A stretch of DNA of 64,000 nt from Saccharopolyspora shandongensis (lineage in GTDB: Bacteria; Actinomycetota; Actinomycetes; Mycobacteriales; Pseudonocardiaceae). The stretch lies in assembly GCF_900106995.1 (NCBI RefSeq), contig NZ_FNOK01000020.1:1-64000 (forward strand), in the 5' to 3' direction. Within the stretch, counting starts at the first letter, position 1; every line of letters begins with the position of its first letter. Under the pieces are notes generated by a model. The model was given only the letters and a program-made list of their open reading frames with translations. It had not been told where the DNA came from and ran no database searches. Positions 1 to 64,000 of this stretch are shown here, piece after piece. The translations under genes and the position numbers were made by a program.

Positions 1-103
1 GCGCCAGGTCGGCGATCTCCGCGCCCAGGAGCTCGGCGTGGGTCAGGGGGCAGGCGTAGAGCGCGGTCACCATGCCGTGCCGGGTCACTGCCTCCCGCGA
101 CAT
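1..103 (-). CDS. Partial hypothetical protein (N-terminus only)
   Basis: Only about 34 N-terminal residues are present, beginning MSREAVTRHGMV. The ATG at 103-101 overlaps the TGA of the upstream gene (TGATG), so it is probably translationally coupled to the cassette 882-1148, 479-880, 103-477, all on this strand. The length and function cannot be judged because the gene leaves the window. By position it is a cargo or regulatory gene of the integrative element. Confidence 0.55.
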   Translation of the reverse strand, partial: MSREAVTRHGMVTALYACPLTHAELLGAEIADLA

Positions 104-477
104 CACGCCACCCCTTCCAGCTCGATCCGCTCCGCGCCCGACAGGCCGCCGATCAGCGGGTCTTTCGGGTTGGAGATCGCGTGCGGGGTCGGAGTGGCGT
201 TGGCGATGTCGGCGCGGGTGACCACCGGGTGATTCCGGGACCACTCCCCGGCGATGCCCAGCTCCTCGGCCGACGCGTCGTAGACGTCGCTGAACAGCTG
301 CTGGTAGGTCACCGATACCACCCGCAGGCCGCGTTCCCACTCCGAGATCAGCCCCGGCAGCGTCCCGGCCGAGTGGATCCGGATACCCCGGCGGCCGGCG
401 GCCTCCACGAGGCTGGCCAGCAGCTGCCGCTGTGCCCAGCCCCGTGCAGCGCGGAACTCGCGCAATCGCGCCGCCAT
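103..477 (-). CDS. Small XRE-like DNA-binding protein of the integrative element
   Basis: A 124-aa basic protein. The N-terminal half (LREFRAARGWAQRQLLASLV, then LISEWERGLR) resembles a Cro/C1-type helix-turn-helix with an interrupted loop. The remainder (SNPKDPLIGGLSGAERIELE) is not recognised. ATG 477 was chosen because it lies just after the stop of the upstream gene (TGAGATG), the tight packing used throughout this cassette. It is probably a regulator of element genes, but the HTH match is by eye and no target is visible. Confidence 0.6.
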   Translation of the reverse strand: MAARLREFRAARGWAQRQLLASLVEAAGRRGIRIHSAGTLPGLISEWERGLRVVSVTYQQLFSDVYDASAEELGIAGEWSRNHPVVTRADIANATPTPHAISNPKDPLIGGLSGAERIELEGVA

Positions 478-478
478 C

Positions 479-880
479 TCACGCCCCCGCCAGCTCGCGG
501 CGCGGCGTCGGCACACTCGGCCGCCCGTACAGGTCACGGACCCGCTTGCGGATCATCATCAGCAGCGCCCACTGGCCGCCACCGGGCTTGATCTCCTCGA
601 TGTCCATCCGGGCGTTGTAAATGCGGTTGCCGCCCTCGTGCAGGAGCGTCTCCAGCACCATTTCGTGCGCGTACTGGTCGTCACCGAGCTCCCGCTCGTC
701 CAGCGTCATGCCGCCGTTGACCGCGATCCACAGCACCGCCTCGATGTCCTCCAGCGACACCGGCAGGCTCATGCTGACCTGCATCACGACCGGGCTGTCG
801 TTGCCCTCCCGGTGCGACGGGAAGAACGTCGCGTGGTTCTCGCCGACCATGCCCTGCGCCTTGTCCGTGTTGAACAACAT
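479..880 (-). CDS. Hypothetical protein of the integrative element
   Basis: A 133-aa acidic protein with no family I recognise. The start MLFNTDKAQGM at 880 lies one base after the TGA of the excisionase-like gene (TGACATG), which favours it over an in-frame ATG six codons upstream. No signal peptide or membrane segment is visible. The middle is rich in Asp, Glu and Leu and the end is basic. It is co-oriented with the HTH genes on both sides, so it is likely an element-specific accessory protein. Confidence 0.6.
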   Translation of the reverse strand: MLFNTDKAQGMVGENHATFFPSHREGNDSPVVMQVSMSLPVSLEDIEAVLWIAVNGGMTLDERELGDDQYAHEMVLETLLHEGGNRIYNARMDIEEIKPGGGQWALLMMIRKRVRDLYGRPSVPTPRRELAGA

Positions 881-881
881 G

Positions 882-1148
882 TCAGGCCACCTCCCCAACC
901 TGCGTGTCGTCGGCGGCCTCGGCGGCCAGCTCGTTCCCGGTCACGAACGCCTCGTAAGCGGCCTGCGAGCACTTCTCGACGTAGACGTCCAGCGCCCGAC
1001 CGGGGACCCGCAGCGTGCCCTTGCCCGTGCCCAGCTTCAGCGCGTCCAGCTCGCCGGACTCGATCGCCCGGTAGATCGTGTTCACCGAGACGTCGAACAT
1101 CTCGGCCACTGCCTTCACGCGGTAGAACGCGTTACGCTCGAACTGCAT
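882..1148 (-). CDS. Excisionase-like helix-turn-helix protein
   Basis: An 88-aa protein with an N-terminal MerR/Xis-type winged helix. FYRVKAVAEMFDVSVNTIYR followed by AIESGELDALKLG is the pattern of the HTH_17 excisionase family, which binds directly repeated sites beside the attachment site and drives integrase toward excision. ATG 1148 is preceded by GGAG at about -10. It heads a leftward cassette and faces the GntR gene across 180 bp. In actinomycete integrative elements xis usually lies next to int, which would be off the left edge. It could also be a general HTH regulator. Confidence 0.7.
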   Translation of the reverse strand: MQFERNAFYRVKAVAEMFDVSVNTIYRAIESGELDALKLGTGKGTLRVPGRALDVYVEKCSQAAYEAFVTGNELAAEAADDTQVGEVA

Positions 1149-1328
1149 CGGGTCTCCAACCTTCGATGTGCGCCCCGACTGGTGTTGCAGCACCGGCCGG
1201 GGCTTTCTCGTTTCCCCTGGCTCCCTGGGAATCAGTGGGACATGGGCAACGTTAGGCAACTTAGTCGACCAAGTCAAACCGATGTCACCTAAATGGCCTA
1301 GCTTGCGTTCTCCTGTACCCTCTCTGAC
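1149..1328. promoter_or_regulatory. Divergent promoter region of the element control genes
   Basis: The 180-bp space separates the leftward excisionase-like cassette from the rightward GntR gene. GntR proteins of integrative elements commonly bind such shared regions to hold element genes off. I see no perfect operator palindrome, so only the arrangement supports this call. Confidence 0.4.
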
Positions 1329-1697
1329 ATGGGAAAAGTCGATCCGGATGACTCTCGGCCGCCGTTCCAGCAAGTTGCCGATGACCTGCGCACCGCGATC
1401 AGGGACGGCGTCCTCTCGCCAGGGGCCCGGCTCCCGAAGCACGCCGAGCTCGCCGAGGAGTACGGGGTGTCGGTCGGCACCGTGAAGAGCGCCCTGGGCA
1501 CGCTGCGAAACGAATCGCTGATCGTGAGCCGCCAAGGCGAAGGCTCCTGGGTTCGGCGGGTCCTTCCGGAGACCACCGCGGCGGACGCGATGGATGCCGA
1601 TGCCCGAGACGTCCTCGCCGAGATCCTGAAGCGGCTCGATGAGGTGAACGACCGCCTGGCGGCCATCGAGGATCTCCTTCCGCGCTCCGGTCGATGA
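1329..1697 (+). CDS. Short GntR-family regulator (KorSA-like by position)
   Basis: A 122-aa protein with a complete N-terminal GntR winged helix (PFQQVADDLRTAIRDGVLSP, then LAEEYGVSVGTVKSAL) and no effector-binding domain. Its C-terminus (residues 85-122) is a short amphipathic, possibly coiled-coil tail (LAEILKRLDEVNDRLAAIED) likely to dimerise. Such short GntR proteins repress transfer and excision genes in pSAM2-type elements (KorSA). That role is inferred from family and from the divergent excisionase-like gene. It ends 8 bp before a convergent small membrane protein gene. Confidence 0.75.
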   Translation: MGKVDPDDSRPPFQQVADDLRTAIRDGVLSPGARLPKHAELAEEYGVSVGTVKSALGTLRNESLIVSRQGEGSWVRRVLPETTAADAMDADARDVLAEILKRLDEVNDRLAAIEDLLPRSGR

Positions 1698-1705
1698 CCA
1701 GGCCA

Positions 1706-1909
1706 TCACCGCGCGATACTCCGGAAGAACTCCACAAGTCCCTCGACGGCGCCGCCGACCAAGTCGAACGCACCCCGCATAAACGTCGCGGCGTCGTTGG
1801 GGTACTTGACCACCAGCACCAGCAGTGCCACACCAACCAGCGCCCAGAGCACCTTCGACAACGCGCCCCCGCCGGCCTTCGGCATCATCGGCAACGAGTT
1901 CTTCGCCAT
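1706..1909 (-). CDS. Small single-pass membrane protein
   Basis: A 67-aa protein. Residues about 20-37 (VLWALVGVALLVLVVKY) form one membrane helix. The C-terminus (MRGAFDLVGGAVEGLVEFFR) is a second amphipathic or weakly hydrophobic segment. ATG 1909 is preceded by GGGGTTGGAG. It is convergent with the GntR gene and has the same orientation as the excisionase-like cassette. Small membrane proteins of this kind are frequent in actinomycete conjugative elements, near the spread or TraB functions, but no specific family is recognised. Confidence 0.6.
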   Translation of the reverse strand: MAKNSLPMMPKAGGGALSKVLWALVGVALLVLVVKYPNDAATFMRGAFDLVGGAVEGLVEFFRSIAR

Positions 1910-2099
1910 CTCCAACCCCTTCCCTCTTGCCTGTCTTGTCTGTGTCTCCACGATCGCCGCAGGCAGGGGGCCTCTGACAGTGCTGGGGCAGGTGTGACGA
2001 GAGGGACACGGTGACACGCACGTATCACTGTCGTGACACCTCCGGAGCACCGTTCGGCGGTGCCACACTGGGCAGGCGGGCACACATCGAGGAGGCCGG

Positions 2100-3326
2100 A
2101 TGAGCCAGGACCTACCGACCTGGGCGCGCCGTATCCGCTCAATGCGCGAGGCCAAAGGGTGGTCTCAGCTACAGGCCGCAGAGCAGATGCGCGCGCACTC
2201 CGACAAGGAACTTCCTGCAACTGACCATCTACTCCGCCGATGGAAGGCTTGGGAACTCGGCGAAAACAGGCCTGGCGGCTTCTACGCATCCGTAGTCGCT
2301 GCAACCCTCGGAACTGTCACCGCTTCCCTATTTCCACCTCAGAAGAGCATCAGCGACCTTGAGTTGGTGAGCGCAACTGGCATGAGCACGCTCGAAATAA
2401 TGAGCCGCTTGTCTGCATCCGATGTCAATGAGGCGACACTGCAAGCCGTTCGGATCACCGTCGACAAGCTCTGTTCGGAATACTCGCGAATGCCACCGGA
2501 AGATCTCATTCGCGAGGGCCAGCAGTGGCTACGTCGACTGGTCGAAATGCAGGAGCAGCGCCTCAGCTTTCGCCAACGTCGCGAAACGCTGGAGCTCGCC
2601 GGGTGGCTTGCGCTCCTGGTCGGCTGCCTTGAGTACGACCTGGGACAACGGCAAGCCGCCGAAGCAACTCGCCGTTCAGCATTGAGCCTCGGCGAAGAAG
2701 TAGGGAGCGGCGGGATCCTCGGGTGGGCTCACGAAATGCGCGCCTGGTTCGCTCTTACGTCCGGCGACTACCGGGGTGTTATCGCTGCTGCGGATGCTGG
2801 CGAAGCGGCGGCAGGAAATCACAGCGTGACCGTGCAACTCATTGCACAGAAAGCCAAAGCCTTGGCACGCATGGGGCGGCGTGATGAAATGCTGGATACG
2901 TTAGAACGCGGCCGGGTCGTTCTCGACGGAATGCCGTATCCGGACAACATCGAAAACCATTTCATGGTCGATCCATCGAAGTACGACTTCTACGCGATGG
3001 ACTGCTACCGGCAGATCGGCGAGAACCGTTTGGCGCGCGAGCTGTCTGACGAGGTGATCCGAGCCAGTACCGACTTCCACGGCAACGAGCGTTGGCCGAT
3101 GCGCATCGCGGAAGCACAGGTCACGCTCGGGATCGTCGCTGCCCGGGAGGGCAACCTCGACGAGGCGGTTGGCTACGGCCGGCGGGCTCTGTCCGGCGAC
3201 CGGAAGTCCTTGCCGTCGTTGGCGATGCACTCCCGCGATCTCTCGCAGGTTCTGACCGAGCGGTACGCGGACGAGCCAGAGACCGAGGCGTATCTGGAGC
3301 AGCTTCAGAGCATCCAGAGCCAGTGA
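2100..3326 (+). CDS. XRE-family regulator with TPR-like C-terminal domain
   Basis: A 408-aa cytoplasmic protein. Residues about 8-60 form a Cro/C1 HTH (IRSMREAKGWSQLQAAEQM ... LLRRWKAWELG). From about residue 110 to the end helices repeat in tetratricopeptide fashion (LAGWLALLVGCLEYDLGQ, AWFALTSGDYRGVIAAADAGEAAA). This architecture is typical of Streptomyces regulators that sense small molecules or peptides through the TPR lobe. The ATG follows GAGGAGGCC. Its codon use is less GC-rich in the third position than neighbouring core genes, consistent with a mobile origin. It is the last gene before the attachment junction. Confidence 0.8.
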   Translation: MSQDLPTWARRIRSMREAKGWSQLQAAEQMRAHSDKELPATDHLLRRWKAWELGENRPGGFYASVVAATLGTVTASLFPPQKSISDLELVSATGMSTLEIMSRLSASDVNEATLQAVRITVDKLCSEYSRMPPEDLIREGQQWLRRLVEMQEQRLSFRQRRETLELAGWLALLVGCLEYDLGQRQAAEATRRSALSLGEEVGSGGILGWAHEMRAWFALTSGDYRGVIAAADAGEAAAGNHSVTVQLIAQKAKALARMGRRDEMLDTLERGRVVLDGMPYPDNIENHFMVDPSKYDFYAMDCYRQIGENRLARELSDEVIRASTDFHGNERWPMRIAEAQVTLGIVAAREGNLDEAVGYGRRALSGDRKSLPSLAMHSRDLSQVLTERYADEPETEAYLEQLQSIQSQ

Positions 3327-3422
3327 CTCGGGGATGGAAGCTGGAACAGAGGGGGTGGGGCGATCTTCCGCCTTGGCCCTCTAGACGCTAGGGGACTGGT
3401 CAGCCCGTAGAAGACCATCTAG

Positions 3423-3470
3423 CGGCCCCTCTAGGCCTAGAGCTCATCACCTCTAGGCCTAGAGGGGCCG
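3423..3470. repeat. Perfect 20-bp inverted repeat made of two nested palindromes
   Basis: Arms 3423-3442 and 3451-3470 are exact reverse complements around the 8-base loop CTCATCAC. Each arm also contains the 14-bp palindrome CTCTAGGCCTAGAG. It lies 97 bp after the XRE/TPR gene and 300 bp before the attachment junction. It could be a strong terminator, a pair of operator sites, or a single-strand origin of the element. A related shorter sequence (CCCTCTAGACGCTAGGGG) sits just upstream, around 3377-3395. Confidence 0.75.
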
Positions 3471-3772
3471 TTCTGCGTCCTCAGGCCGTCGTTCGCGCTC
3501 GATCGACCAACGATCCATTCAGCCTGACCATGAACCGAAGCGCACCCAGAGGGCATCTCAGGAGGCGCTGAGAGCGCCGTAGACGCCCTGGGATGAGCGG
3601 AGCGGCACTGGGAGGCCACCTGGCACGATCAGAGGCTCTCAGGGCATCCACGTCGTCGGCTCAGTTCCCGTCTCAGTCCGCCCCGGTACCAACCATCCCC
3701 CTCTGTTCCAGCAATGGCGTTGACCAGCGCATTTGTACCGCTGGGCATCGATGCGAACGACAGACCGGAGAT

Positions 3773-3817
3773 CTTGTAAGCGGACGGTCAGGGGTTCGAG
3801 TCCCCTCAGCGGCTCCA
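3773..3817 (+). other. Attachment-site junction: 3' fragment of tRNA-Thr(TGT)
   Basis: The fragment starts in the anticodon loop (CTTGTAA, anticodon TGT) and continues through the 3' anticodon stem, variable loop, a perfect T-arm (AGGGG TTCGAGT CCCCT), the acceptor strand and the encoded CCA end. The sequence to the left has no D-arm, 5' anticodon stem or 5' acceptor strand. This is what remains where an integrative element has inserted into a tRNA gene and rebuilt it at its other end. Because the missing 5' half would be on the left, the element lies left of 3773 and the chromosome right of 3817. Confidence 0.8.
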
Positions 3818-3876
3818 AAGGTACCTGACCAGCGCTTTTGACGAAATCAGACGATCTGTCGATTGCAGCACAACAA

Positions 3877-3906
3877 CGCCCCGCCCGGCATCGGCCGAGC
3901 GGGGCG
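3877..3906 (+). terminator. GC-rich hairpin downstream of the tRNA fragment
   Basis: An 8-bp perfect stem, CGCCCCGC paired with GCGGGGCG, around a 14-base loop. It follows the tRNA fragment by 60 bp and probably terminated the original tRNA transcript. Confidence 0.5.
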
Positions 3907-3950
3907 CATTCGTTCGAACGGCCAGCGCTGAAGTTCCGGCAGCTCATGCC

Positions 3951-3994
3951 TCGTGAGTGTTTTGGATCGCTATGACGATCCAAAACACTCACGA
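3951..3994. terminator. Dispersed GTGAGTG hairpin, copy a
   Basis: A 19-bp perfect inverted repeat (3951-3969 and 3976-3994) beginning TCGTGAGTG and ending CACTCACGA with loop CTATGA. It lies 4 bp beyond the DUF397 stop. It belongs to a family of seven in this window whose stem ends and loop are conserved while the middle of the stem varies. Confidence 0.7.
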
Positions 3995-3998
3995 CCGC

Positions 3999-4208
3999 CT
4001 ACCGGCGAAACCCACCAGCCTTGATCTTGCCGAGGAAGGACGCCCAAGCGTCACAGCTGAACGCCAGGACCGGGCTCGACTCGCCGAGCTTGGAGTCCCG
4101 AACGCCACGGGCGCTGGGCGCAGCGCCAACCTCGACGCAGTTACCGCCGTCGTTCCCGCTGTAGCTGGACTTCCGCCATGCGCGAAGGTTCAGGTCAACG
4201 CTGGTCAT
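3999..4208 (-). CDS. DUF397 domain protein
   Basis: A 69-aa protein matching the DUF397 pattern (LRAWRKSSYSGNDGGNCVEVG, then GVRDSKLGESSPVLAFS, AWASFLGKIKAG). DUF397 proteins are partners of XRE/DUF5753 regulators in Streptomyces and relatives, where such pairs affect development and antibiotic production. ATG 4208 begins 16 bp after the stop of the XRE partner, so the two form an operon. The longer reading frame upstream lacks the conserved pattern and overlaps the partner. Confidence 0.9.
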   Translation of the reverse strand: MTSVDLNLRAWRKSSYSGNDGGNCVEVGAAPSARGVRDSKLGESSPVLAFSCDAWASFLGKIKAGGFRR

Positions 4209-4224
4209 GGCAGCGCCTTTCGAC

Positions 4225-5097
4225 TCAAGCTTGGCCGTATACGTCCTCCAGCACTTTACCCATGAGGGTGACGGACTCCTCGGCAGAGAGGGAAGCATTA
4301 CGCAGTCGCTGATAGGCCGTCGCGTACGCCTGGATCACGTGGCCGTCCTCCGGGTAGTTGGCGCCGCCCATGTCTTCGACGTAGACGACCGCACCCGTCG
4401 CTTCCAACTTCAGCAGCACGAACGCTGCCTTGGCCGTGAACGATTCATCGTGCGAGGGCGTCGGCTTCGGACGGAACGGGAGTACGTGAAGGTTGAGATT
4501 TGGCAGCTCCGACAACTCGATCAAGTACTCAATCTGCGCCTTCATGACTGAATCGCTCCCGATGACGCGGTGGAGCGTTGCTTCGTGCAGCACCACGTTC
4601 ACCGTTGGCGCGGAGTCCTTGGTGAGGATCGACTTGCGCCCCGTTCTCACCTCGACCTGCTGATCCAACTCACGTTGAGAAGCAAGCGGATTGCCCGCTC
4701 GAAGCAGCGTGCGAGCGTAATCCTCGGCCTGAAGCAGTCCGGTGACGACTTCGGCTTCGTAAATCGACAGCTCGCTTGCCTCGGACTCCAGCACGAGAAA
4801 CCTTCGAAAGTACGCCGGAACCGAGTCTCGGTATGTTCCGCGACGGCGCGGCTTCGGCACCGTGGCGAGCCGAAGGGCTTCTGCCGTTTGGGAGTCGTCG
4901 GCGCCGTAGAGCTCCAGCAGCGAACTCACCTCGCTCGGCAGGATGCGCTGCTTGCCGTTCTCCATCTTCGAGATCTTCGCTATGGAACAGTCGAGGTGGT
5001 TCGCCGCAGCGCTGGCGGGCAGGTCAGCCGCGTTCCGCAACCTCCGCAGCATGATTCCCAGTTGGATCAGCACCACCTGCGGGTCGTTTGTCGCCAC
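4225..5097 (-). CDS. XRE-family regulator with DUF5753 domain
   Basis: A 290-aa protein. Residues about 10-65 are a Cro/C1 HTH (LGIMLRRLRNAADLPASAAA, CSIAKISKMENGKQRI). Residues about 95-280 match DUF5753, with the characteristic LVLESEASELSIYEAEVVTGLLQAEDYAR region and a MKAQIEYLIELSELPNLNLHVLP motif. GTG 5097 was chosen because GAAGGAGA precedes it at ideal spacing; the open frame continues upstream without a site. It is paired with DUF397 downstream and diverges from three small genes, which may be its targets. Confidence 0.9.
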   Translation of the reverse strand: MATNDPQVVLIQLGIMLRRLRNAADLPASAAANHLDCSIAKISKMENGKQRILPSEVSSLLELYGADDSQTAEALRLATVPKPRRRGTYRDSVPAYFRRFLVLESEASELSIYEAEVVTGLLQAEDYARTLLRAGNPLASQRELDQQVEVRTGRKSILTKDSAPTVNVVLHEATLHRVIGSDSVMKAQIEYLIELSELPNLNLHVLPFRPKPTPSHDESFTAKAAFVLLKLEATGAVVYVEDMGGANYPEDGHVIQAYATAYQRLRNASLSAEESVTLMGKVLEDVYGQA

Positions 5098-5339
5098 GTC
5101 TCTCCTTCTACCGATCCGGTACGGCGCGGCGCGCCAAGATCGCAGCTTGTCACTCAATCTAGGGAACGTCAACGCGAAAGTTTCGAGTTGAATTGACGAT
5201 CCCTTTGAGACGCTTGTAAACAAGAGAGGACCAAGGGATCGCGAAAGAAGGGTGCGGGGATGGACCACATCAGATGGCACGCTGCTCCAGGCGATCTAGA
5301 CCCCGCACATCGGGGGCGATAGCCGCGATCGAGGCGAGC

Positions 5340-5663
5340 ATGCGAGCGGGCTTCCAGTTTCACCACCTGCCCGCACTCGACGATCTTCGCGCCATACAAG
5401 GGATTCGCGTGTCGAGCGGCGCCATCGACGTGTACCTGGCAGAAGCACCTCACCTGGCTAGCGCAGCCAGATTCCGTGTTGAGGACATCGAATTCGGCAT
5501 CGCACCACCATCCCTCTGGTACCGGAACGGGACGGTGGACGAGGTGGTCTACGCGCTGGTCGACCTTCCGCCGCACGGTTCGCCCGGCGCGCCGAACCTG
5601 GCGCGGTCGCGGTCGCTGTGGCTTCCCGGCGATGACCTGCTTCGGAACGGAGGACTGGGATGA
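5340..5663 (+). CDS. Hypothetical protein next to the XRE/DUF397 pair
   Basis: A 107-aa soluble protein with no recognised domain (MRAGFQFHHLPALDDLRAIQ start; FRVEDIEFGIAPPSLWYRNG in the middle). ATG 5340 has GAGGCGAGC upstream and is preferred over ATG 5274, which lacks a ribosome site. It overlaps the next gene by ATGA and is divergent from the XRE/DUF5753 gene. Small sets like this commonly sit beside DUF397/DUF5753 regulators in Pseudonocardiales. Function unknown. Confidence 0.6.
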   Translation: MRAGFQFHHLPALDDLRAIQGIRVSSGAIDVYLAEAPHLASAARFRVEDIEFGIAPPSLWYRNGTVDEVVYALVDLPPHGSPGAPNLARSRSLWLPGDDLLRNGGLG

Positions 5664-5890
5664 CCTGGCTGCTGTGGTTCTTCGCGGGATACGTGCCCGG
5701 CCTCGCCGTGCTGGTCATCGCGCTATGCCGACTGAACGGCCGCGAGCCGACCGGTCAGCACTCCGACTCCGGCGACGGCGCGCTGACCGTCGAGCACCTC
5801 ATCGCGCGCGTCGAAAACGACCAGGTGTCAACGGATTGCTACGGCCGCCACGCGCTGCGTGATCCGGGGCTGTTCCGGGTGGCGGTGTAG
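5660..5890 (+). CDS. Small membrane protein
   Basis: A 76-aa protein with an N-terminal membrane helix at about residues 2-24 (TWLLWFFAGYVPGLAVLVIA) and a soluble acidic tail. The start overlaps the preceding stop (ATGA), and the next gene starts 2 bp after its stop, so the three genes form one transcript. No family recognised. Confidence 0.65.
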   Translation: MTWLLWFFAGYVPGLAVLVIALCRLNGREPTGQHSDSGDGALTVEHLIARVENDQVSTDCYGRHALRDPGLFRVAV

Positions 5891-5892
5891 CC

Positions 5893-6192
5893 ATGGCCGC
5901 GAATTCCAAGCCGCCGCGCGTGGTCCGGGTGAAGCAGACCAAGCCGAATCGGTTCCTGCCGATGGCCTGGCGCGTCGAACGGCTCTCGCCCACCGAGGCC
6001 TACACCATCCGCTGGGGTCGCGGCGCGGGCTACTTCACCGTCCACCGCGGCGACATCGGCAGCTCCCCCGACGACGCCCACCTGATCGACACCGTCCACA
6101 TTGGTCACGACTGGGCGGACGAGGCCGACGTGGCCGCCCAGCTCCGGACCTGGTTGCGCCACAAGGCGAATCCCCATCGCCGAACGGCGTGA
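5893..6192 (+). CDS. Hypothetical protein, third gene of the small operon
   Basis: A 99-aa protein with a basic N-terminus (KPPRVVRVKQTKPNRFLPM) followed by an aromatic-rich central strand region (AYTIRWGRGAGYFTVHRGDI). No known domain recognised. It begins 2 bp after the membrane-protein gene and is presumably translated with it. About 120 bp then separate it from the convergent truncated MBL-fold gene. Confidence 0.6.
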   Translation: MAANSKPPRVVRVKQTKPNRFLPMAWRVERLSPTEAYTIRWGRGAGYFTVHRGDIGSSPDDAHLIDTVHIGHDWADEADVAAQLRTWLRHKANPHRRTA

Positions 6193-6310
6193 CCCCAGAA
6201 CTCCGCCCGATGCCGCCTCCCCCCGACCCCGAGGCATCGGAGCGGACGGCCGGTCGGCGCAGGCCCCGCGCCGACCGGCCACCCAGCACCGCCGCTCGCC
6301 GGGAGACCGG

Positions 6311-6913
6311 TCAGAGCTGGAATTGCTGGAGGTGGCGTGGGTCGAGGACCCGGCCCCGGCCTCCGAGGATGTTCTGCAGGGTGGCGACGACTTCGCGGTT
6401 GACGCCGTCGTGCACTTCCGGCTTGTCCAGGGCCGTCACCAGGTCGTCGTGGTGGCAGGGGACGACGATCCGGGGCCAGCCCAACGCCTGGAGCACGCGT
6501 TCGAAGTAGTCGTGCACCGCCGCGTTGCCGCTGGAGCCGAGTACGAGCACGTCCGGCCTGGCCCCGGCGACCTCCCGCTCGACGAAGTTCGCGGTGCCGC
6601 TGAGGAACATCACGCGCAGCCGGTCTCCCACGGTGACCTGGTAGCCCAACGAGCCGCCCTCGACGAGTTCCCCGAGCGTCGTCGGTTTCTTCGGTGGCGC
6701 GGTCAGGGTTCCGGCGGGCGCGAAGCCGTAGCCGCCCAGCTGGCTGTGCAGGCTGCGGAACACCTCGATGGTGTAGGCGGGGCGCGGCTGTTCGGGGCTG
6801 CGCAGCGGGAAGCGCAGGTGCTCGCCGCCGGTGACCAGCACCAGGTCGGGCTCGCGCGCCGCCGGGATTCCCATCGCGCGCACCAGGTTCAGGTGCGTTT
6901 CGCCGCCGAGCAC
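6311..6913 (-). pseudogene. Truncated metallo-beta-lactamase-fold hydrolase (C-terminal part only)
   Basis: About 200 codons that read as the second half of an MBL-fold hydrolase: FLSGTANFVEREVAGARPDVLVLGSSG matches the strand carrying the bridging Asp region, and RIVVPCHHDDL the last metal-binding His. The N-terminal half with the HxHxDH motif is missing. The frame opens just after a TGA at about 6945 and offers only one weak GTG start at 6913. It faces a TetR gene divergently across 101 bp, the usual place for a regulated hydrolase, so a deletion removed its 5' half. A translated but inactive remnant is possible. Confidence 0.7.
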
Positions 6914-6942
6914 CCGGATGCGCTGGCCTTCTGCGGCCCGCC

Positions 6943-6983
6943 TTGATCAAGTTGGGCGGGAGCGTACAAACCGAACTAGTTCG
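6943..6983 (+). promoter_or_regulatory. Candidate promoter and operator of the TetR gene
   Basis: TTGATC at 6943-6948 and TACAAA at 6965-6970 are separated by 16 bp and can serve as -35 and -10. The perfect 12-bp palindrome CGAACTAGTTCG at 6972-6983 overlaps the expected transcription start, a common place for a TetR autoregulatory operator. Confidence 0.45.
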
Positions 6984-7014
6984 TTCGATACGGCTTTGGC
7001 AGACTGCCCATGCC

Positions 7015-7617
7015 ATGCCCCGAGACGCCACGCCCGCCAAGAAGCGGATCCTCGCCGCCGCCGTCGCCGAGTTCGCCGAGCACGGCATCAGCGGCGCGCG
7101 CATCGACCGCATCGCAACACGCGCCGAAGCCAACAAGCGCGCGATCTACGACCACTTCGGCGACAAGCGGGAGCTGTTCGGCATCGTGCTCGCCGACCAA
7201 CTCGACCGGCTGGCCGGGGAGGTCGAGCTGCACGCCGACCGCATTCCCGAATTCGTGGGCGAACTGTTCGACTACTGCGCCGCCCACCCGGAACTCGTTC
7301 GCCTCGTGCAGTGGGAGGCCCTGTCGCTACCGGCGAACCAGGCGCCCAACCACGCCAGGCGCTCGGCCAGCTACCAGGCCAAGGTGGACGCCATCACCGA
7401 AGCCCAACGGCGGGGCCACATCGACCCGGGGCTCGACCCCCGCCGGATCCTGCTGCTCCTGATCGGCATGGCCGAGTGGACGCTGTACGTCCCCCAACTC
7501 GCCACCATGATCGCCGGTGAGCCCACGAACACCCCGGAACAACGCACCGACCACCGGGCCTTCCTCGTCGCCCTCGCGCAGCAGCTGCTCCAACCCCGGA
7601 ACCACCCCGAGCCGTGA
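7015..7617 (+). CDS. TetR-family transcriptional regulator
   Basis: A 200-aa protein. The N-terminal TetR HTH is clear (KKRILAAAVAEFAEHGISGA, RIDRIATRAEANKRAIYDHF), followed by GDKRELFGIVL and a helical ligand domain of about 150 residues ending in PRNHPEP. ATG 7015 is the start that gives a normal short N-terminal arm; another in-frame start lies 24 codons upstream. It probably controls itself and, formerly, the divergent hydrolase. Its stop lies inside a GTGAGTG hairpin. Confidence 0.85.
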   Translation: MPRDATPAKKRILAAAVAEFAEHGISGARIDRIATRAEANKRAIYDHFGDKRELFGIVLADQLDRLAGEVELHADRIPEFVGELFDYCAAHPELVRLVQWEALSLPANQAPNHARRSASYQAKVDAITEAQRRGHIDPGLDPRRILLLLIGMAEWTLYVPQLATMIAGEPTNTPEQRTDHRAFLVALAQQLLQPRNHPEP

Positions 7618-7644
7618 GTGATGTTCCGGTGAATCCCACTCACG
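7613..7644. terminator. Dispersed GTGAGTG hairpin, copy b (short form)
   Basis: CGTGAGTG (7613-7620) and CACTCACG (7637-7644) pair around a 16-base loop. The left arm contains the TGA stop of the TetR gene. It separates convergent genes. Confidence 0.55.
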
Positions 7645-7668
7645 ACTCGGGGGAGATCGCGTTCCCGC

Positions 7669-8553
7669 TCAGCTCGGGTGCTTGATGCTCTCGATGATGC
7701 GAGCGAAGCCCTCCTTGCCGTGGCCGGCGTCGATCTGGCGCTGGATCAGGTTCTGCACCATGCCGATCACCTCGGTGCTGATGCCCTGGGCGGCGCTGGC
7801 GTCGATGATGTCGCCGAGGCTGGAGAACTCCAGGCTCTGCTGCCCGCCCACGGTGTAGTCGCCGCCGTCGATCACGGCGGCGAACCCGGCGAACCCGCCG
7901 GTCATGGCCGACAACCAGGCCGCCGACCGCTCCGCGAAGTCACCCGCCGACACCCCGGCGGGCGCCACCATGGCCGCACCGTGCACGAATCCGGCGAACA
8001 TCACGTACATCCCCGACAGCAGCGCGAGGTCGTAGAGGGACGCCGCCCCGGCGTCCTCGCCGAAGTAGGCGCTCTCGCCCCACAGGTCCAGCAGCGGCCG
8101 GTGCTGCTCGAAGGCGGCCTCCGACCCGCTGTAGAGGATCGACGACCCCGGCAGGCCGATCATCGACGGGACGGCCATGACGCCGCCGTCCAGGTACACC
8201 ACGCCGTGCCCGGCGGCCCAGACCGCGAACTCCCGGGACTGCTCCGGCGTGGTCGTGGTGACGTTGACCAGCGTCCGGCCGGCGAGCTCGTCGACCACCG
8301 GGTCGAGGACCTCGTGGACCGAGGCCGCGTCGTACAGGCAGGCCACCACCACGTCGGCGGCGGCCACCGCCTCGCGAACCGATCCTGCTTCGACCGCGCC
8401 CCGGTCGACCAGCGGGTCGGCCTTGCCCGCCGACCGGTTCCAGACCGTGGTCGGATACCCGGCCTCGACGACCGCGGCGGCCAGCGCGCCGCCCATCGCG
8501 CCCAGGCCGAGAAGGCTTGCTCGGGAATCCTTTTCGTTGCTCAACTTCGACAC
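7669..8553 (-). CDS. NAD(P)-dependent imine reductase / beta-hydroxyacid dehydrogenase-like protein
   Basis: A 294-aa enzyme. Residues about 10-40 (LLGLGAMGGALAAAVVEAGY) carry the GxGxMG Rossmann dinucleotide motif. TVWNRSAGKADPLVDRGA follows as in NADPH-dependent imine reductases, as do RTLVNVTTTTPEQSREFAVW and YLDGGVMAVPSMIG, diagnostic of that family. The all-alpha C-terminal dimer domain is complete. The start is unclear: GTG 8553 sits directly on a GGGGG run, while TTG 8544 would have better spacing. Substrate unknown. It lies alone between two hairpin regions. Confidence 0.8.
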   Translation of the reverse strand: MSKLSNEKDSRASLLGLGAMGGALAAAVVEAGYPTTVWNRSAGKADPLVDRGAVEAGSVREAVAAADVVVACLYDAASVHEVLDPVVDELAGRTLVNVTTTTPEQSREFAVWAAGHGVVYLDGGVMAVPSMIGLPGSSILYSGSEAAFEQHRPLLDLWGESAYFGEDAGAASLYDLALLSGMYVMFAGFVHGAAMVAPAGVSAGDFAERSAAWLSAMTGGFAGFAAVIDGGDYTVGGQQSLEFSSLGDIIDASAAQGISTEVIGMVQNLIQRQIDAGHGKEGFARIIESIKHPS

Positions 8554-8699
8554 CCCCCTCAGTGCTTCTTCCGATGCCGGAATCGTTTCCGCAACCGATG
8601 AGGCCGACAAGTACCGACTAATTAGTGGGGTACTTACTTTCTGGGAAGTGATGAGCGAGCGGGTGGCCGGGCAGGATCTGCGTCCAGGTCCCACAGCGG

Positions 8700-8798
8700 C
8701 GGTTTCGCGCGAAACCGTCATTCCGACGCGTGCAGGAGCCGGTTTCGCGCGAAACCGCCATTCCCACGCGTGCCAGATGACGGTTTCGCGCGAAACCG
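8700..8798. repeat. Three perfect 18-bp palindromes at 40-bp spacing
   Basis: CGGTTTCGCGCGAAACCG occurs at 8700-8717, 8740-8757 and 8781-8798. The spacers are related to one another (both contain CATTCC and ACGCGTGC). The core GTTTCGCGCGAAAC differs from the actinobacterial parS consensus GTTTCACGTGAAAC only at the second and last base of its central four. The array sits just beyond the chitinase stop and upstream of the imine-reductase-like gene. Two other hairpins in the window (35771 and 48060) share the TTTCGCG core. Confidence 0.8.
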
Positions 8799-8820
8799 GC
8801 GCCCCGCCCGAGCCCAACCG

Positions 8821-9906
8821 TCAGCGGCCCTGCAGGGACTTGACGTTGTTGCCGAAGCTCCAGGACTTCGAGCCGTCCCAGTTGATCGACCAGGTCATCA
8901 GGCCCTTCAGGCCGCCGTTGTAGTTGTTCCACGCCTGGGCCACCAGGTCCGGCGACATGTAGCCGCCGCCCGCGCCCGGCTGGGCGGGCAGGCCGGGAAC
9001 CTGCTTGTCGTAGGGCACCTTGATCGTGGTGCCCTGGATGGTCAGGCCGTTGTTCAGGCAGTCCGTCTGCACCGTGAAGCCCTCGACCGTGCCCGCCTGG
9101 TACGAGTCGCCGGAGCAGCCGTACATGCTGCCGTTGTAGTACTGCATGTTCAGCCACCAGAGCCGGCCGTTGTCCGCGTACTTCTTCACGATCGGCAGGT
9201 AAGCGCCCCAGATCGATCCGTAGGTCACGCTGCCGCCGGTGACGTACGCCGTTTCCGGCGCCATCGTCAGGCCGAAGTTGGCGGGCATCTTGGCGAGCAC
9301 GCCGTCGATGATGCGGATCAGGTTGGCCTGCGACGGCGAGAGTTCGTTGATGTTGCCGCTGCCGCTGAGGCCGGTCTCGATGTCGATGTCGATGCCGTCG
9401 AAGTTGTACTTCTGCAGGATCGGGACCACCGTCTCGACGAACCGGTCGGCGACGGCGCTGGACGACAGGTCGATGCCCGCCGTGGCGCCGCCGATCGACA
9501 TCAGGATCGTCAGCCCGTTCGCCTTGGCCGCGCACATCTCGGCGGGCGTGGCCACCTTCACCGTGCTGTCCATGCCGTCTTCCCACAGGACGGTGCCGTC
9601 CGAGCGGATGACCGGGAACGCCGCGTTGATCACGTTGTAGCCGTGCTCGCGGATCGCCGGATCGGTGATCGGCGTCCAGCCGAATGGTGGGTGCACGCCG
9701 TTGACCGCGCCGTCCCAGTTCTCCCAGTAGCCGTGCAGCACCTTGCCCTCGGGCTTCGACTTCACCGCGCAGATCTCGTCCGCCGCGGGGGCCGGGGTCG
9801 CCACCGGCTGCGCCTCGGAGCCCGCCGCGACCTGCGGGATCGACAACGCGGCGACGAACGCCGCCACCAGCCCGGTTCTCAGCAGACGTCTCGTCCGACC
9901 GCTCAT
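8821..9906 (-). CDS. Secreted family 18 chitinase
   Basis: A 361-aa protein that hydrolyses chitin. Residues 1-28 form a signal peptide (TRRLLRTGLVAAFVAALSI ... AGSEA). The GH18 domain follows, starting KVLHGYWENWDG. The catalytic motif DGIDIDIE (DxxDxDxE) lies near residue 165, SIGGA near 125, and YMSPDLVAQAWNNYNGGL with LMTWSINWD close the barrel. No chitin-binding domain is present, so this is a catalytic-only form. ATG 9906 has GAAGGG upstream. The enzyme should act outside the cell on fungal or insect chitin. Confidence 0.92.
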   Translation of the reverse strand: MSGRTRRLLRTGLVAAFVAALSIPQVAAGSEAQPVATPAPAADEICAVKSKPEGKVLHGYWENWDGAVNGVHPPFGWTPITDPAIREHGYNVINAAFPVIRSDGTVLWEDGMDSTVKVATPAEMCAAKANGLTILMSIGGATAGIDLSSSAVADRFVETVVPILQKYNFDGIDIDIETGLSGSGNINELSPSQANLIRIIDGVLAKMPANFGLTMAPETAYVTGGSVTYGSIWGAYLPIVKKYADNGRLWWLNMQYYNGSMYGCSGDSYQAGTVEGFTVQTDCLNNGLTIQGTTIKVPYDKQVPGLPAQPGAGGGYMSPDLVAQAWNNYNGGLKGLMTWSINWDGSKSWSFGNNVKSLQGR

Positions 9907-10089
9907 TACCGAATCCCTTCGCGACAGGACCAATTCCGCAATTGGTCCGGTGTTCAGCCGATCCTCATCAGGAACTTTTATGACAAATTTCGGGCCCGGA
10001 AACAAGATTGCAGGAAAAGTGGTATTTACCAATTTGACCGAAAGTCGCGCGAGATCGCCGCACCCGGCCCGGGGCCGCATGATGGCGTC

Positions 10090-10566
10090 ATGGGCGCCGA
10101 AACCACGTTGACCGACAAGCTCTTCCGCGTCGCCGTGCTGCTCAAGGGCCTGGACGGGGCGGTGCAGCTGGTCGCCGGGGTGCTGCTGATCTTCGTGTCT
10201 CCCAGCACCATCACGCGGCTCGCCCACGCCGTCGTCACGCGAGACCTGCTGGGCCCGCCGGCCGGGCCGCTGGCCGGGCACTTCGAGGAGGCCCTGCAGC
10301 ACTTCGCCGGCGGCAACCGGACGTTCGTGATCACCTACCTGATCGCCCACGGCGTCATCAAGATCGGCCTGGTGATCGGCCTGCTCCGCAAGATCATGCC
10401 GCTCTACCCGGTGGCGATGGCGGCGCTGGGCCTGTTCGTCATCTTCGAGGTGCTGCGGGCGGTGCAGACGAAGTCGGTGGTGCTGCCGTTCTTCGCGGCG
10501 CTGGACGTGGCGATCATCGTGCTCGTGCTCCGCGAATACCTCGAATTGCGCCGGCGGAACCAGTGA
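10090..10566 (+). CDS. DUF2127 family membrane protein
   Basis: A 158-aa integral membrane protein with about four helices (VAVLLKGLDGAVQLVAGVLL; FVITYLIAHGVIKIGLVIGL; YPVAMAALGLFVIFEVLRAV; FFAALDVAIIVLVLREY). The pattern LLKGxDG ... HGxIKxGLVxGLL matches DUF2127, a family of unknown function. ATG 10090 has no good ribosome site. It diverges from the chitinase gene, with 183 bp between. Confidence 0.75.
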   Translation: MGAETTLTDKLFRVAVLLKGLDGAVQLVAGVLLIFVSPSTITRLAHAVVTRDLLGPPAGPLAGHFEEALQHFAGGNRTFVITYLIAHGVIKIGLVIGLLRKIMPLYPVAMAALGLFVIFEVLRAVQTKSVVLPFFAALDVAIIVLVLREYLELRRRNQ

Positions 10567-10605
10567 CCAGGCCTTCGAATTGCGCCACGCTTGATGCGCC
10601 GGGAC

Positions 10606-10633
10606 CTCCGCAGTTTCAATTGAAACTGCGGAG
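10606..10633. repeat. 28-bp perfect palindrome centred on TTTCAATTGAAA
   Basis: CTCCGCAGTTTCAA (10606-10619) is followed directly by its exact reverse complement (10620-10633). The same CAGTTTCAATTGAAACTG core occurs at 25571-25588, and related sequences border both copies of the long dispersed repeat. Here it separates two co-oriented genes and may act as a terminator or be a short form of that repeat. Confidence 0.7.
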
Positions 10634-10652
10634 CCGGCTCCGGAGGTGGGCC

Positions 10653-10958
10653 ATGCGACGACGGCGCGACGAGGCCGTGCTGATCACCGATGCGGCACCG
10701 TCCCTCGACGACGAGCAGCGGCACCGCAAGCGGGTCTACGCCGTGCTGATGGTGGTGCACCTGGTCGGCTTCACCGCCGCCGGGCTGCTGGCGCACTTCT
10801 GGTTGCTGGCGCTCGGCATCGTGGTCGTCACGGGCGCGCTGCCGTGGATCGCCGTCGTCCTCGCCAACGATCGCACGTCCCGACGCGGCGAGCCCCGCGC
10901 AAAGCGTGGTGGCGGCCCCGAAATCGAGGACCGCCACCACGACCAGATCGATATGTGA
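10653..10958 (+). CDS. DUF3099 family membrane protein
   Basis: A 101-aa protein. VLITDAAPSLDDEQRHRKRV followed by two adjacent membrane helices (YAVLMVVHLVGFTAAGLLAH, WLLALGIVVVTGALPWIAVV) is the DUF3099 pattern, common in actinobacteria and of unknown function. The ATG is preceded by GGAGGTGGG. The C-terminal tail is hydrophilic and His/Asp-rich (EIEDRHHDQIDM). Confidence 0.8.
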   Translation: MRRRRDEAVLITDAAPSLDDEQRHRKRVYAVLMVVHLVGFTAAGLLAHFWLLALGIVVVTGALPWIAVVLANDRTSRRGEPRAKRGGGPEIEDRHHDQIDM

Positions 10959-10966
10959 CGTCGCTG

Positions 10967-11345
10967 TCAGGACTCGTCGCCGACCCGGCGCTTGCGCAGC
11001 ACCAGAAGCAGCAGGATCCCGGCCAGCAGCAGCGCGGCGCCCGCGATGCTCAGCGGCCCCGCAGGCGAGCCGGTGGTCGCCAGGTGGTGCGGGTTCGACG
11101 TCGATTCGCCGTCACGCCGCCGGTGCCCGGCGGCGTGACGCCGTCCGTCGGGCCGGGGCCGGGACAGGTGCCGTCCGGCGGCACCGGGCACCCCGAACCG
11201 GGGTGGCACGGCAGAACCGGCGGGCTCGGTGGGTTCCATGGGAACGGTCGTCGATTCCGTCGGGCAGGCCGGAGGCGTGGTCGGCTCCGTCGGTTCGGTC
11301 GGCTCCGTCGGAGTGGTCTGCTCCGTGGGCTCGCCCGAATTCGAT
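10967..11345 (-). pseudogene. Decayed LAxTG cell-wall surface protein
   Basis: The 3' end encodes LATTG followed by a membrane helix (PLSIAGAALLLAGILLLLVL) and a basic tail (RKRRVGDES), the sorting signal used by class E sortases. In the same frame 5' is a (PTE)n stalk (TPTEPTEPTEPTTPP). Between them that frame turns into Arg-rich nonsense while the neighbouring frame reads PVLPCHPGSGCPVPPDG and TDGVTPPGTGGVT, plausible secreted-protein sequence. At least two compensating frameshifts, near 11105 and 11200-11235, therefore break the gene, and no start or signal peptide is in frame. Sequencing error cannot be excluded. Confidence 0.6.
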
Positions 11346-11615
11346 CATGCGCGGCTCGGCAACACCCGAGCCCCGCGGTCCGACTCGTTCCGGCGAAAAG
11401 GGAACCGATCCCGATCACGTTTCGCAGATCCGCGAAATACGGGAATTAGTGGCGGCGGTTCGACTTCTGCCGACCTCCGGACATCTTGATCAATTTTGAT
11501 CTTTCACCATCAATTGGCGAATTGTGCCCAAGCGATGGACATCTTCACTCGAACGAGTGAAGAGTCTCCTCTCGGTTCGAACCAGCTGTGCCCTCGTGAA
11601 CCGAAGGAGATCAGC

Positions 11616-12335
11616 GTGTCGCTCGCCCGAAACCTCGCCGGACTCGCCGGAGCCGTGTTGGCCATCGCCGCCTTCGCCGCCCCGGCCCAAGCGGAGACCC
11701 CGCCGCCGGACGTCTCCACCAAGATCATCGACGGCCGGGAGGTGGACAGCGCACCCTGGGCGGCGCGGCTGTTCGCCAACGGCCAGGAGAACTGCAGCGC
11801 CACCATCATCGCCCCGGAGTGGGTGCTCACCGCCCAGCACTGCGTCGCCGGTGGCGGCTCCCTCAGCTTCAACATCGGCAACGTCGACCAGACGCAGGGC
11901 GAGCAGGTCAACGCCAAGCCCGGCGGGGTGCAAATCCACGACTCCGCCGACCTGGCGCTGGTGAACATCGACCGCGCGGTGCAGACCGAGTACGCCCCGC
12001 TGGGCTCGGTCGGCGACGTCCAGGTCGGCCAGACCGTGCAGACCTACGGCTGGGGCGCGACCTGCACCGACCAGCCCGAGATCCAGTGCCAGTCGCGGAT
12101 CCTCAAGGTCGCCGACGTGAACGTGACCGACATCGCGTGCAGCGACTACCGCGGTGGCACCGCGGTGTGCGCCACCCGCGGCGACGGCATCCCGGCCGGC
12201 GGCGACTCCGGCGGCCCGATGTTCTCCGGGAACGTGCAGGTGGGCGTGGCCTCGACCAGCGACCGCCAGAACAACACCGCGTACACCAACATCACCGAGT
12301 ACCGCGACTGGATCCAGTCCGTCGCGGGCGTGTAG
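11616..12335 (+). CDS. Secreted trypsin-like serine protease
   Basis: A 239-aa S1-family protease. Residues 1-27 are a signal peptide (NLAGLAGAVLAIAAFAAPAQA). IIDGREV marks the mature N-terminus after a short propeptide. The catalytic triad is complete: TAQHC (His), DLALV (Asp) and GDSGGP (Ser). Six Cys can form three disulfides. GTG 11616 has GAAGGAG 6 bases upstream; longer upstream reading lacks a signal peptide. A strong terminator follows within 15 bp, so it is monocistronic. Confidence 0.92.
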   Translation: MSLARNLAGLAGAVLAIAAFAAPAQAETPPPDVSTKIIDGREVDSAPWAARLFANGQENCSATIIAPEWVLTAQHCVAGGGSLSFNIGNVDQTQGEQVNAKPGGVQIHDSADLALVNIDRAVQTEYAPLGSVGDVQVGQTVQTYGWGATCTDQPEIQCQSRILKVADVNVTDIACSDYRGGTAVCATRGDGIPAGGDSGGPMFSGNVQVGVASTSDRQNNTAYTNITEYRDWIQSVAGV

Positions 12336-12347
12336 ATCAAGATCGCG

Positions 12348-12390
12348 AGGCGGTCCGCCCGGGTGCCGGCAGGCCCCGGGCGGACCGCCT
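12348..12390 (+). terminator. Terminator of the protease gene
   Basis: A perfect 16-bp stem, AGGCGGTCCGCCCGGG (12348-12363) paired with 12375-12390, around an 11-base loop, 12 bp after the stop codon. No U-tract, as usual in high-GC actinobacteria. Confidence 0.85.
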
Positions 12391-12634
12391 GCGCATTGAT
12401 GTTCACTCGATCCGAGCCTTTTTTGCGACTATCCGATAACTTCTTCTTGATGCATCCCGACAGCCCCGCGGAATTCATCGTTTGCGCAGGTCAGAGCGAC
12501 ACTGAATGGATTGATCTAGGAATCCGCAGGCGATCGGTAGCATCGCGCCGAAGCGCATTGCAACGTTTGTGTAGTGCTTCTCACGTGTAAAATTGCGTCT
12601 CGCCTGGTAGATGGATAGTTATCGCGTCGGGAGC

Positions 12635-12671
12635 CTGACGCGTTACGGATGTTCTGTTAAGTTGGCAAAGC
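12635..12671 (+). promoter_or_regulatory. Candidate leaderless promoter of the ectoine operon
   Basis: CTGACG (12635-12640), a 17-bp spacer and TAAGTT (12658-12663) place the transcription start at or next to the ectA ATG at 12672. No Shine-Dalgarno is present before that ATG, as expected for a leaderless message. A second possible promoter (TTTGTG at 12566, TAAAAT at 12588) lies upstream. The remaining gap from 12391 shows no other structure. Confidence 0.5.
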
Positions 12672-13235
12672 ATGACCGGCGACAAACCGAGCCATAACAT
12701 CGACAAACGGAATGGCGACAGCGGTTCAGCCGGACGGTTGGAGATCGATACTCCGGTCGTCGCGGACGGCCCTGAGCTCTACCGAATCACCCGTGATTCG
12801 GCGGTGCTCGATGTGAACTCGTCTTACACATATTTGTTGTGGTGCCGGGACTTCGCGCAGACCTCCGCGGTGGCACGCACCGACGGCGCGGTCGTGGGAT
12901 TCGTGACCGGATACATCCGGCCGGACGCCCCCGACACGCTCGTCGTGTGGCAGATCGCCGTCGATGCATCCCAGCGCGGTGGTGGCGTGGCGGGCCGACT
13001 CCTCGACCACCTGGTGGATCGCGTGCTGCCGCGCGGCGTGCGGTACCTGGAGACGACGATCACGGCCGACAACGCTGCATCGATCAACCTGTTCACGGCG
13101 CTGGCGCGCAAGCGCTCGACCGGCCTGGAGCGCAGCGAGCTGTTCACCGCCGACCTGTTCCCTGATGCGCACCTGGGGGAGGACCTGTACCGCATCGGGC
13201 CGTTCGAGCCCGTTCCGGCCGCCGCCGGAGCCTGA
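12672..13235 (+). CDS. ectA: L-2,4-diaminobutyrate acetyltransferase (ectoine synthesis)
   Basis: A 187-aa GNAT-fold enzyme. It acetylates L-2,4-diaminobutyrate on N4 using acetyl-CoA, the second step of ectoine synthesis. Family features are [19 protein letters not shown] near residue 55, [20 protein letters not shown] carrying the acetyl-CoA loop Q/RxxGxG, and [19 protein letters not shown]. The N-terminal 40 residues ([12 protein letters not shown]) are longer than in many homologues. First gene of ectABCD, with ectB 80 bp downstream. Ectoine is an osmoprotectant, so induction by salt or heat is expected. Confidence 0.95.
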
Positions 13236-13315
13236 CGGCAGCCGTCCTGGCACGAAATCTTGTTCTTGAAGTGCTGGGCGCGCGCACACCGCGCTGCCTG
13301 GCCGGACGGAGGATC

Positions 13316-14563
13316 GTGAACGACATCTTCGCAACCCTGGAATCGGAAGTCCGCAGCTACAGCCGCACCTGGCCGACGGTCTTCGACCGCGCCGGCGGCA
13401 GCTACCTCTACGACGAGGACGGCACCCCGTACCTGGACTTCTTCGCCGGTGCCGGCGCGCTCAACTACGGGCACAACAACCCGCTGCTGAAGCGAAAACT
13501 CATCGAGTACATCGAGCGCGACGGCGTCACCCACGGCCTCGATCAGTCCACTGTGGCCAAACGCGCGTTCCTGGAGACCTTCCAGGACAACGTGCTCGAA
13601 CCGCGCGGGCTGAACTACAAGGTCCAGTTCCCCGGCCCGACCGGCACCAACTCGGTGGAGTCGGCGCTGAAGCTGGTCCGCAAGATCACCGGCCGGGAAT
13701 CGATCATCAGCTTCACCAACGCCTTCCACGGCATGACGCTGGGTTCGCTGTCGGTGACGGGCAACTCGATGAAGCGCGGCGGCGCCGGCATCCCGCTGGT
13801 GCACGCCACGCCGATGCCCTACGACGACTACTTCGACGGTCAGGTCCCCGACTTCCTGTACTTCGAGAAGATGCTGGAGGACAGCGGCAGCGGCCTCAAC
13901 GAGCCCGCCGCGGTGATCGTCGAGACGCTGCAGGGCGAAGGCGGCATCAACTCGTCGCGGCCGGCGTGGCTGCGCGGGCTCTACGAGCTCTGCCAGAAGC
14001 ACGGCATGCTGATGATCGTCGACGACGTGCAGATGGGCTGCGGCCGCACCGGGCCGTTCTTCAGCTTCGAAGAGGCCGGCATCCAGCCGGACATCGTCTG
14101 CCTGTCCAAGTCCATCGGCGGCTACGGGCTGCCGCTGGCGCTGACGCTCATCAAGCCGGAGCACGACGTCTGGGAGCCGGGCGAGCACAACGGCACGTTC
14201 CGCGGCAACAACCCGGCGTTCGTCACCGCCACCGAGGCCCTGAAGCAGTACTGGGCCGACGACTCGCTGGAGAAGGCCACCATCGCCAAGGGCGAGCGGG
14301 TCGGCGAGGTGCTCGAAGAGCTCGCCGCGAAGCACGGCGGCGCGGTGGCCAAGGGCCGCGGGCTGGCGCGCGGGCTCGGTTTCGAGGACACCAACGTTGC
14401 GGGCAAGGTCTCCAAGGCGGCCTTCGACCGCAAGCTGCTGGTGGAGACCTCCGGCCCGAGCAGCGAGGTCATCAAGATCATGCCGCCGTTGACCGTTTCG
14501 GATGACGAACTGGAGAAGGGTCTTCAGATCATCCGCGACTCGGTCCAGGCTGTCCTGGCCTGA
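13316..14563 (+). CDS. ectB: Diaminobutyrate-2-oxoglutarate aminotransferase
   Basis: A 415-aa class III PLP aminotransferase. It converts L-aspartate semialdehyde and glutamate to L-2,4-diaminobutyrate, the first committed step of ectoine synthesis. Seen: [15 protein letters not shown] near the N-terminus, [18 protein letters not shown], the PLP-contacting region [38 protein letters not shown] with the conserved Asp, and the Schiff-base Lys in [13 protein letters not shown] 13316 follows GGAGG at good spacing; an ATG 15 codons upstream is not supported. Length is normal. Confidence 0.96.
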
Positions 14564-14567
14564 CTCA

Positions 14568-14640
14568 AAACTAAATTTCAGGCTCGCCCTGCGTAGCGGT
14601 GCGGGTGGCGGAGCAAGCTGCGAGGGTGGGCTAAGCGGCT
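14568..14640. repeat. Partial dispersed-repeat sequence between ectB and ectC
   Basis: AAATTTCAGGCTCGCCCTGCGTAGCGGTGCGGGTGGCGG resembles in broken form the left part of the long repeat at 25590-25660 (TGCGTGGCGGTGCGGGTGGCGG is shared nearly exactly). A similar remnant follows the YhgE-like gene at about 40178-40230. It lengthens the ectB-ectC spacer to 121 bp. Confidence 0.5.
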
Positions 14641-14684
14641 GCGCCGCTTGAAGAACAAGGCCACGAAGATCCACTGGAGGAACT

Positions 14685-15095
14685 GTGATCGTCCGGCACC
14701 TGTCGGAAATCGAGGACACCGACGCCGACATCAAGACGGAGAACTGGCGCAGCAAGCGCATCGTGCTGGCCAAGGAGAAGGTCGGCTTCTCGGTGCACGA
14801 GACCACCCTCTACGCCGGCACGGTGAACGACTTCTGGTACGCCAACCACATCGAGGCGGTCTTCATCACCGAAGGTGAGGGCGAGATCGAGGACAAGGCG
14901 ACCGGCGAGGTCCACCAGCTCAAGCCGGGCTCGCTGTACCTGCTGAACAACCACGACAAGCACCAGGTCCGGCCGCGGACGACCATGCGCACGGTGTGCG
15001 TGTTCAACCCGCCGGTGACCGGGCGCGAGGTGCACGACGAGGACGGCGTGTACCCGCTGGTCGTGGAGGACGACGAGACGCCGGTCGCCGGCTGA
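14685..15095 (+). CDS. ectC: Ectoine synthase
   Basis: A 136-aa cupin that cyclises N4-acetyl-diaminobutyrate to ectoine with loss of water. Seen: [40 protein letters not shown], and the cupin core [17 protein letters not shown] with the metal-binding Glu and Tyr/His positions, then [18 protein letters not shown]. Length and motifs are normal for the family. The GTG start follows GGAGGAAC. It is separated from ectD by 203 bp with two hairpins. Confidence 0.96.
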
Positions 15096-15122
15096 ACTCG
15101 TTGTTCGAGCTTGTGAACCGCG

Positions 15123-15190
15123 CGTGGCGGGTAACCGGAAGTGGTTGCCCGCCACGTGCGTTGACGGGTCTTCCCACGCGATGGCGTGGG
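15123..15190 (+). promoter_or_regulatory. Two hairpins between ectC and ectD
   Basis: CGTGGCGGG (about 15123-15131) pairs with CCCGCCACG (about 15149-15157), and CCCACGC pairs with GCGTGGG at about 15174-15191. They stand in the 203-bp gap and may partly terminate transcription, lowering ectD relative to ectABC. The ectD ribosome site (GAAGGAGG) lies further downstream and is free. Confidence 0.5.
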
Positions 15191-15298
15191 GAGTTGCGGG
15201 CGCATACGTGCGCCGCTTCTAACCGAGGAACCGAGAAATGGCGGCGGTGCCACCTGCACCGGCCGCTCCGGCGGGAATTCGCGAAGGAGGCGCAAACC

Positions 15299-16201
15299 AT
15301 GACCGTCGCTGATCTGAGCACCCAGGATCGCTATCCGACCCGGGTGAGCGCCGAGCCGGCGTTGATCCGGCGAGGAGACCCCACCGTCTGGCCCGGCGTG
15401 ACGGCCGGCCCGGCAACCGCGGAGGAGCTCGCGGCCCACCAGGCCAAGGGCTTCCACGTCGTCGAGGGCCTGCTGTCGCCGGCCGAAGTCCAGACCTACT
15501 GGCAGGAGCTGGAACGGCTCACCAGGGACCCGGCGGTGCGGGCCGACGAGCGGACCATCGTGGAGCGCAGCTCCGAGGAGGTCCGCTCGATCTTCGAGGT
15601 GCACCGGATGAGCGAGCTGATCGCCGAGCTGGTGCGGGATCCGCGGGTGCTGGATCGGGCCAGGCAGATCCTCGGCTCGGACGTGTACGTGCACCAAAGC
15701 CGGATCAACTACATGCCCGGCTACCGGGGCACGGGCTTCTACTGGCACTCCGATTTCGAGACCTGGCACGCCGAGGACGGCATGCCGGCGATGCGCGCGG
15801 TGAGCATCTCGATCGCGCTGACCGACAACTACCCGTTCAACGGCGGGCTGATGATCATGCCGGGCTCGCACCGGACGTTCGTGTCCTGCGTGGGCGAAAC
15901 ACCGGACGACAACTACAAGTCGTCGCTGAAGCAGCAGCACATCGGGGTGCCGACGGAGGACGACATCGCGAAGCTGGCCTACGAGCACGGCATCGAGCAG
16001 TTCACGGGCCAAGCGGGGTCGGCGCTGTGGTTCGACTCGAACTGCATGCACGGCTCGGGCAACAACATCACGCCGTTCCCGCGCTCGAACATCTTCGTGG
16101 TGTTCAACAGCGTGGAGAACGAGCTGGTGGAGCCGTTCGCGGCGAGCAACCCACGCCCGGACTTCGTCGCCGCCAGAAGAACGATCCCGCTCCAACGCTG
16201 A
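15299..16201 (+). CDS. ectD: Ectoine 5-hydroxylase
   Basis: A 300-aa Fe(II)/2-oxoglutarate dioxygenase of the PhyH superfamily that converts ectoine to 5-hydroxyectoine. The EctD signature is seen: YVHQSRINYMPGYRGTGFYW, then HSDFETWHAEDGMP giving the HxD iron ligands, and the distal His in LWFDSNCMHGSGNNITP with the 2-oxoglutarate-binding Arg in FPRSN. The ATG has GAAGGAGG upstream. It ends the operon, with a strong terminator 13 bp later, so the host should make both ectoine and hydroxyectoine. Confidence 0.96.
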   Translation: MTVADLSTQDRYPTRVSAEPALIRRGDPTVWPGVTAGPATAEELAAHQAKGFHVVEGLLSPAEVQTYWQELERLTRDPAVRADERTIVERSSEEVRSIFEVHRMSELIAELVRDPRVLDRARQILGSDVYVHQSRINYMPGYRGTGFYWHSDFETWHAEDGMPAMRAVSISIALTDNYPFNGGLMIMPGSHRTFVSCVGETPDDNYKSSLKQQHIGVPTEDDIAKLAYEHGIEQFTGQAGSALWFDSNCMHGSGNNITPFPRSNIFVVFNSVENELVEPFAASNPRPDFVAARRTIPLQR

Positions 16202-16213
16202 CCTGGCCGAGGC

Positions 16214-16255
16214 AAGAAGGGCACCCGCGACACATCGGCCGCGGGTGCCCTTCTT
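16214..16255 (+). terminator. Terminator of the ectoine operon
   Basis: A perfect 16-bp stem, AAGAAGGGCACCCGCG (16214-16229) with CGCGGGTGCCCTTCTT (16240-16255), around a 10-base loop. Confidence 0.9.
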
Positions 16256-16584
16256 CGTTCACAACGGGAAGCGCATTCGGTTGGCAAGCGGCGACGTGAA
16301 TCACAAGCCGCTGACGACGCTGCGTGATCGACTGGTTTCGGAGGCGCACCATTACTCCATTTCGACTAACGCAATCTCATAGGCGCCGAGGTCCAGCAGG
16401 TTTACCCAACAGTAAGTAATTGCGAGTGGAATATTCCCCCGGAAAATTGGTCCGACACACCCCAGAGGTGGGGTGGCGGCGGTTACACGCCGTGGCCTAT
16501 GGTGTCCGTTATCGAAAAGCCGGTAGTAACCGGAATTTTCCAACCTGGGGATCAGAAGGGAGGCCCTGCGGTACCACCTGGCTT
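16256..16584. other. Gap with no recognised gene
   Basis: The stretch is less GC-rich than its surroundings and no reading frame shows coding character. GGTACCACC at 16570-16578 recalls a T-box element on the opposite strand, but no tRNA-synthetase or amino-acid gene follows there. It probably contains the promoter of the leader and small protein downstream. Confidence 0.4.
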
Positions 16585-16623
16585 GAGTCCTGTCGCAGCG
16601 CTTCAACAGGACTCGTCCTGTTG
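16585..16623 (+). promoter_or_regulatory. Attenuator-like competing hairpins
   Basis: GAGTCCTGT (16585-16593) can pair with ACAGGACTC (16606-16614). The overlapping CAACAGGA can instead pair with TCCTGTTG (16616-16623) around a CTCG tetraloop. The two stems exclude each other, the arrangement of an attenuator or antiterminator. A TGTCAGGCCTGACAG near-palindrome follows directly. The nearest gene downstream is the 52-aa protein at 16702. Confidence 0.5.
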
Positions 16624-16701
16624 TTGTCAGGCCTGACAGCAGTCGGGCCGCGTTCGGCGGTCGCCGAGCGTCGGATTCAACAACGAAAGGAACATGCACA
16701 G

Positions 16702-16860
16702 GTGAACCGCAAGCAGGCCCGGAAGGCTCGTCAGACTCGTCGGCGGCGGGGTGCGGCAAAGCGCCCGGCCCGCCCGCGTGGGACGGCCCGGGCACTTCTG
16801 CTGCTGTTTCTGCGGGTCTCGCTGTGGTGGATCGTCAACTGGTTCGACGACCACAGCTAA
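16702..16860 (+). CDS. Small basic membrane-associated protein
   Basis: A 52-aa protein. The first half is strongly basic (KQARKARQTRRRRGAAKRP), the second is a hydrophobic helix with paired Trp (ARALLLLFLRVSLWWIVNWF) and an acidic end (DDHS). GTG 16702 has AAAGGA 10 bases upstream; the open frame extends 94 codons further but without coding character. It may attach to the membrane with the basic part bound to nucleic acid or lipid. Function unknown. A hairpin follows the stop. Confidence 0.55.
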   Translation: MNRKQARKARQTRRRRGAAKRPARPRGTARALLLLFLRVSLWWIVNWFDDHS

Positions 16861-16869
16861 TCCCCTCTG

Positions 16870-16903
16870 GGGGCGGGTTGAAGTGGCACCTTCGGCCCGC
16901 CCC
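16870..16903 (+). terminator. Hairpin after the small basic protein
   Basis: GGGGCGGG (16870-16877) pairs with CCCGCCCC (16896-16903), 10 bp after the stop. The following 200 bp up to the convergent AlgX-like gene show nothing further. Confidence 0.6.
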
Positions 16904-17100
16904 GTCCCAGCCGATGCACCGCCAACGGCACATCGTGCACGTGCAGCTACGGACAGTTGATCCGCAATCGCACTGCGCGGTTAGGTTAGCGGATTCCAGG
17001 CTTGCACGGCACTGCGATAGGCAAAAACAGGACGTGTGTCCGGCTACAACTGTCCGAGATGCCTCACAGCGCTTTCCGCCAGCAGGAACTCGGCATCAGG

Positions 17101-18384
17101 TCAGCGGATGGGGTGGGCTGCGAGGACCGCGCCCACCTGGTCGGCCACCTCCGGGTCGAGCATCGGGTAGCGGCCTCCCGCGACGAAGCGCTCCGAGAGC
17201 TCGAAGGTGACCACTTCGCCTTCCGCCAGCAACTGGCCCGCCGCCACCGGGTCCACCGCGACGTTGTCCGGGTGCGTGACCGTGATGTTGGTGAACGTCG
17301 CCGCCAGGTACGGGCTCGCGAACTGGGTGAACGAGTCGCCGACCATCCGCACCGGCCGGTCGATCATGCCCGGCAGCGCCGGCGACTCCAGGTGCAGCGG
17401 CTGGTGGAAGTCGCTGGCCTTGAACTGCGTGTTGTCCTCCGGCCCGCCGTCGGGCGCCAGCGAGTACGCCTGGATCGGCACGGTCCGGTCCTGCCCGAGC
17501 AGGTCCGGGATGTCGGCGCTGTGCGGGTACTGCCGGGACGGCCGGACCAGCCAGCTGCTCGTCACGCCCGGCTGCAGGCGCTCCGCGAGCTGGTAGGTCA
17601 TGGCGATGCCGCCCTCGTGGGTCCAGTGCGTGTCGATGTCGTGGTAGATCGGCCGCTGGTTGCGCGCCGCGACCTCGCGCAGCTGGGCGCGCAGGTCCAG
17701 CGCGCCGGTCGCGGCGGGCACCCGGCGCCAGAACTCGTCGCGGACCTGCGTCGAGCAGTCCTCCCCGGCGTAGGCGTCGGGCATGTTCTCCGGGTACACG
17801 GTGGACTTGTCCGGGGCGATGACCAGCTGGAACTTCCGGCCCGACGCCTCCACCACGGCGCGCCAGCGGCGCAGTCCGGCGATCACCTGGTCCATGGTCC
17901 GCTTCGGCACGCACCGGTACGACACGTCGTGGCCGAGGTACAGCCAGCCGTTCTTGCCCTCGATGACGGCGGGGAACACGTTCTCGTTTATCGGCGGTTT
18001 CTCGTCCACCTGCCCGGCACCTATCGGCGAGGTGTGCGAGCCGTCGGCCAGCCGAGCGGGCTCGCCGAACACGCCGCGGCTGAGCGCGTCGACCGACTGC
18101 ACGGCGCCCTTGCGGAACGGCAGGTTTTCGGTGGCCCACGCGTTCAGCCCGGTGAAGAACCCCCAGCCTTCGGTGATGCTGGGGAAGGCCGCGAGCGGGC
18201 GGTTCTCCAGCTGCTCGGCGCGCGCGCCGAAGACCCAGGTCACCACCGGCGCGGTGAAGAACAGCACCGCGCACACAAGCGCGGCCAGCTGGCGCCTGCC
18301 GTGCCGGGGCCGGTGCAGCGGGTGTTCCCGCGGCAACCACGCCTCGTGGACCGGGGGAAGATCGGAATGCTCCTGCCGCGACAC
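17101..18384 (-). CDS. AlgX/AlgJ-like polysaccharide O-acetyltransferase (SGNH-type)
   Basis: A 427-aa protein with a cytoplasmic N-terminus and one membrane anchor at about residues 32-52 (QLAALVCAVLFFTAPVVTWVFG), the rest outside. The region ENVFPAVIEGKNGWLYLGHD and IAPDKSTVYPENMP match the alginate O-acetyltransferase AlgX/AlgJ fold. YHDIDTHWTHEGG is the conserved DTHW motif with catalytic Asp and His, and VRMVGDSFTQF supplies the GDS Ser. Such proteins take acyl groups from an MBOAT partner and move them to an extracellular glycan; the MBOAT gene at 23136 is a likely partner. Confidence 0.85.
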   Translation of the reverse strand: MSRQEHSDLPPVHEAWLPREHPLHRPRHGRRQLAALVCAVLFFTAPVVTWVFGARAEQLENRPLAAFPSITEGWGFFTGLNAWATENLPFRKGAVQSVDALSRGVFGEPARLADGSHTSPIGAGQVDEKPPINENVFPAVIEGKNGWLYLGHDVSYRCVPKRTMDQVIAGLRRWRAVVEASGRKFQLVIAPDKSTVYPENMPDAYAGEDCSTQVRDEFWRRVPAATGALDLRAQLREVAARNQRPIYHDIDTHWTHEGGIAMTYQLAERLQPGVTSSWLVRPSRQYPHSADIPDLLGQDRTVPIQAYSLAPDGGPEDNTQFKASDFHQPLHLESPALPGMIDRPVRMVGDSFTQFASPYLAATFTNITVTHPDNVAVDPVAAGQLLAEGEVVTFELSERFVAGGRYPMLDPEVADQVGAVLAAHPIR

Positions 18385-18491
18385 GGCACCACGTTAACCG
18401 GGCACGCACCGCAACCGCCCCGGAACTCGCGGATTCCCGGCACTCCGGCGCACAGCTGGGAAATGGCCGGGCTCGGCGGTTGCGTCCGCGC

Positions 18492-18855
18492 ATGTTCCGC
18501 GAGGCCTTCCCGATCTTGTCGACGCCCGACCTCGGCCGCGCGATGCGCTTCTACTGCGACGTGCTCGGATTCGAACCGCAATACCGGTTCCCCACCGAAG
18601 GCGAACCCGAATTCGTCACGCTCCGCCTGGAATCCCTCAAGCTCGGCCTCGGCAAGGATCCCGAAGTGCGGCGGCCCGGCCGCCATTTCGCCCTGTGGCT
18701 CTACACCGACGACGTCGACGAAGCGGTGGATCGCATCCGTGTCGCAGGCGTCCCGATTCTCCAAGAACCCCAGGACATGCCCTTGGGGCGAACGCATCGC
18801 CACGGCCGCCGACCCGGACGACGACCAAATCCACCTCGGCGCAGCGATCACCTGA
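18492..18855 (+). pseudogene. Glyoxalase-superfamily protein with a frameshift
   Basis: Reads MFREAFPILSTPDLGRAMRF YCDVLGFEPQ as a VOC/glyoxalase domain up to about 18782 (ILQEPQDMP). The family continuation WGERIATAADPDDDQIHLGA then appears in the next frame and ends at 18855. One extra T in the run CCCTTGGGG explains the shift. Either the gene is inactivated or the base is a sequencing error. Restored length is about 121 aa, normal for a single-domain VOC protein. Substrate unknown. Confidence 0.75.
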
Positions 18856-18876
18856 CCGACACCGTTTTTCCGGCCT

Positions 18877-18926
18877 GGCCCGTGAGTGGTTTGTGTTGCC
18901 ATAGCGACACAAACCACACACGGGCC
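18877..18926. terminator. Dispersed GTGAGTG hairpin, copy c
   Basis: GGCCCGTGAGTGGTTTGTGT pairs with the segment ending CACACACGGGCC, with one mismatch and loop TGCCATAGCG. It stands 22 bp beyond the glyoxalase stop. Confidence 0.7.
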
Positions 18927-19095
18927 GCTACCTGCCGAAAAACGAACGCCACGCATTCGCGGTGTCATCGGGAACGCGGGTGTCCTCTTCGGGCAGTTTG
19001 TGCTCCGGATTCTTGGGCGGGCACTCCGCGCCCGGATAGCGTTTTCCTCGAAAGCGGATCCGCACAACCATTCCTACTATCTCGGAGGAATCATC

Positions 19096-19317
19096 GTGCT
19101 TCGCAAGATCACCGTCGGGGTCGCGGCCGTCGCCGGACTCCTCGCCTTCAGCGCCCCGGCCATGGCCTCCGGTGGCCCGTACCCGGCGGGCGTTTACCCG
19201 TCGTACGAAGCGGCTTGGGCGGTGTGCGACGCCGGGAAGGCCCAGGGCCGCTGGACCGACTGCTCCATCGAGGCCGGCATCGACGACCCGATCCTCCTGT
19301 GGGTCTGGACCGACTGA
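19096..19317 (+). CDS. Small secreted protein
   Basis: A 73-aa precursor. Residues 1-25 are a signal peptide (KITVGVAAVAGLLAFSAPAMA) leaving a mature protein of about 48 residues with two Cys (AVCDAG, WTDCSI), which could form one disulfide, and many aromatic residues (YPAGVYPSYEAAW, LLWVWTD). GTG 19096 is preceded by GGAGGAATC. A strong terminator follows. No family recognised. Similar small secreted proteins are common in filamentous actinomycetes. Confidence 0.75.
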   Translation: MLRKITVGVAAVAGLLAFSAPAMASGGPYPAGVYPSYEAAWAVCDAGKAQGRWTDCSIEAGIDDPILLWVWTD

Positions 19318-19374
19318 ACGAACTGACTTCGAAGCGCCGCCCCACATCCGAATAAAGCGGCGCACCAAGACGCA

Positions 19375-19422
19375 CACCCCGGGTGCAGGTTCAACAGGCG
19401 CATTGAACCTGCACCCGGGGTG
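19375..19422. terminator. Strong bidirectional terminator
   Basis: A perfect 20-bp stem from 19375-19394 and 19403-19422 (CACCCCGGGTGCAGG start), loop CAGGCGCA, between the small secreted protein and the convergent TetR gene. Confidence 0.9.
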
Positions 19423-19442
19423 CTTCTTCTCAAGAACGAGTG

Positions 19443-20033
19443 TCAGTTCGCAGGAGCGAGCCGGCTTGCGACGGTCTCGCATGCGAAACGCACCACGGCC
19501 CGCAGCTCCCGATCCGACGCACCGGCGCGGCTGAGCACCGCGAGGGATTGGTTGATCGCGACGACGTAGACGGCGAGGTCGTCGAGCATCGACGGATCGG
19601 CGTGCGGATCGTCGAGCGCGGCTCGGACGCGCGCCTGCTGGATGTCGAGCAGGCGGCGGACGTGCGCGGCGCTTTCCGGTGTCAGCACGGCCGATTGGGC
19701 GGCCGCCTGGGCGATGAGGCAGCCTTCCGGCACGGCGGGGTCGTTGATCCTGGCCAGGACGACGCCGAAGAAGGCTTCGACGGCTCGGGCCGGATCGCCC
19801 GGGTGCGCGGTAAGCGCGTCTTCGTAGCGGGCACCGTACGTCGCGGAGTACCGGTCCAGCGCTCGGCGGAACAACTCGTCCTTGCCGCCGAACGCGCCGT
19901 AGAGCGATCCCCGGCCCAGCCCGGTGGCGGTGCCGAGCACGTCCAGCGAGGCGTCGGCGTATCCCCGCTGCCAGAACACCGCCATTGCCTTGTCCAGGGC
20001 TTCGTCGACGTCGAACTGCTTGCGTCCCGACAT
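19443..20033 (-). CDS. TetR-family regulator
   Basis: A 196-aa protein. Residues about 8-55 form the HTH (DEALDKAMAVFWQRGYADAS, LGTATGLGRGSLYGAFGGKD). The C-terminal part (IAQAAAQSAVLTPESAAHVR, LDIQQARVRAAL) follows the AcrR/YxaF-like pattern. ATG 20033 has AAGGAGGC upstream. It is divergent from the epoxide hydrolase gene across 96 bp that contain two similar operator-like sequences, so it probably represses both genes. Confidence 0.88.
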   Translation of the reverse strand: MSGRKQFDVDEALDKAMAVFWQRGYADASLDVLGTATGLGRGSLYGAFGGKDELFRRALDRYSATYGARYEDALTAHPGDPARAVEAFFGVVLARINDPAVPEGCLIAQAAAQSAVLTPESAAHVRRLLDIQQARVRAALDDPHADPSMLDDLAVYVVAINQSLAVLSRAGASDRELRAVVRFACETVASRLAPAN

Positions 20034-20070
20034 GCGCCTCCTTCCGCTCGGCGTGAGCCTACCTACTTCT

Positions 20071-20109
20071 TGGAACAAACGGTACAAAAATCATGGACCG
20101 ATCGTTCCA
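20071..20109. promoter_or_regulatory. Two operator-like repeats in the TetR/hydrolase gap
   Basis: TGGAACAAACGGTACA (20071-20086) and TGGACCGATCGTTCCA (20094-20109) are near-palindromes. Reversed, the second reads TGGAACGATCGGTCCA and matches the first at 13 of 16 positions. Their starts are 23 bp apart, a common spacing for paired TetR sites. Confidence 0.6.
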
Positions 20110-20129
20110 AGATGGTTTACGGTCGGAAC

Positions 20130-21065
20130 ATGGCCACGAGAGAAACCGAGCCCGCAGGCCGCGGCTCCGCCGGCGGCGCCCCAGGGCTGCCCGCCGGGTT
20201 CACCGACACGTTCCGCAGCCGCTGGATGCAGGTCGGCGACCTGCGCCTGCACGCCGTGACCGGCGGCGAAGGGCCGCCGTTGCTGCTGCTCGCCGGCTGG
20301 CCGCAGACCTGGTACGCGTGGCGCGAGCTGATGCCCGCGCTGGCACGGGACTTCACGGTCGTCGCCGCCGATCCCCGGGGCGTGGGCCTGTCCGGAAAAC
20401 CGGACGACGGCTACGACACCGGCACCCTCGCCGCCGACATGGCTGGGCTGATGAGCGCGCTGGGCCACGACCGCTTCGCGATGGTCGGCCACGACGTCGG
20501 CATGTGGACCGGATACGCGCTGGCCGCGGACCACCCGGGACGCGTGGAACGCCTGGCCCTCGCCGAGGCCGTGATCCCCGGCCTGGCCCCCTCGCCACCG
20601 CTGTTCGCGCCACAGGAGGCCGTCGATCGGCTGTGGCACTTCGGGTTCAACCGGCTCGGCTCGCTGAACGAGGAACTCGTCGCAGGCCGTGAACGGCTCT
20701 TCTTCGGGTACCAGTTCGCGACCAAAGCGGCCCGGAAACTGCCGGAGCACGCCGTCGATCTCTACATCGAGGCCCTGGCCGCCGCTCGCGACGCCCTGCG
20801 CGCCAGCTTCGAGTTCTACCGCGCGATCGACACGACGATCGAGCAGAACGCCCGGCGCAAGGAGCGAAAGCTGACCATGCCCGTGCTGACCATCGCCGGC
20901 GCCCGCTCCGTCGGCTCACTGGTCGGCGAAACCCTGGCCCCGGCAGCCGAAGACGTCACGAGCGTGGTGCTACCCGACTGCGGGCACTACCCGGCCGAAG
21001 AAGCCCCGCAGGAAATGCTCGCCACCCTGACCGAATTCCTGGCCCCGTACCGCGCCGCATTCTGA
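20130..21065 (+). CDS. Epoxide hydrolase-like alpha/beta hydrolase
   Basis: A 311-aa enzyme. The HGxP-type oxyanion segment is LAGWPQTWYAWREL. The nucleophile elbow is VGHDVGMW, with Asp instead of Ser, the pattern of epoxide hydrolases and haloalkane dehalogenases. The catalytic His is in PDCGHYPAEEAPQE. DPRGVGLSGKP is also typical. An alternative ATG lies six codons upstream. Divergent from and probably controlled by the TetR gene. Physiological substrate unknown; detoxification or secondary metabolism are possible. Confidence 0.85.
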   Translation: MATRETEPAGRGSAGGAPGLPAGFTDTFRSRWMQVGDLRLHAVTGGEGPPLLLLAGWPQTWYAWRELMPALARDFTVVAADPRGVGLSGKPDDGYDTGTLAADMAGLMSALGHDRFAMVGHDVGMWTGYALAADHPGRVERLALAEAVIPGLAPSPPLFAPQEAVDRLWHFGFNRLGSLNEELVAGRERLFFGYQFATKAARKLPEHAVDLYIEALAAARDALRASFEFYRAIDTTIEQNARRKERKLTMPVLTIAGARSVGSLVGETLAPAAEDVTSVVLPDCGHYPAEEAPQEMLATLTEFLAPYRAAF

Positions 21066-21295
21066 TCATCAGAACCAGTAGTACTGATGAATGAAAATCC
21101 GGGACCAGCGGAGATCCCCACCTGACGACCCCGAACTGCACCTTTCGCCTTTGGGTGATGGTTGGACATTCGGTGTTGCTTGTTGGTCCCGGACGGCCTG
21201 GACACAGCCTGACGGCCAGTCAACGACGCCCGAGCCAGACGACCATCCGGCCGAACCTTCTGATCTCATTCGCCATCTCTATGTGCACGGTGCAC

Positions 21296-22933
21296 TCAGC
21301 CGCCGCTAGTACCGGTGTCACTGCCGCTGCCGCTGCCGCCGCTGCCGCCGGTGTCGCTGTGGCCGCCCGTGCCGGTATCGCTGCCAGTACCGGTGCCGCC
21401 GGTGCCGCTGCCGGTGCCCGTACTGCTGTCGCTGCCAGTGCTGCTGTCGCTACCCGTGCCCGTGCCGGTATCGCTGCCCGTGCCCGTGCTGGTGTCGCCG
21501 CCGGTACCAGTGCCGGTATCGCTGCCAGTGCTGCTGTCGCTACCCGTGCCGGTACCGCCGCCAGTGCCGGTATCGCTGCCGGTGCCGGTGCTGCTGTCGC
21601 TGCCAGTGCCCCCGCCGGTACCGCTGTGGCCGCCAGTTCCGGTGTCGCTGCCAGTGCCTCCGCCGGTGCCGGTACCGCCGGTGTCGCCGCCGGTGCCGCT
21701 GTGGCCGCCGGTGCTGCCGTCGCTGCCAGTGCCGCCGCCGGTGTCGGTGCCGCCGGGGTTGCTGCCGTGCTGCCCAGGCTCGAACGGATTCGGGGGTGCG
21801 GGTGCTGCCGGAGGCACCGCCGGCTCACTGTTCGTGCCCTTACCGGGCTCGAAGGGGGGCGGCGGTGCCGACTCCGGAACGTGAGGCGGTACGTACGGGT
21901 TCGGGGGCGGGGATTCGGGCCCACCGAACGGGTTCGGCGGCGCGGATTCGGGTCCGCCGAACGGGTTCGGCGGCACCGGTTCCGGAACATGAGGTGGCAC
22001 GAACGGGTTCGGCGGCGGCGGTTCCGGTGCAGCCGGTGTCGGCGGGGCCTGCACTCCGGGAGGTTCGGGAGGTCGTGGCTCGGGAGCACTCCCGCTCGGC
22101 CAGAACGTGTAGATCAGGCCACCGACGGCGATCACTGTGCCCACCACGGCGACGACCTTCTTGAAACGCCCCTTGACGACCTCGAACCCGACTTGCGCCG
22201 CCTTGACCAGACTCGTGTCCGCCAGCCACTTCGCGATCTGGCTCACCACGCCCGGGCCTTCGGAAGGCTCCGCTCCACCCGGTCCCGGCGCCGGGGGCAG
22301 CTGATCACCCGGCTCACCGTCAGGTCCCACGGGCGGCGCGGAAGGTCCGGGGGTCGGCTGCGCCTGGCCCGGCTTCAAGGTCCAGTCCGGCGCTTTATCA
22401 CCGGTGCGCAACGTGGGCGTCTTACCGGCACCCGCATCCACCGCGGGCGGCTCGCCGGCACTCGGCATCGGCTCCGCGGGCTCGGTGACCGGCAGCTCCG
22501 AAACGTCATCACCGGCCGGACGCCCCGGTTCGTAACCCTCGACCGGCCCCAGACCGGAATCTTCGGGCGGCGTCACGCCGAACTCGTCCAAAGCGGTTTG
22601 GTCCGCCCAGTTGTCCCCTTGGTGGTCGTTCAGGAAGTCCTCGCTCGCGCGGGACCCGTTGAGGCGAGCGGTCCGCGCCTCCTCGATGCGTTGCCTGGTC
22701 GCCTCGATCTCCCGCTGACCGTCCCGGAGTTCGTCGCTGAGCCCGCGCGCTTCCTCATCGAGGTGCTCGACCTCCGACACCGGTTTTCCAAGGGCCTCGG
22801 CCTCCTGCACCTCCGGCCGATGCATCTTCTGGTGCATCGCCAGCGCCTTCTGGGCGACCTCCAGGCCCCTCTCCTGATTTTCGATGTAGTTATCGATCGC
22901 CTTCTGGACGACCTGCTGCTTCGTGGTGACCAT
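21296..22933 (-). CDS. Large repeat-tailed membrane protein of unknown function
   Basis: A 545-aa protein with clear segments. Residues 1-100 are charged and helical, probably coiled coil (VVQKAIDNYIENQERGLEVA; LSDELRDGQREIEATRQRIE). Residues 120-230 are Pro/Glu/Gly-rich. Residues about 260-278 form one membrane helix (VVAVVGTVIAVGGLIYTF). Residues 280-395 hold repeats of PPNPFGGPES and PPHVPE. Residues 396-545 are almost only Gly, Thr, Ser and Asp (TGTGSDTGTG repeats). The charge pattern suggests a cytoplasmic N-terminus and an extracellular extended tail. ATG 22933 follows GGAGGCGGGG. No homologue recognised; it could be a cell-surface stalk. Confidence 0.75.
   Translation of the reverse strand: MVTTKQQVVQKAIDNYIENQERGLEVAQKALAMHQKMHRPEVQEAEALGKPVSEVEHLDEEARGLSDELRDGQREIEATRQRIEEARTARLNGSRASEDFLNDHQGDNWADQTALDEFGVTPPEDSGLGPVEGYEPGRPAGDDVSELPVTEPAEPMPSAGEPPAVDAGAGKTPTLRTGDKAPDWTLKPGQAQPTPGPSAPPVGPDGEPGDQLPPAPGPGGAEPSEGPGVVSQIAKWLADTSLVKAAQVGFEVVKGRFKKVVAVVGTVIAVGGLIYTFWPSGSAPEPRPPEPPGVQAPPTPAAPEPPPPNPFVPPHVPEPVPPNPFGGPESAPPNPFGGPESPPPNPYVPPHVPESAPPPPFEPGKGTNSEPAVPPAAPAPPNPFEPGQHGSNPGGTDTGGGTGSDGSTGGHSGTGGDTGGTGTGGGTGSDTGTGGHSGTGGGTGSDSSTGTGSDTGTGGGTGTGSDSSTGSDTGTGTGGDTSTGTGSDTGTGTGSDSSTGSDSSTGTGSGTGGTGTGSDTGTGGHSDTGGSGGSGSGSDTGTSGG
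21300..21765. repeat. Low-complexity coding repeat array
   Basis: On the + strand the DNA is built from short units such as GTGCCGGTATCGCTGCC and GTGCTGCTGTCGCTGCC, encoding on the opposite strand the Gly-Thr-Ser-Asp tail of the 545-aa protein. The units vary in order and number, so length variation by slippage is likely. Confidence 0.8.
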
Positions 22934-23135
22934 TCGTCCCCGCCTCCGGATCCTCCACGTGCTCGTCCGAAGAGAGGGCTGCGCCAGCGGCCGCCGTCCG
23001 GCCGGGACCCCATGTGGTGCAGCCGGTCCCCGACAGGCCGGGAATCTCCACTCCCAGTCCACGCCACATCGATTCGTGGACCGAAAGAGCAGAAAGTCCC
23101 AACGAGCGAACGCCTGGTCAGGACCCCGATGATGC

Positions 23136-24569
23136 TCAGAATTGGTAATACAGGAAGGGGCTGAAGGAGCCGGTGGCGACCAGCAGGCCCGCGTAGCCGA
23201 GGCCGAGGGTCAGGACTCCGATCCGGAGCGCGTAGGCCCGCGGGGTCCGGACCGCTTCCAGGAACGGGCCCGTTCCCGAGTTCGCCGGCAGCGCCACGAC
23301 CACGAGCGCCAGCAGCAGGAACACCAGGCGCTGGTTCGTCACCGACGCCGCGACGATGTCCGTCAGGCCCGCGAAGTCCGGCAAGAGCATGTGGCCCAGC
23401 ATCACGAACGCGCTGCCCAGGTCCGGCGACCGGAAGAACACCCAGCCGATCACCACCAGCAGCATCGTCAGCGCGCGGCGGCCGAGCCGGGCCCGGGTGC
23501 TGCTCGGCGCGTGCGACCAGCCGAAGGCGCGCTCCACCACCAGCAGCGCGCCGTGGAAAAGCCCCCACACCAGGTACGTCCACGCTGCGCCGTGCCAGAA
23601 GCCGGTCAGCACGAAGATGATCGCCAGGTTCCGGTAGGTGCGCGCCGTGCCGCCGCGGTTGCCGCCCAGCGGGATGTAGACGTAGTCCCGGAACCAGCGG
23701 GACAGCGACATGTGCCAGCGGCGCCAGAACTCCGTGACCGTCACCGACGAGTACGGCCGGGCGAAGTTCTCTGGCAGCCGGAACCCGAGCATCCGGCCCA
23801 GCCCGATCGCCATGTCCGAGTAGCCGGAGAAGTCGAAGTACAGCTGCATCGCGTAGCCGATCGCGCCGAGCCAGGCGATCGCGAACGTCATGTCCTCGTT
23901 CGGGGTCGCGAAGCAGGCGTCCACCATTGGCGCCAGCGTGTCCGCGATGACGACCTTCTTCGTCAGGCCCCACGCGAACCGCGGGAAGCCCGCCGCGATG
24001 TCGTCGAGCCGGTGCGTCCGCTGCTGCGGGAGCTGGTCGGCGATCTCCCGGTAGCGCACGATCGGACCGGCCACCAGCTGCGGGAACATCGCGATGTAGG
24101 TGATGAACGAGACCGGATCGCGCAGCGCCGGGCGCTCGCCCCGGTAGATGTCCACCACGTAGGAGATGTGGTGGAACGTGTAGAACGAGATCCCGATCGG
24201 CAACGCCAGGTGCAGCACCGAGAAGTCGCCGCCGAACCACTGGCTGAGCACCGCGAGCTGCGCGGTGGCGAACCCGGCGTACTTCCAGATCGCCAGGATC
24301 GCGAGGTTGAACGAGATCGTGCCGATCAGCAGCCACTTCCGCCGGTTCTGCTCGAAACCCCAGTCGTCGGGCTCCAATCGCCGACCGGCGAAGTAGTTCA
24401 CCACGATGCAGGCGAGCAGCAGCAGCGTCGTCCCGCCCGCGCCGCTGACGTAGAACAGGAGGCTCGCCACGGCGATCACGACGTTGCGTCCGCTGCGCGG
24501 TGCGATCAGCACGGCCGCGAGCACGGCCGGCAGGAAGTACCAGAGGAACAGCGGACTTGCGAACGACAT
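23136..24569 (-). CDS. MBOAT O-acyltransferase (AlgI-like)
   Basis: A 477-aa multipass membrane acyltransferase. Seen: LPIGISFYTFHHISYVVDIY with RGERPALRDPVSFITYIAMF PQLVAGPI, diagnostic of AlgI-type MBOATs; FWRRWHMSLSRWFRDYVYIP LGGNR; and TGFWHGAAWTYLVWGLFHG carrying the catalytic His. AlgI-like proteins pass acyl groups across the membrane to AlgJ/AlgX-like enzymes that modify an exopolysaccharide. ATG 24569 has GAGG at -9. The expected SGNH partner is at 17101-18384 rather than adjacent. Confidence 0.93.
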   Translation of the reverse strand: MSFASPLFLWYFLPAVLAAVLIAPRSGRNVVIAVASLLFYVSGAGGTTLLLLACIVVNYFAGRRLEPDDWGFEQNRRKWLLIGTISFNLAILAIWKYAGFATAQLAVLSQWFGGDFSVLHLALPIGISFYTFHHISYVVDIYRGERPALRDPVSFITYIAMFPQLVAGPIVRYREIADQLPQQRTHRLDDIAAGFPRFAWGLTKKVVIADTLAPMVDACFATPNEDMTFAIAWLGAIGYAMQLYFDFSGYSDMAIGLGRMLGFRLPENFARPYSSVTVTEFWRRWHMSLSRWFRDYVYIPLGGNRGGTARTYRNLAIIFVLTGFWHGAAWTYLVWGLFHGALLVVERAFGWSHAPSSTRARLGRRALTMLLVVIGWVFFRSPDLGSAFVMLGHMLLPDFAGLTDIVAASVTNQRLVFLLLALVVVALPANSGTGPFLEAVRTPRAYALRIGVLTLGLGYAGLLVATGSFSPFLYYQF

Positions 24570-24718
24570 CGGGGCCTCGGGGTACGGGAGGCCCTCGCCT
24601 CCCCGCTGGTGCGGAATTGCTCCGTCGGACTCTAGCCGAGCCCGGACCGTCACCGACCCGGAACGCGATGAGTGCAAACCCGGGACGGCCGCCGCGACGA
24701 TCGCCTAGCCTGGGGCTC

Positions 24719-25558
24719 ATGAACGCTCCGCCGCCGCCCGGCTGGTACCCGGACCAGGCAGATCCGCGTTACGTGCGTTGGTGGGACGGTCGGCAGTGGA
24801 CCCCGCACGTCCAGCCCGCCCAGCCGGTCCAGCAGCAGCACCCGGCCGCGCAGCGCAACGACGCCTCGGCCATCGAGATGGCGATGGGCGGCACCGGCGA
24901 CGCCGCGTCCGTCCAGCACCAGGTGCAGCAGCGCGCCGGTGTCGGCGGCACGATCGGCGGCGGCGGTGGCACGCTGTTCACCGAGCCGGTGCTGGTGATC
25001 AACCAGAAGGCGAAGCTGATCGAGATGGCGAACGAGTACGCCGTCTACGACCAGCACGGCCGCCAGCTCGGCTCGGTCATGCAGGTCGGCCAGAGCGGCG
25101 CGCAGAAGGCGCTGCGGCTGCTCACCAAGCTCGACTCGATGATGACCGTGACGCTGGAGATCCGCGACAACACCGGCCGCCCGGTCCTGGTGCTGACCCG
25201 CCCGGCGACCATGTGGAAGGGCACGGTCCACGTGCAGCGACCGGACCAGTCGCCGGTCGGGGACATCAAGCTGGCGAACGTCTGGGGCAAGGCCAGGTTC
25301 GACTTCGAGGTCAACGGGCAGCGCATCGGCGGCATGCGCGCGGAGAACCTGCGCGCCTGGGACATCAAGATCCTCGACCACGCGGACACCGAGATCGGTC
25401 AGATCAGCAAGACCTGGCAGGGCCTGGCGAAGGCGGCGTTCACCACCGCGGACAACTACGTCCTGCAGATCCACCGGCCGCTCCAGGACCCGCTGCTGAG
25501 CATGGTCGTCGCATCGGCCCTGACGGTCGACACCATCCTCAGCCAGAACCAGTCCTGA
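24719..25558 (+). CDS. DUF2510 / scramblase-related (LURP-one-like) protein
   Basis: A 279-aa protein. Residues 5-28 are a DUF2510 motif (PPGWYPDQADPRYVRWWDG). A Gln-rich linker follows. Residues about 95-275 resemble the phospholipid-scramblase/LURP-one fold (LFTEPVLVINQKAKLIEMAN EYAVYD; GSVMQVGQSGAQKALRLL; FDFEVNGQRIGGMRAENLRA). TAGCCT lies 7 bases before the ATG and no ribosome site is present, suggesting a leaderless transcript. Function in bacteria is unknown; membrane association is likely. Divergent from the MBOAT gene. Confidence 0.85.
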   Translation: MNAPPPPGWYPDQADPRYVRWWDGRQWTPHVQPAQPVQQQHPAAQRNDASAIEMAMGGTGDAASVQHQVQQRAGVGGTIGGGGGTLFTEPVLVINQKAKLIEMANEYAVYDQHGRQLGSVMQVGQSGAQKALRLLTKLDSMMTVTLEIRDNTGRPVLVLTRPATMWKGTVHVQRPDQSPVGDIKLANVWGKARFDFEVNGQRIGGMRAENLRAWDIKILDHADTEIGQISKTWQGLAKAAFTTADNYVLQIHRPLQDPLLSMVVASALTVDTILSQNQS

Positions 25559-25570
25559 CGTCCCCACCCG

Positions 25571-25935
25571 CAGTTTCAATTGAAACTGACCCTCAAGTTT
25601 CAATGAGGTTTTTCCAACCTCGTTTTGCGTGGCGGTGCGGGTGGCGGCCCCCCTGCGGGAGTTACAGCGTCCGCCTGGACTGTGGGTGCCCTGACTTATG
25701 TATGCCAATACACGGCGTCAGGGCCGTCCTCGCCAGAGGAACTTCAGAGGGGTGGGCTCCGTGAACCCGCGGCGGTGCCAGTTGCGAGGGTGGACCCGAA
25801 AGCGCCTGACGGCGCTTGGCGACGGCACGCACTCAAGCGCAGGTCAGACACCGCAGCTGCGGTACCCGACCAGGATGAAAAACCCTCAATGGAAACTGCA
25901 CCCCTCCCGGTGTGTCGGGGCACGACGCACCGGAG
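25571..25935 (+). repeat. Long dispersed repeat, copy A
   Basis: Begins with the palindrome CAGTTTCAATTGAAACTG, then AGTTTCAATGAGGTTTTTCC, TGCGTGGCGGTGCGGGTGGC, the hairpin GCCCTGAC...GTCAGGGC (25688-25724) with apical TGTATGCCAATACA, and ends near CCAGGATGAAAAACCCTCAA with a terminal hairpin CCGGTG...CACCGG. A reverse-oriented homologue lies at 61863-62150. The outer ends (AGTTTCAAT...GTTTTTC) are imperfect inverted repeats of each other. No transposase or convincing protein is encoded. It fills the gap between the scramblase-like gene and rlmB. Confidence 0.75.
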
Positions 25936-25937
25936 GG

Positions 25938-25966
25938 TGTGGACAACCTCGTACGGCTGTGGACAA
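25938..25966. promoter_or_regulatory. Pair of perfect DnaA boxes
   Basis: TGTGGACAA, the reverse complement of the actinobacterial DnaA box TTGTCCACA, occurs at 25938-25946 and 25958-25966. The starts are 20 bp apart, about two helical turns, in the same orientation. They lie 63 bp past the rlmB stop and just outside repeat copy A. Confidence 0.55.
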
Positions 25967-26028
25967 CTTGCGGACCAACAGACCGTTCCCGGTCGGCCGG
26001 GTCCGAGGGGTGGTGCCCTGGCCGGGGG

Positions 26029-26982
26029 TCAGCGCCTGCGGCGGCGGGCGACTTCGGCGAGGACCACGCCCGCCGCGACCGAGGCGTTGAGCGACTCCAC
26101 GCCGCCCGCCATCGGGATCGACACCGTCTGGTCGCAGGTTTCCCGGACCAGCCGGGACAGCCCGCGCCCCTCCGAGCCCACGACGACCACCAGCGGTCCC
26201 GTCGCCAGCTCCAGCTCGTCCGAGGTGACGTCGGCGTCGGCGTCCAGGCCGATGACCATCAGCCCCGCTTCCTTCAGGTCCTTCAGCGTGCGGGTGAGGT
26301 TGACCGCCTTGGCCACCGGCAGCTTCGCGGCCGTGCCCGCACTGGTGCGCCAGGCGACGGCCGTGATCCCGGCGCTGCGCCGCTGCGGCACGATCACGCC
26401 GTGCGCGCCGAACGCCGCAGCGGAGCGGATCACCGCACCGAGGTTGCGCGGGTCGGTCACGCCGTCGAGCGCGACGATCAGCGGCGGCATGCCGGAGTCG
26501 TGCGCCGCCCTGAGCACGTCGTCCGGGTGCGCGTAGGAGAACTGCGGCACCTGGAGCGCGAGCCCCTGGTGCATCGCGTTGTTCGTCATCCGGTCGAGCT
26601 CGATGCGCGGCACGTCGACCACGGAGATCCCGCGCGACTTCGCCTCCCGCACCGCCTCGGTGACCCGGTCGTCGATGTCGATGCCCTGCGCCACGTACAG
26701 CCCGGTCGCCGGCACGCCGGCCCGGATGCACTCCACCACCGGGTTGCGCCCGGCCACCAGCTCCGGCTGCGAGTCCTGCTGCGCCTTGCGCTTCGCGCGC
26801 TGCTGCTCCGCATTGCTGCGCGCGTCGGCGCGCCGCTTCGCGGGGTGGCTGACCCGGTTCTCCGCCTTCGGCGTCGGCCCCTTGCCGGTCAGTCCCCGAC
26901 GACGCTGCCCGCCGGATCCGACGACCATGCCCTTCTTGTTGCTCTTGCGCATGCCGCCGCGGCGTTTGTCGTTGCCGGCCAC
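26029..26982 (-). CDS. rlmB: 23S rRNA (guanosine-2'-O)-methyltransferase RlmB-like
   Basis: A 317-aa SpoU-class (SPOUT) methyltransferase. Residues 1-75 are basic and disordered ([20 protein letters not shown]). [19 protein letters not shown] opens the substrate-binding domain. The knotted SAM site is seen in [40 protein letters not shown] and [19 protein letters not shown], the three SpoU motifs. It should methylate the ribosomal P-site loop guanosine. It starts 3 bp after cysS, as in the mycobacterial cysS-rlmB operon. Confidence 0.93.
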
Positions 26983-26985
26983 GTG

Positions 26986-28380
26986 TTACCCGTCTTTCAA
27001 TGTCCACATCGGACCGTCGGGGGTGTCCTCGACGGCAATCCCGCTGGCCTGCAACCGATCGCGCAGCAGGTCGGCGGTGGCGAAGTCGCGCTCCTTGCGG
27101 GCCTGCTGGCGCTGGTCCAGCATCACCTGGACCAGGTCGGCCAGCGCGGTGTGCGCGGCGTCGTCCGAACCGGCGTCCTCGGCCCACTTCTCGGACAGCG
27201 GGTCCAACCCGAGCACGTCCATCATGGCCCGCACCGACGCCGCCGCGTCGCGAGCCGCCTCGTCGTCACCGCGGTCCAGCGCCGCGTTGCCCTCCCGGAC
27301 CACGTTGTGCACCGCCGCGATCGCCTGCGGCGTCGACAGGTCGTCGTCCATCGCCTCGGCGAACTCCGCGGCCACCGCGCCCGGCTCGACGTTGCCGGCG
27401 CGCTGCCCGACGCGTCGCACGAACGACTCGATGCGCCGGTAAGCGGCGACCGCTTCGGCCAGCCCACCCTCGGAGAACTCGATCGTCGACCGGTAGTGCG
27501 GCGTGACCAGGTAGTAGCGCAGCTCGGCCGCGCGGGCGCGCTTGAGCACCGCCGGGATGGACAGCGTGTTGCCGAGCGACTTCGACATCTTCTCGCCGCT
27601 CATGGTCACCCAGGCGTTGTGCATCCAGTACCGCGCGAAGCCGTCTCCGGCCGCGTTCGACTGGGCCAGCTCGTTCTCGTGGTGCGGGAACACCAGGTCC
27701 AAGCCGCCGCCGTGGATGTCGAACTCGCCGCCGAGGTAGAAGGTGGCCATCGCGGAGCATTCCAGGTGCCAGCCCGGGCGGCCGTGACCCCACGGCGTCG
27801 GCCAGCTCGGCTCGCCCGGCTTCGCGCCCTTCCACAGCGTGAAGTCGCGCGGGTCGCGCTTGCCGCTGGCCAGGGTCTCGCCCTGCTGCACCTCTTCGAG
27901 GCGCTGACCGGATAGCTTGCCGTAGTGATCGGCGTAGGAGGCCACCGAGAAGTAGACGTCGCCGCCCGCCGCGTAGGCGTGACCCTTGTCGATCAGCCGC
28001 TGGATCAGGTCGACCATCTGCGTGACGTGCCCGGTCGCTCGCGGCAGCACCGACGGCGGCTGGCAGCCGAGCTGGTCGTAGGCCAGCTCGAAGGCGCGCT
28101 CGTGCGTCGCGGCCCACTCCCACCACGGCCGACCGGCTTCACCGGCCTTGGTGAGGATCTTGTCGTCGATGTCGGTGACGTTGCGGACCAGGCGCACGTC
28201 GTAGCCGCCCCGCTGCAGCCAGCGACGCAGCACGTCGAAGTTCAGGCCGCTGCGGACGTGGCCGACGTGCGGAATGCCCTGCACGGTGGCACCACAGACG
28301 TAGATCGACGCCACTCCGTCGCAGCGCGGGTGGAATTCGCGCGTCGTGCGGGTCGCGGTGTCGTGCAGGTGCAGGCTCAC
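26986..28380 (-). CDS. cysS: Cysteine-tRNA ligase
   Basis: A 464-aa class I aminoacyl-tRNA synthetase that charges tRNA-Cys. Seen: the HIGH-type motif HVGH in [20 protein letters not shown], the zinc-ligand Cys of [15 protein letters not shown], the conserved [14 protein letters not shown], and the KMSKS loop ([12 protein letters not shown]). The C-terminal DALR and anticodon region are complete and end WTLKDG. Length is normal. First gene of cysS-rlmB; a HAD-family gene lies upstream on the same strand. Confidence 0.97.
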
Positions 28381-28451
28381 GCCCCTGATGGTACGGGGGC
28401 AGGTCGGCGCGCAATCACGACAGGGGCTGGCGCGTCAAGGGGTAGTGATCG

Positions 28452-29132
28452 TCAGCGCAATACGTCGGCGACGGCGGTCAGCAATCCGTCCGGCCGCTCG
28501 GTGGTGGACACGGGGTCGACGATCGCCACCCGGCAGCCGACCGCCGCCGCGCCGCCGTCGGCCTCCTCGCTGTCGCCGACCATCAGCGCCTCCTCCGGCG
28601 CGACGCCGAGCCGCTCGCAGGCGCGCAGGAAGATCTTCGGGTCCGGCTTGATGACGCCTTCGAGGTAGGACAGCAGGAACTCGTCGACGTAGCCGGCGAC
28701 GCCGATCCGCTCGAACGCGGGCCGGATGTCGAAGGCGATGTTGCTGATCACGCCGATCTTGGTGCCCGACTCGTGCAGCCGGCGCATCACCTCGAAGGTG
28801 TCCGGGTACGCCGTCCAGTAGTCGGGATCGATCAGCCGCTCGTAGAGGCCCACGGCCTGGCCGTCCTGCACGCCGGAGCTGCGCAGCACCTCCACGTAGA
28901 CCTTGCGGTGCAGGGCCGGATCGAGGTCGCGGTTGTCCCACGCGTCCTGGAATTCCGGGCCGAGCTGCACGATCTGGCCGACCGGCGCCGTCATCCGGCG
29001 CATCACCTCGGCCTGCGCCTCCAGGTCGAACGGGGCGCCGTCGCCGTCGGCGAGGTCGGTGAACCAGGACTCGTCTTCTTCGAGACGGAACAGCGTGCCG
29101 GAGAAATCGAAGAGCACCGCGCGCGAAGTCAC
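28452..29132 (-). CDS. HAD-family hydrolase-like protein with altered motif I
   Basis: A 226-aa protein. Motif I reads LFDFSGTLF, motif II VISNIAF, motif III with Lys IKPDPKIF, motif IV MVGDSEEAD. The second Asp of the DxD motif, the general acid in phosphatases, is Ser here, so classical phosphatase activity is doubtful. GTG 29132 gives the normal N-terminus; upstream codons look non-coding. The long cap (DLEAQAEVMRRMTAPVGQIV) is alpha-helical. It lies 71 bp before cysS on the same strand. Substrate unknown. Confidence 0.8.
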   Translation of the reverse strand: MTSRAVLFDFSGTLFRLEEDESWFTDLADGDGAPFDLEAQAEVMRRMTAPVGQIVQLGPEFQDAWDNRDLDPALHRKVYVEVLRSSGVQDGQAVGLYERLIDPDYWTAYPDTFEVMRRLHESGTKIGVISNIAFDIRPAFERIGVAGYVDEFLLSYLEGVIKPDPKIFLRACERLGVAPEEALMVGDSEEADGGAAAVGCRVAIVDPVSTTERPDGLLTAVADVLR

Positions 29133-29214
29133 GACACCAACGGTAGGTGGCCTGGACCGGGCCGGGCACCGACATGCGGTCAAGCTCACGACCCGGCCCA
29201 CTCCTCCGCCGCAG

Positions 29215-29415
29215 TCAGCAGCGCGGCGTCTGGTGGCTGCGCATCGGGACGACGATGCCCGCGATGCAGATCGCCGCACTCACCCACAACAGGATCACGG
29301 CCGCCGCCAGACCGAGGCCGCTGCCCCCGGACCACAACACGAACGACCCTGGCCACACCAACACCGGCTGCACTACGAGCAGCCGACGCACCCACCGGTT
29401 CCGCTCGATCACCAT
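29215..29415 (-). CDS. Small two-helix membrane protein
   Basis: A 66-aa protein with basic N-terminus (VIERNRWVRR) and two hydrophobic segments (LLVVQPVLVWPGSFVLW, LGLAAAVILLWVSAAICIAG IVV). ATG 29415 has no clear ribosome site. No family is recognised, and a longer frame overlapping it looks non-coding. It stands between ispF and the HAD gene, 82 bp before the latter. Confidence 0.5.
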   Translation of the reverse strand: MVIERNRWVRRLLVVQPVLVWPGSFVLWSGGSGLGLAAAVILLWVSAAICIAGIVVPMRSHQTPRC

Positions 29416-29546
29416 GCGTCGAGCATGGCGCGCACCGACCCCGGCATTCCAGACCGCGAGCCCTGAGTTTTCCCTGACTCCGCCTATCCGTCACGCCCAG
29501 CTATCCGCCCGTTACTCGACAGGCCAGGCTCAACCGCCGATCAGGT

Positions 29547-29592
29547 GCCGTGCGTACTTCGTGTCGCTATCGCAGCACAAAGTGCGCACGGC
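29547..29592. terminator. Dispersed hairpin, copy d, after ispF
   Basis: GCCGTGCGTACTTCGTG and CACAAAGTGCGCACGGC pair with one wobble and one mismatch, loop TCGCTATCGCAG. It lies 20 bp past the ispF stop. Confidence 0.65.
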
Positions 29593-29612
29593 CCCGTGGC
29601 CAGCCGGAATCG

Positions 29613-30095
29613 TCAGGCCGCCGGGAAGACCAGGGCGGTGGCGACGGCGGCGATGCCTTCTCCGCGGCCGGTGAGGCCCAGGCCGTCGGAAGTCGTGCCG
29701 GACACCGACACCGGCGCGCCGATCGCCTCCGAAAGCACCTGCTGCGCCTCGTCGCGGCGCTTGCCGATGCGCGGCGCGTTGCCGATCACCTGCACGGTCG
29801 CGTTGCCGATCCGAAAACCCGCCGCGGCGACCCGGTTCCGCACCTCGATCAGGAAGTCCGCGCCGTGGGCACCGGCCCAGCGGTCGTCGTCGGTGCCGAA
29901 CACCGCGCCGAGATCGCCGAGCCCTGCCGCCGACAGCAGCGCGTCGCACAGCGCGTGCGCCGCGACGTCACCGTCGGAGTGCCCGGCGCAGCCGTCCACG
30001 CCCGGCCAGAGCAGGCCCGCCATCCAGCAGTCGCGCCCGGCTTCGACGGGGTGGACGTCGACGCCCTGGCCGACTCGGGGCAGCAGCTCGGTCAC
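29613..30095 (-). CDS. ispF: 2-C-methyl-D-erythritol 2,4-cyclodiphosphate synthase
   Basis: A 160-aa trimeric enzyme of the MEP isoprenoid pathway that cyclises CDP-ME-2-phosphate to MEcPP and CMP. Seen: GQGVDVHPV with zinc ligands Asp and His, [19 protein letters not shown] with the third zinc-binding His, [11 protein letters not shown], and [19 protein letters not shown] at the C-terminus. Its start overlaps the ispD stop by 4 bp, so the two are co-translated, as in mycobacteria. Confidence 0.96.
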
Positions 30096-30781
30096 TCGGG
30101 TTCTCCAGCCACGGCCAGCACCGATTCGGCGATGGCCAGATCGAAGGCGGTGGTGATCTTCAGGGCGTGCGGGTGCCCGGCGACGGTGTGCACCTTGCCG
30201 CCGACCCGCTCGACGAGCCCGGCGTCGTCGGTGGCCACATCACCGGCCGCGGCGTAGGCCTCCCGCAGCACGTCAATGGCGAAACCTTGGGGTGTCTGCA
30301 CCGCCCGCAACTGCGAGCGGTCCACGGTCGAGACGACGTCGCCCGCGTCGTCGACCTGCTTGATCGTGTCGGTCACCGGCAGCACCGGGATCACCGCGGG
30401 AGCGCCCTGCTCTACCGCGGACACGACGTCCCGGATCATCGAAGCCGGGGTGAAAGCACGTGCGGCGTCGTGCACCAGCACGACCCGCGCATCGGGCGCG
30501 ATCTGCTCGACCGCGTCGAGCGCGCGCCGCACGGAGTCGGTCCGCTCCGCTCCCCCGGCGACCACGTGCGCGGACGGCAACGCGGCCAGCTCCGCGGTCA
30601 CCACCTCGACCTGATCGGCCGGGGCCGCGACCACGACGTGCTGCACGCGGCCCGAGGCCAACAGGCCGCGGACCGCGCGCAACAACAACGATTCACCGAT
30701 CACCGGAACCAGCGCCTTCGGCATCCCGGCACCCAGGCGCACCCCGCGGCCGGCCGCGGGTACCAGCGCGACAACGCTCAC
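30092..30781 (-). CDS. ispD: 2-C-methyl-D-erythritol 4-phosphate cytidylyltransferase
   Basis: A 229-aa nucleotidyltransferase that joins MEP and CTP to CDP-ME. The N-terminal P-loop-like motif [20 protein letters not shown] contains the conserved Arg and Lys. [29 protein letters not shown] and [18 protein letters not shown] match the family. It begins 19 bp after carD and overlaps ispF, so carD-ispD-ispF may be one transcript. Length is normal. Confidence 0.95.
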
Positions 30782-30800
30782 GCTCGTCTATTCCCGATGA

Positions 30801-31289
30801 TCACACTGCGGTGGCGAGGACTTCGTCCAGCAGGGTTTCCGCCTTGCCTTCGTCAGTACCTTCGGCCAATGCCAACTCGCTGACCAGGATCTGCCGCGCC
30901 TTCGCGAGCATTCGCTTCTCGCCTGCGGACAGGCCACGATCCTTCTCGCGTCGCCAGAGGTCGCGCACCACTTCGGCCACCTTGTTCACATCGCCGGAGG
31001 CGAGCTTCTCCAGGTTGGCCTTGTACCGTCGAGACCAGTTGGTGGGCTCTTCGGTGTGCGGGGCCCGCAGCACGTCGAAGACCCGGTCGAGCCCCTCCTG
31101 GCCGACAACGTCCCGGACGCCGACGATCTCGGCGTTGTCCGCGGGAACGCGCACGGTCAGGTCGCCCTGCGCGACCTTGAGGACGAGATACTGCTTTTCC
31201 TCGCCCTTGATCACACGAGTCTCGATTGCTTCGATGAGCGCGGCACCGTGATGCGGGTAGACGACGGTCTCTCCGACCTTGAAAACCAT
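30801..31289 (-). CDS. carD: CarD-family RNA polymerase-binding regulator
   Basis: A 162-aa essential transcription factor in mycobacteria that binds the RNA polymerase beta subunit and stabilises the open complex at rRNA promoters. Residues 1-55 are the Tudor-like domain ([20 protein letters not shown]). The helical DNA-binding domain follows, including the conserved Trp in [18 protein letters not shown] and [18 protein letters not shown]. No proline-rich tail. It begins the carD-ispDF unit and is divergent from the LpqE-like gene across 298 bp. Confidence 0.96.
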
Positions 31290-31587
31290 GTGTCCTCTGC
31301 CCCTTTCGCTATGCCCAGTTTAGCACGTGGGGCAACGGGGCCTCGACCACCTCACCATCCGTATTCGCAGGTCAGGCGGCAGACGGGGGTTGACAAGGAT
31401 GCCCCGAACGTGCAAGGAGACACCTTTCGGCCCACTGAAATCGTCCACTATGGATAGTCTGGCCGGAGTGCCATCCGGGCCTCCGGCAACCCGGAAATAG
31501 GTAGTTCGGCTAGCCCCTGGAACGGCCGCGCGCGGTGGGGATTAAGCTTCCAGCGGTTGTCCGGCAATCAGGAAGGACGCTGCATCC

Positions 31588-32175
31588 GTGAGCCGCCCTC
31601 AGCACCTCAAGGCCGTTCGCCTGCGGTTGATCCCGGCCGTCATCGGGCTCGGCGCCGTCGTCGCCCTCGCCGGGTGCAGTGCAGGTCAGGTGACCGAGAC
31701 CGACACCCAGGTCGCCGCCGTCAACGGTGGCAGCGGTGACCTCAAGCAGATCTCGATCCGCGACGCCACCTTCACCTTCCCGACCACCGACGCGCGCTAC
31801 CCGGCCGGCTCGTCCGCGCCGGTGCAGCTGGTGATCGCCAACGAGGGGCCGAACGACAAGCTGGTCCAGGTCACCAGCCCGTACGCCGCGTCGGCCACCC
31901 TCGGCGGGATCACCGAGCTGCCGAGCCGGACGGCGCTGCACGCCACCGGCGGGTCCGCGCAGGTCCAGCAGGGCGAGACGGCCGCGGACCGCGTGGTGCA
32001 GATCACGCTGAACGGGTTCAAGCAGGACATCACGCCCGGCGTGACGGTCCCGGTGACCTTCGTCTTCGAGAAGGCCGGCGCGGTCACCGTGCAGGTGCCG
32101 GTGGGTGCCGACCACTCGCCGCGCCCCGAGCACGGCAGCCCGGCTGCGGGCGCCGAGCAGGGCGGCGGTCACTGA
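31588..32175 (+). CDS. LpqE-like lipoprotein
   Basis: A 195-aa exported lipoprotein. The signal peptide (RLIPAVIGLGAVVALAGC) ends in the lipobox LAGC. The mature part (QISIRDATFTFPTTDARYPA; VQLVIANEGPNDKLVQVTSP; DITPGVTVPVTFVFEKAG) has the beta-sandwich pattern of the LpqE/PCu(A)C-like family, some members of which carry copper; the Met/His ligands of PCu(A)C are not evident here. GTG 31588 follows AGGAAGGAC. The position between carD and radA matches M. tuberculosis lpqE (Rv3584). Confidence 0.85.
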   Translation: MSRPQHLKAVRLRLIPAVIGLGAVVALAGCSAGQVTETDTQVAAVNGGSGDLKQISIRDATFTFPTTDARYPAGSSAPVQLVIANEGPNDKLVQVTSPYAASATLGGITELPSRTALHATGGSAQVQQGETAADRVVQITLNGFKQDITPGVTVPVTFVFEKAGAVTVQVPVGADHSPRPEHGSPAAGAEQGGGH

Positions 32176-32239
32176 CCGCAGGCTTCGCCGGAACGGGCCG
32201 TCCGCACGCGCGGGCGGCCCGTTCCGCGTTCTCGCGGTG

Positions 32240-32287
32240 CCGCGATTTCCATTGAGGTCGAAGGTCCGATTTCCGTTGAAATCGCGG
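32240..32287. repeat. GATTTCCATTGA-type dispersed inverted repeat
   Basis: CCGCGATTTC and GAAATCGCGG enclose ATTGAGGTCGAAGGTCCGAT. A close relative stands at 62232-62275, sharing GGTCCGATTTCC. It fills much of the 221-bp space between the lipoprotein gene and radA. Confidence 0.55.
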
Positions 32288-32396
32288 AGCCGCGGACTGC
32301 GCGTGATCCACTCGATCGCGGTGAATCCGGCACGGCCGCAGGACCGGCGCGATGCCGGTGACCGGGCCTGTCGTCGCGGACGGATAGCCTCGCCGA

Positions 32397-33773
32397 GTGC
32401 CCCCGAAGAACACCCGCACCGCCCGTCCCGGATACCGCTGCGCCGACTGCGGCCACGAGGTCGCCAAGTGGGTCGGTCGCTGCCCGAGCTGCCAGGCGTG
32501 GGGCACCATCGACGAGACCGCCGCCGCCCGACCGGTGCTGGCCAAGGTCGCGGCGGGCGCCCCGTCCACCCCGGCCCGGCCGATCGCCGAGGTCGACCTC
32601 GATTCCGCCCGCGCGGTGTCCACCGGCATCGGGGAGCTGGACCGGGTGCTGGGCGGCGGGATCGTGCCCGGCGCGGTCGTGCTGCTGGCCGGCGAGCCCG
32701 GAGTGGGAAAGTCCACACTCCTGCTGGAGGTCGCGCACCGCTGGGCCGCGGGCGCCTCACCCGGCCCATCGCTCTACGTCACGGGTGAGGAATCCGCAGG
32801 TCAGGTGCGACTTCGCGCGGAGCGCACCGATTCGGTGCACCCGGAGCTCTACCTCGGCGCCGAAAGCAACCTGTCCGCCGTGCTCGGGCATGTCGACGCG
32901 GTGCAGCCCGGCCTGCTGATCGTCGACTCGGTGCAGACCGTGCAGTCGCCCGAGGCCGACGGCAGTCCCGGCGGCGTCACGCAGGTCCGCGCGGTGACCA
33001 CGGCCCTGGTGTCGCTGGCCAAGGAACGCGGCCTGCCGGTGGTGCTGGTGGGGCACGTCACGAAGGACGGCGCGGTGGCCGGTCCGCGCGTGCTGGAGCA
33101 CCTGGTCGACGTGGTGCTGCACTTCGAGGGCGACCGGCACTCGGCGCTGCGGATGCTGCGCGGCGTGAAGAACCGGTTCGGGCCCGCCGACGAGGTCGGC
33201 TGCTTCGAGCAGCGCGACGACGGCATCGCCGAGGTCCCGGACCCGTCCGGGCTGTTCATCAACCGCAACGAGACCCAGGTCGACGGCACCGCGGTGACCG
33301 TGATGGTCGAGGGCAAGCGCCCGCTGCTGGTCGAGGTCCAGTCGCTGGTGATGAAGACCCAGATGGCCATGCCGCGGCGGTCGGTCAGCGGCCTGGACTC
33401 GGCCCGGGTGTCGATGATGCTCGCCGTGCTGGGCAAGCACGGCAAGGTGCCCACCGGCGAGTACGACGTGTTCGCGGCGACGGTCGGCGGCACGAAGGTG
33501 CACGAGCCCGCCGCGGACCTCGCGATCGCGCTGGCCATCGCCTCGTCCCAGAAGGGCAAGCCGCTGCCGCCGAACCTGATCGCGGTCGGCGAGGTGGGGC
33601 TCGCCGGGGAGATCCGGCGGGTCAGCAGCGTCGGGCGGCGGCTGGCCGAAGCGGCCAGACTCGGGTTCGACCGGGCGCTGGTGCCGCCGGACGCGGGCCC
33701 GCTGCCGAAGGGCGTGCGCGCCACGGTGGTGTCGAACGTCAGCGAGGCGCTCAAGATCGTGGGTGTCAAATGA
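32397..33773 (+). CDS. radA: DNA repair protein RadA
   Basis: A 458-aa RecA-related ATPase that promotes branch migration during recombination. The N-terminal zinc finger is [20 protein letters not shown]. Walker A is [10 protein letters not shown], Walker B LLIVDSV, and the RadA-specific KNRFG motif is present. The C-terminal Lon-protease-like domain is complete. GTG 32397 has no ribosome site but has TAGCCT-like -10 sequence (GATAGCCT) 6 bases upstream, suggesting a leaderless message. disA overlaps its stop. Confidence 0.96.
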
Positions 33774-34873
33774 GCCACGAGCAGCTGCGCGGCACGCTCG
33801 CCCGGCTGGCTCCCGGAACCGCGCTGCGGGACGGGCTGGAGCGCATCCTGCGCGGCCGCACCGGCGGCCTGATCGTGCTCGGCTACGACCCGGCGGTGGA
33901 GGCGCTCTGCGACGGCGGGTTCCACCTGGACATCGAGTTCAGCGCGACCCGGCTGCGCGAGCTGTCCAAGATGGACGGCGCGGTGGTGCTGTCCACGGGC
34001 GCGACGCGGATCATGCGGGCGAACGTGCACCTGGTGCCCGACGCGAGCACGCCCACCGAGGAGTCCGGCACCCGGCACCGCACGGCGGAGCGCACCGCGA
34101 TCCAGACCGGCTACCCGGTCGTGTCGGTGAGCCAGTCGATGAGCATCATCAGCGTCTACACGCAGGGCCACCGGCACGTGCTGATCGGCTCGCCGGAGAT
34201 CCTCTCCCGCGCCAACCAGGCGATGGCGACCCTGGAGCGCTACACCGCGCGGCTGGCCGAGGTCGCGCAGGCGCTGTCGGCGCTGGAGATCGAGGACTAC
34301 GTGACGTTGCGCGACGCGATGACCGTCGTGCAGCGGATGGAGATGGTGCGGCGGATCGCCGACGAGATCGAGGGCGACGTCGTCGAGCTCGGCAAGGACG
34401 GCCGGTTGATCGAGCTGCAGCTGGACGAGCTGATCGGCTCCTCGCGGAAGGCGCGCGGCGGTCACGCGAGGGACGGCATCGACCTGGACCGCGAGCTGAT
34501 CGTGCAGGAGTACCTGCCGACCAGCGGCGCGATGCCGACCTCCGAGCAGGTCGAGGCGGCGCTGCACGAACTCGACGGCACGGAACTGCTGGACCTGACG
34601 GCGATCGCCGGCGCCTTCGGCTACTCGGACAAGCCGGAGGCGCTGGAGGAGCACCTGAGCCCGCGCGGCTACCGGCTGCTCGCGAGGGTGCCGCGGCTGC
34701 CGGCGGCGGTGCGGCGGCAGCTGGTGGAGCATTTCGGCTCGCTGCAGCGGCTGCTCGCGGCGACGGTGGCCGAGCTGCGCGAGGTGGATTCGATCGGCGA
34801 GGCGAGGGCGAGCGCGATCCGGGAGGGCCTCTCCCGCCTGGCGGAATCCTCCATAGTGGACCGATTCGCCTGA
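33770..34873 (+). CDS. disA: DNA integrity scanning protein / diadenylate cyclase
   Basis: A 367-aa octameric enzyme that makes c-di-AMP from two ATP and stops when it meets branched DNA. The DAC domain has the catalytic KMDGAVV (DGA motif) and GTRHRTAER (RHR motif). A helical linker is followed by a C-terminal HhH DNA-binding domain ([20 protein letters not shown] ... [15 protein letters not shown]). Its ATG overlaps the radA stop (ATGA), coupling repair and signalling as in other actinobacteria and Bacillus. Confidence 0.97.
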
Positions 34874-34894
34874 CGAGCGCCCAGCACGGGACTC

Positions 34895-35026
34895 CCAATT
34901 TTGCCTAAAAATGGGAACCCCATCGCACCCCGACACCCCCGCAAGGCTCCGATTTTGCCTAAAATTGGGAACCCCATCGCACCTCGGCACCCCCGCAAGG
35001 CTCTGACTTTGCCTAAAAATGGAGGG
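34895..35026. repeat. 54-bp tandem repeat with AT-rich hairpins
   Basis: Two full units (34895-34948, 34949-35002) and a 24-bp partial third. Each begins with a hairpin such as CCGATTTT-GCCT-AAAATTGG and continues CCCCATCGCACC. The units differ by a few bases only. They lie between the convergent disA and the membrane protein gene and may serve as the terminator; the run of A and T is striking in this GC-rich DNA. Confidence 0.85.
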
Positions 35027-35040
35027 CTTCGGGGCGGCGG

Positions 35041-35628
35041 TCAGTTGGCCGCGGTCAGGCGGAACGGGGTCGGGGAACTGTTGAGCGCCGCCAGCCTGGC
35101 CATCACCTGGTAGTCGCCCGCCTGGGCCTTCCCCTGGCCGTCCTTGCAGTCCGATGTGGACGTCTGGCCCGACCACTGGACGTCGTTGCGCACCGACTGG
35201 CCCGGCTGCAGCAGCGCCTGCTCGTTCGTCGACTCCGAGTAGCAGTCGCTGCTCGACCACACGTGCTTCCCGCCCGGGGTCGACACCATCAGCTCGCGCA
35301 GCAGGCGGTTGATGTCGCGCACGCACGCGCGGTCTCCCGCGTTGGTCACCACGATGCTCATGCCGACCCGCTCGCCCACCTTGAAGTCCGGGCGGGCCAC
35401 CTCGGCCACGACGCGCATCGACTCGTCCGCGCAAGGCTGCGGCGGCGCGTCGGCCGCCACCGCGACCGGCGGCCCCGGCGGCGGGACGGCTTGCGGCCCC
35501 GAGGCCCCGCCCAGCAGAGCGAACGCACCCCAGCCGAGGAGCGCCACCGCCAGCACGACCGCACCGATCGCCACCGCGCGGCGACGCCAGTACACCGCGG
35601 GCGGGAGCGGACCGGTCGGATCAATCAC
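35041..35628 (-). CDS. Membrane-anchored protein, positional counterpart of Rv3587c
   Basis: A 195-aa protein with one N-terminal membrane helix at about residues 18-40 (AVAIGAVVLAVALLGWGAFA LL). A Pro-rich linker follows, then an extracellular beta-rich domain with four Cys (PCADESMRV, RACVRDINR, SDCYSES, STSDCKDG). GTG 35628 gives the expected short cytoplasmic segment. Its place after disA and before mutY, on the opposite strand, matches M. tuberculosis Rv3587c. Function unknown. Confidence 0.75.
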   Translation of the reverse strand: MIDPTGPLPPAVYWRRRAVAIGAVVLAVALLGWGAFALLGGASGPQAVPPPGPPVAVAADAPPQPCADESMRVVAEVARPDFKVGERVGMSIVVTNAGDRACVRDINRLLRELMVSTPGGKHVWSSSDCYSESTNEQALLQPGQSVRNDVQWSGQTSTSDCKDGQGKAQAGDYQVMARLAALNSSPTPFRLTAAN

Positions 35629-35770
35629 GGCAACGACAGTAACCCGGCAGCTATTCCAAATAGCGTTACCGACGATCACCCAATTGGGCGCATCACGATC
35701 GGTCCGGTCCCGGAGCCGGGGAACGCGCGCCCGCCGAACGCGCTCCCGGCCGCCGCGCGGAGCAGCGCGA

Positions 35771-35821
35771 TTCCTCGCGAGATCGACGCCGACTCGAGTG
35801 ACCGGTCGATTTCGCGGGGAA
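35771..35821. repeat. TTCGCG-type hairpin upstream of mutY
   Basis: TTCCTCGCGAGATCGAC (35771-35787) pairs with GTCGATTTCGCGGGGAA (35805-35821) with two G-T pairs. Related to the hairpin at 48060 and the palindromes at 8700. The rest of the 350-bp gap holds only GC-rich sequence and presumably the mutY promoter. Confidence 0.55.
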
Positions 35822-35978
35822 CTGCATCCCGCGCCCGGAACTGCGGACATATTCGCAGGTGGGCGAGGCTGTTCCGAGTCCAGTCAAGTGAGGTTCGCGC
35901 GACGGCCGGGGTGACTCCGCGTGGTCCTTTCGGGCGTGTTCTCCCGCGCACCGGGAGCCTGGCAGGATCGGTGGTGCC

Positions 35979-36881
35979 ATGAAGACCACCGCCGCACATC
36001 CCGCCCCGCCCCTGGATCCGGTCGAGCTCATCGACTGGTTCGCCGCCACCGCCCGGCCGCTGCCGTGGCGCGCGCCCGGCACCACGGGCTGGGGCGTGCT
36101 GGTCAGCGAGACGATGCTGCAGCAGACCCCGGTCAACCGGGTCCAGCCGATCTGGGAGGAGTGGATGCGCCGCTGGCCGCGCCCCTCCGACCTGGCCGCC
36201 GAGCCGCAGGGCGAGGTGGTGCGCGCCTGGGGGAAGCTCGGCTACCCGCGCCGGGCGCTGCGGCTGCACGAGGCCGCCGCGACGATCGCCGCCGAGCACG
36301 GCGACGTCGTGCCGTCCGATGTCGACACGCTGCTGGCCCTGCCGGGCATCGGCGCCTACACCGCCCGAGCCGTGGCGGCCTTCGCATACGGCAAGCGGGC
36401 TCCGGTGGTCGACACGAACGTCCGGCGAGTGGTGGCGCGCGCCGTGCACGGCGCTGGCGACGCCGGTCCGCCGTCGACCAAGCGCGACCTCAACGACGTC
36501 GACGCCCTGCTCCCGGCCGACGATGCGAGCGCCGCGAAGCTCTCGGCTGCGCTGATGGAGCTCGGCCAGGTGGTGTGCACCGTGCGGTCGCCGCTGTGCG
36601 AGGCCTGCCCGATCGCGCAAGACTGCGCCTGGCAGCACGCCGGCCGCCCGGCCTACGCCGGGCCGCCGAAGAAGGTGCAGAAGTTCGCCGGCACCGATCG
36701 CCAGGTGCGTGGCAAGCTGCTGGACGTCCTGCGCGGCTCGACCGGCCCGGTGCTGCGCGAGCAGCTGGACGCGGTCTGGTCGGACGCCGGGCAGCGCGAC
36801 CGCTGCCTGGATTCCCTGCTGGTGGACGGGCTGATCGAGCAGACCACCGACGGCCGCTTCGCACTGCCCGGCGAGCACTGA
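35979..36881 (+). CDS. mutY: A/G-specific adenine DNA glycosylase
   Basis: A 300-aa base-excision repair enzyme that removes adenine opposite 8-oxoguanine. Seen: VSETMLQQTPVNRVQPIWEE with the catalytic Glu, the HhH segment LLALPGIGAYTARAVAAFAY, VVDTNVRRV with the catalytic Asp, and the 4Fe-4S cluster C-x6-C-x2-C-x5-C (CTVRSPLCEACPIAQDC). The Nudix-like C-terminal domain is reduced, as in other actinobacteria. The next gene starts in its stop codon (TGATG). Confidence 0.95.
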   Translation: MKTTAAHPAPPLDPVELIDWFAATARPLPWRAPGTTGWGVLVSETMLQQTPVNRVQPIWEEWMRRWPRPSDLAAEPQGEVVRAWGKLGYPRRALRLHEAAATIAAEHGDVVPSDVDTLLALPGIGAYTARAVAAFAYGKRAPVVDTNVRRVVARAVHGAGDAGPPSTKRDLNDVDALLPADDASAAKLSAALMELGQVVCTVRSPLCEACPIAQDCAWQHAGRPAYAGPPKKVQKFAGTDRQVRGKLLDVLRGSTGPVLREQLDAVWSDAGQRDRCLDSLLVDGLIEQTTDGRFALPGEH

Positions 36882-37399
36882 TGGCGCAGGCGGTGGTGGC
36901 GTTCTTCGACGACGCCGCGGATTCCGCCGTCCGGGCACTGTGGCGGCGCCTGGACGCGGCCGGGGTGCCGAGCGTCGCCGCGCGCAAGCACCGCCCGCAC
37001 GTCATCTTCGCCGCGGCCCGCACCATGCCGGCCGCGGCGCGCAAGGCGCTGCGCTCCGAGCTGGAGCTGCTGTCCATTCCGGACCTTTGGCTGCACACGC
37101 TGGGAACCTTCCCCGGCGAGGAGCGGGTGCTACTGCTGGGTGCGGTCGTGGACACCGAGCTGCTGGCGGTGCACTCGGCAGTGCACGACGCGCTGGCCGG
37201 GCGGGTGCAGCACCCCTCCGCCTACTACTTCCCGGGCACGTGGATCCCGCACTGCACGCTCGCCCAGGGCATCACCGACGACCAGCTGGCGGCGGGTTTC
37301 CGGGCGCTGCAACCGCCGGAGCCGGTGCGCGCCGGGATCGGCGAGATCGCCATCGTCGACACCAAGACCGGCGAGGCGGAAACCGTCACCACCCGCTGA
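36881..37399 (+). CDS. 2H phosphoesterase / 2'-5' RNA ligase-like protein
   Basis: A 172-aa protein of the 2H superfamily. The second His motif is PHCTLAQ; the first appears as RPHVIFAA, an H-x-[I/T/V] variant. Members hydrolyse 2',3'-cyclic nucleotides or join 2'-5' RNA ends. ATG 36881 overlaps the mutY stop, suggesting co-expression. The role here is unknown. Confidence 0.8.
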   Translation: MAQAVVAFFDDAADSAVRALWRRLDAAGVPSVAARKHRPHVIFAAARTMPAAARKALRSELELLSIPDLWLHTLGTFPGEERVLLLGAVVDTELLAVHSAVHDALAGRVQHPSAYYFPGTWIPHCTLAQGITDDQLAAGFRALQPPEPVRAGIGEIAIVDTKTGEAETVTTR

Positions 37400-37557
37400 T
37401 CCTCCCGTCGCCGATTTCGGCCGCGTGACCCGAACGTGCTCGACACGCCTCGGGGCCGCGACATCCGATCCACAGTGGACTACCGTCGATCACGAGTTGC
37501 CGACCTCCGCGCGAGCCGCCACTTTGGAGCAGCAAAATCGCGCACGCAGGAGGGTGA

Positions 37558-38241
37558 ATGGACGTCGACGGCGTGGCCATCCTCGCCCGCGGAATCGCCG
37601 CCAGGGGCCCCGAGGGCATCGTGTTCGCCAACCTGGACCTGCGCGTCGAACCCGGCGCGCTGGCCGTGATCGCCGGGCCGTCCGGCACGGGCCGCACCGC
37701 GCTGCTGCTCGCGCTGTCCGGCAGGCTCCCGCTCGTCACCGGGCACCTGGACGTTTCCGGGCACGTGCTGCCCGCGCAGGCCAAGGCGGTGCGGCAGCTG
37801 ATCCGCCCCGCGCGGCTGCGCCCCGGCTACGAGCTGGAGGACAAGCACCGGGTCCGCGAGGCGATCGCGGAACGCCGCCTGATCAGCGGCGTCTCCGAGA
37901 GCGCCGTGGAAGCCGCGCTCGACCGGGTCCGGATCGCCCCGGACCGCACCGCGCTGATCGACGAGCTGCACCCCGCCGAGCGACTGCTGTTCGCGGTGGC
38001 GCTGACGATCGCCGGCTCCCCCGCCGGAATCCTCGTCGACGACGTCGACGCGGGCCTCCCCCGGGCGGGCCGCGCGCAGGTGTGGGCGGGGCTTCGCGAG
38101 GTGACCCGCACCGGGATGACGGTGCTGGCCAGCGCGACCGATCCGCCGTCCGGCGACGTCGACGTGATCCCGCTGCCCGTCCGCGAGCCGGAACGGCCCA
38201 CGAAGGTGCTCGACCGGCAGGAAGAAGAGGTCGCCCGGTGA
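37558..38241 (+). CDS. Degenerate ABC-type ATP-binding protein paired with a YhgE-like gene
   Basis: A 227-aa protein with ABC ATPase layout but altered motifs. Walker A is GPSGTGRTA (Lys replaced by Arg), the signature LSGGQ is replaced by LHPAERL, and Walker B is ILVDDVD with Asp instead of the catalytic Glu. It overlaps the YhgE-like gene by GTGA, so both are made together. Weak or absent ATP hydrolysis would suggest a regulatory or structural role. ATG 37558 has AGGAGG upstream. Confidence 0.75.
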   Translation: MDVDGVAILARGIAARGPEGIVFANLDLRVEPGALAVIAGPSGTGRTALLLALSGRLPLVTGHLDVSGHVLPAQAKAVRQLIRPARLRPGYELEDKHRVREAIAERRLISGVSESAVEAALDRVRIAPDRTALIDELHPAERLLFAVALTIAGSPAGILVDDVDAGLPRAGRAQVWAGLREVTRTGMTVLASATDPPSGDVDVIPLPVREPERPTKVLDRQEEEVAR

Positions 38242-40178
38242 AAGCGATCAAGCTGGCCTGGCTGGAGCTGCGGCGCTTCCGCGGGCCGCTGCGCCGCTTC
38301 GTGCCGCTCGTGCTGATCCTGGTCCCGCTGCTGTACGGGTCGCTGTACCTGTGGTCGAACTGGGATCCCTACGGCAAGTTGAACCGGGTGCCGGTCGCGG
38401 TGGTCAACTCCGACCAGGCGGTCGACGCCCGCGGCGAACACATCAACGCAGGCGAGCAGTTCGTCCAGCAGCTCAAGGCGACCGACATCTTCGACTGGAA
38501 CTTCGTGGATTCCGCCGAGGCGCGGCACGGCCTCGTGGAAGGCCGGTACTACTTCACGATCGAGGTCCCCTCGGACTTCAGCACGAAGCTCGCGACCGCG
38601 GCCGCCCGCAACCCGGAACGCGCCGCGCTGCAGATCGTCAAGAACGACGCCAACGGCTACATCGCCGGGATCATGGCCGACACGGTCCAGACCGAGCTGC
38701 AGAACCAGATCAACGCCGCCGCGCACGCCACCTACGCCCGCGCGCTCTACGGCGAGCTGGACCAGGCGCGGGAGAAGCTGCAGCTGGCCTCGGAAGCGTC
38801 GAAGCAGCTCGTCGAGGGCACCGACCTGAGCAAGCAGGGCACCGCAGCGCTTTCCAAGGGCCTCAACGGGGTGCGCGACGGCACCGGCCAGGTCTCGCGC
38901 GGCGTGCAGGACATCTCGGACGCCACCGCGCAGCTGAGCAAGCAGCTGTCCGCGGTCAGCAACTTCACCGCCGAGCGGCTGCCCGGCGCGGTCAACGCCC
39001 TGGTCAAGGCGAGCAACATCGCGGTCAACAGCCTGAGCACGATCAAGACCACCACCGGGTTCCTCGGCCAGCGCGCCGCCGAGGGCCGCTCGGCGATCGA
39101 GGAACTCGGCAAGCGGCACCCCGAGATCGCCCAGGACGCCGCCTACCAGCGCGCCCTGGACAACGCGCAGAAGCTGGCCGATTCCGCGAGCAACGCCGAC
39201 AAGGACGCCCAGCAGGCCCTGGCCACGGCGCAGGACGCCAACTCGCAGGCGCTGACGCTGCAGAACAACATGGGCCCGCTGCAGAACCAGATCCGCGCGT
39301 TCACCGCGCCGGCGGACACGCTGCGCGCGGGTGTCGCGGAACTCGCCGGCGGCGCCAACGGCATCACCAACGGCCTGGACACGCTGGCGGCGAGCAGCGG
39401 CGTGCTGGAGACCGGCGCCGGGCAGCTCAACGACGGCGCGAAGAACCTGCAGGGCCTGGTCGACGACACGCTGGACAAGATCCCGCCGACGAACCCCACC
39501 GAGGTCGCGCAGGCCGCCGACGTCCTCGGGTCGCCGACCGAGATCCGCACCGACAACCTCAACCCGGCGCACGTGTACGGGCGCGGGCTGGCGCCGTTCT
39601 TCTTCGCGATCGCCCTCTGGGTCTTCGGGCTGTTCGCGTACCTGCTGCTCAAGCCGGTGAACCTGCGCGCGCTCGGGGATCGCGTCGGGGCGTTCACCAT
39701 CGCGCTCGCCGGTTTGCTGCCCGCGGCGGTGCTGGGCATCGTCGGCGGGCTGGTGCTGTACGCGGTGGTCGACTTCGGGCTCGGGCTCGACCCGGTGCAC
39801 GTCTGGTGGACGATCGGGCTGGTCTCGCTGGCCGCGGTCGCGTTCGTGGCGATCGACCACTTCCTGCGCACCGCGCTCGGCGCCGTCGGCGACCTGCTGT
39901 CGCTGGTGCTGCTGATCATCCAGCTCACCGCCTCCGGCGGGCTGTACCCGATGGAGACCGCCCCGGCGCCGTTCCAGGCCGTGCACCCGTTCCTGCCGAT
40001 GACCTACCTGGTCGACGGGCTGCGCGTGACGATCTCCGGCGGCGTCACCGAGCACCTGCTCCAGGACGTGGTGGTGCTGGCGGGCTTCCTGGTCGTCTTC
40101 CTGGCCCTGACAACGCTGGTGGTCCAGCGCCAACGGGTCTGGAACATCGGCCGCCTGCATCCCCAGATCGAGCTGTGA
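38238..40178 (+). CDS. YhgE/Pip-family membrane protein
   Basis: A 646-aa protein. One N-terminal helix (RRFVPLVLILVPLLYGSLYL) and the family motif WDPYGKLNRVPVAVVNSDQ open a large extracellular region of about 400 residues rich in Ala, Gln and Asn that is likely coiled coil (TDLSKQGTAALSKGLNGVRD). Five or six C-terminal helices follow (ALLLLIIQLTASGGLYPMET-like segment is typical of ABC-2 permeases). YhgE/Pip relatives include phage receptors and type VII secretion-linked proteins. GTG 38238 overlaps the ATP-binding gene. Confidence 0.88.
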   Translation: MKAIKLAWLELRRFRGPLRRFVPLVLILVPLLYGSLYLWSNWDPYGKLNRVPVAVVNSDQAVDARGEHINAGEQFVQQLKATDIFDWNFVDSAEARHGLVEGRYYFTIEVPSDFSTKLATAAARNPERAALQIVKNDANGYIAGIMADTVQTELQNQINAAAHATYARALYGELDQAREKLQLASEASKQLVEGTDLSKQGTAALSKGLNGVRDGTGQVSRGVQDISDATAQLSKQLSAVSNFTAERLPGAVNALVKASNIAVNSLSTIKTTTGFLGQRAAEGRSAIEELGKRHPEIAQDAAYQRALDNAQKLADSASNADKDAQQALATAQDANSQALTLQNNMGPLQNQIRAFTAPADTLRAGVAELAGGANGITNGLDTLAASSGVLETGAGQLNDGAKNLQGLVDDTLDKIPPTNPTEVAQAADVLGSPTEIRTDNLNPAHVYGRGLAPFFFAIALWVFGLFAYLLLKPVNLRALGDRVGAFTIALAGLLPAAVLGIVGGLVLYAVVDFGLGLDPVHVWWTIGLVSLAAVAFVAIDHFLRTALGAVGDLLSLVLLIIQLTASGGLYPMETAPAPFQAVHPFLPMTYLVDGLRVTISGGVTEHLLQDVVVLAGFLVVFLALTTLVVQRQRVWNIGRLHPQIEL

Positions 40179-40281
40179 AACCTGTTTCCAGGCTCGTAGC
40201 GGCGTGGGTGGGCTGAGCGGCAGCCGGCGGGCGAGCCCGCCGCGGTCGCCGGTGGCCGCGGCGGGCTCGTAGGCTGGCTGC

Positions 40282-40590
40282 ATGGCTGTTGTGAAGATCA
40301 ATGCGATCGAGATCCCTGAAGGTGCGGGCCCGGAGCTGGAGAAGCGGTTCGCTTCGCGGCACGGCTCGGTGGACAGCGCTCCCGGGTTCCTCGGGTTCGA
40401 GCTGCTGCGCCCGGTGAAGGGCGAGAACCGCTACTTCGTGTACACGAAGTGGGAGTCCGAGGAGGCGTTCCAGGCGTGGGCCAGCGGCCCGGCGAAGGAG
40501 GCGCACGCGGGCGAGGCGAAGAACCCGGTGGCCTCCGGGTCCAGCCTGCTGGAGTTCGAGCTCGTCCAGGAATCCCACCCCGGCAAGTGA
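40282..40590 (+). CDS. mhuD: Haem-degrading monooxygenase MhuD-like
   Basis: A 102-aa ABM-fold protein nearly collinear with M. tuberculosis MhuD (Rv3592). The residues known to matter there are at the same numbers: Asn7 (VKINAIE), Arg26, Trp66 (EAFQAW) and His75 (KEAHAG). MhuD opens haem to mycobilin and releases iron. TAGGCT stands 6 bases before the ATG with no ribosome site, suggesting a leaderless transcript. No haem-uptake genes are nearby; an iron-siderophore operon lies 12 kb away. Confidence 0.9.
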   Translation: MAVVKINAIEIPEGAGPELEKRFASRHGSVDSAPGFLGFELLRPVKGENRYFVYTKWESEEAFQAWASGPAKEAHAGEAKNPVASGSSLLEFELVQESHPGK

Positions 40591-40597
40591 CCCAGGT

Positions 40598-40643
40598 CCC
40601 GTGAGTGTTCCGGGGCGCCACAGCACCCCGGAACATTCACGGG
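40598..40643. terminator. Dispersed GTGAGTG hairpin, copy e
   Basis: CCCGTGAGTGTTCCGGGG and CCCCGGAACATTCACGGG pair with one G-T wobble, loop CGCCACAGCA. It separates the convergent mhuD and phosphatase-family genes. Confidence 0.75.
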
Positions 40644-40664
40644 CACTGCCTCGCGACGGCTCGA

Positions 40665-41666
40665 TCAGCCGGTCAGGACGACCGTGGCGAGGATCGCGCG
40701 GTGGTCGGCGCCGGCCACGTCGATGGTGCGGAACGACTGGGGCGCGATGCCGCCGCTGGTGAGCGCGTGGTCGATCGTGACCGGCGGCGGGAACCAGGTG
40801 CCCGGGCCCGGCCAGGTCGGGTGCAGGCCGTCGCCGGTGGCCTCGGCGACGTCGGTGTAGCCCAGGCCGATCAGGTACTTGAGCCGGGTGTGGTCGAGGG
40901 TCGCGTTGAAGTCGCCCACCAGCATCCGGGGCGTGCCGTCGGTGGCCGGCGCCGGCAGCGCGCGGATCTCCTGGGCCCAGACCGCGGCCGTGTCCTTGCC
41001 CATCGGGTAGAGCGGGTGCACCGCGACGATCTCGAAGGCCGGCGAGCCCGGCCGCTGCACCCGCGCCGACGGCTGGGCCAGCGTCGAATCCGGCACCAGC
41101 GACAGTTCCTGCAGCGGGTAGCGCGACGCGATCCCGGAACCGCCCGCCTTGGGCCCCGGCTGGAACACCCGGTGCGGCAGCGTCTCGGCGAGCCCGGCGG
41201 CGTCCAGCGCGGCGACCAGCTCGGGCGTGAGTTCCTGCAGGCTCAGCACGTCGACCTGGTTCTGCCGCACGATGTCCACGACCTGCGCGGCATCCGCCCC
41301 GCCGAAGTAGCCGTTCAGCGACATCACCCGCAGCTCAACGCCCTGCGCCGGAGTCGCGTCGGGAATGGCGCGCGGCGCCACGGAAAGCACCAGGATCGCG
41401 GTCGCCAGGCCGACGACGAGCGCGGTCAACCAGCGCCGCAGGATCACGGCGAGCAGCGCCAGCACGATGCCGGACAGCGCCGCGTACTGGGTCAACGCCG
41501 CCAGCGCCACCAGGTACCGGCCGCTGTCCCAGCCCGACAGCGGCAGCGTCGCCCAGGCCAGCAAGCCGATCGCGGCCAGCGCCAGCAGCACCGTGACCAC
41601 GCGGCCACCGGGTTTGCGCCGCGGTGGGTCGTCGCTCTCCGGCTCGACGACCAACGTCTGATCCAT
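40665..41666 (-). CDS. Membrane-bound endonuclease/exonuclease/phosphatase-family protein
   Basis: A 333-aa protein. Three N-terminal helices (VVTVLLALAAIGLLAWATLP; YLVALAALTQYAALSGIVLA; LTALVVGLATAILVLSVA) are followed by an exported EEP domain. VMSLNGYFGGADA, LSLQELTPELV (metal-binding Glu), VAVHPLYP, MLVGDFNATLDH (DxN) and GADHRAILATV (catalytic DH) match the family. ATG 41666 is preceded by GGGGAGCC. Activity on DNA, phospholipid or another phosphodiester cannot be told from sequence. Confidence 0.88.
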   Translation of the reverse strand: MDQTLVVEPESDDPPRRKPGGRVVTVLLALAAIGLLAWATLPLSGWDSGRYLVALAALTQYAALSGIVLALLAVILRRWLTALVVGLATAILVLSVAPRAIPDATPAQGVELRVMSLNGYFGGADAAQVVDIVRQNQVDVLSLQELTPELVAALDAAGLAETLPHRVFQPGPKAGGSGIASRYPLQELSLVPDSTLAQPSARVQRPGSPAFEIVAVHPLYPMGKDTAAVWAQEIRALPAPATDGTPRMLVGDFNATLDHTRLKYLIGLGYTDVAEATGDGLHPTWPGPGTWFPPPVTIDHALTSGGIAPQSFRTIDVAGADHRAILATVVLTG

Positions 41667-41749
41667 CCTGGCTCCCCATGTCGTCCGCGTCACCCAGCCT
41701 GTCAGCGAGCTGTGCGCGGCCTGTCAGCAACCCCCTGGACGGTGAAGGC

Positions 41750-42703
41750 ATGTCATTCGCGATCCAGGCCGAGGGCCTGATCAAACGATTCGGCACCACC
41801 ACCGCGCTGGCCGGGGTGGATCTCGCCGTGCCGGCGGGGACGATCCTCGGCGTGCTCGGGCCCAACGGTGCGGGCAAGACCACCGCGGTCCGGATCCTGG
41901 CCACCTTGCTGCGGCCGGATGCGGGCACCGCGACCGTCGCGGGCTACGACGTGCTCCGCCAACCGGTCGCGGTGCGCAGCCGCATCGGGCTCACCGGCCA
42001 GTACGCCTCGGTCGACGAGGAGCTCACCGGCATCGAGAACCTGGTGCTCATCGGTCGGTTGCTGGAAATGCCGAAGCGCGACGCCAAGGCGCGGGCGGCC
42101 GAACTGCTGGAGCGGTTCGGCCTCACCGACGCCGGCGGCCGCGCGATCAAGACCTACTCCGGCGGCATGCGGCGCCGCCTGGATCTCGCGGCGAGCCTGG
42201 TCGGCCGCCCCGAGATCCTCTACCTGGACGAGCCCACCACCGGGCTCGACCCGCGCAGCCGCAACCAGGTGTGGGACATGGTGCGCACGCTGTCCGCCGA
42301 GGGCGTGACGGTGCTGCTGACCACCCAGTACCTGGAGGAGGCCGATCAGCTGGCCGACCGGATCAGCGTGATCGACCACGGCCGGGTGGTCGCCGACGGC
42401 CGCGCCGACGAGCTCAAGCGCCGCGTCGGCGGCCAGACCCTGCAGGTGCGGCCGACCGATCTGGCGAACGTGCCCGCGGTGCGCGGGATCCTCGCCGAGC
42501 TGACCGGCGCCGAACCGGCCACGAACGACGACAGCGGGCTGCTGACCACGCCGGTCGACGACCCGGTGCTGCTGTCCACCCTGGTCCGCCGGCTCGACGA
42601 CGCCGGGATCACCGCCGACGAGCTCGCACTGCGCCTGCCCAGCCTGGACGAGGTGTTCCTGGCCATCACCGGCAAGACCGCCGAGGAGGAGACCGCCGCA
42701 TGA
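41750..42703 (+). CDS. ABC exporter ATP-binding protein, DrrA-like
   Basis: A 317-aa ATPase. Walker A GPNGAGKTT, signature YSGGMRRRLDLAASL and Walker B LYLDEPTTGLDP are intact. The C-terminal extension (VPAVRGILAELTGAEPATND ... LPSLDEVFLAITGKTAEEE) is typical of daunorubicin-resistance DrrA proteins. It overlaps the permease gene (ATGA). Such pairs export antibiotics or lipids; the substrate is not evident and no biosynthetic genes are adjacent. Confidence 0.93.
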   Translation: MSFAIQAEGLIKRFGTTTALAGVDLAVPAGTILGVLGPNGAGKTTAVRILATLLRPDAGTATVAGYDVLRQPVAVRSRIGLTGQYASVDEELTGIENLVLIGRLLEMPKRDAKARAAELLERFGLTDAGGRAIKTYSGGMRRRLDLAASLVGRPEILYLDEPTTGLDPRSRNQVWDMVRTLSAEGVTVLLTTQYLEEADQLADRISVIDHGRVVADGRADELKRRVGGQTLQVRPTDLANVPAVRGILAELTGAEPATNDDSGLLTTPVDDPVLLSTLVRRLDDAGITADELALRLPSLDEVFLAITGKTAEEETAA

Positions 42704-43518
42704 CCGCCACGATCGAACGTCCGCCGGCCGCGCCGACGACCACGGCGGAGCGCATCGGCCCGATCCGCGCGCTGCGGCACGGCCTGACGCTGGCCGGGCG
42801 CAGCATCCTCAAGATCCGCAAGTCGCCCGAGGGCCTGATCGACGTCACCATCCAGCCGATCCTGTTCCTGGTCATGTTCGTCTACCTCTTCGGCGGGGCG
42901 ATCGTCGGGGACACCAGCTCGTACCTGCAGCTCACGCTGCCCGGCGTGATGGCGATGAACATGGTCTTCGCCAGCCTCGGCACCGGTTGGGCGCTCAACA
43001 CCGACATCTCCAAGGGCGTCTTCGACCGGTTCCGCAGCCTGCCGGTGGCGAGGTCGGCGCCGCTGATCGGCGCGGTGCTGGGCGACATCGTGCGCTACCT
43101 GGTGGCGCTGGCGGTGCTGCTGGTCTTCGCCACCATCATGGGCTTCCGCATCCAGACCGATCCGCTGTCCGCGCTGGCCGCGATCGTGGTGGTGATCGCC
43201 TTCGCGCTGGCGATGTGCTGGATCACGGTGTTCCTCGGGATGCTGATCAAGAACCAGCAGGCGCTGCCCGGCGTGGCGATGGCGTTCATGTTCCCGCTGA
43301 CCATGGGCAGCAACGTGTTCGTGCCGACCGAGACGATGCCGGGCTGGCTGCAGGCGTGGGTGACCATCAACCCGGTCACCAAGCTCGCGGACACCGCGCG
43401 CGGCCTGATGATCGGCGGCCCGGTCGCCGGGCCGCTGACGGCGACGCTGATCTGGATGGTCGCGATCGTGGCGGTGTTCTTCCCGCTGGCGATGTGGGCG
43501 TACCGCCGTCGGATGTGA
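42700..43518 (+). CDS. ABC-2 exporter permease, DrrB-like
   Basis: A 272-aa permease with six helices (IQPILFLVMFVYLFGGAIVG; ALAVLLVFATIMGF; LAAIVVVIAFALAMCWITVF LG; TATLIWMVAIVAVFFPLAMW). MTMG-like SNVFVPTETMPGWLQAWVTINPV is the family motif before the last helix. It forms an exporter with the DrrA-like ATPase and ends the operon, followed by a hairpin. Confidence 0.93.
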   Translation: MTATIERPPAAPTTTAERIGPIRALRHGLTLAGRSILKIRKSPEGLIDVTIQPILFLVMFVYLFGGAIVGDTSSYLQLTLPGVMAMNMVFASLGTGWALNTDISKGVFDRFRSLPVARSAPLIGAVLGDIVRYLVALAVLLVFATIMGFRIQTDPLSALAAIVVVIAFALAMCWITVFLGMLIKNQQALPGVAMAFMFPLTMGSNVFVPTETMPGWLQAWVTINPVTKLADTARGLMIGGPVAGPLTATLIWMVAIVAVFFPLAMWAYRRRM

Positions 43519-43557
43519 CCATCGGCGCCGCTCCGGAGCGGCGTTTCCGCAGGCAGA

Positions 43558-43607
43558 GGGCCGTGCGCGTTTTGTGTCGCCATAGCAGCACAAAACGCGC
43601 ACGGCCC
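43558..43607. terminator. Dispersed hairpin, copy f
   Basis: A perfect 19-bp stem, GGGCCGTGCGCGTTTTGTG paired with 43589-43607, loop TCGCCATAGCAG. It is in the space between the convergent DrrB and SARP genes. Confidence 0.8.
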
Positions 43608-43740
43608 CTGTGACCAGCGGAAACCGAACCGCGGACACCCGGCCCCGGCCCACTCACGAGCGCCTGACCAGCGGTGACGGCGCCGCTATCGGTGGTCGCC
43701 GGGAGGTGTCCCCGGCCAGAGCGGAATAATCTTCATGACC

Positions 43741-43791
43741 ACCTGCGGTCGGCCCCTCCCGCGTCGGGGGCGGGAGGGACCGACCGCAGGT
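43741..43791. terminator. Terminator of the SARP gene
   Basis: ACCTGCGGTCGG...CCTCCCGC pairs with GCGGGAGG...CCGACCGCAGGT with a single mismatch, 11 bp past the stop of the convergent regulator gene. Confidence 0.75.
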
Positions 43792-43802
43792 CCGGCAAAG
43801 CC

Positions 43803-46800
43803 TCAGCCCCCCAACGCGTCGCGGAGCTCCGCGAAGGCGTCGTCCCGCGAGAGCGCGGCTGCGCCGTCGCGCTCTTCGCGGTGCTTCCCGGCCAGCTCGC
43901 GCAGCAGCGCTCGCACTTCCGGGTCTCCTTCGTCGACCAGGCCGCGCAGCACGGTCGCGATGCCGATCAGGCGTGCCGCCCGCTGCGGTCGGCCGCCGGC
44001 GAACTCCACACGCGCCGCTTGCTCCGCGATCGTCGAGTTCAGCGGCATGTCGCGGACCTCCAGTCCCACGGCGAAGGCTTCGGCGAGCAGCGCCCGCGCC
44101 TCGCCGAGCTCGCCTTCGTCGAGGCGCAGCCGCGCTTCGCCGAGCAGTTCCATCTGCCGCAGCGGCTCCGGCGCCGTCGCCGCCTCGGCCAGCGCCGCGC
44201 GCGCCGCCGCCAGGTAGTCGCGGGCCTGGTCCCGGTCGCCGGCGTACCGGGCGACCTCGGCGAGTCCGGTCAGCGCCACGATCTGGTGGTAGAGGAACCT
44301 GTTCTGGCCGATGCGTTCGGCGCGCAGCAGGTCGGCGCGCGCCCCTTCGATGTCGCCGCCGCGCAGCCGCTCCATGCCGATCCGCGCCAGCGCGGGCACC
44401 AGGTCCTCGGTGGCGCGCAGTTCGCGGAACGTTTCGACGGATTCCTGGAACGCCTCGATCGCGCCCTCGTGGTCGCCGCGCCGCGACCGGAACTCGGCGA
44501 TGCTCGTGGTGGTCTGCGCGCTGCCCCACCGGTCGCCGATGGCGCGGAACTCGGTGCGCGCGGCGAGCATGTCCTTCTCCCCGGCGACGGGATTTCCGTT
44601 GTGCTCCGCGCCGAATCCCCGGCAGAACAGGCCCGCGGCCCGCGCCCACGGGTGCGGGTGCTGCAGCGCCCGCTCGACGCATCTGTCCAATTCGGACTGT
44701 TCGCGGATCAGCATCCAGCCGATCGGTTCCATCACCGTCACGTACAGGTAGCGGAACCGCGCGCCGGTGTCGCGGACGGCCGTCACCGCGGCGCGCAGGC
44801 CCTCGGCCCAGCCCGGGGTGGAGTCGACGGACATCACCAGCATCAGGTCGACGACCGCCCGGCTCTCCGGCGGCGCCGCGCCCGGCAAGGCGACCACCGC
44901 TTCCAGCCGTGCCTTCAGCTCGTCGTACTGCGCCGACATCGACCAGTACCAGCTCAGCGCCGCACCAAACCGGAATCCCCGGTCCGCGTCGCCGGATTCC
45001 GTCGCCCAGTGCAGCGCGGCGATGATGTTGTCGTGATCGGCGTCCAGCCGGTTCAGCCAGTCGATCTGCTCTTCGTCGTGCAGCCGGGGCGCGGCGGATT
45101 CGGCGAACTCGACGAAGTACGCCGCGTGCGAGCTGCGCAGGGCGTCCTTCTCCCCGGCCGCGACGAGCTTCTCGGCACAGAACGCGCGCACCGTCTCCAG
45201 CATCCGGTACCTCATGCCGAGTTCCGAATCGACCGCTTCCACCAGGGACTTCTCCACCAGCGAGACGAGCACGTAGAACACGTCCGCGGCAGGCATCCCG
45301 GCGTCGGCGCACACCGCGGAGATCGCGTCGGCCGAGGCGTTCCCGGCGAACACCGACATCCGCCCGGCCAGCACCTGCTCCGGTCCGGTCAGCAGGTCCC
45401 AGCTCCACTCCACCACCGCGCGCAGCGTCCGATGCCGCGGCATGGCGGTGCGATTTCCGCTGGTGAGCAACCGGAATCGGTCGTCGAGCCGCTCGGCGAC
45501 CTGCCGGACGCTCATCGCCCGCAGCCGGGCCGCCGCCAGCTCGATCGCCAGCGGCATCCCGTCCAGCCGACGGCAGATCTCCACGACGTCGCGGGTGTTG
45601 CCGTCGTCGAGCGCGAACCCGGGCCGGGCGGCGGCCGCCCGATCCACGAACAGCCGCACCGCAGCGGCCTCCGGCGCCGCGTCCTCGGCCTCCGGCAGCG
45701 CCAACGGCCCCACCGGCAGCAGCCGCTCACCGGTGAGCGCCAGCGGCTCCCGGCTGGTCGCCACGACCCGCAGCTGCGGGGCCCGGTTCAGCACCTCCTG
45801 CACGAACTCGGCGGCGGCCTCGATCACCTGCTCGCAGTTGTCCAGCACCAGCAGCGCCGGTTCCGCCGAGAACAGGTCCACCACCCGGCTCAAGGCGTGC
45901 TTCATCGGTGATTCCAGCAGCCGGGTCTCGCGCACCCCGAGCACGGCGAGCACCGCCGCAGTCACGTCCTGCCCGTCCCGCACCGGCGCGAGCTCGACGA
46001 ACCACACCCGCCGATCCGACATCCCGGCGGCGGTCTCGACCGCCAGCCGCGTCTTCCCCGCGCCGCCGGGACCGAACAGGGTGACCAGCCGGGAGTCCGC
46101 CAGCTCCGCGCGAACCCGCTCGATCTCCCGCTCCCGGCCGACGAAGCTGCTCAACCGGGTCGGCAGCACCGGCCGGACCGGCTCCCATCGCAGCTCGTCG
46201 CGCGGATCCGGCTCCGGGCGCGGTTCCCGGCGCGGCGCTAGGCCGGGAGCGCCGCGCAGCAGCGCGACCTGCAGATCCCGGAGCTCCCGCGACGGCGACA
46301 CCCCGAGCTCCTGGTCCAGGCGGCGCCGCAAGGCCTCGTAAGCGGCAAGCGCATCGGCCTGCCTGCCGCTCGCGTAGAGCGCGCGAATGCGCAGCGCCGT
46401 GAGCCGCTCGCGCAGCGGAAAACGCGCGCAAAGCCCCTCCAGCTCGGGCACCAGATCGGCATGCCGACCGGCGCCGAGATCGGCCTCCGCCCGATCCTCG
46501 ATCGCGGCGATGCGCAGCTCCGCCAGCCGCGCCGCCTGCGCCTCGGCGAACGGCGTGTCGACGAAGTCGACGAGCGCATCCCCGTGCCACAGCGCCAGCG
46601 CCTCGCGGAGCGTGGCAGCGGCAGCATCGTGCCGACCGCTGCGGAGCAGGCGGCGTCCCTCCGCAGCGAGCGCAGCGAAGCGGATGGCGTCGACGTCGTC
46701 GCGATCCACCAGGAGGGCATAGCCCGACTGGTCGGAGCGCAAGGACAGGTCGCCCCCGAGCGCGCGGCGCGCGCGAGACACCAGCGACTGGAGCGCGTTC

Positions 46801-46979
46801 AGCGCGCCGGCCGGCTGGGCGGAGCCCCAGAGGTCGGCGATGAGGAGCTCGGTGGAGACGGTGCGGCCGGCGTCGAGCGCGAGTCGCGCGAGGAGCATCC
46901 GCACCCGGAGGCCGCCGACCGCTATCGCCCGACCGTCGGGTGCGTTCAGCCGAAAGGGCCCCAGCAACGCCACGCGCAC
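43803..46979 (-). CDS. AfsR/SARP-type regulator with ATPase and TPR domains
   Basis: A 1058-aa transcription activator. Residues 1-95 are an OmpR-like winged helix (VRVALLGPFRLNAPDGRAIA; LQSLVSRARRALGG). Residues about 100-245 form the BTAD domain (LWHGDALVDFVDTPFAEAQA; ELGVSPSRELRDL). The NB-ARC-like ATPase has Walker A FGPGGAGKTRLAVE and LLVLDNCEQV, then GMPLAIELAAARLRAMS. TPR helices fill the last 350 residues. Proteins of this plan switch on secondary metabolism. GTG 46979 gives the normal N-terminus. No biosynthetic cluster is within view, so the target is elsewhere or is the adjacent exporter. Confidence 0.92.
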   Translation of the reverse strand: MRVALLGPFRLNAPDGRAIAVGGLRVRMLLARLALDAGRTVSTELLIADLWGSAQPAGALNALQSLVSRARRALGGDLSLRSDQSGYALLVDRDDVDAIRFAALAAEGRRLLRSGRHDAAAATLREALALWHGDALVDFVDTPFAEAQAARLAELRIAAIEDRAEADLGAGRHADLVPELEGLCARFPLRERLTALRIRALYASGRQADALAAYEALRRRLDQELGVSPSRELRDLQVALLRGAPGLAPRREPRPEPDPRDELRWEPVRPVLPTRLSSFVGREREIERVRAELADSRLVTLFGPGGAGKTRLAVETAAGMSDRRVWFVELAPVRDGQDVTAAVLAVLGVRETRLLESPMKHALSRVVDLFSAEPALLVLDNCEQVIEAAAEFVQEVLNRAPQLRVVATSREPLALTGERLLPVGPLALPEAEDAAPEAAAVRLFVDRAAAARPGFALDDGNTRDVVEICRRLDGMPLAIELAAARLRAMSVRQVAERLDDRFRLLTSGNRTAMPRHRTLRAVVEWSWDLLTGPEQVLAGRMSVFAGNASADAISAVCADAGMPAADVFYVLVSLVEKSLVEAVDSELGMRYRMLETVRAFCAEKLVAAGEKDALRSSHAAYFVEFAESAAPRLHDEEQIDWLNRLDADHDNIIAALHWATESGDADRGFRFGAALSWYWSMSAQYDELKARLEAVVALPGAAPPESRAVVDLMLVMSVDSTPGWAEGLRAAVTAVRDTGARFRYLYVTVMEPIGWMLIREQSELDRCVERALQHPHPWARAAGLFCRGFGAEHNGNPVAGEKDMLAARTEFRAIGDRWGSAQTTTSIAEFRSRRGDHEGAIEAFQESVETFRELRATEDLVPALARIGMERLRGGDIEGARADLLRAERIGQNRFLYHQIVALTGLAEVARYAGDRDQARDYLAAARAALAEAATAPEPLRQMELLGEARLRLDEGELGEARALLAEAFAVGLEVRDMPLNSTIAEQAARVEFAGGRPQRAARLIGIATVLRGLVDEGDPEVRALLRELAGKHREERDGAAALSRDDAFAELRDALGG

Positions 46980-47321
46980 CGCACCAGCTTCGCAGACGGG
47001 ACCGACCCGACGCCTGTCATTTCGGGCCTTGCGCACGCAGCCGCACGGCAAGTCCCTGGAGATCACCGGCCGCCCGGCGGGCCGGATCCCACCGATGCCA
47101 GGGAAGCGTTTTGCCCGGTTGGGCCCGCTTCGATCTCGGAAAACCTCCCGGCGAGCTCGGCCCGCGAACTATGTCCTAGATCACCTCCCGCCGAGCCGGA
47201 GTACCGCCGCGGGCTGGAATCATGGAAGAAACGGACATACCACCGATCATGTTCCGCCGGCACGGCTCGCACGCCGACGTGCTCCACACGTCCGGGCGGG
47301 GCGCTACCCGGAGCCGCTCGA

Positions 47322-48047
47322 ATGGATCTGACGACCTTCGCCGCCACCTCCGCCGAACCGACCGGCTTCACCGCCTGGGTGATCTCCGTGATGGAGGCCC
47401 TCGGCGGGCCGGGCGCGGGAATGATCGTCGCCCTGGAGAACCTCTTCCCGCCCATCCCGTCCGAGGTGATCCTGCCGCTGGCCGGATTCACCGCCAGCCA
47501 GGGCAACATGTCCGTGATCGGCGCGATCCTGTGGACGACCCTCGGCTCGCTGGTCGGCGCGCTGGCGCTCTACGGCATCGGCGCGACGCTGGGCCGCGAC
47601 CGCACCCGCGCCATCGCCGCGAAGATCCCGCTGGTGAAGATCTCCGACATCGACCGGACCGAGGCCTGGTTCGCCAAGCACGGCATCAAAGCGGTCTTCT
47701 TCGGTCGGATGATCCCGCTGTTCCGCAGCTTCATCTCGCTCCCGGCCGGCGTCGAACGCATGCGCCTGACCACGTTCGCCCTGTTCACCACGCTCGGCAG
47801 CCTGATCTGGAACACCGTCTTCGTGCTCGCCGGCTACCTGCTGGGCCAGAACTGGTACCTCGTCGAGGAGTACGCGGGGCTGTTCTCCCGCGCCGTGCTG
47901 ATCACGGCGGTCCTGACGGTCGCGGCGTTCATCGCGATCCGCATCCGCAACAACCGCCGCGAACGCCAGCTCTCGGAAGCCCCCACGGTCCGCCTCGCCC
48001 GGGTGCACGCCGAGGCCCCGACCGAGGAGATCCGCCGCATCCGCTGA
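47322..48047 (+). CDS. DedA-family membrane protein
   Basis: A 241-aa protein of the DedA/VTT superfamily. Seen: VALENLFPPIPSEVILPLAG F with the conserved Glu, TLGSLVGALALYGIGATLG, FFGRMIPLFRSFISLPAGVE RM with the essential Arg pair, and helices to WNTVFVLAGYLLGQ. DedA proteins act in flipping of undecaprenyl phosphate and phospholipids. It diverges from the SARP gene; TGTCC-like promoter sequences were not identified with confidence. Confidence 0.92.
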   Translation: MDLTTFAATSAEPTGFTAWVISVMEALGGPGAGMIVALENLFPPIPSEVILPLAGFTASQGNMSVIGAILWTTLGSLVGALALYGIGATLGRDRTRAIAAKIPLVKISDIDRTEAWFAKHGIKAVFFGRMIPLFRSFISLPAGVERMRLTTFALFTTLGSLIWNTVFVLAGYLLGQNWYLVEEYAGLFSRAVLITAVLTVAAFIAIRIRNNRRERQLSEAPTVRLARVHAEAPTEEIRRIR

Positions 48048-48059
48048 CCCTCACCGGAC

Positions 48060-48114
48060 GCGATTTCGCGAGGAATCGTCACCCCCGGGGCCGGTGCGTT
48101 CCCCGCGAAATCGC
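48060..48114. terminator. TTTCGCG-type hairpin between convergent genes
   Basis: GCGATTTCGCG-A-GGAA pairs with TTCC-C-CGCGAAATCGC over 55 bp. It separates the convergent DedA and NmrA-like genes and resembles the hairpin at 35771. Confidence 0.7.
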
Positions 48115-48121
48115 GCCGGGG

Positions 48122-48952
48122 TCAGCGGAAGTCCGACGCGTGGTCGGCGGCCCACTGGGCGAAGGAGCGGGCCGGGCGGCCGGTCAGGACCTCCACCGTG
48201 TTCACCACCGGCAGCGGACGGCCGTCCTGGCCAGCGAGGTGCTGCAGGAGGGTGTCGGCGAGGTGCCCCATCCCGAGCTCGGCCATCGTCGCGCGGTACT
48301 CGTCCGGGCTCTGCGGCACGAACTCGACGGGGCGGCCGATCGCTTCCCCGATCGCCTCGGCCTGCTCGCGCTGCGTGATCGACTGCGGCCCGCTCAGCGG
48401 GTAGGCCCTGCCCTCGTGGCCGGGCTCGGTCAGCGCCCGCACCGCAGCGGCCGCGATGTCCGCCTCGTGGATCAGGTCGGCGTGCGAGTCGGGGTACGGC
48501 GCCGCCACGACGCCTCGGGCGCGGATCGACCCGGCCCACGCCAGGGTGTTCGTGGCGAAGCCGCCCGGCCGCAGGAAGGTCCAGGCCAGCCCGGAGTCGA
48601 GCACCGCCCGCTCCGCCGACGCGTGCAGCCCGATCAGCGGGTCGTCGGGGTCGCCCGGGGTCGTGACGACGCTGGCCGACAGCAGCACGACGTGCTCGAC
48701 ACCGGCGGACCGGGCGGCGTCCAGGAAACCGCCCACCCCGCCGCGATCGGCGTAGAGGAACACCGCGGACACCCCGTCCAGCACCGGCTCTGGCGGTTCG
48801 GCTAGGTCGCCGCGGACCACCTCGACCTCCTCCGGCAGCCGGGTGGCGGCGGGATCGCGGCTGATCACCCGCGGCTTCTCCCCGGCGCTCAGCAGCTGCT
48901 CGACCACGCTGCGCGCCACGTTGCCGCGTCCTCCGGTCACCAGGATCGTCAT
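48122..48952 (-). CDS. NmrA-like NAD(P)-binding protein
   Basis: A 276-aa atypical short-chain dehydrogenase. MTILVTGGRGNVARSVVEQL carries the GGxGxxG nucleotide site. HVVLLSASVVTT, LHASAERAVLDSGLAWTFLR PGGFATN and YPDSHADLIHEADIAAAAV match NmrA/HSCARG-type proteins, many of which sense the NADP/NADPH ratio. The upstream MmyB-type regulator gene is on the same strand, 70 bp away, a common pairing in actinomycetes in which the regulator represses the reductase. Confidence 0.88.
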   Translation of the reverse strand: MTILVTGGRGNVARSVVEQLLSAGEKPRVISRDPAATRLPEEVEVVRGDLAEPPEPVLDGVSAVFLYADRGGVGGFLDAARSAGVEHVVLLSASVVTTPGDPDDPLIGLHASAERAVLDSGLAWTFLRPGGFATNTLAWAGSIRARGVVAAPYPDSHADLIHEADIAAAAVRALTEPGHEGRAYPLSGPQSITQREQAEAIGEAIGRPVEFVPQSPDEYRATMAELGMGHLADTLLQHLAGQDGRPLPVVNTVEVLTGRPARSFAQWAADHASDFR

Positions 48953-49022
48953 CTGATCTCCCTTCAGCGATGTGCCACCACGATCGCCGCGGCGGCGGCC
49001 GCCCGGGAGAGACCGGTCGAAC

Positions 49023-49835
49023 CTAGGTCTGCCGATCCCAGTTCCGGAGCTCCTGCAGCGCCTTCCCCGTGGGCGACCCCTCGGGGGCGGTGAAGAACAT
49101 CAGCCGCTGGTCCAGCTCGGGTATCAGCAGTACCTCGCAGTCCAGCTCCAGCTCGCCGAAGACCGGGTGCACGCCGCGCTTCGGGGTGCTGCGCTGCACC
49201 TGGACCTCGTGGGCGGCCCACATCTCGGCGAAGGCGGGGTTCCGCTCGCCCAGCTCGTCGACCAGCGCCCGAACGCCGGGATCGCCCGGGTAGCGGCCGG
49301 CGGCGCGCACGCTCGCCACGCACGACTTGGCGAACCGCCGCCCGTGCTCGGTCTCCAGCACCGACGGCCGGTGGCAGAACATCCACCAGAGCATGTTGCG
49401 CTCCTTCTCCGACCGGCTGCCGAAGTCGCCCATCAGGCCCACCGCCATCCGGTTCCAGGCGAGGATGTCGTACTTCACGTCGAGCACCAGCGCGGGAACG
49501 TCGTCGAACCGCTCCAGCAGCCGCAGCACGCTCGCCGGGACCTCCCGCGACGACACGACCGACGGGGCCTCGCCCACCAGGCGGAACAGGTAGTTCCGCT
49601 CGTCGTCGGACAGGCGCAGCGCGGCGGCGAGCGCGTTGAGCACCTGCCGGGACGGGCGCGGCCCGCGCCCCTGCTCCATGCGGATGTAGTAGTCGACGGA
49701 GATCCCGGCGAGTCGCGCGACCTCCTCCCGCCGCAACCCGGGCGTCCGGCGGCCGCCGCGCGCCTCCAACCCGACATCGGCGGGCCCGACGCGAGACCGC
49801 CGGTCCCTGAGGAACTCCGCCAGTTCAGCCCGCAC
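49023..49835 (-). CDS. XRE/MmyB-family transcriptional regulator
   Basis: A 270-aa regulator. The N-terminal HTH is TPGLRREEVARLAGISVDYY IRMEQG, typical of the family, followed by the MmyB ligand-binding domain (VLDVKYDILAWNRMAVGLMG DF; NMLWWMFCHRPS; ELGERNPAFAEMWAAHEVQ). GTG 49835 follows GGAGGAGTTCGG. It lies just upstream of the NmrA-like gene on the same strand and is likely its regulator. MmyB domains bind fatty-acid-like or quinone-like ligands in some members. Confidence 0.9.
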   Translation of the reverse strand: MRAELAEFLRDRRSRVGPADVGLEARGGRRTPGLRREEVARLAGISVDYYIRMEQGRGPRPSRQVLNALAAALRLSDDERNYLFRLVGEAPSVVSSREVPASVLRLLERFDDVPALVLDVKYDILAWNRMAVGLMGDFGSRSEKERNMLWWMFCHRPSVLETEHGRRFAKSCVASVRAAGRYPGDPGVRALVDELGERNPAFAEMWAAHEVQVQRSTPKRGVHPVFGELELDCEVLLIPELDQRLMFFTAPEGSPTGKALQELRNWDRQT

Positions 49836-49953
49836 CCGAACTCCTCCACAACTCCAGGAACACCGTCACCGCAGTCCATTACCCGCGAGGTGCCACAGCG
49901 CCCCAAAGCACTCACCGGCCCCACCCGTTCTCGAAGACCCGGACCCGCAACGC

Positions 49954-49987
49954 AGAAGGCCCCGCGCCGTGGAGCGCGGGGCCTTCT
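49954..49987 (-). terminator. Terminator of clpC
   Basis: A perfect 14-bp stem AGAAGGCCCCGCGC (49954-49967) with 49974-49987, loop CGTGGA, 10 bp past the clpC stop. Confidence 0.9.
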
Positions 49988-49997
49988 GGGTCTTGCG

Positions 49998-52550
<2,553 letters not shown>

Positions 52551-52774
52551 TCGCACTCCCTGACTGCTGCGCCGGCGGTCTCGTTGGCGGGACACGGCTC
52601 CTGCATCGCCGATGCCCACGACGGGTTCAGCACTCTTGAGGACCACTGTAGTAGCCCCACCCGGTCGCGGTCCGTGCCCGCTACGGCCTACTGCCCTCAT
52701 TCTTGTCCGGCACCCTCACCAACGGCGCGCTGGCCTGCGAGATTCCGGATTTCGACCGATAGGTTGGCCCTGTC

Positions 52775-52788
52775 CGCTCAGCGCGAAC
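52775..52788 (-). promoter_or_regulatory. Candidate ClgR operator upstream of clpC
   Basis: On the minus strand the sequence reads GTTCGC-GCTGA-GCG, exactly the published ClgR consensus GTTCGC-N5-GCG found before clp genes in Streptomyces and Corynebacterium. It overlaps the gap between the siderophore ATPase stop (52797) and clpC, so clpC has its own stress-responsive promoter. Confidence 0.65.
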
Positions 52789-52796
52789 AGGTCCTA

Positions 52797-53666
52797 CTAC
52801 TTGGACTGATCGGCGGATGCGCCACGCCTCCCGCCGACCGGCACCACCATCGGGGTACCCGCGACGGGATCAGCAATCACCCGCGCCTTCAGCCCGAACA
52901 CCTCGGCCAGCAATTCCTCGGTGAGCACCTCGCCCGGCTCGCCCTCGGCGACGATGGCGCCGGCCTTCATCGCCACCAGCCGGTCGGCGTAGCGGGCGGC
53001 CAGGTTCAGGTCGTGCAGCACCATCACGACGGTACGACCGCTCTCGTCGTGCAGCTGCCCGACCAGCTCCAGCACGTCCACCTGGTGCGAGAGGTCCAGG
53101 TAGGTGGTCGGCTCGTCGAGCAGCAGCAGGTCGGTGCCCTGCGCCAGCGCCATGGACAGCCAGGCGCGCTGCCGCTGGCCGCCGGAGAGCTCGTCCAGGG
53201 TGCGGTCGGCGAGGTCGGCGATGCCGGTCATGCCCAGCGCCTCGGCCACCGCCGACTCGTCGTCGGAGGACCACTGCCGGTACCAGGACTGGTGCGGGTG
53301 GCGGCCGCGGGCGACCAGGTCGGCGACGGTCAGGCCCTCCGGCGCCACCGGCGACTGCGGGAGCACCCCGAGCACCCTGGCGACTTCCTTGGTGGACATC
53401 TTGTGGATCTGCTTGCCGTCCAGCAGCACGCTGCCGCGCCGCGGGTTCAGCAGCCTGCCCAGCGCACGCAGCAGCGTCGACTTGCCGCAGCCGTTCGGGC
53501 CGATCACCGCGGTGATGGTGCCGTCCACGACGTCGAAGTCCAGGCCGTCGACGATGACGCGGTCGCCGTAGGCCAGCTGCAGGTCCGTGGCGTGCAGCCG
53601 CTGCCGGTCGCCAGCGGGCACCGCGAGTCCGTCGTCGGTCGTCTTGGACGTGGCGGATGCGGTCAT
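52797..53666 (-). CDS. Iron-siderophore ABC transporter ATP-binding protein (FepC-like)
   Basis: A 289-aa ATPase. Walker A is GPNGCGKST, the signature LSGGQRQRAWLSMALAQ, Walker B LLLLDEPTTYLDL. GVLPQSPVAPEGLTVADLVA RGRHPH is characteristic of FepC/FecE. ATG 53666 overlaps the permease stop by 4 bp. It energises uptake of ferric siderophore with the two permeases upstream. No substrate-binding lipoprotein is encoded in this operon, so it must come from another locus. Confidence 0.95.
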   Translation of the reverse strand: MTASATSKTTDDGLAVPAGDRQRLHATDLQLAYGDRVIVDGLDFDVVDGTITAVIGPNGCGKSTLLRALGRLLNPRRGSVLLDGKQIHKMSTKEVARVLGVLPQSPVAPEGLTVADLVARGRHPHQSWYRQWSSDDESAVAEALGMTGIADLADRTLDELSGGQRQRAWLSMALAQGTDLLLLDEPTTYLDLSHQVDVLELVGQLHDESGRTVVMVLHDLNLAARYADRLVAMKAGAIVAEGEPGEVLTEELLAEVFGLKARVIADPVAGTPMVVPVGGRRGASADQSK

Positions 53667-54754
53667 GCGCGGACCTCCCGGTACCGACGGACGAGCAGGT
53701 AGATCAGGTACGGGGCGCCGAGGATGGCGGTGATGATGCCGACCGGCAGCTCGGTGCCGCCGAAGGCGGTCCGGGAGATCACGTCCGAACCGACGACGAG
53801 CGCGGCTCCGAGCACCGCGGAGGTGAGCAGCGGCGGCCGCGAGGTGCGCGCCACGCGCAGCGCGATCTGCGGGGTGGCCAGCGCGACGAACTGGATCGGC
53901 CCGGCCGCGGCGGTGGCGATCGACGCCAGCACGACCGAGGCCAGCAGCAGCGCGCCCCGCGCGAAGTCCATCCGGACGCCCAGGCCGCGCACCGTGTCGT
54001 CGTCGAACTGCAGCGCGCCGAGCACGTGCGCGCCGATCAGGGCCAGCGGGATCAGCACGACCAGGGCGATCCCGACCGGGATGACGTGCTCCCAGCCGCG
54101 CGCGTTGAGGCTGCCCGTCAGCCACACCATGGCCCGGCTCGCCTCGGTGACGTCGCCGACGGTGAGCAGCCAGTAGGTCGCGTTGCCCGCCAGCGCGCTG
54201 ACGCCGACGCCGACCAGCACCAACCGGAAGGAGTCCACGCCGCGGCGGTAGGCCAGCGCGTAGACGGCGATGCCGGTGACCAGCCCGCCCGCCAGCGCCA
54301 CCAGCGGCAGGCCGTAGTCGGCGAGCGCGCCCGCGAGGCTGCCCGCGGTGCCGCCGAGCACGATCACCAGCGTCGCGGCGGTGCCCGCGCCCCAGGTGAT
54401 GCCGAGCATGTCCGGGCTGGCCAGCGGGTTGCGGGCGAGCGCCTGCATGATCGCGCCGGCGAGGCCGAGCGCGGCGCCGACCAGCAGGCCGGTCAGCGAC
54501 CTCGGCAGCCGCAGCTCCCAGATGATGATCTGCTGCGCCCGGTCGCCGCCGCCCAACAGCGTGTTGAGCACCTCCAGCGGGCTGATCTGGTACTCGCCGA
54601 GGCCGACGTTGAGCACGAACACGGCCAGCAGCACGGCCAGGCCGCCCAGCAGCGCCAGCAGCGGCCGCAAGCGCAGCACCCCGGAGAACGGGCCCACCCG
54701 GACCGACCGGCGACCGGAGACGCCTGGCTGCTCGTCGTCGAGGACTTGGGTCAC
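53663..54754 (-). CDS. Siderophore ABC transporter permease, FecCD family (second)
   Basis: A 363-aa permease with about ten helices. IIIWELRLPRSLTGLLVGAA LGLAGAIMQALARNPLASPD MLGITWGAG is the FecCD signature. AAAGPIQFVALATPQIALRV contains the loop contacting the ATPase, and PVGIITAILGAPYLIYLLVR R ends the protein. GTG 54754 overlaps the stop of the first permease (GTGA). FepG/FepD-type by position. Confidence 0.93.
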   Translation of the reverse strand: MTQVLDDEQPGVSGRRSVRVGPFSGVLRLRPLLALLGGLAVLLAVFVLNVGLGEYQISPLEVLNTLLGGGDRAQQIIIWELRLPRSLTGLLVGAALGLAGAIMQALARNPLASPDMLGITWGAGTAATLVIVLGGTAGSLAGALADYGLPLVALAGGLVTGIAVYALAYRRGVDSFRLVLVGVGVSALAGNATYWLLTVGDVTEASRAMVWLTGSLNARGWEHVIPVGIALVVLIPLALIGAHVLGALQFDDDTVRGLGVRMDFARGALLLASVVLASIATAAAGPIQFVALATPQIALRVARTSRPPLLTSAVLGAALVVGSDVISRTAFGGTELPVGIITAILGAPYLIYLLVRRYREVRA

Positions 54755-55833
54755 AACCGCACCAACTTCCGGCGGCGCACGAGCGCGATGAAGAACGGTG
54801 CGCCGACCATCGCCAGCATCACCCCGACCTGCACTTCGGACGGCCGCGCCACGACCCGGCCGAGCACGTCGGCGAGCAGCACCAGCGACGCGCCCAGCAG
54901 CCCGGCGAAGGGCAGCAGCCAGCGGTAGTCGGCGCCGGTGAAGTAGCGGGCCACGTGCGGCACGATCAACCCGACGAACCCGATCGGCCCGCAGATCGCG
55001 ACCGCGCCGCCGACCAGGATCGCGATCGCGGCGATGCCCGTCCGGCGGGCCCACTCGACGCGGTGGCCGAGCGAGCGGGCCACGTCGTCGCCGAGCGACA
55101 GGGCGTTGAGGCTCGACGCGTTGGCCAGCGCCAGCACCACGCCCACCACCAGGAACGGCAGCACCTGCGGGATCACCGCGGTGTCGGTGATCGCGATGGA
55201 GCCGACCTTCCAGAACCGATAGGTGTCCATGGTCTGCTGGTCGGAGATCACCAGCGCCGAGGTGATGGCCTGCAGCAGGTGGCTGATCGCGGTGCCGGCC
55301 AGCGCCAGCGTCACCGGGGTCGGGCCGCCGCGGCCGAGGGAGCCGATCGCGAACACCGCGAGCGCGCCCAGCATCGCGCCGGCGAAGCCGAACCAGATGA
55401 ACCCGAGCAGCGTCGTGACGCCGAAGGTGTAGACCGCGAGCACGACGGCCAGCGCCGCGCCCTGCGTGATGCCGAGGATGCCCGGGTCGGCGATCGGGTT
55501 GCGGGTGTGGCCCTGCATCAGCGCGCCGGCCAGGCCCAGCGCCGCGCCCGCGAGGACGCCGACCACGGTGCGCGGCACCCGCAGCTCGCGGATGATCAGG
55601 TCGTTCTCCGTGCCGGTCGGCGCGAACAGCCCGGCCCACACGTCCGCGAGCGGGATCGTCTTGGCGCCGATCACCACGCTGAGCACGCAGCTGACCACCA
55701 GCACGACCAGCAGGACGACGATGCCCATGACCCGGCGGCGCCGGCGTTGTCGCAGGCGTTCGCCGCCGGCAGTGGTGGCCGCCGCGGCCTGCTCGGACCC
55801 GGGAGGGCCGTCGACGGCCACGCTGCGACTCAC
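54751..55833 (-). CDS. Siderophore ABC transporter permease, FecCD family (first)
   Basis: A 360-aa permease. A basic cytoplasmic N-terminus (RLRQRRRRRV) precedes the membrane helices. LIIRELRVPRTVVGVLAGAA LGLAGALMQGHTRNPIADPG ILGI and VAICGPIGFVGLIVPHVARY are FecCD hallmarks. GTG 55833 has GGGAGTGGG upstream; the in-frame ATG 31 codons earlier overlaps the iron box and is not used. First gene of the operon, 36 bp after the iron-regulator site. Confidence 0.93.
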   Translation of the reverse strand: MSRSVAVDGPPGSEQAAAATTAGGERLRQRRRRRVMGIVVLLVVLVVSCVLSVVIGAKTIPLADVWAGLFAPTGTENDLIIRELRVPRTVVGVLAGAALGLAGALMQGHTRNPIADPGILGITQGAALAVVLAVYTFGVTTLLGFIWFGFAGAMLGALAVFAIGSLGRGGPTPVTLALAGTAISHLLQAITSALVISDQQTMDTYRFWKVGSIAITDTAVIPQVLPFLVVGVVLALANASSLNALSLGDDVARSLGHRVEWARRTGIAAIAILVGGAVAICGPIGFVGLIVPHVARYFTGADYRWLLPFAGLLGASLVLLADVLGRVVARPSEVQVGVMLAMVGAPFFIALVRRRKLVRL

Positions 55834-55868
55834 GTCCCACTCCCTCTGTTCACCCGTCCGGACCGCAC

Positions 55869-55887
55869 TTAGGTTAGGCCCACCTAA
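55869..55887 (-). promoter_or_regulatory. Iron-regulator box (DmdR/IdeR type)
   Basis: TTAGGTTAGGCCCACCTAA matches the 19-bp DmdR/IdeR consensus TTAGGTTAGGCTCACCTAA at 18 of 19 positions. It lies 36 bp before the first permease start, where iron-bound repressor would block transcription when iron is plentiful. Confidence 0.85.
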
Positions 55888-56067
55888 GGCTGAACCAACA
55901 GGGTGGGCCGGAATGTCCGATGTCACACGTCGGCGGGGGATGGCTGTCTACCGGCGTCGGGGCAACCGGCAAAAAGGGCAACGCGGACCGCAATCGGACA
56001 AGATCTCGCGTTGATCAATCGCCACTTTTCGGGCCGTTAAGCGGCGAATAGAGTTATCCGAACGCAA

Positions 56068-56109
56068 CGAGGGGCGTTTGCGGGCCGTGTGCCCCGCAAA
56101 CGCCCCTCG
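56068..56109. terminator. Terminator of lsr2
   Basis: A perfect 17-bp stem CGAGGGGCGTTTGCGGG (56068-56084) with 56093-56109, 12 bp past the lsr2 stop. The 180 bp between it and the siderophore operon promoter show no gene. Confidence 0.9.
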
Positions 56110-56121
56110 GCGTCGGTTACT

Positions 56122-56475
56122 TCAGTTCGCCTGGTGGTACTGCTCGACGATGTCCGCGGGGATACGGCCCCGGTCCGACACCTTCAGACCGCGCTTGCGA
56201 GCCCATTCCCGAATGGCCTGGTTCTGCTCGCGATCGGCACTCGTGGAACCGCCGGCGGAACGCGCCGTGGCACCCGGGCGCGGACCCGGCTTCTTCCGGC
56301 CGCCCGCCCGGCGCGCGTTCGAGACGTAGTTCGCGAGGGCATCCCGCAACTCACCGGCATTGTCGGCGGAGAGGTCGATCTGGTAGGCGACGCCGTCCAA
56401 TCCGAACTCGACGGTTTCATCCGCCTGGCCGCCGTCTAGATCGTCGACAAGGGTGACAGTGACCTTCTGCGCCAT
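56122..56475 (-). CDS. lsr2: Lsr2 nucleoid-associated protein
   Basis: A 117-aa H-NS-like protein. The N-terminal dimerisation domain ([25 protein letters not shown]) and the C-terminal AT-groove-binding domain with the RGR core ([20 protein letters not shown]) are typical. Lsr2 coats AT-rich DNA and silences foreign genes and secondary-metabolite clusters. ATG 56475 has GGGGAGGAC upstream. Between lysS and clpC as in mycobacteria, though an iron operon is inserted. The AT-rich gap before it may allow autoregulation. Confidence 0.96.
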
Positions 56476-56660
56476 CTTCGAAGTCCTCCCCGGAGCAAAA
56501 AATGTGCAATAGTGGGACAGCGACATCCGCCAGGAGCGCAACTCCCTTGCGAGTACGTCAATAAGCCGTCACCGGAACATTCTGAGCACAGGTTAGCGCA
56601 GTAACTGCGACAATGCACTCACCCGGGCCGGAAAATTCACCGCCTCCCGCCCTGATCGGG

Positions 56661-58184
56661 TCATTCCGGCCGGACCAGCGGGAACAGGATCGTCTCCCGG
56701 ATACCGAGACCGGTCAACGCCATCAACAACCTGTCGATACCGATTCCGACCCCGCCGCTGGGCGGCATTCCGTACTCCAGGGCGCGGAGAAAGTCCTCGT
56801 CGATCGGCATCGCCTCGTCGTCTCCGGCGGCCGCGAGTGCGGCCTGTTCCTCGAGGCGAGCGCGTTCCACGACCGGGTCGACGAGTTCGGAGTATCCGGT
56901 CCCGAGCTCGAACCCGCGAACGTACAGATCCCATTTCTCCGCCACGCCCGGTTCCGTGCGGTGCTGCCGGGTCAGCGGGGAGGTCTCCAACGGGAAGTCG
57001 CGAACGAACGTCGGCGCGGTCAAATGATCGCCGACCAGGTGCTCCCAGAGCTCCTCGACGAGCTTTCCGTGGCCGTGCTTCGGATCGGTCTGCAATCCGT
57101 AGGAGTCCGCGTGCTTGCGCAGCGCCTCCACCGGAGTTTCCGGGGTGATCTCCGAATCCAGCGCTTCCGACAAGGAGTCGTACATCCGCAGCGACGTCCA
57201 CTCGCCGGACAAGTCGTACTCGGTCCCGTCGAACCAGGTGACCACCTGCGAACCCGCGACCGCCTCGGCCGCTTCCTGGATCAGCGACCGGGTGAGCTCG
57301 GCCATGTCGTTGTAATCGGCATACGCCTGGTAGAACTCCAACATCGCGAACTCCGGCGAGTGGGAAGAATCACTGCCCTCGTTGCGGAAGTTCCGGTTGA
57401 TCTCGAAAACTTTCTCGATCCCGCCGACCACGCATCGCTTCAGATACAACTCCGGCGCGATCCGCAGGAACAGGTCCATGTCGAAGGCGTTGGAATGCGT
57501 CGTGAACGGACGAGCCGCGGCACCGCCTTGCAGCGTCTGCAACATCGGGGTTTCCACCTCGACGAAACCGCGCCGGTCGAACGAATCCCGCAGCGATCGC
57601 TGAACCGCGGCGCGGGTGCGCACCGTGTCGGCGGCCTGCTTCCGCACGATCAGATCGACGTAGCGCTGCCGGACGCGGGTTTCCTCGCCGAGGTCCTTGT
57701 GCATCACCGGCAGCGGGCGCAGCGTCTTGGCCGCCATCCGCCATTCGTCGGCCATCACGGACAGCTCGCCGCGCCGGGAGGTGATCACCTCGCCGCGCAC
57801 GAAGACGTGGTCGCCGAGGTCGACATCGGCCTTCCAGGCCGCCAGCGAGTCCTCGCCGACCTGCTTGAGGCTGAGCATGGCCTGCAGCTCGGTGCCGTCG
57901 CCGGCGCGCAGCGTGGCGAAGCAGAGCTTTCCGGTGTTGCGCAAGAACATCACGCGGCCCGCGACGCCGACCTGGTCGCCGGTGGCGGTGTCGGGCTCCA
58001 GGTCCGGGTACGCCGCGCGCACCTCGGCGAGGCCGTGCGTGATCGGCAGGTTCACCGGGTAGGGGTCGACTCCGGCGGCGAGCAGGCGCTCCCGCTTCTC
58101 CCGCCGGATCCGCATCTGTTCCGGCAGATCGTCGACGCCGTCAGCGCTGGATGCCGGGGGGTTGGGAAGGTCCTGGTCAGTCAC
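56661..58184 (-). CDS. lysS: Lysine-tRNA ligase, class II
   Basis: A 507-aa synthetase. Residues 60-160 are the OB-fold anticodon domain ([20 protein letters not shown]). Class II motif 1 is seen at [14 protein letters not shown], motif 2 at [20 protein letters not shown], motif 3 at [23 protein letters not shown]. The end is FPLVRPE. GTG 58184 stands very close to a GGAGG; TTG 58193 is the alternative. It precedes lsr2 in the direction of transcription and is separated from coaX upstream by a 229-bp gap. Confidence 0.96.
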
Positions 58185-58319
58185 GGCCTCCAAGGGTACG
58201 TTTCGCGGTGCTCCGCTCCGCCACCAGGCGTCCTTTCAGCGGTTGACACCACGCGGCCCGTTTCGCGGCCGGAGTGGAGCGAACCCGTTCGCTTCATCTC
58301 CCCGATCCGCTGGAATGAG

Positions 58320-58366
58320 GTGAACGGACCGTTCGTCCCGATAGAGGAGGTCAACAGGCCGTTCAC
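58320..58366. repeat. GTGAACGG inverted repeat between coaX and lysS
   Basis: GTGAACGG (58320-58327) and CCGTTCAC (58359-58366) enclose related half-sites ACCGTTCGT and GGTCAACAGG. It lies in the only gap between these two co-oriented genes and may act as a terminator. Confidence 0.45.
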
Positions 58367-58413
58367 ACCATCCACCGAAAGACAGGCCGCGCACCGAGAA
58401 CGCACCCCGGGTG

Positions 58414-59208
58414 TCAGCGGAAGTTGCGGTCGAAGACGAGGCGGAGGCCCAGCAGCGTCAGGTCCGGGACGTGGTGGGTGATCGTCGTGGACTCGGTGAC
58501 CACCAGCGGCGCCAGGCCGCCCGTGGCGAGGACCGTGGTGGGACCGCCGTGGGTCGACTCCAGCTCGGCGACGATGCGGCTCACCAGCCCGTCCACCTGG
58601 CCGGCGAATCCGAAGAGGATGCCGGACTGCAGGCACTCCACGGTGTTCTTGCCGATCACCGAGCGCGGGCGGACCAGCTCGACCTTGCGCAGCTGCGCGG
58701 CCCGGGAGGCCAGCGCGTCCAACGAGATCTCGATGCCCGGCGCGAACGCGCCGCCCAGGAACTCGCCCTTGGCCGAGATCACGTCGATGTTCGTGGACGT
58801 GCCGAAGTCGACCACCACGCAGTTCGTCGCGTGCAGGTGGTGCGCCGCCAGGGTGTTGATCACCCGGTCGGCGCCGACCTCCTTCGGGTTGTCCACCAGC
58901 AGCGGCACCCCGGTGCGCACGCCCGGCTCGACGACCACGCGCGGCACGTCGCTCCAGTACCGGCCGAGCATCACGCGGAGCTCGCGCAGCAGTGCGGGCA
59001 CTGTGGACAGCGCCGCGATCCCGGTGATCTCCTCCGCGTAGTCGCCGAGCAGCCCGCGCATGGTCAGCGCCATCTCGTCGGCGGTCATCCGCGGCTCGGT
59101 GCGCATCCGCCAGTCCCGCACCAGCGTCTTCGCGACGTCGGTGTCCGGGCGGTCGGCGTACAGGCCGAGCACGATGTTGGTGTTTCCGACGTCGATGGCG
59201 AGCAGCAC
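58414..59208 (-). CDS. coaX: Type III pantothenate kinase
   Basis: A 264-aa kinase that phosphorylates pantothenate, the first step of coenzyme A synthesis. Seen: LLAIDVGNTNIVLGLY with the P-loop-like Asp, GADRVINTLAAHHL, VVVDFGTSTNIDVIS with the catalytic Asp, and GGAFAPGIEISLDALASRAA QL. GTG 59208 has GAAGGGAC upstream. Downstream of panC and panD on the same strand, so pantothenate synthesis and activation are linked as in mycobacteria. Confidence 0.95.
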   Translation of the reverse strand: MLLAIDVGNTNIVLGLYADRPDTDVAKTLVRDWRMRTEPRMTADEMALTMRGLLGDYAEEITGIAALSTVPALLRELRVMLGRYWSDVPRVVVEPGVRTGVPLLVDNPKEVGADRVINTLAAHHLHATNCVVVDFGTSTNIDVISAKGEFLGGAFAPGIEISLDALASRAAQLRKVELVRPRSVIGKNTVECLQSGILFGFAGQVDGLVSRIVAELESTHGGPTTVLATGGLAPLVVTESTTITHHVPDLTLLGLRLVFDRNFR

Positions 59209-59254
59209 CGTCGTTCGTCCCTTCGGGAGATTCGTGCCAGGTCGCGACAGCTGC

Positions 59255-59731
59255 TCAGTGCTCGGGCTGCTGCAGGAGGGCGTCGAGCTTCGCGGCGTCG
59301 TCCGTCTCCGCCGTGGGATCGGCCAGCACAGCGCCGCTGGTGAGCCCGGAGCCCTCCGGGGCGCGGGCCGGGTCCTCGCCGCGCTCCACGATGCGGTTGT
59401 CCGCATCGACGAAGATCACCTTCGGCCGCACCGAACGCGCCTCCATCTCGTCCATCACCCCGTAGGAGATCAGGATGACGAGATCGCCGGGCTCGATCAG
59501 GTGCGCGGCCGCGCCGTTGATGCCGATCACCCCGGAGCCGCGCTCGCCGGTGATCACGTAGGTCTCCAGCCGGGCTCCGTTGGTGACGTCGACGATCGCG
59601 ACCTGCTCGCCTTCCAGCAGATCCGCGGCGTCCATCAGGTCCGCGTCCACCGTCACCGAGCCGACGTAGTGCAGGTCGGCCTGGGTCACCGTCGCACGGT
59701 GGATCTTGGACTTCAGCATGGTGCGGAACAT
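59255..59731 (-). CDS. panD: Aspartate 1-decarboxylase proenzyme
   Basis: A 158-aa pyruvoyl enzyme making beta-alanine. With the start at ATG 59731 (after GTAGGAGG) the self-cleavage site Gly24-Ser25 (HYVGSVTV) falls at the family position. [18 protein letters not shown] and [28 protein letters not shown] are typical. The C-terminal 35 residues ([20 protein letters not shown]) are an extension seen in actinobacteria. Between panC and coaX. Confidence 0.96.
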
Positions 59732-59815
59732 CGCAGACCTCCTACTGCCGATACCGCGGCTTGCCGACGTATCTTGCGGGACGCCCGATCCGGCCGGACG
59801 GGCGCCTTCCCCGAC

Positions 59816-60727
59816 TCACGACCGCTCCGCCACCCCGGGGCTGCCCAGCAGCACCAGCGCGTTGTCGAGCAGCCTGGTCGAGCCGACCTTGGCCGCCACC
59901 AGCAGCCGCGCCTCGCCCTCGGCCGGGACCGGGCCCAGCTCGGTGTCGCGCAGCTCCAGGTAGTCGACCGCCACCGACGGCGCGGTGGCCAGCACCGCAC
60001 CGGCGGCTTGGAGCACCGCGTCCGCGCCGGCCGTACCCGCGTGCGCGCCGGCCGTCAGCGCCGCCGAGATCACCAGCGCCGCTTCGCGCTGCTCGGCGGT
60101 GAGGTAGGCGTTGCGGGAGGACAGCGCCAGGCCGTCGGCTTCCCGCACGGTGGGGATGCCCTGGATCCGGGCGTCCAGGTTCAGCTCCCGCGCCATCCGC
60201 CGGATCAGCACGAGCTGCTGGTAGTCCTTCTCACCGAAGAAGGCCAGGTCCGGTCGCACGATGTTGAGCAGCTTCAGCACCACGGTGAGCATCCCGTCGA
60301 AGTGCCCCTGGCGGGAGGCGCCTTCCAGCTGCTCGCCCAGCGGTCCGGAGTGGACGGTGATCTGCGGGTCGGTGCCGTACATCGCCTCGACCGACGGCGC
60401 GAAGACCAGCTCCGCCCCGGCTTCCCGGCACGCCGCCAGGTCGGTCTCGAAGCTGCGCGGGTAGCGGTCGAAGTCCTCGTTCGGCCCGAACTGCAGCGGG
60501 TTCACGAAGATCGACACCACGGTCACGGCGTTGATGTCCTGCCGGGCCCGGCGGATCAGCTCCAGGTGGCCGCGGTGCAGCGCGCCCATGGTCGGCACCA
60601 GGTGGATCTTGCGGCCGGTGGCCCGCAGGGCGCGGGTGACCCTGGCCAGCTCGGCGGGATCGCGGTGCACGGTCAGCTCGCCCCGCGCGAAACCCCGGCT
60701 TTCACTCATGACGACTCCAGTGCTCAT
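59816..60727 (-). CDS. panC: Pantothenate synthetase
   Basis: A 303-aa ligase that joins pantoate and beta-alanine using ATP. Seen: [21 protein letters not shown] with the HxGH motif, [44 protein letters not shown], and the KMSKS-like [13 protein letters not shown] 60727 is preceded by GCGAGGAGC and overlaps the DUF2520 stop (ATGA). Second gene of the DUF2520-panC-panD-coaX operon. Confidence 0.97.
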
Positions 60728-61629
60728 GACGGCTCCTCGCCCAACGCCTCGCGGACCGCTTCGGCCCCGTCGGCACGCAGGATTCCGGCGTCCTCGGCGC
60801 GCTCCGCGGTCCGCTTCGCCAGCTCGCGGTAGCTGGGCACGATCTCGGGGTTCGCGTCCGACAGCGCCGCCAGGTGGGCCCGGACCGTGCCGGCGTCGCC
60901 GCGCATCACCGGGCCGGTGATGGCGCGGTCGCCGAGGCGCAGCGCGTTGTCCAGCGAAGCCGACAGGATCGGCGCCATGACCCGCTCCGGGACCTCGATG
61001 CCCGCGCCGCGCAGCAGCTCGGCGCACTCGTTGACCAGCGTGATCAGGTGGTTGGCGCCGTGCGAGAGCGCGGCGTGGTAGAGGCCGCGGGACTCCTCCG
61101 GAACCCGCACCGGCTCCATCCCGAGCTCCAGCGCCAGCGCCTCCGCGACGTGCCAGCCGGCTTCGTCCGAAGTGGACGCCGTGACGGCCATGCAGGCGGT
61201 GGCGAGGCGTTCGACGTCTTCCGCGCGGCCGGTGAAGGTCATCGCCGGGTGCAGCGCCAGCGGCAGCACGCCGATCTCGGTGGCCGCGGCGAGGACGTCC
61301 ACGCCGTGCGCGCCGGAGGTGTGCACGAGGATCTGCCCGCCGCGCAGCGAATCGGTGGCGACCAGGCCGCGGACCAGCCCGGCGATCGCATCGTCCGGCA
61401 CGGCCAGCAGCACCAGGTCGGCCTGCCGGGCGACCTCGTCGGGCGGCAGCACGGCGACCCCGGGGAGCAGCTCCTCCGCCCGGCGCAGCGAAGCCTCGGA
61501 CACCGCGGAAACCGCGGAGACCTGATGACCCGCGCGCCGCAGCGCCGCGCCCAGCACGGCGCCCACCCGACCGGCGGAGATGACTCCGACCCGCAGTCGA
61601 GGGCCCGTGCGACCAGCAGCAATCGCCAC
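60724..61629 (-). CDS. Rossmann-like and DUF2520 domain protein
   Basis: A 301-aa protein. The N-terminal Rossmann domain is [24 protein letters not shown], and the C-terminal DUF2520 domain includes [20 protein letters not shown] and [21 protein letters not shown] 61629 follows GGAGG at good spacing. It heads the pantothenate operon, as Rv3603c does in M. tuberculosis. It resembles ketopantoate reductase-type enzymes in fold and place, so a pantoate-forming role is possible but not shown. Confidence 0.92.
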
Positions 61630-61862
61630 GTCGTCCTCCAATACCGTTCCAGTCCCAACCACCGGGTACCGGACAGCAGCGCGAGAGTAGCTCGCGAATC
61701 CGGCCGCCGTGCCCGTCAGGTGGCGAGGACCACGCAATCCGGTCCCAGCCCGGCAGTCTCCCGGCCCACAACTCCAACGAATCCCTGGGGCCCGGTTCGC
61801 ACCGGAATCGAGGGCTCGCACCGCCTGGGAACCCGGGACTCGGCTGCCACGGGACCTGGGGC

Positions 61863-62150
61863 CAGTTTCAATTGAGCGTTTTTCATCCTGGTCAACCCGC
61901 AGCCGCGGGCCGCAAAGGTGCACGTCGATGGGGTGCCGCATGCGCCGCAGGCGCATAACCCACCTACGACACCTGCACCGCCGCAGGTTCTCAGAGGCTT
62001 CCTGGCGAGGACGGCCCCTCCGCCGTGTATTGGACATACATCAGGAGGGGCACCCACAGACCAGGAAGCCTCTGAGGTTCCGCCACCCGCACCGCCACGC
62101 AAATCGAGGTTGGAAAAACCTCATTGAAACCGGGCCCAAGTTTCAGTTGA
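61863..62150 (-). repeat. Long dispersed repeat, copy B (reverse orientation)
   Basis: Starts at CAGTTTCAATTGAGCGTTTT on the + strand and ends at GGTTGGAAAAACCTCATTGA. Read on the minus strand it aligns with copy A at 25571-25935, sharing both ends, TGCGTGGCGGTGCGGGTGGC and TATGTATG..CCAATACACGGC. The central hairpin (62014-62051) has the stem GCCCCTCC/GGAGGGGC where copy A has GCCCTGAC/GTCAGGGC. It occupies the 790-bp gap upstream of the pantothenate operon, which holds no gene. Confidence 0.75.
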
Positions 62151-62194
62151 AACCGGACCCGGGTTTCCGTCGCAGCCGGGCCGGAGCCGCCCAC

Positions 62195-62280
62195 ACCCCT
62201 CCGGCGTGTCGTGGCCCGACGCGCCGGAGATCCGCGATTTCGATGGAAACCGAGGGTCCGATTTCCATTGAGCGTTTTCC
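62195..62280. repeat. Second-module repeats beside copy B
   Basis: A hairpin TCCGGCG...CGCCGGA (about 62200-62230) corresponds, inverted, to the terminal hairpin of copy A. It is followed by GCGATTTCGATGG and GGTCCGATTTCCATTGAGCG, which recall the repeat at 32240. Another partial end, CAGGTGAAAAACCTCAATGA, lies at 62391-62412. Confidence 0.55.
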
Positions 62281-62308
62281 ATCCTCTACGCGGAAGGCCT
62301 GCGTCCTG

Positions 62309-62356
62309 GGTCGTGAGTGGTCATGGCCGCTGTGGCGACCATGGACACTCACGACC
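62309..62356. terminator. Dispersed GTGAGTG hairpin, copy g
   Basis: GGTCGTGAGTGGTCATGG pairs with CCATGGACACTCACGACC with two mismatches, loop CCGCTGTGGCGA. It follows the PrsW gene by 60 bp. Confidence 0.7.
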
Positions 62357-62419
62357 CCTGCGCATTCGGGGCCTGGCCTGACGCCGCAGACCAGGTGAAA
62401 AACCTCAATGAAATCGCGG

Positions 62420-63703
62420 TCAGTCGCGGGAGCGCTGGATCGGGGGCTTGGGGCGATTGCCGGGGTACGGCGGGCGCTTGAGGTTGTGCTGGGTGAGCTC
62501 GTTGAGCTTGATGCGCGCCGTCTGGATTGCCTGCTGGGTGCCCGCCGCCGACCGCCGGGCCTGCTTCAGGTCGGCGATCAGCTTCTCCCGGCGCGCCCGG
62601 CGCGCCGCGCTGGTGGTCCGGCCCTGCTCCGCCCGGTGCTGCAGGAACGCCAGCTCCGTGACCGCGATCTGGTAGTCCCGCACCGCCTTCGCCGCCTCGG
62701 TCCCGGCGCTGCGCCGCACCTTTCGCAGCCAGCCGCGACGACCCGCGAGCGTCGCGAGCATCTCCATCTCGCTGCGCACGATCAGCCCGGCCCGCTCCAG
62801 CACCGGCAGCTGCTGGATGACGATCCGCTGCTCCCGCTTGCGCTGCCACACCACCAGCCAGAAGGTGCCCAGGAAGATCGGCACCATGATCAGGAAGTAG
62901 ACGTTCAGGAACTCCGCGCCGCCGAACAGCGTGGACGCGTTCCACACCGCGTGCAGCAGCACCGCGCCGGCGAAGCCGAGCACCAGGTACAGCACCCGCA
63001 TCCGCTTCCGGTCGGTGCGCGAGGCCAACCCGACGCCGATGCCGACCATCGAGCTGAACAGCGGGTGCGAGAACGGCGCGAGCACGCCGCGCACGATGAA
63101 CAGCGCCACGACACCGCCGCTGACGCCGCCGAGCCCACCGGCCACGAACGCCTTGCCGAAGTACAGGATGTTCTCGGTGAAGGCGAAACCCGCCGCGGTC
63201 AGCGCCGCGTACACGATGCCGTCGACCAGCCCGTTGAACTCCGACCGGCGGCGGAACCACAGCGCCACCACGAACAGCGCCTTCGCCGCCTCCTCCACCA
63301 GCGGCCCCATCACGGCCGTGGCGAAGAACCGGTCACCGCCCGCGCTGAACAGGACGTTGCCGAGCCCGATCATCGCGTCGTTGAGCAGCAGCGAGCACGC
63401 GGTCGCCCCGCCCGCACCCCACAGGAACGCGCCGAGCAGCAGCATCGGCGGCTCCGGCTCCCAGCGGTCGATCCAGATGATCGCGGCGAACACCACGCCC
63501 ACCGGGAGCAACGCGGCCACCGCGCCGACGAGCGCCGCCGCCGCGCCGACCTTCGAGGTGGTGACGCCGACCATCACCAACCCGCAGATTCCGAGCACGA
63601 TCAGGCCGGCGACGGGCCATCCGACGGCGTGGTTCTTGCGGGTCTGCAGCCTGCGCGCGCCGGAAAGATCGGCGGGCTGCCTCTGGAGGTCAGGACTCGA
63701 CAC
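62420..63703 (-). CDS. PrsW-family intramembrane metalloprotease
   Basis: A 427-aa protein with about eight helices. The PrsW motifs are present: GPLVEEAAKALFV (EExxK), FAFTENILYFG (FxxxE), SHPLFSSMVGIG (His) and HAVWNAS (His). In Bacillus PrsW cleaves an anti-sigma factor. The C-terminal 130 residues are soluble and basic (SAARRARREKLIADLKQARR). GTG 63703 has AGGG 8 bases upstream; a TTG two codons earlier is possible. No anti-sigma gene is visible nearby. Confidence 0.9.
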   Translation of the reverse strand: MSSPDLQRQPADLSGARRLQTRKNHAVGWPVAGLIVLGICGLVMVGVTTSKVGAAAALVGAVAALLPVGVVFAAIIWIDRWEPEPPMLLLGAFLWGAGGATACSLLLNDAMIGLGNVLFSAGGDRFFATAVMGPLVEEAAKALFVVALWFRRRSEFNGLVDGIVYAALTAAGFAFTENILYFGKAFVAGGLGGVSGGVVALFIVRGVLAPFSHPLFSSMVGIGVGLASRTDRKRMRVLYLVLGFAGAVLLHAVWNASTLFGGAEFLNVYFLIMVPIFLGTFWLVVWQRKREQRIVIQQLPVLERAGLIVRSEMEMLATLAGRRGWLRKVRRSAGTEAAKAVRDYQIAVTELAFLQHRAEQGRTTSAARRARREKLIADLKQARRSAAGTQQAIQTARIKLNELTQHNLKRPPYPGNRPKPPIQRSRD

Positions 63704-63753
63704 GGACAAAACCCTAGAGAACGGCCTCGGGGCAAGCCCGGATAGTCACCTTC

Positions 63754-64000
63754 TCAGGCGCGTCGGCGGCGCCGGCGCTGCGTGTCTGAGGGCCCGCCGT
63801 ACGCGGCGAGCAGGTCGTTCACCGAGGTCCCCTCGGCGTGCGCGCCCGCCGGGTCCGGCGCCGGCGGCGGGGCGGCGGCCGGTTCGGGCTTGGGCGGCGC
63901 CGGCTCCGGCCGCTCGTAATGCGCCCGGTCGGGACGCCGGGCCGCGGCCTGGCGGGCCGGATGGGCTTGCGTCGGCTGCTGTTTCGGCCGCTGGCGCTGC
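63754..64000 (-). CDS. Partial Arg/Ala/Pro-rich protein (Rv3604c-like by position)
   Basis: Only the C-terminal 81 residues are present. They are rich in Pro, Ala, Arg and Gln (PEPAPPKPEPAAAPPPAPDP) and end HAEGTSVNDLLAAYGGPSDT followed by QRRRRRRA. The position upstream of the pantothenate operon and the composition match M. tuberculosis Rv3604c, a membrane protein described as rich in Ala, Arg and Pro. The membrane part would be outside the window. Confidence 0.6.
   Translation of the reverse strand, partial: QRQRPKQQPTQAHPARQAAARRPDRAHYERPEPAPPKPEPAAAPPPAPDPAGAHAEGTSVNDLLAAYGGPSDTQRRRRRRA

Follow-up and report, generated by a model that had tools for sequence, protein, structure and literature searches.

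A probable IS5-type family of small mobile elements in Saccharopolyspora carries a maintained hairpin that may act in mRNA 3' ends

Two similar repeats stand in inverted orientation between genes of the 64,000-nucleotide stretch of the Saccharopolyspora shandongensis genome analysed here (hereafter the window), and they raise the question of what keeps a long hairpin intact in a repeat of this kind. The preliminary description, made from the letters of the window, saw in them a non-coding element with a maintained structure, possibly a MITE or an RNA family. We read both repeats as probable members of a family of non-autonomous IS5-type MITEs whose hairpin acts in mRNA 3' ends, and we give this reading a probability of roughly one half.

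Copy 1 spans 283 bp on the forward strand (25605..25887) with the ends GAGGTTTTTC...GAAAAACCCTC, and copy 2 spans 249 bp on the reverse strand (61874..62122) with the ends GAGGTTTTTC...GAAAAACGCTC. Both start with GAGGTTTTTC and terminate with GAAAAAC[C/G]CTC, and both are flanked by a duplicated AAT, at 25602..25604 and 25888..25890 for copy 1 and at 62123..62125 (element-left) and 61871..61873 (element-right) for copy 2. Copy 1 had earlier been taken to begin at 25571, a range that includes a separate palindromic repeat, AGTTTCAATTGAAACT (25572..25587), which lies outside the MITE and has 76 intact copies in the genome. The alike outer inverted ends of the two copies were correctly recognized, but the alignment reported over most of their length is confined to part of the right half. 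A repeat search of the window returned between-copy complementarity over 62 nt at 90% and 36 nt at 89%. Copy 1 is a variant in which both outer arms are swapped for other, longer arms, as in several further copies of the genome, and copies 1 and 2 can be assigned on these differences to different subfamilies. Each copy contains a core that is matched by our covariance model R1, at 25639..25764 on the reverse strand in copy 1 (57.5 bits) and, end to end, at 61966..62100 on the forward strand in copy 2 (147.4 bits; 26.7 bits for the other strand). R1 was built on the antisense strand, and the strand that we argue to act in copy 1 is the forward one. In the central stem, GCCCTGAC (25688..25695) pairs with GTCAGGGC (25717..25724) on the forward strand of copy 1, and GCCCCTCC (62044..62051) with GGAGGGGC (62014..62021) on the reverse strand of copy 2. 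Reading both copies bears out all three consecutive compensated pairs of the preliminary description, which change from T-A to C-G, from G-C to T-A and from A-T to C-G between copy 1 and copy 2. The window also holds a fragment of the core, comprising its first ~40 nt, at 14576..14623 on the forward strand (25.1 bits at 14591-14623), and an element with like ends but another middle, GAGGTTTTTC...GGAAAACGCTC, at 62270..62406 on the reverse strand, with the non-identical flanks ATT and AAT. Copy 1 follows a Scramblase/DUF2510 gene at ~46 nt from its stop and faces a convergent SpoU-type rRNA methyltransferase gene. Copy 2 follows a PrsW protease gene at ~300 nt, within a tandem gene pair and with another element in between.

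The element is mobile. Across the 10.15-Mb genome (134 contigs), it is a non-coding repeat of many copies, most commonly 249-287 bp long, and its terminal inverted repeats are of the type GAGGTTTTTC / GAAAAAC[GC]CTC. Identical 3-mers flank 45 of the 61 distinct two-ended elements (AAT 27, ATT 11, AGT 3, ACT 2, GAT 1 and CAT 1), where 2000 random pairings of left and right flanks gave an average of 22.3 and never more than 33. In G017, the nearest relative searched, the flanks of copy 1 are 97% and 89% identical and only three bases separate them; the joined flanks align through the copy 1 junction, with three substitutions beside it and CAT as the triplet matching AAT. Copy 1 is thus absent from the same place in G017, as judged from this alignment; in six other genomes the outer flanks alone align. 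Inverted ends, target-site duplications and an empty site in one relative together substantiate the MITE assignment that had been suggested.

The ends and the target vary between species, and the core does not. In S. rosea, the terminal inverted repeats are GAGCCTGTCTTTGAAC / GTTCAAAGACAGGC, and 40 of the 96 two-ended elements have identical flanking 3-mers, all of the form TNA (TCA 23, TGA 16 and TAA 1), the other 56 being non-identical. Within the IS5 family, the ISL2 group duplicates ANT and the IS1031 group TNA. The duplications, mostly ANT in the host genome and TNA in S. rosea, fit these two rules. Sorted by left end, 235 distinct copies fall into types of 82, 23, 9 and 4, plus 117 others. 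One type among these others starts with GAGCCTGTTTCCAGG, about nine bases of which resemble the ends of an IS5-family element of the host genome (L126, contig C55), and a type starting with CTAGGGAGTGTTT seems, by eye, to use CTAG as its target. L126 has the inverted ends GAGGCTGTTGGGTA, a TCA duplication and an IS5-family transposase (NF033580, 220.2 bits; cut-off 110). A second locus of the same genome (L127, contig C123) combines a DUF4096 match with the inverted ends GAGGTCCTAACAG and TAA flanks. The ends of L126 and of the MITE type both begin with GAG[C/G]CTGTT and both go with TNA duplications, but the agreement is limited to about the first nine bases, and BLAST of MITE copies against the IS loci, L126 included, gave chance-level matches only. 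It is possible that L126 and L127 mobilise related MITEs. An autonomous partner with the window-copy ends was not identified in a limited search of left-end matches and DUF4096 loci: nearly all of the 77 left-end matches in the genome are followed by the MITE core, some stretches ending at contig ends, and among the 11 DUF4096 loci, inverted ends could be made out in two (L126 and L127), with a sequence other than that of the window-copy ends. A transposase encoded elsewhere would move the element via its ends and leave the 3-bp target duplication. In S. rosea, the left flank at four loci (L223, L236, L242 and L255) is the conserved GGAACCTCAG of another core copy, and these copies seem to be nested.

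In the host genome, 44 of the 61 elements sit between the two halves of the palindrome AGTTTCAATTGAAACT, which on its distribution is a REP-like family of its own and a common target of this MITE type. Some intergenic sites (L112 and L116) contain two to four copies of the palindrome at spacings of 41-48 bp. The GTTTCAAT motif had suggested a CRISPR, a candidate that we rejected on finding a dispersed palindrome and no spacer array in the copies read. Several other repeats accompany the elements. A second short hairpin repeat of ~49 nt, GCCGTGCG...CGCACGGC, occurs at 18879-18927, 29547-29595 and 43560-43608 and within 62300-62350; between the copies at 29547 and 43560, stem differences on one side are matched on the other, and hairpins like these occur in L226 and L258. 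An intergenic hairpin, CTCCGGCGTGTCGGGCCACGACACGCCGGAGG followed by GTGTGG, adjoins both MITE copies, with changes (25904-25943 and 62191-62230), and others (L120 and L125). Two tandem 54-bp units (CCAATTTTGCCTAAAAATGGGAACCCC...), 93% alike, occupy 34895-35002, with a similar motif in S. elongata (L224), and a unit starting with the palindrome CGGTTTCGCGCGAAACCG is present in three tandem copies at 8700-8814.

The core is an abundant structured repeat of wide range. Its motif has 134+117 matches in the genome with at most one mismatch, compared with 7+7 for a reversed control pattern. DNA searches detected the element in 25 of 61 genomes, namely 21 of the 22 of the genus (its own included) and 4 of the 39 others. 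The covariance model matched 41 of 150 genomes and 13 of 46 genera of the Pseudonocardiaceae, with copy numbers that are lower bounds, as at most 22 candidates per genome were scored; matches across genera reach 121 bits and more. In a draw from the order, 8 of 121 genomes matched, the two outside the family weakly (36.6 and 31.7 bits). A pattern scan of named genomes returned at least 108 stretches, and the 80 matches listed come from Saccharopolyspora species, S. spinosa among them, and one Halopolyspora. The plasmid and phage collections gave no match, and we rejected the idea that the element travels on such replicons. Since matches extend across the whole covariance model with up to 159 bits, the similarity is not one of simple GC-rich sequence, the artefact envisaged in the preliminary description; this match set also contains seven matches of 31-42 bits on the opposite strand, and no count was taken from its alignment. 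A search of the window with 4227 Rfam families gave no match at gathering scores, and a known Rfam RNA was likewise rejected, the best sub-threshold match being mir-512 in L139 (27 of 94 bits). For S. erythraea, 190 putative ncRNAs and 265 intergenic transcripts predicted there are reported in the excerpted texts of PMC3610266 and PMC3827479. Searches of the open-access literature for repeats of this kind in Saccharopolyspora and the Pseudonocardiaceae gave no paper describing one, and the single match, for hairpins in Saccharopolyspora, is by its title and abstract a synthetic-biology review. As far as we have seen, this family of small mobile elements of Saccharopolyspora and some relatives looks undescribed.

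The core, ~135 nt long and more conserved than the ends, forms one long irregular hairpin whose fold is maintained, as its pattern of substitutions indicates. For 52 diverse copies (57 representatives minus L158, L159, L161, L239:30-162 and L243, which were excluded by hand), standard pairing was retained in 94.9% of 2016 cells over 39 pairs; both sides had changed in 23 of the 39 pairs (218 cells), and the covariation score was 0.328. Shuffled alignments gave 82.7% paired cells, 13.7 pairs, 69.4 cells and a score of 0.114, and controls with slid partners 36-48%, 8-12 pairs, 20-33 cells and 0.037-0.079. None of the 500 shuffles and none of the slid controls reached the observed covariation, which upholds the maintained structure proposed at the outset; uncompensated stem changes, the outcome named there as contrary, do occur, in a minority of 5.1% of the cells. 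A larger set comprised the 138 cores of 130-138 nt among 202 distinct copies. Here a home-made tree-based null, in which the changes of each column are kept and redistributed on the tree (12 null alignments), left 4 of 8646 column pairs significant; all four lie in the structure, and these four are all the pairs that are individually supported. Among the top 10, 20 and 30 covarying pairs of this set, 9, 13 and 15 fall within the structure. Parsimony counts 91 double changes between Watson-Crick pairs, 89 of them in the 35 pairs that the folds of the two strands share.

Hairpin-templated correction is known for imperfect palindromes. The element could accordingly be a neutral MITE whose arms stay complementary by replication that repairs one arm from the other, and the two outer arms of copy 1, which differ together from those of copy 2, fit such a process. 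However, templated correction would erase internal loops, and these are almost invariant: the internal mismatch of AAC opposite AAC is retained in 133 of the 138 copies, and the loop strand is CTGTCCTCG or CCGTCCTCG in 121 of them. The hairpin is therefore not the product of plain palindrome repair. This explanation also fails to account for the matches of 121 bits and more between genera and for the conservation, against diverged flanks, of the copies behind gatB described below, and we regard it as very improbable. In the reading that we favour, selection would act on the RNA, the transcribed core folding into a long hairpin with conserved internal loops.

The position of the element relative to genes bears on which strand would be read. 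Genes were placed with a caller based on codon usage; of the 235 distinct copies, 63 were too close to the end of their locus and 6 overlapped coding sequence. The remaining 166 lie mostly behind genes, 151 behind at least one and 15 in divergent gaps, and they divide into 67 tandem sense, 22 tandem antisense, 62 convergent and 15 divergent copies. The total of 67:22 mixes species with and without an orientation bias, since the excess of sense over antisense stems from this genome (13:2) and the group 'other' (32:5); S. rosea (9:4), S. soli (5:4) and S. elongata (6:6) lack it, and S. spinosa (2:1) does not contribute to it either. A larger S. rosea set, obtained from 96 two-ended elements after removal of 3 overlapping coding sequence and 2 at a locus end (n = 91), has 17:17 tandem, 50 convergent and 7 divergent copies, and 236 element-free intergenic gaps of this species comprise 32 convergent, 79 divergent and 125 tandem ones. 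The high-scoring copies of G115, G096 and G033 together with the best matches elsewhere gave 29:6, a count in which one copy is doubled and orthologous sites are included. Restricted to one copy per site (59 of 66 copies kept), the tandem ratio is 25:6 (P = 0.0009). Without the four copies from the genus of the window, 55 copies of other genera remain, with 23 sense and 5 antisense tandem copies (P = 0.0009), 27 convergent and none divergent. This 23:5 differs from the 17:17 of S. rosea (Fisher P = 0.015), the biased sample having been chosen by model score.

An imperfect palindrome of ~130 nt that stands behind genes in many copies also calls to mind a recombination site resembling integron attC, with a folded site behind stop codons. 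The copies stand as individual insertions bounded by inverted ends and 3-bp duplications, and the stretches read contained no cassette array, so that we consider such a site highly improbable. A more serious competitor is a hairpin that works at the DNA level, a selfish device whose fold aids movement, be it as single-stranded DNA, as a cruciform or through the distance that it sets between the ends, with transcription irrelevant. The unbiased orientation in S. rosea agrees with it, and so do motif or end matches numbering in the hundreds in some genomes and the proposal of a hairpin intermediate for REPINs, which show compensatory changes too, in the excerpted text of PMC3116915. Against it stand the one-strand bias behind genes in other genera and the constancy of the core while ends and targets change between species. 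We hold this explanation to be possible but clearly less probable than action in mRNA 3' ends.

If the RNA is what is maintained, it could be read from either strand. We had at one point placed the acting RNA on the antisense strand because of a wobble-pair excess, and we withdrew this assignment after an unpaired-column control, folding energies and gene context had been considered. The corresponding explanation is a trans-acting small RNA transcribed from the antisense strand and multiplied by transposition. On an antisense reading, raw wobble counts favour that strand by 110 to 43 cells, and G-U intermediates outnumber C-A intermediates by 60 to 33. However, unpaired columns are skewed in this direction as well (164 to 111; Fisher P = 0.46 for the comparison with paired wobble), so the wobble test names no strand, an outcome that also agrees with a hairpin acting as DNA. 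The covarying columns 33/103 pair as U-G, C-G or U-A on the antisense strand only, and a GC-rich hairpin precedes the core on this strand in many copies. The low copy number of one to four in six genomes of genus g55 would likewise suit a small RNA. On the other hand, in 164 of 202 copies (105 of the 140 short ones) the more stable fold is that of the strand co-read with the upstream gene, and in three copies behind gatB the core motif starts 3 nt past the stop codon, so that an RNA of this kind would extend with its 3' end into gatB. Taken together, a small RNA from the antisense strand is unlikely, and action on the strand of the upstream gene, with an effect on mRNA 3' ends, is what we infer from the folding energies and the gene context. 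No T-run was noticed behind the hairpin, which speaks against this reading.

In other species, the place where the element meets the gene is consistent with this inference. In the copies of G115, G096 and G033 and the best matches of other genomes, the gap between stop codon and core is mostly 17-33 nt, which would put the start of the element on the stop codon or close to it. In S. rosea, a stop codon pointing at the element directly abuts 17 of 67 left ends and 14 of 67 right ends (distance 0), so that the duplicated TGA would, from the sequence, be the stop codon itself. In this genome, by contrast, 3 of the 24 copies behind a gene are at its stop codon, probably because its element type enters palindromes, and both window copies are further off.

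A case of apparent retention by the host is found in genus g55. Four of its six genomes with matches (G157, G110, G137 and G188) have one copy each in a syntenic place beside gatB, which was identified by GatB_N (373 bits) and GatB_Yqey (131.6 bits). The core motif follows the gatB stop by 3 nt in three genomes and by 22 nt in the fourth (L312). Among the four species, the core is 81-96% identical in pairwise comparison and the last 300 nt of gatB 82-93%, and the sequence 3' of the core is 30-48% identical over 150 nt and 48-65% over the next 150. These copies have no recognisable transposon ends. Pairing is retained via changes on both sides in three of the four, and in L312 one stretch of 14 pairs holds about four mismatches, as read from the alignment by eye. 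In the two other genomes, the best copy of G173 is not at the gatB place, and the sole copy of G077 (L385) shows no alignment beside gatB. Three more pairs of sites are common to two genomes in other genera (L409/L418, L408/L419 and L309/L313). Conservation like that of a gene in a copy that lacks recognisable ends speaks against a hairpin that serves only movement as DNA and in favour of one acting in mRNA 3' ends.

Known systems lend this last reading a plausible mechanism. By analogy, the best precedent appears to be the ERIC/IRU of enterobacteria, which is, in the excerpted account of PMC2229807, a ~127-bp MITE with terminal inverted repeats and a target-site duplication, gives a long stem-loop transcript, is co-transcribed with neighbouring genes and has an orientation-dependent effect on mRNA stability. 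The excerpt gives TA at the ERIC termini and enterobacterial hosts, whereas the present elements have ANT or TNA duplications and IS5-like ends, mainly inhabit one actinobacterial family and include an end-less copy conserved behind gatB. REPINs, or REPs with RAYT, are dispersed extragenic hairpins in which compensatory changes are common, according to the portion of PMC3116915 available; they set a precedent for a mobile hairpin whose stem changes are compensated, but are linked to tyrosine transposases, in contrast to the inverted ends with 3-bp duplication seen here. The Correia/NEMIS elements of Neisseria are again MITEs, with 24-bp terminal inverted repeats, a transcribed stem-loop and proposed cutting by RNase III (PMC2229807, in excerpt); they differ in host and termini, a distinction drawn from their description and not from a sequence comparison. 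In the mechanism that we favour, the location behind genes, in other genomes often in or beside the stop codon, would allow read-through transcription to add the hairpin to the mRNA 3' end. There it would end, protect or trim the transcript, with an ERIC-like effect on the mRNA. Selection would maintain the fold, and helpful copies would be retained, as may have happened with the gatB copy that has no transposon ends.

A more far-reaching version can be offered tentatively, and we think it rather less likely to hold in full. The element would be a transposon-borne mRNA 3'-end module that inserts at or just behind stop codons, the duplication restoring the stop, and the sequence-specific hairpin would supply the gene with a prefabricated 3' end for an RNA-binding factor of the host to recognise. 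Such a module would have spread through the Pseudonocardiaceae by swapping its ends while keeping its RNA, and would have been domesticated behind gatB.

Since the core moves in many genomes and in one genus is conserved as an end-less copy, it lends itself to a direct test of how a selfish hairpin may turn into a 3' UTR of its host. The repeat is also abundant in a genus that includes S. spinosa, the producer of spinosad.
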